Below are positions 1-38,192 of a DNA stretch of 38,192 nt, piece after piece. Positions within the stretch are counted from its first letter, which is position 1; the number at the start of each line of letters is the position of its first letter. The translations under genes and the position numbers were made by a program. Below the pieces are notes generated by a model. It was given only the letters and a program-made list of their open reading frames with translations. It did not search any database and was not told where the DNA came from. This DNA comes from an uncultured Nitrospinota bacterium (GTDB taxonomy: Bacteria > UBA8248), in the NCBI GenBank assembly GCA_947258645.1, contig CAMYJL010000002.1:1-38192 (forward strand), given 5' to 3'.

Positions 1-629
1 CCGGAGTTCCAGGAAGCGGTGGCCCGGGTCGTGGGTGCGAGCCGAGACCCCCTGCCTCCCGAGGCCGCCCCTCGCTTGGAGGCGTTGGCGGCAGACGGCG
101 CCCTGGCCATCCCGGAAGCCTGCCGGCTCCTCCCCGAGCTGACTGCGATCACGTCGGTCAGCAGTTCGGGATCGGCCCCCGCGGCGACGCCGAGTGCCAT
201 CGCCTCGGCCAGGGCGGCGAGATTCACGTGGGAGAGCATGTTGTTCACCACCTTGAAGAGCATGCCCATGCCGGGGCCGCCGCAGTGAAAGATATTTTTC
301 CCGAAAGGCTCGAGGACGGGCCGCAGACGCTCGAAGCCCGCCGCGCTCCCGCCCACCATGAGCGTCAGCGTTCCCGCCTCCGCTCCCCCCACTCCGCCGC
401 TCACGGCCGCATCCATCAGCTCCGCTCCACGCGCCGCGGCGGCGGGCGCGAGCTCGCGAATGAGCGAGGGCGAGACCGTACTGGCCTCGGCGACGATGGC
501 GCCTTCCGGGATCGCTTCGAAAATGCCGCCCTCCCCGGTCATCACCTCGCGGGAGATCGCGGGGTGCGGCAGGGAGGTGAAAACCACCTCGGCCCCCGAG
601 GCGGCCTCGCCGGGACTCCCGCAGGGCGC

Positions 630-721
630 GCCGCCGAAGGGCTTCATGGCCGACACCGCCTCCTCGCGGATGTCGTAAACCCCCACCGCGTGACCGCTCT
701 CCAGAAGGTGGCGGCAGATGT
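630..721. repeat. Copy A of a dispersed 92-bp repeat (5' part of the dehydrogenase-like gene)
   Basis: Aligns without gaps to 1216..1307 with about 7 mismatches counted by eye. Confidence 0.9.
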
Positions 722-783
722 TGCTTCCCATTCGGCCGAGGCCGACGAAGCCTTGTTTCCCATTCGGCCGAGACCGACGAACC
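720..783. repeat. Imperfect tandem duplication, 32-bp unit (ttgcttcccattcggccgaggccgacgaagcc / ttgtttcccattcggccgagaccgacgaaccc)
   Basis: Two adjacent copies with three differences by eye; 32 is not a multiple of 3. Confidence 0.85.
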
Positions 784-990
784 CGATATTCAAGACGAGT
801 TTCCCCCCTGCGTGAAATTCATGCCGGATGAGCCGGAGTCACTGGTTTGCACTGTGAGAAAGAGTTTAGCAGACAACAAAAGAGGACGGCACGGAAGGCG
901 GCGGCGGAGCGGATGAGGCCCGGACGCGAGTCCGGCCACCGTCAGGCGAGCGCCCCCGTTCCCCTTACCACGAAAACCCGCGCGGCCTCT

Positions 991-1131
991 CTAGGCACCC
1001 CGGCCCGGCCCCAGGAACAGCCAGCGGTGGTCCTTTTCCGGGTTCCGGGCCTCCCGGCCCCACGGGAAGAGAAGAAAGGCCGCGAAGAAGACAACAACGG
1101 CCGCAGCTACGATAACCATCGCCCAAAACAT
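991..1131 (-). CDS. 46-aa small membrane protein (MFWAMVIVAAAVVVFFAAFLLFPWGREARNPEKDHRWLFLGPGRGA)
   Basis: ATG preceded by gaaggaggggg (RBS-like); one strongly hydrophobic N-terminal segment followed by a charged tail. Too short for the supplied ORF track. Confidence 0.55.
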   Translation of the reverse strand: MFWAMVIVAAAVVVFFAAFLLFPWGREARNPEKDHRWLFLGPGRGA

Positions 1132-1215
1132 GGCGCCCCCTCCTTCTTTTCAATGTAGGTCCTGCACGGCCACCCGGCATCAGCGGGTATCCCTCCCGGG
1201 GCCACTGCAGGGTTT

Positions 1216-1307
1216 GCCGCCGAAGGGCTTCATGGCCGCCATCGCTTCCTTACAGATGTCGTAAACCCCCACCGCGTGACCGCTCTCTAGAAGGTGGCGG
1301 CAGATGT
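1216..1307. repeat. Copy B of the 92-bp repeat; orphan fragment encoding ICRHLLESGHAVGVYDICKEAMAAMKPFGGKPC on the minus strand
   Basis: Near-identical to 630..721; no dehydrogenase sequence recognised on either side. Confidence 0.9.
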
Positions 1308-1458
1308 GCCCCCGGCGGCTTTCCTCTTTCTCCCGGGCCGGGTAGATTTTGGGGTGTTCCGCAACCGGCTCCATCCCCGCGCAAAGACGCGTCCGCTCCT
1401 GATGGGCCGCTTCTTTCAGGTTGCGATAAATCCGTTGAACCGATCGGGAGATTAGGAA

Positions 1459-2847
1459 ATGAGCCTCATCGACGCCCTGGCAAAAGCCGCCTGCGAATTC
1501 GACTACGAAAAATTGTCCCCCGAAATCGTGGAGACCGCCAAGCTTCGCGTACTCGACGGGGTCGGCGTCGGACTCCACGGCTCGACGCTCCGTCCCCTGT
1601 TCGATCCGATGATCAAAATCTTCCACGGTTGGGGCGGAGAGGGAACCGCCTCGGTCTTCGGGGAGCCGGGCGGATTCGCCCCCCGGTATGCGGCCGCCAT
1701 CAACAGCGTCATCATCACCGCCTCCGCGTTTCAGGAAACCCACCGCTCGTCGCTGGCCCATCCGTATTCGCCGGTCATGTCCACCGCGCTCGCCGTGGGG
1801 GAGGAGAAATCCGTGAGCGGCAGGGACTTCCTCCTGGCCCTGGTGGCGGGATACGAGGTCTACCTGCGGGTCGCCACGGCCGTGAACCCTTCGTTCATGC
1901 AAAGGGGGATACAGACCACGGGGGGGGTCGCTCCCTTCGGGGCGGCCGCAGTTTGCGGAAAGCTCTATGGTTTCGATCAGGCGAAGATGAAAGACGCCAT
2001 CGCCCACGCGGCGAACTTCGGGGGCGCGGCGCTCATCGAGGCGCACGGCGCGAAGCCCTACTTTGCCGTCCAGGTGGGCGTCAACGTCGAAAAAGGGATC
2101 CTGGCGGCCCTGCTGGCCAGGGACGGGGTGGTCGGCTGCGACACGAACCTCGAAGGGGGGTCCGTCCACGAAAAGGGATTCCTCCAGGCCCATACCGACA
2201 GCTTCGACACGAAAGTGATCGAGGAAGGATTTGACGGGCGGCTGGGCATCGAGGAGCCCGGCTACAGCTTTTACCTCGTCGCCAGCTTCTCACGCACGCC
2301 CATCGACGCGACGCTCTCCATCGTCCGGGACAACCAAATCGCGGTGGATGACATCCGCTCGATTACCGTGAAGCTGACCAACACCCTGTTTAATTTCACG
2401 CAACGGAAAATTCAGACGGCCGACCAGTCGGCGCGCGAGGCCTACTATTACATCCCGTTCCACCTCGCGCTCGCCTTGCTGAAAGGCGGCGTGGAGGATG
2501 ACATGTACACGGATGAAATCCTGAAATCTCCGGAGGTTCAACAACTGATGGCGAAGGTCGAGGTCACCGCCGATCCGGAGCTGGACGCGGAATTCGCTGA
2601 ATCACAGGCCGTGACGACCGTCATCGTCGAGATCCGGACCCGGGACGGGAAGGAATTTGCAAAAAAGCTCTCCCGCTGGAAGGGCGACCCGGAAAACCCC
2701 GCCACCAAGGAAGAGATTCAGGCGAAGTTCCGCCGGATCACCTCGAAGGTCCTGACGCCATCCGATGCCGAGGACGCGATCGAACTGATCGGGAACCTCG
2801 ATTCGCTCAAGGACATCCGCGAGCTGGGCCGCCTCATCCGCCGATGA
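1459..2847 (+). CDS. MmgE/PrpD family protein
   Basis: 462-aa ORF with MmgE/PrpD-like features (LRVLDGVGVGLHGS, GFAPRYAAAINSVI, LALVAGYEVYLRVATAVNPSF, GGVAPFGAAAVCGKLYGF). Confidence 0.88.
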   Translation: MSLIDALAKAACEFDYEKLSPEIVETAKLRVLDGVGVGLHGSTLRPLFDPMIKIFHGWGGEGTASVFGEPGGFAPRYAAAINSVIITASAFQETHRSSLAHPYSPVMSTALAVGEEKSVSGRDFLLALVAGYEVYLRVATAVNPSFMQRGIQTTGGVAPFGAAAVCGKLYGFDQAKMKDAIAHAANFGGAALIEAHGAKPYFAVQVGVNVEKGILAALLARDGVVGCDTNLEGGSVHEKGFLQAHTDSFDTKVIEEGFDGRLGIEEPGYSFYLVASFSRTPIDATLSIVRDNQIAVDDIRSITVKLTNTLFNFTQRKIQTADQSAREAYYYIPFHLALALLKGGVEDDMYTDEILKSPEVQQLMAKVEVTADPELDAEFAESQAVTTVIVEIRTRDGKEFAKKLSRWKGDPENPATKEEIQAKFRRITSKVLTPSDAEDAIELIGNLDSLKDIRELGRLIRR

Positions 2848-2943
2848 GAGCCCGGCGAATTCTCGCGGACGAGACAAGCCGCCGGCATGGGCGGATGCCT
2901 CCCCGGCAGAGAAGGTCAAACCGCCGCACCGCGAATGCTAGGC

Positions 2944-3285
2944 TCATCGTCGGGTACCCGGAACCGCCAACCGGCGTATCGTTTCCCGGACCGCCGTTCC
3001 CGCTTTGACGGCCTGTTCCTGGTGGATCGCCATTCGGCTTTTTCCGTTGACGTCGAAAAATGCGAGAAAGACTTCGTTCTTTTTGTCCAGGCCCAGGGTG
3101 GCGCGGATATTCCCGCCCTCATCCTCCACAATAAATGTCCTGGCCTTGATCGTCTCCGCGGAACCGGCCTTCATGGAAGCCCCCGCGATGACAGCCGATG
3201 CGATCAAGATCACGCCCAGGGAGGCGAATTTACGGAGCCTGCGGTTTTCCTTCTCAAGCCGTTCCAGCCGCTCTTCTGTGGACAT
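2944..3285 (-). CDS. Hypothetical protein: N-terminal coiled coil, one hydrophobic segment, C-terminal soluble domain
   Basis: 113-aa ORF MSTEERLERLEKENRRLRKFASLGVILIASAVIAGASMKAG...; AAAGGGGGA-type RBS upstream. Confidence 0.7.
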   Translation of the reverse strand: MSTEERLERLEKENRRLRKFASLGVILIASAVIAGASMKAGSAETIKARTFIVEDEGGNIRATLGLDKKNEVFLAFFDVNGKSRMAIHQEQAVKAGTAVRETIRRLAVPGTRR

Positions 3286-3440
3286 TTTCCATCCCCCTTT
3301 CTCATGGGTATTTTCGGTGATCGGCAGCGTTTCTATATAAATATGGATATAACCATAACAGTCTGGAGCCTCCGGTATTCCCGCTCAAGGCGTCTCAGCC
3401 TTGATGCGCCGAACCGCGACCGCCCGAAGGAGGGCCCAGC

Positions 3441-4847
3441 CTAGGGAGGCGAAAGACCCAGCTCCCGCTCCCTCTGCTTGCCCATCATCCAGACAACGAC
3501 CGAGGTCCCCGAAGCGATAAAGCAAAGAATCCCTGCAAAAACAAAGGGGATGAGGTAAGCCTTCGTCGTATCGAACAGGACGCCTCCCACGACGGGGCCC
3601 ATGATGCCCGCCACGCCATAGGCGGTGAATATCCAGCCATAGTTGATTCCCAGGTTTTTCGCACCGAAGTAATCCGAGGTGGCCGAGGGAAAAAGGGCGA
3701 AGTTTCCGCCAAAGTTCAGGCCCACCCAGGCCGACGCCAGGAAGATGGCGGATACCGAGTTCACGCTCACGAGGAGCATGAAGGCCATCCCCTGCGCCAG
3801 GAACATCATCATCATCGCCCGGGGCCTGTCGATGACATCGCTGACCTTGCCCCAGAAAATGCGGCCGAAGGCGTTGAAAATCGCCAGTATCCCGACGGGC
3901 TCGATAAAACGGCCGAAGCCGCCCATCCACACCGGCGCGAAGGTCTTCCCTCCCAGGATGGAACTCATCATGGGTTTCCACTGGCCGATGGCCATGAGGC
4001 CCGAGGTCGCGCCGAAGATGAAAGTGAGCCACAGCATGCAGGCCAGCGGCGTGTTCAGCATGTCGTCCCATTCGATCTCCCTGGCCGATTCCTTGGAGGC
4101 ATCCGGCGCCTGCCAGCCGGGCGGGCTCCAGCCCGCCGGCGGATTCCGCAGAAGGGAGGCGCCCAGAATCACGGCACCGGCGCAGACGAGCCCGTGCAGG
4201 ACGAAAAAGGTCTTCCAGCCGATCCCGAAGCCGCCGCCTTTCGTGATGCCCAGGGCGATCAGGAGGATTTGCGAAAGCCCGATGGCCTCCTCTCCCCCGG
4301 CGGGCGGGAGCAGCAGGATCGAGGCCGGGCCCGCAAAAAAAAGGGCGCCCGCCCCGAAGCCCGCCACCGACAGGCCCGCGATGAGCCCCTTTTTCTCCGG
4401 ATACCACTTGGTGGCCGCCGCAATGGGGCAAACGTAGGCGAAGCCGATCCCGGCCCCGCCGAGGACGCCGTAGCTCAGGTACAAAATCCACGGATACTCG
4501 CGCTGGACGACAAAGGCGCTCAGGATGAACGATAGGCCCAGCAGAATTCCGCCGATGGTCGCCACCTTGCGCGGGCCGATCCGATCCTGCATCCGGCCCG
4601 CCGGAATCATCACGATGGCAAAAGAAACGAGGGCAAAAGAAAAAGCCCATTGAGTCGTGGCCCTGTCCCAGCCAAACTCGATCTCAAGAGGCTTCACGAA
4701 GACGCTGAACGCATAGACCGTGCCCAGAATGATCTGAACAATGAGTCCGCCCGCAACGACCGACCAGCGACTGTTAAAATTACGACTTTCCAACGGCCCA
4801 TCTCCTCTTTCGAACAAGGAAAAATCCATGGGCCGCCCCATACTCAT
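3441..4847 (-). CDS. MFS transporter, oxalate/formate antiporter (OFA)-like
   Basis: 468-aa ORF with multiple hydrophobic helices; FNSRWSVVAGGLIVQIILGTVYAFSVFVKPLEIEFGWDRATTQWAFSFAL is typical of OFA-type MFS proteins. Confidence 0.85.
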   Translation of the reverse strand: MSMGRPMDFSLFERGDGPLESRNFNSRWSVVAGGLIVQIILGTVYAFSVFVKPLEIEFGWDRATTQWAFSFALVSFAIVMIPAGRMQDRIGPRKVATIGGILLGLSFILSAFVVQREYPWILYLSYGVLGGAGIGFAYVCPIAAATKWYPEKKGLIAGLSVAGFGAGALFFAGPASILLLPPAGGEEAIGLSQILLIALGITKGGGFGIGWKTFFVLHGLVCAGAVILGASLLRNPPAGWSPPGWQAPDASKESAREIEWDDMLNTPLACMLWLTFIFGATSGLMAIGQWKPMMSSILGGKTFAPVWMGGFGRFIEPVGILAIFNAFGRIFWGKVSDVIDRPRAMMMMFLAQGMAFMLLVSVNSVSAIFLASAWVGLNFGGNFALFPSATSDYFGAKNLGINYGWIFTAYGVAGIMGPVVGGVLFDTTKAYLIPFVFAGILCFIASGTSVVVWMMGKQRERELGLSPP

Positions 4848-4921
4848 AACTTAGACCGCATCCACTTCACGCGCCACCCTTCGGACGGATACACCCCCGG
4901 CCGGCTTTCCAGTCCCCCCCG

Positions 4922-4951
4922 TTTACAGGTAGGTTTTCGGGTACCGATCAT
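4922..4951 (+). promoter_or_regulatory. Candidate sigma70-like promoter for the SDR gene (TTTACA-N18-GATCAT)
   Basis: 5/6 and 4/6 matches to -35/-10 in the divergent gap between the MFS and SDR genes; GAGGAGG follows before the ATG at 4988. Confidence 0.3.
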
Positions 4952-4987
4952 AAAACATCACCCCCACCCGAGGAGGGCCAAACCACC

Positions 4988-5752
4988 ATGCCTGGAACAC
5001 CGGACTATTTTTCGGGAAAAACCATCATCATCACCGGCGCGGCGAGCGGCATTGGCCGGGCGACGGCCCTCATTTTCGCCCGGGAGGGCGCCAACGTTCT
5101 CTGCGCGGACACCAACGAAGAAGGGGCCGTCCGCACCGCGGACGAGGCCAGCGAGGGGGGCGGAAGGGGGGTTTCGGTCATGACCGACGTGACCTCCCGC
5201 GCCAGCATCGAGGAGATGGTGAAAAAAGCGAAGGAAGCCTTCGGGCGCGTCGATTTTCTGTTTAACTCGGCCGGGGCGGCGCTCCGCCGCTCGCCGTTTC
5301 TGGAAATCGACGACGACCTCTGGGACAGGACCTTCGACCTGAACGTCAAGGGCACCTGCTACGCCATGCAGGCCGTCCTGCCCGAGATGCTCGCGGGCGG
5401 CGGGGGCGTCATCGTCAACATGGCGAGCATGTCCCACCGGCGGGGCGGCCCGGGAACCACCGTCCACTACGCCGCCGCCAAGGGGGCGGTCGTCTCGATG
5501 ACGCTGGGCGTCGCGCGCGAGTTCGCCGACCAGGGGATTCGCTGCCTTTCCATCTCGCCCGGCCCGATCGACACGCCGTTTCAGAACATCTCCTCGCCCG
5601 AGCTGCTCCAGTCCTTCAAGGAGGCCATCCCGATGGGCCGCTTCGGGCGCCCCGAGGAGATCGGCGAGATGGTGCTCTTCATGTGCTCGGATGCGTGCGC
5701 GTTCATGACGGCGGACACCGTCTACATCAACGGCGGGGGCGGATTCCGGTAG
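4988..5752 (+). CDS. SDR family NAD(P)-dependent oxidoreductase
   Basis: 254 aa; IITGAASGIGRATA, NSAGA, YAAAKGA (YxxxK) and C-terminal INGGGGFR. Confidence 0.92.
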   Translation: MPGTPDYFSGKTIIITGAASGIGRATALIFAREGANVLCADTNEEGAVRTADEASEGGGRGVSVMTDVTSRASIEEMVKKAKEAFGRVDFLFNSAGAALRRSPFLEIDDDLWDRTFDLNVKGTCYAMQAVLPEMLAGGGGVIVNMASMSHRRGGPGTTVHYAAAKGAVVSMTLGVAREFADQGIRCLSISPGPIDTPFQNISSPELLQSFKEAIPMGRFGRPEEIGEMVLFMCSDACAFMTADTVYINGGGGFR

Positions 5753-5771
5753 AACGGGACGGCAAGAAAAA

Positions 5772-5800
5772 GGGGAGCGGACTGGATCAGCCCGCTCCCC
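5772..5800 (+). terminator. Stem-loop downstream of the SDR gene (ggggagcgg / ccgctcccc)
   Basis: Perfect 9-bp inverted repeat with 11-nt loop 20 nt after the stop codon; only a weak pyrimidine-rich tail (acctcttctattctt). Confidence 0.55.
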
Positions 5801-6263
5801 ACCTCTTCTATTCTTCCGGCCCGGGATAATTTCCCGCCGGCCGTTATAGACGGTATTTTCGTCTTTTCAGTTTGTTAGTTTGCCGGCCTTTTCGACTTCC
5901 TCCCCGCCCGGCCAGCATCAGGGTCCGGGGAGGCTGGAAACTCGGCACGGGAGGTGCGGTTCCTTTCCTTCATCTTCCAACCTTTCATGAAATAACTTCC
6001 CTTCATGAAACTGCTCTTCTTGGGGCATCCCGCCCCCTTGCGCTACTCCTCCCGGTTCGTGCCGGGCACACGCCGGTTGAGGCCGGCCTCCATTGGGGGG
6101 TGTCCGAATATCGGAACTTTATATCCCCTATTTGAATAATAATATGGGAACCCCTCGCAAATCCGGCAAGCGCTTTTTCGAAAAAATGAAGAAATAATTT
6201 CAAGGCGGCGGGGGTACACGGCACTCCGAAATAAAGCCGGAGAGAAGGAAATGACGCGCGCCG

Positions 6264-6935
6264 TCAGGCGACGGAAGAGGCGCGCTCTTCCTGACAGAGC
6301 GAGGCAAAGCGCCGGAGAATTTCGAGCCCCCGCTTGCCGCTTTTTTCGGGGTGGAACTGGGTGGCAAAGAGGTTGTCGCGGCGGATGCTCGCGATGAAGG
6401 GCACGCCGTAGTCGCAGGTCGCCGCGATCCACGGGCGGCAGGCCTCGGTCACCTCGGCGTAGTAGGAGTGCACGAAGTAGTATTGCTCCCCCTCTCCGAC
6501 GCCGCTCAGCAGCGGCGAGGGCGCGCCCGGCCTGATCCCGTTCCAGCCCATGTGGGGAATCCGGATGGTGTGGGAGCGCCCCTCCTCCCGCACGTCTTCG
6601 GGAAAGCGGAGGATGCGGCCCGGCAAAATCCCCAGCCCCGGCGTCGAGCCGAACTCCTCGCTGGCCTCGAACAGAATCTGAAGCCCGAGGCAGATGCCGA
6701 GATAGGGAATCCCGCGCTCGATCGCCGCGCGGATGGGCTCGATCAGCCCGGTCGCCTGAAGCGCGTTCATGCACTCGGGAAATCCGCCCACGCCGGGGAG
6801 GATGATGCCGGCCGGACTTTCCAGATCGGCGGGGTCATTCGAGAGGACGGAGTCGGCGCCCACCTTCTTCAGGCCGTTTCGCACGCTCCGGACGTTGCCC
6901 ATCCCGTAGTCGATGACGACGATGGCGTCACTCAA
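6264..6935 (-). CDS. hisH: Imidazole glycerol phosphate synthase subunit HisH
   Basis: 223 aa class I glutamine amidotransferase: IVVIDYGMGNVRSV, ILPGVGGFPECM, GICLGLQILFEASEE, HMGWN, FHPEKSG. Confidence 0.95.
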   Translation of the reverse strand: MSDAIVVIDYGMGNVRSVRNGLKKVGADSVLSNDPADLESPAGIILPGVGGFPECMNALQATGLIEPIRAAIERGIPYLGICLGLQILFEASEEFGSTPGLGILPGRILRFPEDVREEGRSHTIRIPHMGWNGIRPGAPSPLLSGVGEGEQYYFVHSYYAEVTEACRPWIAATCDYGVPFIASIRRDNLFATQFHPEKSGKRGLEILRRFASLCQEERASSVA

Positions 6936-6956
6936 TTTCTCTCTCCGTCCGGATCG

Positions 6957-7622
6957 CTAGAGAACACCTTTCGTGCTGGGCACGCCCGTCTCTCTGGGGT
7001 CGATGGCGGCCGCCGCGCGGAGCGCACGCGCAAAACCCTTGAAGGCCGCCTCGACCATGTGGTGGCTGTTCTCGCCGTAACGCACATCGATGTGCAGGTC
7101 GATTCCGGCCTGCGTCGCCAGCGACCAGAAAAACTCGCGCACAAGCGCGGTGTCGAACTCGCCGATCTGCGCCTCGGGAAACATTCCCCGGAAGACGAGA
7201 TTCCCCCGGCCGCCCGCGTCCATCGTCACATCGACCAGCGCGTCCATCATCGGCAGGCGGAAGCTCGCGTAGCGGGTAATCCCCGCCCGGTCGCCCAGCG
7301 CCTTCGCGATGGTCTGCCCGAGGAGGATGCCCACGTCCTCGACCGTGTGGTGGCCGTCCACCTCGAGGTCGCCCTTCCCCTTGACGGTCAGGTCCACGAG
7401 GCCGTGGCGGGCGATCTGGCCGAGCATGTGGTCGAAAAAGCCGAGACCCGTCCTGATCTGCACCTTACCGCTCCCGTCCAGATCGACGGAGATGGTGAAA
7501 TCCGTCTCCTTCGTCTTCCGGCTGACCTGGGCCTTCCGGCCCGCCCTTTTCGCCGCCACGGCGGTATCTCCTTGAAAAAACGAATCTCCAGCCGCACGGG
7601 CTAGAGACTTTCCGGCCATCAT
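6957..7622 (-). CDS. hisB: Imidazoleglycerol-phosphate dehydratase
   Basis: [46 protein letters not shown] and [20 protein letters not shown]; monofunctional. Start may be 7622 or 7619. Confidence 0.93.
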
Positions 7623-7662
7623 TATGTTCGATGACGCCATCCGGCGCCAGAAGTATTCTTTC

Positions 7663-8958
7663 CTACTCCTTATCGAGCCGCATCCGCAAGGCCCGCGCGT
7701 GCCCGGGCAGCCCCTCGAGGTCGGCCAGCGCCGCCGCGGGGCCGGCGAGGCGCTTCGAGGCCTTCTCATCGAAGCGGACCACGCTCGTCCACTTGATGAA
7801 GTCGAGCACCCCGAGCGGCGAGGCGTACCGCGCCGCCCGCCCGGTGGGCAGGACATGATTGGGGCCCGCGATGTAATCGCCCAGCGGCACCGGGCTCCAC
7901 GGCCCGCAGAAGATCGCCCCCGCGTTCCGCACTTTTCCGGCGAACGATTCGGCGTTTTCGATCATGAGTTCCAGATGCTCGGGTGCTACGCTCTCAACCG
8001 CTTGGAGCGCCTCATCCAGATTTTTCACCTCAACGATCACGCCGCGCTTTTTTAGCGCCGCTTCGATCACCTCCCGCCGGTCGGTTCCTGCGAGTTGGGC
8101 GTTCATTTCTTTTTCCAGCGCATCGGCGGCCGCGCTTCCGACCGCAACCCCGACCGCCATCGCCTCCGGGTCGTGCTCCGCCTGGGCGATCATGTCGGCG
8201 GCGGCCCATTTCGCATTCTCGGGATCGTCCAGAACAACAACGACCTCGCTCGGGCCCGCTTCCTTGTCGATGTCCACCTCGCCGCGCACGAGGCGCTTCG
8301 CCGTAGTCACATAAACATTTCCGGGACCGACGATTTTATCCACCTTCGGAATCGACGAGGTGCCGTAGGCCATCGCGGCGATCGCCTGTGCCCCGCCGAC
8401 GCGGAAAACTTTCTCGACACCCGCGATCTTCGCCGCTCCGAGGACCGAGGCGGGCACGCTTCCGTCCTTTTCCGGCGGCGTGCAGATCACAATCTCGTCC
8501 ACACCCGCCGCCATCGCCGCCAAGCCGCTCATCAGGACGGTCGAGGGATAGGCCGCCGTCCCGCCCGGAACGTACAGGCCCACCCGCCGGAGCGGCGTCG
8601 GGCGCAGGGCGAGCTTCTCGCCGGGAGCCGGTTCGATCTCTGTTTTTTGAGGGAGTGTGGCTTCGTGGAAAATCCGGATGCGCTCCGCCGCTACTGTGAG
8701 GGCATCGCGCACTTCGGAGGAAAGCGAATTCAGCGCGCCGTCCATCTCGGCTTTCGAAACGGCGAGCGAATCTTCGGTGAGCGTCACGCCGTCGAACTGC
8801 TGCGTGTACCGGATGAGCGCCGGATCCCCTTCGCCTCGCACCGCTTCGAGGACGGGCCGCACAATCGCTTCGGCCTCGCCGAGCGCTCCTTCACCGGCCA
8901 TCGCCAGCGCGTTTAAAGCGGATGCGGCATCATCGGAGCCCCATTGGACCCGCCTCAT
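7663..8958 (-). CDS. hisD: Histidinol dehydrogenase
   Basis: [72 protein letters not shown]. Start [13 protein letters not shown] overlaps the hisG stop by 4 bp. Confidence 0.94.
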
Positions 8959-9632
8959 CGCCGCTTCTTCTTCTGGGGCCTGCAGACTTTTTTGAGGGAA
9001 GAGATGAAGGCGCTCACGCGGTCGTGCTTGGTCTTGAGGCTGGCGCGGTTCACGATGAGGCGCGCGGTGGCGCTGAAAATCTCCTTGACCGCGACGAGGT
9101 TGTTCGCCTTGAGCGTGCTGCCCGTCTCCACGAGGTCCACGACGACATCGGCGACCCCGGTGGCGGGGGCGATCTCGACGTTTCCGTAGAGGCGGACCAT
9201 CTGGGCCTGAATCCCCTGATCCGCGAAAAAGCGCGCGGCGATGGCGGGGAACTTCGTCGCGACGCGGAGCTCCATGCGCTTCGTCAGGTCTTCCCACATC
9301 ATGCCCTCGGGAACGGCGACGATCATGCGGCAGGGCGCGAAGTGAAGGTCCACCGGCTCGTAAACCTCCCGCCCCTGCTCGAGAAGGACGTCTTTTCCGA
9401 TGACGCCGAGATCCGCCGCGCCGCGCTCAACGTAGGTCGGCACGTCGGTGTTGCGGAGGATCAGGGTTCGCACGCCCGTCCCCTTGTCGATGTGGATGAG
9501 GGTGCGGGACTTGTCCGAGATGGCCCGGGACAAAAGCTCCGCCTCCATCAGGCGCTCGATCGCTGTCGTGAATATCCGCCCCTTCGGGAGGGCCAGCGTG
9601 AGGCCGTTCGCCGTCTTTTTTGCCGCGGTCAT
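8955..9632 (-). CDS. hisG: ATP phosphoribosyltransferase catalytic subunit, short form
   Basis: 225 aa; LALPKGRIF, AADLGVIGKDVL, VVDLVETGSTLKANNL; ends without a C-terminal regulatory domain. Confidence 0.93.
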   Translation of the reverse strand: MTAAKKTANGLTLALPKGRIFTTAIERLMEAELLSRAISDKSRTLIHIDKGTGVRTLILRNTDVPTYVERGAADLGVIGKDVLLEQGREVYEPVDLHFAPCRMIVAVPEGMMWEDLTKRMELRVATKFPAIAARFFADQGIQAQMVRLYGNVEIAPATGVADVVVDLVETGSTLKANNLVAVKEIFSATARLIVNRASLKTKHDRVSAFISSLKKVCRPQKKKRR

Positions 9633-10888
9633 GATTCCGCCACCCGTTCGATGTCCGCCCCGAGCGTCCGCAGGCGCTCCTCGATGCGCTCATAGCCCCG
9701 GTCAATGTGGTAGATCCGGCGGAGCACGGTTTCCCCTTCGGCCGCCAGGCCCGCGAGCACCAGCGAGGCGCTCGCCCGCAAATCCGTCGCCATGACGGTC
9801 GCGCCCTTGAGCGAGGGAACCCCCTCGACGTGGGCCGTTCGCCCGTCGATGTTGATACACGCGCCCATCCGGATCAACTCGGCCGCGTGCATGAAGCGGT
9901 TCTCGAAGATCGTCTCGGTGATGGCGCAGGCGCCCTCCGCCAGCGTCATCAGCGCCATGAACTGCGCCTGAAGGTCTGTCGGAAAGCCCGGGTAGGCGGC
10001 CGTCTTGATACTGACCGGGCGGACGCCCCCGCCGTTTTTCACCCGGACCCAATCGTTCCCCTCGGTGACTTCCAGCCCCGCCTCCCGAAGGCGCAGCGTG
10101 AGGGAGCGGACATGATCCGGCTCGCATCGCCGGGCCGTGACATCGCCCCCCGTGATGGCGGCGCCGATCATGAAGGTTCCCGTCTCGATCCGGTCGGGCG
10201 GGACTTCGACCTCGAATCCCGAGAGCCGCTCCACCCCCTCGATCATGACGACCGGCGTTCCGGCCCCCTGAATCCGCGCGCCCATCCCGTTCAACAGCTC
10301 GGCGAGGGCGACGACTTCGGGCTCCTGGGCGGCGTTTTCGAGAACCGTGATCCCGTCGGCCAGCGCCGCCGCCATCAGGAGATTTTTCGTCCCCGTCACC
10401 GTGATCATATCGAACAAGATGCGCACGCCGCGAAGGCGGTCGGCACGGACGTTGACATAGCCCTCCTTGAGCTCGATTTCGGCCCCCATGAGCTCCAGCG
10501 CCTTTAAGTGTTGATCGATGGGCCGCGCGCCGATAGCACACCCGCCGGGCAGGGAGACCCGGACGTGCCCGAAGCGCGCGAGCAGCGGGCCCAACACCAT
10601 GACCGATGCCCGCATGGTCCGCACCAGGTCGTAGGGGGCGGTTCCGGTACGCGCGCCCGATGTGTCGATCTCAACAACGCCTGCGCCTTTTTTTTCGCAG
10701 CGAAGCCCGAATTCCGTCAGAAGGTTCAGGAAAGTTTCCGTGTCGCGCAGGCAGGGCACCCGGCTGATGCGGCAGGGCCCCTCGGCCAGAAGAGAGGCCG
10801 CGAGAATGGGAAGGGTCGCGTTCTTCGAGCCCGCCACCTCGACTTCCCCGCGGAGCGGCTTTCCGCCGCGTATGCAGAATTGATCCAC
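9629..10888 (-). CDS. murA: UDP-N-acetylglucosamine 1-carboxyvinyltransferase
   Basis: 419 aa; GEVEVAGSKNATLPILAASLLAEG, LPGGCAIGARPIDQHLKALELMGAEI, AYPGFPTDLQAQFMAL; 4-bp overlap with hisG. Confidence 0.94.
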   Translation of the reverse strand: MDQFCIRGGKPLRGEVEVAGSKNATLPILAASLLAEGPCRISRVPCLRDTETFLNLLTEFGLRCEKKGAGVVEIDTSGARTGTAPYDLVRTMRASVMVLGPLLARFGHVRVSLPGGCAIGARPIDQHLKALELMGAEIELKEGYVNVRADRLRGVRILFDMITVTGTKNLLMAAALADGITVLENAAQEPEVVALAELLNGMGARIQGAGTPVVMIEGVERLSGFEVEVPPDRIETGTFMIGAAITGGDVTARRCEPDHVRSLTLRLREAGLEVTEGNDWVRVKNGGGVRPVSIKTAAYPGFPTDLQAQFMALMTLAEGACAITETIFENRFMHAAELIRMGACINIDGRTAHVEGVPSLKGATVMATDLRASASLVLAGLAAEGETVLRRIYHIDRGYERIEERLRTLGADIERVAES

Positions 10889-10891
10889 GCT

Positions 10892-11782
10892 TCAGGCCTT
10901 CACCGCTTCGAGGACGCGATCCCGGCCGGCGAGATCCTGCCGGACTTCCGGCTCGCGAAACGCGCGCGTGAGGCGCACCTCCACCGCGCACCGGGAAATT
11001 TGATCCGGGTCCATCTCCAGCAGGAGGACGCCTCCGCTTCGGAGCCACCCGGGCGCCCCGCAGACGATCCTCCGGAGACAGTTCATTCCGTCCGGCCCGC
11101 CGTCCAGCGCCTCTCGGGGCTCATGGCGCGACACTTCCGGCATGAGCGATTCGATCGCCCCCGAAGGAACATAAGGCGGATTCGAAACAACAGCGTCAAA
11201 GGGCTCTCCCCCGGGCAGGCCGTCGAGCCAGTCCGCCCGGTGAAATGCGATCCGCCCCGCCACCCCGTTGGCGGCCGCGTTGTCTTGGGCCAGCCGAAGC
11301 GTTTTTTCGCTCATATCCGTCGCCACCACACGCGCCCCCGGCACCTCTTTCGCGAACGCTACGGCGATGGCCCCGCTTCCCGTCCCCAAGTCGAGGATGC
11401 GCGGCGCGTCATACTCCCGCAGAAGGGCCACCGCGCGCTCGACGATGAGCTCGGTCTCCGGCCTCGGGATCAGGCTCCCGGGGGCAACCCGGAACGGGAG
11501 GGACCAGAACTCGCGCTCCCCCAGAATGTAGGCCAGCGGCTCTCTCTTCTCCCGCCGGGAGGCGGCCTCGGCCACGCGCGACGCGGCCTCGCCGGGGAGG
11601 ACATCTTCCGGGTGCGTGTGGAGGCGGGCGCGATCCCAACCGAGCGCCCGGCACAAAATCGCCGCCGCGTCGGTGGCGGGGTTTTCGATGCCGGCGGCGG
11701 AAACCCGGCGCTTCAACTCATCAAGCTTCTCGCCCAGAGAGCCGGCAGGCCAGCACTTTTTCTCAAGCGGCACGGCGCTCAT
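10892..11782 (-). CDS. prmC: Peptide chain release factor N5-glutamine methyltransferase
   Basis: [60 protein letters not shown]. Confidence 0.93.
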
Positions 11783-12873
11783 TCGGCGGACTCCTCTGAC
11801 TCTCCGCTCCCCTCGAACTCGGCGAGCCGCTCGGCCTCGCGGGTTTCGATGACCCGCTGAACCATCTCGGCGATCTCGCCCTGCAGGAAACCCTCCAGGC
11901 CGTGCTGCGAATGTCCGATACGGTGGTCGGTCACCCGATCCTGCGGAAAGTTGTAGGTGCGGATGCGGTCGCTGCGGTCGCCGGAGCCGATCAGGCTCTT
12001 GCGTTGGGCAGAGCGCTCTTCGTTCTGCTTGCGGGTCTCCATATCGAGCAGGTGCGACGCGAGAATCTTCATCGCCTTGGCCCGGTTTTTGTGCTGGCTT
12101 TTCTCATCCTGGCAGGTCACGACGAGACCCGTCGGCACATGGGTGATGCGGACGGCGGAGTCGGTGGTGTTCACGCTCTGCCCCCCCGGACCCGACGAGC
12201 GGTACACGTCGATCCGAAGCTCGTTCTCGTCCATGTCCACTTCGACTTCTTCCGCCTCGGGGAGGATGGCCACGGTGGCCGCCGAGGTGTGGATGCGCCC
12301 TTGGCTTTCGGTCACGGGAACCCGCTGCACGCGGTGTGTTCCGCTCTCGAATTTCAACTGGCTGTATGCGCCCGCCCCCTTGATCAGGGCGGCCACCTCT
12401 TTCACGCCGCCCAGGTTGTTTTCGTTCCGGTAGAGCTCTTCGACACCCCAACCCCGATTCTCGGCGTAGCGCGAATACATCCTGTACAGATCGGTCGCAA
12501 AAAGGGCGGCCTCGTCGCCGCCGGTTCCGGCCCGGACTTCGATGATGACGTTTTTATCGTCGTTCGGATCCTTGGGGAGCATCAGCTTGCGGAGACGCAG
12601 CGTGATTTCCTCGAGCCGGGGCTCGTGCTCTTCGATTTCGGCCTTCGCGAGATTGCGCATCTCGGGATCGGCGTCGTCCAGAAGCGCACGCGCGTCCTCG
12701 AGCGCCTCTAGGCAGGATCGCAGTTCGCCGTACACTTCGACGATTCGCGAAAGCTCTTTGTGCTCGCGGGCCGTGGACTCGAATTTCTTGCGGTCCTTCA
12801 CAAGAGCGGGATCAGAAAGACGCTCTTCGAGGTGCTTGTGTTTTTCGATGATCTGATCGAGTTTTTCAAACAT
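11779..12873 (-). CDS. prfA: Peptide chain release factor 1
   Basis: GGQ motif [47 protein letters not shown]; likely start [13 protein letters not shown]. Confidence 0.95.
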
Positions 12874-12967
12874 GTTGGATGAGGTTCCCTCCCCCACAGG
12901 GCGCGGGAAAGTTATCAGCGCTGAGGAAGCGAAGCGCTACGGGACGGCCTCAATTCGAAGGAAAAAA

Positions 12968-13465
12968 TCAGGACTGCTCGGGGGCCTCGGGGGTTGCTTC
13001 CGCTTCCGACTCTCCGGATTCCGCGACTGCTGGTTTCGCCTCTGACGGAGGGGCGGCCTGCTCTTCTTCTTTGGGTGCTTCCTGGGCGGCTTTGGCTTCC
13101 TGGGCGGCCCTTCGGGCGGCCTGTTCTTCCTTGCGCCGCTCCCGGGCTTCCTCGCGGGCCTTTTTGTCTTCGGCGGCCTGCTTAGCCTCCCGCTCGATCC
13201 GGGCGGTCTCGTCGGCCTCGCGAGACGCTATCTTTCTCTTGCGTTTGGATACGCGCGCTTCCTTGCCCTGGAATTTCTTGACGAACTTCTCGACGCGGCC
13301 TTCGGTGTCGATGATCCGGGACTGTTTTCCGGTGTAGAACGGATGGCAGCTCGAGCATACCTCGATGCGATAGTCCTGCGCCGTCGAGTGCATGACAAAC
13401 TCGGTGCTGCAGCCGCTGCACGTGACCTTCACTTCTTTCAACTCGGGATGAACTTCCGCCTTCAC
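12968..13465 (-). CDS. rpmE: 50S ribosomal protein L31 with long C-terminal charged extension
   Basis: N-terminus MKAEVHPELKEVKVTCSGCSTEF...VCSSCHPFYTGKQSRIIDTEGRVEKFVKKF (zinc-binding L31, GTG start); ~95 further residues rich in A/E/K/R. Confidence 0.93.
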   Translation of the reverse strand: MKAEVHPELKEVKVTCSGCSTEFVMHSTAQDYRIEVCSSCHPFYTGKQSRIIDTEGRVEKFVKKFQGKEARVSKRKRKIASREADETARIEREAKQAAEDKKAREEARERRKEEQAARRAAQEAKAAQEAPKEEEQAAPPSEAKPAVAESGESEAEATPEAPEQS

Positions 13466-13551
13466 CGGACTTCACTCCTCATTAAAAAATCTTTTCGCCT
13501 CTTCTTCGCTTGGCATACAGTCCCAGCGCCCGACTCCGCGCGAGAGGCGTT

Positions 13552-13580
13552 TTTATACAGAATGTACCCCCCCTTGTCCA
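13552..13580 (-). promoter_or_regulatory. Candidate sigma70-like promoter upstream of rpmE (TGGACA-N17-TATAAA)
   Basis: 5/6 matches at both -35 and -10 with a 17-bp spacer, located 87 bp upstream of the rpmE start. Confidence 0.5.
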
Positions 13581-13661
13581 CCCAAAGGCGGAAGGGGATA
13601 AATTCCCTAAATTTACAGGAATTCAGGGGACGAACCGGCGCGCACCGGCCCCCGCTCCCCG

Positions 13662-14942
<1,281 letters not shown>

Positions 14943-15399
14943 TCCTTCCTTCTCCTTACCTGGTGGGCATATCTTCGCCGCCCGTGATGTGGGACAGCGC
15001 CGGGACTGGCGCCGCCATTGCCACACCCGCAGCAGGGAGGCCTTTTCCGATGGCCTCAAGCGGCGAATAACCGATAATTCGTGAATTCTTCACGGGTTTC
15101 ATTCGTTGTAAAAACTGGGCGGCATTCCAATGATTCCAGACGACGCTCTTTCGTTTAGGCTCAATTCTTCGTCAATGTAAGTTTGCGGGATGTGATTATG
15201 TCCAAGGATTCGCTATTCGAGCAGTGAAAATGTTCCAATATCGACGAGACGTGCCACACCAGCGAATACTTCTCACCCGGTCTTGCGCCAAATCATGTCA
15301 ACTGAATTTGGTATGTGGCTTCCGGAAAAGTGGGCGAAACGCTGAAAGGAATCGATACAACCGGGCCATAAGTCACTTTAAGACCAGCGGAATGTTTTG

Positions 15400-16026
15400 T
15401 CAATCCTTTCCGGAACTTTTTTCCTCGCCCTTTTTTCGCAGCCACAGGGCCAATTCCGCCACCTGACCCTCCAACTCCTGGAGGCTGCCCCGGTTATTGA
15501 CAACCCGGCCGGCGAATTTCACCTTTTCGGAAAGGGGCATCTGGGCCTTCACACGCTCCAGAGCCGCCGGAGCGTCCAGGCCGTTTCGCAGCCGGAGCCG
15601 CTCCACCTGCTGATCTTCATCGCAGTCCACCACGACGATCAGGTCGAAACGCTTCCAGCCTCCCGATTCAATCATCAGCGCGGCGTCCACGACCGCCACG
15701 GGCGCATCGCCCTTCGCTTCGAGCCCGGCCAGCCATCGATCCTGTTCGGCCTGAATCATCGGATGGAGAATTTCTTCCAGCGCGCGCCGCTTGGTTTCGT
15801 CGGAAAATACCATTTGCCCCAGCCGCGCCCGGTCCAGACTTCCGTCGGCGGTCAGAATTTCAGGACCCATCTTCCGGACAATGGCCGCGAGCGCCTCTGA
15901 ACCCGGCGCCACCAGATCGCGTGATATTTGATCGGAATCGATTACGGGGATGCCGCCTTGAACGAGCAACCGCCCCACCGTGCTCTTGCCGCTGGCGATT
16001 CCGCCCGTGAGACCGACGCGAAACAA
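15400..16026 (-). CDS. coaE: Dephospho-CoA kinase
   Basis: 208 aa; MFRVGLTGGIASGKSTVGRLL, PVIDSDQISRDLV, LIVVVDCDEDQQVERLRLRNGL. Confidence 0.92.
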   Translation of the reverse strand: MFRVGLTGGIASGKSTVGRLLVQGGIPVIDSDQISRDLVAPGSEALAAIVRKMGPEILTADGSLDRARLGQMVFSDETKRRALEEILHPMIQAEQDRWLAGLEAKGDAPVAVVDAALMIESGGWKRFDLIVVVDCDEDQQVERLRLRNGLDAPAALERVKAQMPLSEKVKFAGRVVNNRGSLQELEGQVAELALWLRKKGEEKSSGKD

Positions 16027-16082
16027 TCTCGCTCCTTCTCCGGCGTCAGACGGTCACTCCATGCCGGAACGACAGCGGCCGC

Positions 16083-16358
16083 TCATACGCCGCGGCGCTT
16101 CGATTCCTGCTCATAGTGTTTGTTGTAGAGAATCTCCCACTCCCGGGTTCCCTCGAGGAGCTTACTGGAGTAAGTGCTCAGAACCCGGCGGACTTCCTCG
16201 TCGATCTCATCGTCGATCGTCAGTTCGTTCGTGATCGCCCGAACGACGTTGATCCGGACATCCGTGGAGTCGGTCTGAACCGAAACATCTTCGGAGTCTT
16301 CCATATCCTTGACGATGATATTGGAAAGGTGATTGATCTTCTCGCGGTTGATTCGCAC
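16083..16358 (-). CDS. DUF507 family protein
   Basis: 91 aa; MRINREKINHLSNIIVKDME...VRINVVRAITNELTIDDEIDEEVRRVLSTYSSKLLEGTREWEILYNKHYEQESKRRG. Confidence 0.85.
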   Translation of the reverse strand: MRINREKINHLSNIIVKDMEDSEDVSVQTDSTDVRINVVRAITNELTIDDEIDEEVRRVLSTYSSKLLEGTREWEILYNKHYEQESKRRGV

Positions 16359-16399
16359 CGCAACATCCTCCTTAGACGGACAGCCAACCCGCGCCGGCG

Positions 16400-16681
16400 T
16401 TACAGGACCAGATTCCGCTCCCGCGCCAGCTTGGTCTTCACCATCGTGAACATCCGGCTGTAGTCGACGTTGTCCTTATCCATCTCATCCTGGTGACTGC
16501 GAAGGATATCCTTCACTTCCTCGTTCAAACGATCTTCCACCAGGAGATCTTCTTCGATGATATGCGCAATTCTCGTGCAAAGCGCCTCCTCGCTACCCAG
16601 ACACGTGATAATCTCGCGCCTGACCAGACGATCGACGACCTTCGCCGATATCCGCTCGATCATCTCTTTTTGCAAACGCAT
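16400..16681 (-). CDS. DUF507 family protein, second paralogue
   Basis: MRLQKEMIERISAKVVDRLVRREII...RIAHIIEEDLLVEDRLNEEVKDILRSHQDEMDKDNVDYSRMFTMVKTKLARERNLVL; same layout as the neighbour. Confidence 0.82.
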   Translation of the reverse strand: MRLQKEMIERISAKVVDRLVRREIITCLGSEEALCTRIAHIIEEDLLVEDRLNEEVKDILRSHQDEMDKDNVDYSRMFTMVKTKLARERNLVL

Positions 16682-16828
16682 CTCAACACCTCTCAAACAC
16701 TCGATCAGCCCGGCACCCGATTATTCTCCCGCCCGCGCCGCAGGACGCCCCCCAGCGGCGGCAGAATCGGATAAGACTAAACATACCCAATTTGGAGGCC
16801 ATCCGCACCCCTCCGGGAGAAACCGCCG

Positions 16829-17707
16829 CTAACGGGGCGGATCCGCCTCCGGCCGCGCCCGCTCGCGGAGCGCCGAAAACACGCTCAGCGGCTGGCTGAA
16901 CTGCCCCATCCGCTCGGCGCCGATGCGCATGCCATGGCAATCCGACCCGCCCATTTCCACCAGACCGTGATGCGCGGCGAGGAGGCGGTAATGCTGCCGG
17001 ACCTCGCCCGACTGAGAGGGATGGTCCACCTCGATTCCGGCAAGCCCGGCTTCCGCCAGCCCCGGGATGATTTCATCCGCGTTGCTGAGGTTTGGATGCG
17101 CCATGGTGGCCACGCCGCCGGATTCAGCGATGATCTCCACCACCCTGACCGGCGAGACCATATCGAGCTCCACGTAGGCGGGGCCGTCCTCCCCGATGTA
17201 CCGGCGAAAGGCCTCCTCCCGCGTGTTCACGAGATTTTTTTCCAGCATATAGGCCGACAGCTGCCCCCGCCCGATGCTCCCGGCCCCATCGAATTGCCGG
17301 TAGAAATCCTCCGCCTCGACGGCAAGCCCCATCTCCCCCAGGCGCTCGATGGTCTGATCCATCCGAACCTTGCGGCTTTCCCGGTACCGGGCGATTTGGC
17401 CGGCCAGCGCCCGCGCCTCGGGGCGGATAAAATGCCCCAGGATATGAACGAGATGGCCCTCATGCACGGACGAGAGCTCGATCCCGTTCACAAACTCCAG
17501 GCCCAGGCGTTCGGCCTCGCTCCGGGCTTCGTCCAGACCGTCCACCGTGTCGTGGTCGGTCAGCGAGATCACGCGGAGCCCCGCCTGCTTCGCCCGCTCC
17601 ACGACGCGCCGGGGCGGATCGGAGCCGTCCGAGACATTCGAGTGCAGGTGGAGGTCCACTACCCGGGAATTTTCGGAAATATCGGGAGAAAAAGAGTCTG
17701 CTGACAT
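16829..17707 (-). CDS. PHP domain metal-dependent phosphoesterase
   Basis: VVDLHLHSNVSDGSDPPRRVVERAKQAGLRVISLTDHDTVDGLDEA, FVNGIELSS, TMAHPNLS, GGSDCHG. Confidence 0.9.
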   Translation of the reverse strand: MSADSFSPDISENSRVVDLHLHSNVSDGSDPPRRVVERAKQAGLRVISLTDHDTVDGLDEARSEAERLGLEFVNGIELSSVHEGHLVHILGHFIRPEARALAGQIARYRESRKVRMDQTIERLGEMGLAVEAEDFYRQFDGAGSIGRGQLSAYMLEKNLVNTREEAFRRYIGEDGPAYVELDMVSPVRVVEIIAESGGVATMAHPNLSNADEIIPGLAEAGLAGIEVDHPSQSGEVRQHYRLLAAHHGLVEMGGSDCHGMRIGAERMGQFSQPLSVFSALRERARPEADPPR

Positions 17708-17781
17708 TCGATCCTGTTTCGCCGGCCACCCGCGCGAGAAGAAAAATCCCCGCGCCGGGGGCTGCGGGAAATTGACACTGT

Positions 17782-17857
<76 letters not shown>

Positions 17858-17910
17858 GTACGAACAGACGATAGGCCCACTTGGCTCGAAGTGTCAAACA
17901 ACCATTGCCC

Positions 17911-18750
17911 TCATCGGGCGAGCGTCCAGGCTGGATTCCCGTAGCGCTCCCGGGCCAGTTCTTCCGCCCGTCCGCGTTCCTCTTTTCCGAGCGGTTCGTC
18001 CTGAAAGGCGGTATCGAGCGCCTCCGCCATCCCCTCCCGAAGCGCCTGCGCCGCCTCGCCGAACGTGACCTCCCGCCCCAGCACCTCGCAAAGGCCAATC
18101 GCGTGATCGGGCGCATCCGGGCCCGGATGCGCCCCGTTCACCCCGGCCTTCCGACCGCGGAGGAGCCAGGCCAGCCTGGCCTCCGGGGAATGAAGGAGGA
18201 TGCTTCCGTGCTGGAGGACGGCCCCCCCCTCCCGGCACTGGGCGCTCCCGGCCACCTTGCGCCCGGCGATGGAGAGCTCCCAAACCGAAGTCGTCGCGAA
18301 ACACGACGCCTGCGAGGCGTAGGCCCGCCCGCTCGGCGGGGCGAACGTGACCGGCGCTCCCAGACGACGGAGCCCCCCGGCGAGCCCGGCGCTGATCCGC
18401 CGGTAGCTCTCTTCGATTGAATCGCCCAGAAGCGCCTCGGGCCCCGTCACCGAATAGGTGATCTCCCGATCGTGCAGGACGGCCCGGCCGCCCGTGAGCC
18501 TCCGGCACAGGTCCATCCCCTCCTCCGGGAGCCGGTCCACGAAAACATCCCGCTCGGCCTTTTGGTTGCGCCCGAGCGTGAGCGCGGGGGGCGACCACCC
18601 GTACACGCGGAGGGTGAGCGGCGCGTTTTCCGGTGGCGTTCCCGAGGAGAGATGCACGCGGCACGCTTCGAGGAGCAGCTCATCGACGGCCATGTTCCAG
18701 GCCGCCGTACGCGCTCCCGTGTCGATGTATCGGGCCACGATGGACTCCAT
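17911..18750 (-). CDS. Lipoate-protein ligase / octanoyltransferase (LipM-like)
   Basis: AWNMAVDELLLEA, PALTLGRNQ, CRRLTGGRAVLHDREITYSV, SCFATTSVWELSIAGRKVAGSAQ (conserved Cys and Lys). Confidence 0.87.
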   Translation of the reverse strand: MESIVARYIDTGARTAAWNMAVDELLLEACRVHLSSGTPPENAPLTLRVYGWSPPALTLGRNQKAERDVFVDRLPEEGMDLCRRLTGGRAVLHDREITYSVTGPEALLGDSIEESYRRISAGLAGGLRRLGAPVTFAPPSGRAYASQASCFATTSVWELSIAGRKVAGSAQCREGGAVLQHGSILLHSPEARLAWLLRGRKAGVNGAHPGPDAPDHAIGLCEVLGREVTFGEAAQALREGMAEALDTAFQDEPLGKEERGRAEELARERYGNPAWTLAR

Positions 18751-18784
18751 TGGCGGGAGGAGGAACCCTGCCCCGACACACCCG

Positions 18785-21679
<2,895 letters not shown>

Positions 21680-21834
21680 AAATCCTCAGTCGGAGCGGCC
21701 ATGCCTCAAGCTCATACCGGCCATTTTCCATCCGCTGAAGCCGCCGCCGACTATCAAGAAAGGCGAGCGTGCCCCACCGCTTCAGCTACAGGAGCTTCGA
21801 TATGGATGAATGATGTTGAATGATGACGGGAGAA

Positions 21835-22224
21835 TCAGGCGCTCTCTTCCTCGACAAACGCCTTGTACTCATCCGCGTCCAGCAGGCCATCCACTTCGGA
21901 CGCATCGCTCATCTCGATCCGGAGCATCCAGCCGTCTTCAAACGGGTCACTGTTCACCAGCTCCGGCTCATCGTTGAGCTGCTGGTTTACTTCGGCCACC
22001 GTACCCGAAACCGGGGCGTATAGGTCCGATACCGCTTTCACCGATTCCACCACACCGAAGGTGTTGTTGGCCTCTACCTCCGCGCCCGCCTCGGGAAGCT
22101 CCACGTACACCACATCGCCGAGCTCCGACTGGGCAAAGTCCGTGATGCCGACCAATGCGACGCTGCCTTCCAGTTTGACCCACTCATGCTCGCGCGAATA
22201 CTTGAGCCCTGCAGGATATTCCAT
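21835..22224 (-). CDS. gcvH: Glycine cleavage system H protein
   Basis: [74 protein letters not shown]; lipoyl-lysine context ESVKA; GGAGGTG upstream. Confidence 0.95.
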
Positions 22225-22315
22225 GGTCCGTTTCACCTCCCACAAAGATTGCCGAAACCAGTCTCATTCAAATCCATTTTTCATGTCACGGACTCGGGCG
22301 CCCCATGCTCCGCGT

Positions 22316-23434
22316 TCAATCTTCTCCCTTCCGGTAGAAAGGGGTTTTGACGACTTTGGCGGCCCGGGCCTTTCCGCGAATGTCCACTTCGATATGACTT
22401 CCCTCTTTCGAATGGGAAATTGGAACGTAGCCGATACCGATGGCTTTGCCAAGCGAGGGACTCATTGTCCCGCTCGTCACGACGCCGCCCGGCTTCCCAT
22501 CGATGAGGATCGGAGCCCCGTGGCGCGGAATGCCCCGGTCGACCATCTCGAACCCGACCAGCTTCCGGGAAAGCCCCTTCTCCCGGAGGGCCATCAGGGC
22601 ATCCCGCCCGATGAAATCCCCGGCCTTGAACTTCACCACCCAGCCGAGCCCGGATTCCAGCGGGTTCGTCGTCTCGTCGATATCGTTTCCGTACAGGGCG
22701 AACTTCATCTCGGTCCGGAGGGTGTCGCGCGCCCCGAGACCGCACGGCTTGAGACCCTTCGAGGCGCCGGCGGCCATCAGCTCCCGCCAGAGATGGGGGG
22801 CGTCCCCGGCGGCGCAGTAGAGCTCAAAACCGTCCTCGCCCGTATAGCCGGTCCGCGAGACAAGCACCTCGCACCCGGCGGGGTTTCGCATCGCGGCCGT
22901 ATAGTACGTAATGGCCCCGAGCTCCCCTCCTCCGGAAATCACAGCCGAGAGAATTTCCTCGGAGCGAGGCCCCTGAAGCGCGAGAAGCCCCGTCTCCCCG
23001 CTCACGTTCCGGAAATTCAAGTCCCCCCCCTCTTTGTGGGAGGACATCCATTCCCAATCCTTCTCGATATTCGCCGCGTTCACCACCGCCATGTAGCGTT
23101 CCGTCCCCAGCCGGTAAACGGTGAGGTCGTCCACAATCCCGCCTTCTTCCCGGCACATCGCGGTGTAAAGCACGACGCCCTCGCCGAGTTTCTTGACGTT
23201 GTTCGTGAAAAGGCGGTGGAAAAACGCCCCCGCTCCCGGTCCCTCGGCTTCGAATTCGCCCATGTGACTGACGTCGAACAACCCCGCCGCACCCCGGACA
23301 GCGTTGTGCTCGTCGATCACGCCCGCGTACTGGACCGGCATCTCATAACCGGCAAACGGAACCATTTTGGCCCCGGCCTCCACGTGAACGTCATATAGAG
23401 ACGTACGAAGGAGCGAACCGCTGGGCTCCGACAT
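22316..23434 (-). CDS. gcvT: Aminomethyltransferase (glycine cleavage T protein)
   Basis: 372 aa; VPFAGYEMPVQYAGVIDEHNAVRGAAGLFDVSHMGEFE, LLALQGPRSEEIL, SRTGYTGEDGFELYC, GVVTSGTMSPSLGKAIG. Confidence 0.95.
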   Translation of the reverse strand: MSEPSGSLLRTSLYDVHVEAGAKMVPFAGYEMPVQYAGVIDEHNAVRGAAGLFDVSHMGEFEAEGPGAGAFFHRLFTNNVKKLGEGVVLYTAMCREEGGIVDDLTVYRLGTERYMAVVNAANIEKDWEWMSSHKEGGDLNFRNVSGETGLLALQGPRSEEILSAVISGGGELGAITYYTAAMRNPAGCEVLVSRTGYTGEDGFELYCAAGDAPHLWRELMAAGASKGLKPCGLGARDTLRTEMKFALYGNDIDETTNPLESGLGWVVKFKAGDFIGRDALMALREKGLSRKLVGFEMVDRGIPRHGAPILIDGKPGGVVTSGTMSPSLGKAIGIGYVPISHSKEGSHIEVDIRGKARAAKVVKTPFYRKGED

Positions 23435-23623
23435 GGTTCACCTCGATACCGGAATTGAGTTGAAAACGGGCGCGTTGGACCGAGACTTACCGCGTCCCGC
23501 GATGAATTACAACACGCGATACGGAGCAAACCATAGAGCAGGGTCCGGCCGAAAAATTTCTGATATAACAAAATAATATTCAATTATTTACGTCAATTTC
23601 ACCGGGTTCGAATTCTCCCGCCC

Positions 23624-24775
23624 TCAGCCGAAGGCCCGGATTCCCGTCTCGAACCCCGCGATGATGAGCTTTTGAATCTGGCTGGTGCCTTCGTAGATCG
23701 TCGCCACGCGGGCGTCGCGCATGAAGCGCTCGACCGGGTATTCATTGCTGTATCCCATCCCGCCGTGAATCTGGATGGCATCGTTCGCGCACCGGACCGC
23801 CGTTTCGCTGGCCATATACTTGGCGATGCATGTTTCTTTCGTGTTCGGCTTTCCGGCATTTTTCAGCTCGCCCGCGCGGTAGATGAGCAGACGGCTGGAT
23901 TCGATGTCCACCACCATCCGCGCGATGATCTCCTGCACCAGCTGGTGCGCCGCGATCGGCTTGCCGAAGGTGTGCCGCTCCTTGGCGTAGGCGACCGACG
24001 CCTCGAGCGAGCCCTGCGCGATGCCCACGCATCCGGCGGCGACGGAATAGCGGCCATTGTCCAGCGCGGTCATGGCCACCTTGAAGCCGTCCCCCACCCC
24101 GCCCATCAGGGCGTCGTCCGGAACCTCGACGCCGTCCAGATACAGTTCGGCCGTGTTCGAGCTCCGAAGGCCCAGCTTCCCGTGCATGTCCTTGGCGGTG
24201 AAACCCGCTGTGCCGGTCTCGACCAGAAACGCCGCCATCTTTCGCGAATCTTTCCGGTCGGTCTGCGCGATGATGAGGGCGAGCTGGGCGACCCCGCCGT
24301 TGCTGATCCAGATTTTCCGGCCGTCGATCTTCCAGCCGTTTGATGTTTTTTCCGCGAAAGTCTTGAGGTGCTGCACGTCGGAGCCGACGTCGGGTTCGGT
24401 CAGGCCAAAGCAGCCGAGCCACTCGGTTGTGCAGAGCCGGGGCAGGTATTTTTTCTTCTGCTCCTCCGATCCGCATTTGAGAATCGTCGAAGCCACGAGA
24501 GACATCTGGACGGAGAGAACCGTCCGCACCGAGCTGCAGACCTTGCTGATCTCTTCCATCAGGACGGCGTAGGCGATGTAGTCCATCCCCGCGCCGCCGT
24601 AAGCCTCGGGAATCACCCCCCCGTAAAAACCGAGGTCGCCCATCTCCTTCACGATGTCGCCGGGAAAGCGCTCGTCGATATCATTCTGGCGCGCCACGGG
24701 GGCGATCCGCCGCGCGGCGAACTCGGCCGCCATATCCTTCAACAGGCGCTGGGCGTCGTTCAGCTCGAAATCCAT
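23624..24775 (-). CDS. Acyl-CoA dehydrogenase
   Basis: 383 aa; YAVLMEEISKVCSSVRTVLSVQ, CFGLTEPDVGSDV, KIWISNGG, IQIHGGMGYSNEYPVERFMRDARVATIYEGTSQIQ. Confidence 0.93.
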   Translation of the reverse strand: MDFELNDAQRLLKDMAAEFAARRIAPVARQNDIDERFPGDIVKEMGDLGFYGGVIPEAYGGAGMDYIAYAVLMEEISKVCSSVRTVLSVQMSLVASTILKCGSEEQKKKYLPRLCTTEWLGCFGLTEPDVGSDVQHLKTFAEKTSNGWKIDGRKIWISNGGVAQLALIIAQTDRKDSRKMAAFLVETGTAGFTAKDMHGKLGLRSSNTAELYLDGVEVPDDALMGGVGDGFKVAMTALDNGRYSVAAGCVGIAQGSLEASVAYAKERHTFGKPIAAHQLVQEIIARMVVDIESSRLLIYRAGELKNAGKPNTKETCIAKYMASETAVRCANDAIQIHGGMGYSNEYPVERFMRDARVATIYEGTSQIQKLIIAGFETGIRAFG

Positions 24776-24804
24776 CGTTCTCCGGCCTTCCGGCGCGCTC
24801 CGGA

Positions 24805-25662
24805 TCAGTCTTCGTAGGTGTAGAAGCCGCGCCCGCTCTTCCGGCCCAGATGGCCGGCACGCATCATTTTCTTCAGGAGAAAATTCGGGCGGTAGCGCTG
24901 GTCGCCCAGTTCCCGGTAGAGGGTTTCGGTCTTGGCGAGGTGAATGTCCACCCCGATGAGGTCGATCAGCTCGAGCGGCCCCATCGGCATGCCGCAGCCG
25001 AGCTTCATGGCGGCGTCGATGTCTTCGGCCGATGCCAGCCCCTGCGCGAATACCTCCACCGCCTCGTTCAGCGTTCCGGCCAGCACCCGGCTCCCGATTC
25101 CGGCGGGGCTGTCGAAACGGGCATGGACGGGCTGCTTGCCCAGTTTTTTCGCCAACCCGGCGATCGCCTCCACGGTTTCGGGGGCCGTCCCGATCCCCGG
25201 CATGATCTCGACGAGCTTCATCACCACCGGCGGGTTGAAGAAGTGCATCCCCACCACCTTCTCCGGCCGGGAGGTGGCGGCCGCCATCTCGCTGATGGAA
25301 AGAGAGGTCGTGTTCGAGGCGAAGATCGCATGCTCGGGCGCGGTCTCGTCGAGCGCGGCGAGGATTTTTTTCTTGATCGCCATGTCCTCGAAGATCGCCT
25401 CGACGACAACATCCACATCGGACGCCGCGCCGTATCCGGTTCCGCGGGCGATGCGCCCGATGATGGCGTCCTTGTCCCCGGCGCTCATCTTTCCCTGATC
25501 CACGCGCCTCGCGAGGCGCTTCTCAAGACCCGCAACAGCCTTCGTCACAATTTCTTCCGTCTGGTCCGTCAGGGTGACCGGGATGCCGCTCTGCGCGAAA
25601 AGCTGGGCGATGCCCGCGCCCATCGTCCCGGCGCCCACCACCATCGCCTTGTTGAATTCCAT
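24805..25662 (-). CDS. 3-hydroxyacyl-CoA (3-hydroxybutyryl-CoA) dehydrogenase
   Basis: 285 aa; VVGAGTMGAGIAQLFAQSG, FASNTTSLSISEMAAATSRPEKVVGMHFFNPPVVMKLVEI. Confidence 0.93.
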   Translation of the reverse strand: MEFNKAMVVGAGTMGAGIAQLFAQSGIPVTLTDQTEEIVTKAVAGLEKRLARRVDQGKMSAGDKDAIIGRIARGTGYGAASDVDVVVEAIFEDMAIKKKILAALDETAPEHAIFASNTTSLSISEMAAATSRPEKVVGMHFFNPPVVMKLVEIMPGIGTAPETVEAIAGLAKKLGKQPVHARFDSPAGIGSRVLAGTLNEAVEVFAQGLASAEDIDAAMKLGCGMPMGPLELIDLIGVDIHLAKTETLYRELGDQRYRPNFLLKKMMRAGHLGRKSGRGFYTYED

Positions 25663-25686
25663 CTCCGCCTCCGAAAGATAAAACCG

Positions 25687-26874
25687 TTACGAGTCCACCC
25701 GCTGCACCACGACAGCCACGCCCTGCCCGCCGCCGATGCAGGCGCTCACGACGCCGAGCTCTTCGCCGCGCTGTTTGAGAGCGCTCAGGCAGGTAGCGAT
25801 GATCTTGCCGCCCGTCGCGCCGACGGGATGGCCGAGGGCGATCGCGCCGCCGTGGACATTCAGCTTGTTCCTGTCCCACTTGAGCTCGCGCTCGCACGCA
25901 ATAATCTGGGACGCGAACGCCTCGTTCACCTCAATGAGATCCATGTCGCCGAGACCGAGCCCGGCCTTTTCGAGCGCCGCAGGAATCGCCGTCACGGGGC
26001 CCAGCCCCATGTACTTCGGCTCAACGCCCGTCGAGGCGTATCCGCGCAGGATCGCGATGGGCTTCAGGCCCAGCTCGTCCGCCTTTTCCCGCGAGGCGAG
26101 AATGAGCGCCGAGCCGGCGTCGGCCTGGGTGCAGGCGTTCCCGGCGGTGACGGAGCCGTGCTTGTCAAAAACGGGCTTGAGCTTGCCGAGCTTTTCCATC
26201 GAGAGCCCCGCGCGAGGCGTCTCGTCCTTATCGAAAACCGTGACGTTCCCTTTTCGATCCTTCATCTCGACGGCGACGGTCTCATCGGCGAACTTTCCGC
26301 CCTCGATCGCGGCCTGCGCCTTCTCCTGGCTCTCGAGCGCGAATTCGTCCTGCTCCTCGCGCGTGATGTTGAATCGCTCGACGAGATTCTCCGCCGTAAC
26401 GCCCATGAGCTCGCCCGCCAGAGGGCACATGTAGCCGTCCTTGTAAATGAGGTCCAAAAATTCGGCGTGGCCGAAGCGGTTACCCCACCGCGCGCCCTGC
26501 TGGATGTAGGGCACGTTGGTCGTGCTCTCGGCCCCGCCCGCGAGGACAACGTCGGCGTCCCCGGCACGGATGGCCTGTGCCCCCAGCGCCGCCGCCTTGA
26601 TGCTCGAGCCGCACCGCTTGTTCACCGTGAAGGCGGGAACATCGACCGGAAGGCCCGCGCCGACGGTGATGAGGCGGGCCGAGTTGGGCCCCACGCCCGC
26701 CTGCCAGCCGTTTCCGATGATGACTTCGTCGAAATGCTCCGCCGGAACGCCCGATCGGCGGATGGCCTCTTTCGCCGCGTGAACGCCGAGGTCGACCACG
26801 CTCAGACTCTTCAGCGAGCCGCCGAACGCGCCGCCCGCGGTCCGCACGCTGCTCAAAATAACCACATCTCTCAT
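25687..26874 (-). CDS. Acetyl-CoA C-acetyltransferase (thiolase)
   Basis: 395 aa; VNKRCGSSIKAAALGAQAIRAGDADVVLAGGAESTTN, NVHGGAIALGHPVGATGGKI, CIGGGQGVAVVV. Confidence 0.93.
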   Translation of the reverse strand: MRDVVILSSVRTAGGAFGGSLKSLSVVDLGVHAAKEAIRRSGVPAEHFDEVIIGNGWQAGVGPNSARLITVGAGLPVDVPAFTVNKRCGSSIKAAALGAQAIRAGDADVVLAGGAESTTNVPYIQQGARWGNRFGHAEFLDLIYKDGYMCPLAGELMGVTAENLVERFNITREEQDEFALESQEKAQAAIEGGKFADETVAVEMKDRKGNVTVFDKDETPRAGLSMEKLGKLKPVFDKHGSVTAGNACTQADAGSALILASREKADELGLKPIAILRGYASTGVEPKYMGLGPVTAIPAALEKAGLGLGDMDLIEVNEAFASQIIACERELKWDRNKLNVHGGAIALGHPVGATGGKIIATCLSALKQRGEELGVVSACIGGGQGVAVVVQRVDS

Positions 26875-26911
26875 CTGAATCCGCTCCTATGACGATATCA
26901 GGCCGCCCGGC

Positions 26912-26924
26912 GTGAATCATTCAC
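26912..26924. promoter_or_regulatory. Candidate operator: 13-bp palindrome GTGAAT-C-ATTCAC
   Basis: Perfect 6-bp arms around one central base, 37 bp upstream of the thiolase start codon. Confidence 0.4.
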
Positions 26925-27037
26925 TTTGCGGCGGCCTGGAGGGAATTTCCCGGGTGGCGGGAGGCAGTTTGGGCTCCCAAGCCCTTATGTCACACCGGAT
27001 TGCGGACGGCAAGAAGGGGTCCGGCGGGGGGACTGAT

Positions 27038-28033
27038 TCAGCCTCGGGGGCGCTGCGGAAGGTTTTCCGCCGCCCGTTCCCGCAGCTTCTCCAGCGCGTC
27101 CAGAAAATCCGGCGGCGGCTCGGCTTCATACGCCATCGATTCGCCGCTCACCGTGTGGTCGAACCCGAGGCGGTAGGCGTGGAGCGCCTGGCGCTGGATC
27201 AGGCTGTCGAAGCGGGTGTCGTGCACCCGGTTCCCGGGACGGGGGAGCCGCCCGCCCCCGTAGAGGGGATCGCCGATGACCGGATGGCCGATATGGTTGA
27301 GGTGCACCCTGATCTGATGCGTCCTCCCCGTCTCCAGGCGAACGATCAAAAGGGCCGCCCCCTCCAGGACTTCATGGACCTGGTAGTGCGTCACGGCCTC
27401 CCGCCCGTTTTTTTTCACGACCGCCATGGCCGTCCGGTGCGTCGGATGGCGGCCGATGGGCGCGTCGATCGTCCCGCGCCCGAGCGCCGGGACGCCCTTC
27501 ACCAGCGCCATGTAGCGCCGCCGGATGCGGCGGGCCTTGAGCGCCTCCGAGAGCCGCCGGTGCACGAGGTCCGACTTCGCGACGAGGAGGAGCCCCGAGG
27601 TGTCCTTGTCGAGGCGGTGGACGATGCCGGGCCGCTCCACCCCGCCGATACCCGAAAGCTGGCCGCGGCAATGATGGAGGAGCGCCCCCACAAGCGTTCC
27701 CGTGCGCCGCCCCGCGCCGGGGTGAACCACCATGCCGGGCGGCTTGTTCACAACGAGAAGATGCTCGTCCTCAAAACGGATATCGAGGGGGATGTTCTCG
27801 GGGTCGAGACGATGCGGCTCCGGCGGGGGGACGCGGACCTCCACCTTCGCCCCCGGCGAGACTTTCTGGCTGACTTTCCGGGCCGTTCTTCCGGCCAGCT
27901 GAACGCAGCCCTCGCGGATGAGCGCCTGAAGCCGCGCGCGGGAAAGATCGGCGATGTTCTCGTGAAGAAAGGCGTCGAGCCGCGGCGCGCCGGCCTCGCA
28001 CGTCAGGAGAATGCGCTTTTCCAAACTTTTCAC
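27038..28033 (-). CDS. RluA family pseudouridine synthase
   Basis: N-terminal S4-like domain, then FEDEHLLVVNKPPGMVVHPG, IVHRLDKDTSGLLLVAKSD, LETGRTHQIRVHLNHIGHPVIGDPLYGG. Confidence 0.93.
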   Translation of the reverse strand: MKSLEKRILLTCEAGAPRLDAFLHENIADLSRARLQALIREGCVQLAGRTARKVSQKVSPGAKVEVRVPPPEPHRLDPENIPLDIRFEDEHLLVVNKPPGMVVHPGAGRRTGTLVGALLHHCRGQLSGIGGVERPGIVHRLDKDTSGLLLVAKSDLVHRRLSEALKARRIRRRYMALVKGVPALGRGTIDAPIGRHPTHRTAMAVVKKNGREAVTHYQVHEVLEGAALLIVRLETGRTHQIRVHLNHIGHPVIGDPLYGGGRLPRPGNRVHDTRFDSLIQRQALHAYRLGFDHTVSGESMAYEAEPPPDFLDALEKLRERAAENLPQRPRG

Positions 28034-28041
28034 GCCGTTTC

Positions 28042-28566
28042 CTATACCTTCACCAGCGAGGCGACGAGGCGCGTCCGCCGGTAGACCGTCCCGCGCACGC
28101 TATCTCCCCCGGCGAGGATGTCATGGTAGCCCTTTCCCGCGCGGAACCACCCTTCGGGAATCTCGAGACCCGTTCCGTAGGCCAGCGGCCGGTGATCGCC
28201 CCCGCGCTCGATCCGAAGATAATGCCGATCCGCGAGAAAAAAGAGTTTGAACCGGAAAAGAGAAGCGCTCTTTCCCGCGACCTGGCCCTCAAAGGAGACG
28301 GGCTGGCCGAGCAAATCAAGCAGCGCGAGGCCGCCCATATAAGCCGATACCAGGAAAACCATCAGAACAACGGTGTAGCCTGCCGGCGCGTAGCCTTTCC
28401 ACATTCCAGCGTAGAAAAATCCCGCCGCCAGCAAACAGAGAAACAACAGCGCGCCCCAGAACGCGCAGGCATTTTTGAGATGATGGCGGGCATATCCCCT
28501 GGCCGCCACGACCGGAGCGACGGAAGGCGTCTCCCCCCCGGACCGATCGCTGGGAAAAGAGAACAT
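28042..28566 (-). CDS. Hypothetical membrane protein (two hydrophobic segments plus soluble C-terminal domain)
   Basis: Likely start MFSFPSDRSGGETPS; segments CAFWGALLFLCLLAAGFFYAGMW and YTVVLMVFLVSAYMGGLALLDLL; sits between lspA and the RluA-family gene. Confidence 0.68.
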   Translation of the reverse strand: MFSFPSDRSGGETPSVAPVVAARGYARHHLKNACAFWGALLFLCLLAAGFFYAGMWKGYAPAGYTVVLMVFLVSAYMGGLALLDLLGQPVSFEGQVAGKSASLFRFKLFFLADRHYLRIERGGDHRPLAYGTGLEIPEGWFRAGKGYHDILAGGDSVRGTVYRRTRLVASLVKV

Positions 28567-28570
28567 GGCC

Positions 28571-29089
28571 TCAGCCGCTCTTACCTTCGTCGGCCCCGGC
28601 CGGATCCCCACCGGAATCCCGGAAGATGTCGATAGCCAGAAGAACGACCCCGACGCTGATGCACGAATCGGCCAGGTTGAACGCGGGCCAGTAATAGTCG
28701 CGGTAGTAGAGGAGGAGGAAATCGATCACCTCGCCGGTGGTCGCCCGGTCCACCAGGTTTCCCAGACCTCCCCCGAAGATCAGGAACAGGCTGAAGCGGC
28801 TCCACCGGTTTTCCGGCGGGTTGTAGCGGTAGAGATAAAAAACAAAAGCGAGGGCGCCGATCGTCGCCACGATGAAAAACACCCGCCCCCAAACCGGCGG
28901 CAGCCCGGCGAGCAGGCTGAACGCCCCGCCCCGGTTCCGCAGATAGGTGATGTTGAAATACCCGGGAATGACGACAAGGCTCTCGCCGAGCCTGAAGTTC
29001 GAGACCAGAATCCATTTGACGATCTGGTCCGCCACGGCGAGCAGGACCGAGACGCTCACGAAGAGCGGGAGCGAGGTTTTTTTCTTCAC
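28571..29089 (-). CDS. lspA: Lipoprotein signal peptidase (signal peptidase II)
   Basis: GTG start overlapping ileS by 4 bp; VADQIVKWILVSNF, YFNITYLRNRGGAFSLL, LIFGGGLGNLVDRATTGEVIDFLLLYYRDYYWPAFNLADSCISVGVVLLAI. Confidence 0.93.
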   Translation of the reverse strand: MKKKTSLPLFVSVSVLLAVADQIVKWILVSNFRLGESLVVIPGYFNITYLRNRGGAFSLLAGLPPVWGRVFFIVATIGALAFVFYLYRYNPPENRWSRFSLFLIFGGGLGNLVDRATTGEVIDFLLLYYRDYYWPAFNLADSCISVGVVLLAIDIFRDSGGDPAGADEGKSG

Positions 29090-31938
29090 GAAAGCTTCTG
29101 GGCCGCGATGCGGGCGCAGCGGGCGGAGAGATCCGGAAAGCGCGGGTCGGAACCCACGTCCTCGGAGATTTTCCAGGACATGGCGCACTTCGCTCCGCTT
29201 GCCTCGCTCACTTCCACGGCGAGACCTTCGACCTCTTCGCTGCGGAAGGCGCCGTTCGGGGGCGCTTCTCCGGCGGAGGCGAGCTTCGCGCCCGAGACGA
29301 TGAAGACATCTTCCATCAGGCCCTCCAGCGGAGCGAGATTTTCGCGCATCTTTCCGGGCGCGAACACGCGCACCTGAAAATTCAGGGAACTCCCCTTCCC
29401 TTTGCCTTCCTGCTTCTGGCGGGTTTCCTCCAAGGCTTTCAGGACTTCCGCGCGAACCTGGAGGAGCGGCTCCCACTTTTCTTCCAGGGCGTCGTCCCGC
29501 CGCGCGGGGTCCGCTTCGGGCATGGGCGCGAGATGAACGCTCTCCCCGTACGCCATCGGGGTCCGCCGGTAGGCTTCCTCGGACGTGAACGTGAGGATGG
29601 GCGCCATCAGCCGGAGGAGAACGTCGAGAATCTCGTGCATCGTCGTCATGCCCGCTATCCGATCCGCGCCATCGGGCAGTGCGATGTAGATGCGGTCCTT
29701 GAGGACATCGAGGTAGAGGGCCGACAGGTCCACCGCGCAGAAATTGTTGAGTGCGTGATAGACGAGGTGGAACTCGTAGTCGTCGTAGGCTTTCCGAACG
29801 CGCTCGATGAGCCGTTCGAGGCGGCTGACGATGAGTCGGTCGATCTCGGGGCGCTCCGCGAGCGGCACCGAATCGGTCTCGGGGTTGAAATCCTCGTAAT
29901 CGTGCAGGTTGCCGAGCAGGAAGCGGCAGGTGTTCCGAATCCGCCGGTAGGCCTCGGCCAGCCGCGTCAGGATCTCCTGCGAGATGCGAATGTCCTCGCG
30001 GTAGTTCTCGCCCGCCACCCAGAGACGGAGCACCTCGGCGCCGTACTTCTTGATGACCTCCTCGGGGGCCATCGCGTTGCCGATGCTCTTGCTCATCTTG
30101 CGGCCGTTTCCGTCCACGACGTAGCCGTGTGTGAGGACTTCCTTGTAGGGCGCTGCGCCCCGCACGCCCACGGCGGCCAGAAGGGAGCTGTGGAACCAGC
30201 CCCGGTGCTGATCGCTGCCCTCGAGATACATGTCGGCGGGCCAGGTGAGATCGGGGTTTTTCTCCATGACGGCGGCCTGGCTCACCCCCGAGTCGAACCA
30301 GACGTCGAGGATGTCCATCTCTTTCGTGAATTCCTTCCCGCCGCAGGAAGGGCACTCGAAGCCGGCGGGCAGAAGCTCCCCGGCCTCTTTCTCGAACCAG
30401 ATGTCGGCCCCCGCCTCTTCCATCTGATCGGCGACGTGGCGGGCGACCCCGCCGTCGACGACAACATGGCTGCACCCCGCGCAGTGGAACGCCACGATGG
30501 GGACGCCCCAGGAGCGCTGGCGCGAGATACACCAGTCGGGCCGGTTTTCGATCATCCCGTAGATGCGCTCCTCGCCCCAGTGCGGGACCCATTTCACCTT
30601 GCGGATCTCATCGAGCGATTTTTTTCGCAAATCGCCGTGCTCCATCGAGATGAACCACTGCGGCGTCGCGCGGAAGATGGTGGGCCGGTGGCTCCGCCAG
30701 TCGTGGGGATAGGGATGGGGATAATCCTCGACCGCGAAGAGCCTTCCCCTCTCGCGGAGGAGTTCGATGATCTTCGGGTCGGCATCGAAGACGAACTGGC
30801 CCGAGAAGTGCTCGACGTCGGAGGTGAACTTCCCGTCGTCGCCCACCGGACTGTACACCTCGAGGCCGTGTTTGAGGCCCGTTTCGTAGTCCTCGCGCCC
30901 GTGACCCGGCGCCGTGTGGACGACGCCCGTCCCCTGATCGAGCGTGACATAAGTGGCCGTGACGACGAGCGAGTCGCGGTCGATCCAGGCGTGGCGCGCA
31001 TGGAGCCCTTCGAGGGAAGCGCCGGAGAAGGTGGCGACCTTCTCGAACGCACCCGCTTCATTCCCGGACAGCTCGGCCAGCTTCGGCAGGAAGTACTCGT
31101 GGAAGATCAGAACCTCATCGCCATGCTGGAACACGCCGTATTCGAGCGCGGGGCTGAAAGCGAGCGCAAGATTCGCCGGGAGGGTCCAGGGCGTCGTCGT
31201 CCAGATGAGCACCGAGGGATTCCGGCCTTTCAGGTGGCCCTTCAGCTCGGGAACTTTCTCTTCCCACTCCCCGGCCTGATCGCCCGAGATCGGAAAACGC
31301 ACGTAGATGCTCTGCGTCGTGACGTCTTCGTATTCCACCTCGGCTTCGGCCAGCGCCGTCCGGAGGCCAGGCGCCCAGTGGACGGGCTTCAGGCCGAGAT
31401 AGACGTTGCCGTTTTCCATGAAACTCGCCAATTCGCGCACGGTGTCCGCCTCGTAGGCGTAGTTCATAGTGAGATAGGGGCGGCCCCAGTCGCCGAACAC
31501 GCCCAGGCGCTTGAACTCCTCGCGCTGGATGTCGATGAACTTCTCGGCGTAGGCGCGGCACATCCGCCGCTTCTCGGCGGCGTCGATCTCGAAGCGCCGC
31601 TTGCCGAGCTCCTTGTCCACCTGATGCTCGATGGGCAGGCCGTGGCAGTCCCAGCCCGGAACATAGACCGCGTTGAAGCCCGACATCTGCTTCGCCTTGA
31701 CGATGATGTCCTTTAAAATCTTGTTGAGGACGGTCCCCATGTGAATGTGGCCGTTGGCGTAGGGGGGGCCGTCGTGGAGGATGTACTTTTCCCGATCGGC
31801 CGCGGCCGCGCGCAGCTTTTCGTACAGCCCCGCCTCCGCCCACGAGGCGAGCATCTCGGGCTCGCGCTGGGGGAGGTTCCCCTTCATGGGGAAGGAGGTT
31901 TTCGGGAGGTTGAGCAGTTCCTTGTAATCGGTCGCCAT
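29086..31938 (-). CDS. ileS: Isoleucine-tRNA ligase
   Basis: 950 aa; HDGPPYANGHIHMGTVLNKILKDI, GWDCHGLPIE, DGNGRKMSKSIGNAM, C-terminal zinc-ribbon remnant. Confidence 0.96.
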   Translation of the reverse strand: MATDYKELLNLPKTSFPMKGNLPQREPEMLASWAEAGLYEKLRAAAADREKYILHDGPPYANGHIHMGTVLNKILKDIIVKAKQMSGFNAVYVPGWDCHGLPIEHQVDKELGKRRFEIDAAEKRRMCRAYAEKFIDIQREEFKRLGVFGDWGRPYLTMNYAYEADTVRELASFMENGNVYLGLKPVHWAPGLRTALAEAEVEYEDVTTQSIYVRFPISGDQAGEWEEKVPELKGHLKGRNPSVLIWTTTPWTLPANLALAFSPALEYGVFQHGDEVLIFHEYFLPKLAELSGNEAGAFEKVATFSGASLEGLHARHAWIDRDSLVVTATYVTLDQGTGVVHTAPGHGREDYETGLKHGLEVYSPVGDDGKFTSDVEHFSGQFVFDADPKIIELLRERGRLFAVEDYPHPYPHDWRSHRPTIFRATPQWFISMEHGDLRKKSLDEIRKVKWVPHWGEERIYGMIENRPDWCISRQRSWGVPIVAFHCAGCSHVVVDGGVARHVADQMEEAGADIWFEKEAGELLPAGFECPSCGGKEFTKEMDILDVWFDSGVSQAAVMEKNPDLTWPADMYLEGSDQHRGWFHSSLLAAVGVRGAAPYKEVLTHGYVVDGNGRKMSKSIGNAMAPEEVIKKYGAEVLRLWVAGENYREDIRISQEILTRLAEAYRRIRNTCRFLLGNLHDYEDFNPETDSVPLAERPEIDRLIVSRLERLIERVRKAYDDYEFHLVYHALNNFCAVDLSALYLDVLKDRIYIALPDGADRIAGMTTMHEILDVLLRLMAPILTFTSEEAYRRTPMAYGESVHLAPMPEADPARRDDALEEKWEPLLQVRAEVLKALEETRQKQEGKGKGSSLNFQVRVFAPGKMRENLAPLEGLMEDVFIVSGAKLASAGEAPPNGAFRSEEVEGLAVEVSEASGAKCAMSWKISEDVGSDPRFPDLSARCARIAAQKLS

Positions 31939-31953
31939 CTTTTTCCTTATCGC

Positions 31954-33006
31954 CTAACGCGAACCCAAAAGCTCCGCCGCCGGGACCGGCATCTGACCGA
32001 GCCCCGCGGCCTCGCGAACCAGTTTCATCGTCTCCTGCGCCTCGGCCCGCGCGCGCGCGCCGCCCTCGGCCAGGACGGACATCACAAAGCCCGTGTCTTT
32101 TTCCAGCCGCTTTCGCTCCTCGCGGTAGGGACCGAAGGTTTCATCGATTTTCTCGAGGAGCATCTTCTTCGCGTTCCCGTAGCCGAAGTTCCCAGCCCGG
32201 TACATTCCGGCGAGCTCATCCTGTTCTTCTTTCGAGGAAACAAGCTGAAAGAGCGCAAAGACGTTGCACGTATCCGGATCCTTGGGGTCCTCGAGCGGCG
32301 TCGAGTCGGTCACGATGGACATCACCCGCTTCCGGAGGGCCTTTCCCTCCTGGAATATCTCGATGGTGTTGTCGTAGCTCTTGCTCATCTTCTGGCCGTC
32401 GAGGCCGGGCACCTTGGCGCCGACGTCGAGTCGGTGTTTCGGAACGGGAAACACTTCGCTCTTGTAGGTCCGGTTGAAGGACTGGGCCATGTCGCGCGTC
32501 ATCTCGATGTGCTGAACCTGGTCCTCGCCGACGGGCACGACGTGGGAGCGGTAGATGAGAATGTCCGCCGCCATGAGCACAGGATAATAATAGAGCCCCA
32601 CCGACGGGGCGATGCCCCGCTGGACCTTGTCCTTATAAGAGGTGGCCCGGTCGAGCAGGCCCTTCGCCGTCACGGCGGAGAGCACCCAGGCCAGTTCCGC
32701 CACCTCGGGCACGTCCGACTGGCGGAAGAAAACCGCTTTCTTGAGATCGAGGCCGAGCGCGAGATAGTCCAGCGCCACGTCGAGCGTCTGCTGCTCGAGG
32801 AGTCCCCGGTCCTGGACGGTGGTCATCGCGTGATAATTGGCGATGAAATAAAAGGCCTCGCCCTCGTCCTGGAGGGCGATGTGCTGCCGGAGGGCTCCGA
32901 AATAGTTCCCCAGATGGAGCTTGCCCGAGGGCTGCACCCCGGAGAGAAATCTCACCTTTTTAGCCTCTTTCTTTTCCTGAGCCGCCATTTTTTCTTTTTT
33001 GTCCAC
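31954..33006 (-). CDS. trpS: Tryptophan-tRNA ligase
   Basis: 350 aa; FLSGVQPSGKLHLGNYFGALRQ, PVGEDQVQHIEMTRDMAQSFN, DGQKMSKSYDNTI. Confidence 0.95.
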   Translation of the reverse strand: MDKKEKMAAQEKKEAKKVRFLSGVQPSGKLHLGNYFGALRQHIALQDEGEAFYFIANYHAMTTVQDRGLLEQQTLDVALDYLALGLDLKKAVFFRQSDVPEVAELAWVLSAVTAKGLLDRATSYKDKVQRGIAPSVGLYYYPVLMAADILIYRSHVVPVGEDQVQHIEMTRDMAQSFNRTYKSEVFPVPKHRLDVGAKVPGLDGQKMSKSYDNTIEIFQEGKALRKRVMSIVTDSTPLEDPKDPDTCNVFALFQLVSSKEEQDELAGMYRAGNFGYGNAKKMLLEKIDETFGPYREERKRLEKDTGFVMSVLAEGGARARAEAQETMKLVREAAGLGQMPVPAAELLGSR

Positions 33007-33042
33007 TTTTCTCTGTTTTTCGGCCCGTCCCGCCCGAGGGGG

Positions 33043-33711
33043 CTAAAACCCCAGCATCCGCAGCAGATTCCCGGCCATTATTATCTCAACCGTGATCAGA
33101 ATGTCGAATATCGGCCTCATGATCCAGTGCAATGCGCCAATCATGAGCAGCCCCAGCGCGATGAAAAACCCGTAGGGCTCGCTCTGGGCGTAATGCCAGG
33201 CCAAGCGCGAGGGCAGGACGCCCATCAGGATCCGCCCGCCGTCGAAGGGCAAGATGGGGATCAGGTTGAACGCCGCCAGGGCCGTGTTCACGATGAAGCT
33301 GGCCCGGATCATCAGGGCCGCCGGCTCACCGATGAATCCCCGGTGCAGGCCGAATTCCCTCATGGCATTCAGGACCACGATGCTCACGATGGCCAGGAGA
33401 AAGTTCGTCGCCGGGCCCGCCAACGCCACCCACCTCATCCCCCGGCGGGGGTTCCGGAAATGACGCGGATCCACCGGGACGGGCTTCGCCCAGCCGAAGC
33501 CGATCCCGGCCGCCATCGAGATGGCGAAGGCAAGCGTCCCCATCGGGTCCAGGTGGACGATGGGGTTCAGACTCAGCCGGCCCATGAGCCGCGCCGTCGG
33601 GTCGCCCAGCTTTTCGGCCACCCAGCCGTGCGCCACCTCGTGAAAGGTCAGGGCCAGGAGGATCGCCGGAAGCGCGATGACCAGCTGCTGGATGTAGTCG
33701 GATGAGAACAA
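33043..33711 (-). CDS. Site-2 protease family (M50) membrane metalloprotease
   Basis: LPAILLALTFHEVAHGWVAEKLGDPTARLMGRLSLNPIVHLDPMGTL (HExxH) and FNLIPILPFDGGRIL. Likely TTG start LFSSDYIQQLV; start uncertain. Confidence 0.85.
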   Translation of the reverse strand: MFSSDYIQQLVIALPAILLALTFHEVAHGWVAEKLGDPTARLMGRLSLNPIVHLDPMGTLAFAISMAAGIGFGWAKPVPVDPRHFRNPRRGMRWVALAGPATNFLLAIVSIVVLNAMREFGLHRGFIGEPAALMIRASFIVNTALAAFNLIPILPFDGGRILMGVLPSRLAWHYAQSEPYGFFIALGLLMIGALHWIMRPIFDILITVEIIMAGNLLRMLGF

Positions 33712-33906
33712 AGCGGCCCTTTTCGGGTGGAATCGCGGCAAAAACCCGGGCAGTTCCCCGCCCTTCGGCGGAGCCCCGCAAACGGCAGAGATTCTAAGGA
33801 TTTGCGGGCGGGGGCGCAAATGGAGGGGGGATGACCGGAAGGGGGCCGAAAACGCAGTGAAATCAAACGCAAAACAGCCCTGATGAGATCGCCCTGTCAG
33901 ACGCGC

Positions 33907-33946
33907 AAAAAAAGCCCGGAGACCTTCGCGGCCCCCGGGCTTTTTC
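33907..33946. terminator. Bidirectional-looking rho-independent terminator (A7-AGCCCGG...CCGGGCT-T5)
   Basis: 7-bp stem with a T-tract on each strand, just downstream of the nitroreductase stop (33964). Confidence 0.75.
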
Positions 33947-33963
33947 TCTGACTTCAACTTCTT

Positions 33964-34533
33964 CTAGGGCTTGCCCGCCTTTCCGAAGTCGTCCCAGAAG
34001 ACGATCTCTTCGAGGGGCTTTCGGACGTTGGGCCGGCTCGCCTTTTTCTGCATCTCCTCGGAGAGGTCCTCGAACTTTCCCGGCTCGCCGACGGCGAAGA
34101 GCGCCGCCACGCGGAAGGGCGCGGGCACGTTGAAGTTCTTGAGGATCTTCTCCTCGTCCCAGCCCGCCATGGCGTGCACGGTCAGGCCGAGGTCACAGCC
34201 CTGGATGAGCATGTTCTCGAGGGCGAGGCCCACGTCGAGCAGCCAGCGGTCCTGATCGAAGCGCGGGGGCTGCTCCTCGGGGTTGCCCATGATGATCATC
34301 TTGACGGGCGCCTCGGTGGCCCACTTCTTGTTGTTGTCGCTCAGGCCTTCGTCGAATTTCTTGTGCGCCTCGGGCGTGCGCACGACGATGATCCGCCAGG
34401 GCTGCTTGTTCGCGGAAGAGGGCCCCCACCGGAAAGCCTCCAGCATGGTTTCCAGCTTTTCAGGCGCGAGCGGCTCTTTACTGAAGGAAAGACCGCTTGT
34501 TCTGTTTTTCAGTACGGGATGTATCTCGGCCAC
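33964..34533 (-). CDS. Nitroreductase family protein
   Basis: 189 aa; MLEAFRWGPSSANKQPWRIIVVRT, LALENMLIQGCDLGLTVHAMAGWDEEKIL. Confidence 0.87.
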   Translation of the reverse strand: MAEIHPVLKNRTSGLSFSKEPLAPEKLETMLEAFRWGPSSANKQPWRIIVVRTPEAHKKFDEGLSDNNKKWATEAPVKMIIMGNPEEQPPRFDQDRWLLDVGLALENMLIQGCDLGLTVHAMAGWDEEKILKNFNVPAPFRVAALFAVGEPGKFEDLSEEMQKKASRPNVRKPLEEIVFWDDFGKAGKP

Positions 34534-34659
34534 GCTTGTTCCTCCTGTTTCCTTTTTACCTGATGAATCAGGACGCTATGCTCTTGAACGTATCAGCACT
34601 CTCGTGCGGGGCGGCATCATACACAATTTCCAAAAATGCGCCAGATTCCGCGCCGCCGA

Positions 34660-35961
34660 TCAAAGCTCGATGAGGTCCATCGCGTCCGGCGTCAGCACGC
34701 GTGGGCCGTTCTCTTCGACGATGACCTGCGGGCCGAATTCCATGAAAATCCGGTCCTCATGGGCTGCCTTCACCTCGATGGCGAGGGACATTCCCGCCTC
34801 GACCGTGAGCTCTTTCATGAATTGATACCGATCTCCCGCGAGATCGCGCCACTCCTCGTTTTCTTCCAGCGAGCCCTCTACCGGTCGCTCCCGCCAAGGC
34901 ATCTTCCTCGGGATGTTCCCGGCCACAATCGTCGTCGCGGGCGGCTCGATGCCGTCCACTCCCGTTCCGTGCACCTGGGGAATCTCGTGATAGTAGCCCC
35001 GGCTCAGGATGGGCGTGTCGATCAGGCGGTCCACCTCGGCCCACGAGGCGCCGGGCCTGAGCACCTCGAGCGCTATCTGCGTCGCCTCATGGACGGCCTC
35101 GCGCAGGGGCCTGTACTCCTCATCCAGCCGGCCCAGCGAGACCGCGATGTGCGGGTGGCTCCAGTAACCCCCGTAGCGGGCGTAGTGGCCGATGTGCAGC
35201 ACATCCCCCGAGCGGAGGATCCGATCGGTCGGCCGGTGGTTCACCGGGAAACCCTTCCCCGCGTTGAGGATAGTCCAGTGGTCCCGCCCGAGTTCGCTTC
35301 CCGCCCGGAGCCCCGCGCAGGTCATCTCCACGCACAGATCGTCCTCGCGCACCCCGGGCCGCGCGTGGCGCAGGACAGCGTCGATCTCCACGTTGACCAT
35401 CTCGGAGGCCTTCTCGAGCATGGCGATCTCCTCCGGGCTCTTGATCATCCGGAGCCGGGTGAGGATGTCCGAAGCGTCGCAGAAGGTGGCGTCCGGCAGG
35501 AGGCGCTGAAGATTGCGGAAAGTCATGTAGGGAATCGCGCCCTCGGCGGCGTAGCCCCCGCCGATCAGGCCGACGACGCCGATCCGGCCCTTCTGATATC
35601 CCAGGTCCGAGATCGCCTCGGCCGCGACGACGCTGACCTTCCCCTCGTGGCCCCGGTAGCGCACCCCCTCCCAGCAGCACTCGGTGTACCACTTCCCCCA
35701 GTTCTGGAGGAGCCAGTAGGTCATGGGGCTTCCATTGCGGGGAAAGACCAGGCTCCGCTCGCCGTAGTCGCCGTTGTCGAGCCAGCGGACGTTCCCGTTC
35801 GCGTTGTAGCCCCGCCCGGCGACCACGAGGCAGTCGATTCCCCGCTCGTCCATCGCCTCGCGCGTGGCCGCCCACCGGCGGTCGCGCTCCGCCAGCGAAA
35901 ACGACGCGCTCGGGACACCCACGCGGCCCTCGCGCGGAATGAACCTCGGATCGGTGACCAT
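34660..35961 (-). CDS. M24 (pita-bread fold) family protein, Xaa-Pro aminopeptidase/creatinase-like
   Basis: 433 aa; N-terminal domain REAMDERGIDCLVVAGRGYNANGNVRWL; LRMIKSPEEIAMLEKASEMVNVEIDAVLRHARPGVREDDL; GVDGIEPP; C-terminal MSLAIEVKAA. Confidence 0.8.
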   Translation of the reverse strand: MVTDPRFIPREGRVGVPSASFSLAERDRRWAATREAMDERGIDCLVVAGRGYNANGNVRWLDNGDYGERSLVFPRNGSPMTYWLLQNWGKWYTECCWEGVRYRGHEGKVSVVAAEAISDLGYQKGRIGVVGLIGGGYAAEGAIPYMTFRNLQRLLPDATFCDASDILTRLRMIKSPEEIAMLEKASEMVNVEIDAVLRHARPGVREDDLCVEMTCAGLRAGSELGRDHWTILNAGKGFPVNHRPTDRILRSGDVLHIGHYARYGGYWSHPHIAVSLGRLDEEYRPLREAVHEATQIALEVLRPGASWAEVDRLIDTPILSRGYYHEIPQVHGTGVDGIEPPATTIVAGNIPRKMPWRERPVEGSLEENEEWRDLAGDRYQFMKELTVEAGMSLAIEVKAAHEDRIFMEFGPQVIVEENGPRVLTPDAMDLIEL

Positions 35962-35975
35962 GTTCGCTTTCCTTC

Positions 35976-36359
35976 CTAACCCGCCACGCCCTCTTCCTCG
36001 CGCGGCTCGACGAGCTCCAGACGGGTGTCGCCCGCCAGCATGCCCACCCGGTAGATGGAATGCGCCAGAACCTGGGGGGAGCGGATAAGCCGCACCCGCT
36101 TAAAGCGCTCTAAGAGAAGTCGCACGGCATCCACCATCTGTGCGGTGGCGCTGCCGTCGAGTAGTTCGGTTTCTTCCAGGAAAAGCGCGGCCGTGCGACC
36201 GCCACCCGGCTCGGCCTTCAGCGCAGCGAGCACCCGGGCTGTACTGACGGCATTCAGATCCCCCCGAATGATGAACCAGGCCTCCTCATCGGCGTCAGTC
36301 CGCATCAACTCGAACGCGTCCTCTGAGATCAGCGCCCTGAGGTGCTCCCCTTCCGGCAT
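35976..36359 (-). CDS. STAS-domain-like (anti-sigma-factor antagonist-like) protein
   Basis: 127 aa; AWFIIRGDLNAVSTARVLAALKA, AALFLEETELLDGSATAQMVDAVRLLLERFKRVRLIRSPQVLAHSIYRVGML resembles STAS layout. Confidence 0.55.
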   Translation of the reverse strand: MPEGEHLRALISEDAFELMRTDADEEAWFIIRGDLNAVSTARVLAALKAEPGGGRTAALFLEETELLDGSATAQMVDAVRLLLERFKRVRLIRSPQVLAHSIYRVGMLAGDTRLELVEPREEEGVAG

Positions 36360-36371
36360 GAGATGGCCGGC

Positions 36372-37448
36372 CTAGCTGAGGGGAAGCTCGACGGGCTGGT
36401 TCGTGGCCGCGCTCTTCTCGATGGCGAGCGTCACCTCGAGCGTGGTCCGTGCCTCGTCGGGCTTGGTGTTCGGAATGGCGCGGCCGGTGGCGGCGTGCTC
36501 GAGGAACAGGCGCGTCTCGTCGCGCATGGGGCCCCAGAACTCCCCGAGGGACCAGTCGCCCGCCATCATCGATTCGAGAAAAACCACGTCCGAGGAAGCG
36601 TCCGGCGCGTAGGGAGAGGGCATGCCCTTGTTGGTTGCGAGGATGACGCCCTTGTGGGAGTCGTCGATGGTGATGGCCCCCTCCGAGCCCATGATGTCCA
36701 TCCCCATCGTGGTGATGTGCGCGGGCCAGTTGTCCGGGAAAATCCACGAACACCCGAAATTGATGTTGCTTCCGTCATCCAGCGTCACGATCGCCCAGGC
36801 CCAGTCGCCCACGTTGTTGGGATGCGGAAAAATCTTGCTCCCCCCCTGCGCGTACACCTTGACGGGCTTTCGCCCCTCGAAATACCAGAGCCCGATATCG
36901 ACGACGTAGGTCAGCGTATCGGTCACCGGGCTGGCGTGGGGCGAGCGCTTGTAGATTTCCGCGCCGTTGCTCTTCGGGTTGTAGAGCACCATCCGCGAGG
37001 TGAGCAGCTTCCCCAGCCGGCCCTGGCTGATCTGCTCCTTCGCATTGAGATAACGGCGCCGGAGACGCTGGGTGTAGCCGACATGGAGGTCGCCGTCATG
37101 CTTCCGCACGGCCTCGATGATCTGGTCCGCGCGCTCCAGGGAAAGCTCGATCGGTTTTTCGACCAGCACCGTCTTGCCCAGCTCGAGCGCCCGGCAGACC
37201 GGGTCAGCGTGCGCGTGCTCGGGCGTCGAGACGATCACCGCCTCGACATCGGGATGGGTCAGGACAGCTTCGTTGTCCATGGAATGAAAATCGGCCTTCA
37301 CCTCCTCCGCGACCAGTTTCACCCGATCCCCGTCGGGGTCGGACAGCGCCAGAAAACCCGCCCGCTGATCCCCGGCCACGAGATTCGCGCGCAGGCGGCC
37401 CATGCGCCCACTGCCGATGATGCCAACACCCACTTTCCTGAGAGCCAT
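36372..37448 (-). CDS. Gfo/Idh/MocA family oxidoreductase
   Basis: 358 aa; VGVGIIGSGRMGRLRANLVAG, VEAVIVSTPEHAHADPVCRALELGKTVLVEKPIELSLERADQII. Confidence 0.92.
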   Translation of the reverse strand: MALRKVGVGIIGSGRMGRLRANLVAGDQRAGFLALSDPDGDRVKLVAEEVKADFHSMDNEAVLTHPDVEAVIVSTPEHAHADPVCRALELGKTVLVEKPIELSLERADQIIEAVRKHDGDLHVGYTQRLRRRYLNAKEQISQGRLGKLLTSRMVLYNPKSNGAEIYKRSPHASPVTDTLTYVVDIGLWYFEGRKPVKVYAQGGSKIFPHPNNVGDWAWAIVTLDDGSNINFGCSWIFPDNWPAHITTMGMDIMGSEGAITIDDSHKGVILATNKGMPSPYAPDASSDVVFLESMMAGDWSLGEFWGPMRDETRLFLEHAATGRAIPNTKPDEARTTLEVTLAIEKSAATNQPVELPLS

Positions 37449-37451
37449 TCG

Positions 37452-38192
37452 TTATCCTTTCAGCGGAAGATCCACGAGGCCGCCGCCCTCCCGGGCGCTC
37501 CTCTCCATCGCCAGCGTGAGTTCCAGGACATCCCGCCCGGCTTCGGCGCCGCAAAGCGGAACATCGCGGCCGTCCCGCACCCGCTCGACGAAAAGGCGGG
37601 TCTCGTCCCGCATGGGGCCGTAAAAATCCCCCTGCGCCCAGTCGCCCGGCATGGTCGAGCCGAGGAAAGCGACTTCAGCGCCCGGGACGGGCGACGGCGT
37701 CCCCCGGTTCGAAACCATCATCACATCCCTGTGCCCGTCGTCCACCACGACGGACCCCTCGCTCCCGAATATCTCCATCCCTATCGAGCAGATGTAGGCC
37801 GGCCAGCGCTCGGGCAAAATCCAGGAACACCCCATATTCGCCGCCGCACCGTCCTCGAACGTCACGATGGCCCAGCCGTAATCGCCGATACCATCCGGCT
37901 GATCCGGAAAAATCTCGCCCCCGCCCTGCGCGTAAACGCGTACGGCCCTGCGGGGAGCGAAAAACCACAGCGCCATGTCCGCCATATAGGTGAGCGAGTT
38001 AGTGAAAGGGCTCACCATCTCCGAACGGGCGTACATCTGCCGGGCGTCGGCCCGGGAGTGATAGATCGAAAGCCGGGCGGCCATCACCTCGCCCAGGCGG
38101 CCGGCCTCGATCTGCTCCTTGATCGAAACATACCGGCGACGGAGGCGCTGGGTGTAGCCGATGAAAAGATCGGCCCCCGATTCCGCCCGAGC
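37452..38192 (-). CDS. Gfo/Idh/MocA family oxidoreductase, partial at window edge, tandem paralogue of the preceding gene
   Basis: Open from the window end; FIGYTQRLRRRYVSIKEQI...LTYMADMALWFFAPRRAVRVYAQGGGEIFP...GCSWILPERWPAYICSIGMEIFGSEGSVVVDDGH aligns along its length with 36372..37448. Confidence 0.88.
   Translation of the reverse strand, partial: ARAESGADLFIGYTQRLRRRYVSIKEQIEAGRLGEVMAARLSIYHSRADARQMYARSEMVSPFTNSLTYMADMALWFFAPRRAVRVYAQGGGEIFPDQPDGIGDYGWAIVTFEDGAAANMGCSWILPERWPAYICSIGMEIFGSEGSVVVDDGHRDVMMVSNRGTPSPVPGAEVAFLGSTMPGDWAQGDFYGPMRDETRLFVERVRDGRDVPLCGAEAGRDVLELTLAMERSAREGGGLVDLPLKG

Follow-up and report, generated by a model that had tools for sequence, protein, structure and literature searches.

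Why should a dehydrogenase gene encode the same glycine-rich motif twice in succession, in two reading frames of one strand? The gene lies on the minus strand at the left end of the analysed window, a stretch of 38,192 nucleotides that forms the entire contig C2 of a scaffolded MAG (4.29 Mb in 509 contigs). Base 1 of the window is therefore a contig end, and the repeat that carries the doubled motif is located ~0.7 kb from it. The repeat is most likely no biological feature at all and, if it is one, marks an ordinary pseudogene.

The doubled motif and its reading frames

The repeat consists of two 32-bp units placed side by side, at 721–752 and 753–784, which are identical at 29 of 32 positions (91%); TRF describes the array as 721–781, with a period of 32 and a match of 93%. 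No adjacent units of 20–60 nt with at least 90% identity were found in 200 base shuffles of the window. Both units encode GFVGLGRMG. Unit 1, which comes 5′ in the gene (753–784, minus strand; GGGTTCGTCGGTCTCGGCCGAATGGGAAACAA), shares its frame with a TTG codon at 791–793, and unit 2 (721–752, minus strand; GGCTTCGTCGGCCTCGGCCGAATGGGAAGCAA) shares its frame with the body of the dehydrogenase. The units differ at minus-strand unit positions 3, 12 and 29, which corresponds to two silent changes at third positions of Gly codons and one Ser/Asn change.

The TTG codon (minus strand) is preceded by AGGGGGG, a plausible ribosome-binding site, and occupies the same place as the GTG or ATG start of related genes. 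Translation from this codon (793–791) opens with MNIGFVGLGRMGNKASSASAEW... (MNIGFVGLGRMGN), passes through unit 1, then departs from the body frame and reaches a stop after 49 codons. The body frame, which includes unit 2, opens after a TGA at 821–819 and contains no ATG, GTG or TTG between that stop and the motif; its first ATG (731–729) lies within the GRMG of the motif itself. The extra 32 bp equal 2 mod 3, and start and body are thereby set in different frames. Inspection of the frames and the 29/32 identity thus confirms the first-pass annotation in every detail checked: the motif is encoded twice in adjacent units read in different minus-strand frames, the upstream copy has the TTG start and runs out of frame into the body, the downstream copy is in the body frame with no start before its motif, and three positions distinguish the units. 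That annotation had also taken the three mismatches to exclude a copy artefact. They do exclude an exact stutter, but overlapping ends left unmerged, whether strain variants or error-bearing, still fit.

A programmed −1 frameshift could in principle carry ribosomes from the TTG frame into the body frame, giving a protein with two copies of the motif. A slippery-type heptamer, GGGAAAC (755–761, minus strand, read 761–755), lies within unit 1 and is in the zero frame when translation begins at the TTG, and a −1 shift at this site leads into the body frame, yielding ...GRMGNQGFVGLGRMGSNICRH.... Such heptamers occur at 12 of the 8168 zero-frame codons of 19 genes in the window, making the presence of one among the ~15 useful codons a ~2% event. 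However, the RNA downstream folds no better than its shuffles (z values of −0.13 and −0.49), the frame of the relatives is continuous and needs no shift, and GGGAAAC exists solely through the extra unit. With neither a fold signal nor conservation behind it, the frameshift proposed at first pass has almost no support, and we regard it as exceedingly improbable.

The dehydrogenase and its relatives

Counted from the ATG at 731, the body of the gene (126–731, minus strand) comprises 202 codons and shows neither gaps nor stops relative to its relatives, with which it shares 69–72% amino-acid identity. It matches PF03446 (NAD_binding_2; E value of 1e-43) and PF14833 (NAD_binding_11; E value of 2e-12, over positions 1–56 of 122 only, that is, the first half), as well as solved beta-hydroxyacid dehydrogenases. 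Its TIGR01692 score of 194.9 bits is below the cut-off of 291.6, a shortfall explained in part by truncation of the query. Because this curated cut-off is not reached, the gene is named at family level only, as a predicted 3-hydroxyisobutyrate-dehydrogenase-like (3-HIBDH-like) beta-hydroxyacid dehydrogenase, and not by substrate. The likeness to the PF03446 + PF14833 / TIGR01692 family resides in strong matches to both the Rossmann and the C-terminal helical domains and in an intact catalytic KxxNN region; in contrast to the family, the N-terminal motif is doubled out of frame and the C-terminal third is missing.

A clear ortholog is found in eight related genomes (69–79% amino-acid identity), all from outside the genus of this MAG; among named relatives, Nitrospinota/Nitrospinae MAGs come nearest. 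Differences between the body and these relatives fall mostly at third codon positions, and the catalytic motifs are kept over the 202 codons. Comparison of orthologous loci, which the first-pass annotation had put forward as a check, shows a single copy of the motif, directly after a GTG or ATG start and in a continuous frame, in all seven relatives whose start is readable (L013–L019). The second unit is therefore extra and derived, not ancestral.

This arrangement also bears on a phase-variation-like switch, in which slippage would gain or lose 32 bp and thereby toggle the gene off and on. Dropping one unit does restore the exact arrangement of the relatives. Nevertheless, the array has just two units, which are imperfect, none of the seven readable relatives has two, and a cytosolic metabolic dehydrogenase would be an unusual target for such a switch. 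The suggestion, likewise made at first pass, is left with almost no support, and we consider it highly improbable. Even when both routes are counted together, it is still very unlikely that the units are real and that the gene depends on −1 slippage for its expression or is switched as one unit comes and goes.

The 3′ end of the gene and a neighbouring fragment

Homology of the body to its relatives is lost at ~119–126, and the contig-terminal stretch (1–118) is without homology to their C-terminal part. The terminal 118–144 nt matched nothing in Pfam, no family above noise level and no DNA in the sequences compared, and a search across the assembly for the missing C-terminal third found none at ortholog-level identity. 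The stretch 1–118 represents either a real break or a chimeric end, and is possibly chimeric. Its plus strand is open in frame 1.

Upstream of the gene, at 1196–1307 (minus strand), lies a 112-nt fragment of the same dehydrogenase gene (ICRHLLESGHAVGVYDI...), 88% identical to 610–721; the repeat formed by these two segments ends exactly where the tandem starts (721). Relative to its length, the fragment is rich in non-synonymous changes (dN 0.11, dS 0.26). By itself it is unremarkable, since other contigs of the MAG also carry short local duplicates of gene pieces. On C12, for example, the 3′ end of a gene (693–975) is repeated downstream in decayed form (1320–1527), the two flanking a small ORF. 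Two origins for the material around the motif were considered and rejected. Derivation of unit 1 or the 1196–1307 fragment from a paralogue elsewhere is at odds with the other homologues in the assembly, which are at most 39% identical. That unit 1 and the fragment are halves of one lost gene copy would explain why they share a boundary, but several rearrangements would be needed to bring the pieces into their present order. Between gene and fragment, a small minus-strand ORF of ~47 codons (994–1132) begins with hydrophobic residues, carries AAGGAGG ahead of its ATG and has no Pfam match. At the right contig end, two adjacent paralogous oxidoreductase genes (36497–37081 and 37583–38161) share 66% DNA identity.

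The main rival to a contig join is that a real 32-bp slippage duplication frameshifted the gene and made it a pseudogene, with the lost 3′ end and the 112-nt fragment as further outcomes of one decay, that of a gene formerly present as a tandem duplicate. The end of homology at ~119–126 with no C-terminal part left, a second gene fragment rich in non-synonymous changes and further local duplicates such as that on C12 all agree with such decay. As in frameshift pseudogenes made by short tandem duplication, a 32-bp insertion (2 mod 3) parts the start from the body; unlike them, the body shows no further decay. Indeed, internal stops and indels are absent from its 202 codons and the catalytic motifs are preserved, yet the units differ by 9%; it cannot be a long-dead gene unless the units differed from the outset. 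The position near a contig end, common to the only other frame-breaking tandem detected (on C34, described below), also speaks against a pseudogene. Of the three readings offered at first pass, this one stays a live rival, while frameshifting and switching are almost unsupported; we judge it plausible but less likely than a join.

Tandem repeats and joins across the assembly

Tandem arrays were surveyed in the first 101 contigs (1.9 Mb of the MAG), with a unit of at least 22 bp, fewer than 2.6 copies and a match of at least 88%. Eleven arrays were retrieved, and in nine of them the unit is divisible by three. The other two, on C2 (32 bp) and C34 (71 bp), both lie less than 1 kb from a contig end. 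In the C34 tandem (820–965), YMEAVQMLSGQGGWPMSMFLLPDL of a thioredoxin-domain (YyaL-like) gene appears in two copies read in different frames, which breaks this conserved gene ~0.8 kb from the contig start. Among 17 relatives the match to this gene is uninterrupted in 15, split across contigs in one and absent in one.

The numbering of the contigs provides a view of how they were built. It follows length, except that 45 of the 101 contigs are longer than their rank would allow. Nine contigs contain N-gaps, and in six of them (C14, C53, C56, C75, C82 and C84) the gap lies where this excess predicts, an agreement confirming that the excess represents an attached piece and that contigs were joined after sorting. 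The C34 tandem is located at a rank-predicted join. The rank of C2 allows an extension of 0–740 bp, the junction being at 720/752; a 752-bp piece exceeds this limit by 12 bp unless C3 gained length as well or the overlap is counted a single time. The length rank of C2 is compatible with a join at the repeat, and no proof of it. An exact, in-frame 45-bp tandem on C48 lies ~0.75 kb from a contig end and not at a rank-predicted join, so that closeness to a contig end is not decisive alone.

Given a scaffolded MAG, a repeat ~0.7 kb from the contig end and another frame-breaking tandem that coincides with a predicted join, assembly error, which the first-pass annotation had listed solely as a refutation, becomes the best-supported explanation. 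We infer, rather than observe, that the junction in C2 is a join; what is observed is that an extra copy exists, that relatives lack it, that it lies near a contig end, that the assembly is scaffolded and that C34 offers a like case at a predicted join. The doubled motif is thus probably a false tandem duplication, in which two overlapping contig ends were abutted and not merged. A short piece (~1–752) and a long piece (~753–38192) would have shared a 32-bp segment of the gene at their ends, its two versions differing at three bases as strain variants or as error-bearing ends. Scaffolding or gap closing would then have placed these ends in series with the overlap unmerged, adding 32 bp and shifting the frame of a gene that would truly have one copy of the motif and a normal start. 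The edge of the 610–721 / 1196–1307 repeat may have been a natural stop for the assembly graph. The exact match at the repeat edge is 19 bp, short for a k-mer break, and counts against a join; a gap-free, stop-free body favours it over an old pseudogene whose units had time to diverge by 9%.

Duplicated overlapping contigs are a described class of assembly artefact (PMC2864568), and false duplications in assemblies have also been treated elsewhere (PMC9516828). The repeat resembles these cases in its adjacent, near-identical copies from ends due for merging and in their small variant differences. It differs from them in that they concern vertebrate haplotypes and longer overlaps, whereas here a bacterial MAG would have an overlap of 32 bp, with strain variants in the metagenome acting in place of haplotypes. 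The case serves chiefly as a warning: when a scaffolded MAG shows an imperfect tandem close to a contig end and the unit is not divisible by three, the repeat can mimic a pseudogene, a frameshift or a switch, and length-rank excess combined with N-gaps can reveal such assembly seams without reads. Repeats of another kind were seen in one relative (G010), which contains an abundant dispersed short repeat, its copies giving ~50–70 matches in 11 of the stretches read (L108, L110, L113, L119, L123 and L125 are noted for it); the unique repeats of this MAG (G000) are unlike it and show no such multiplicity.
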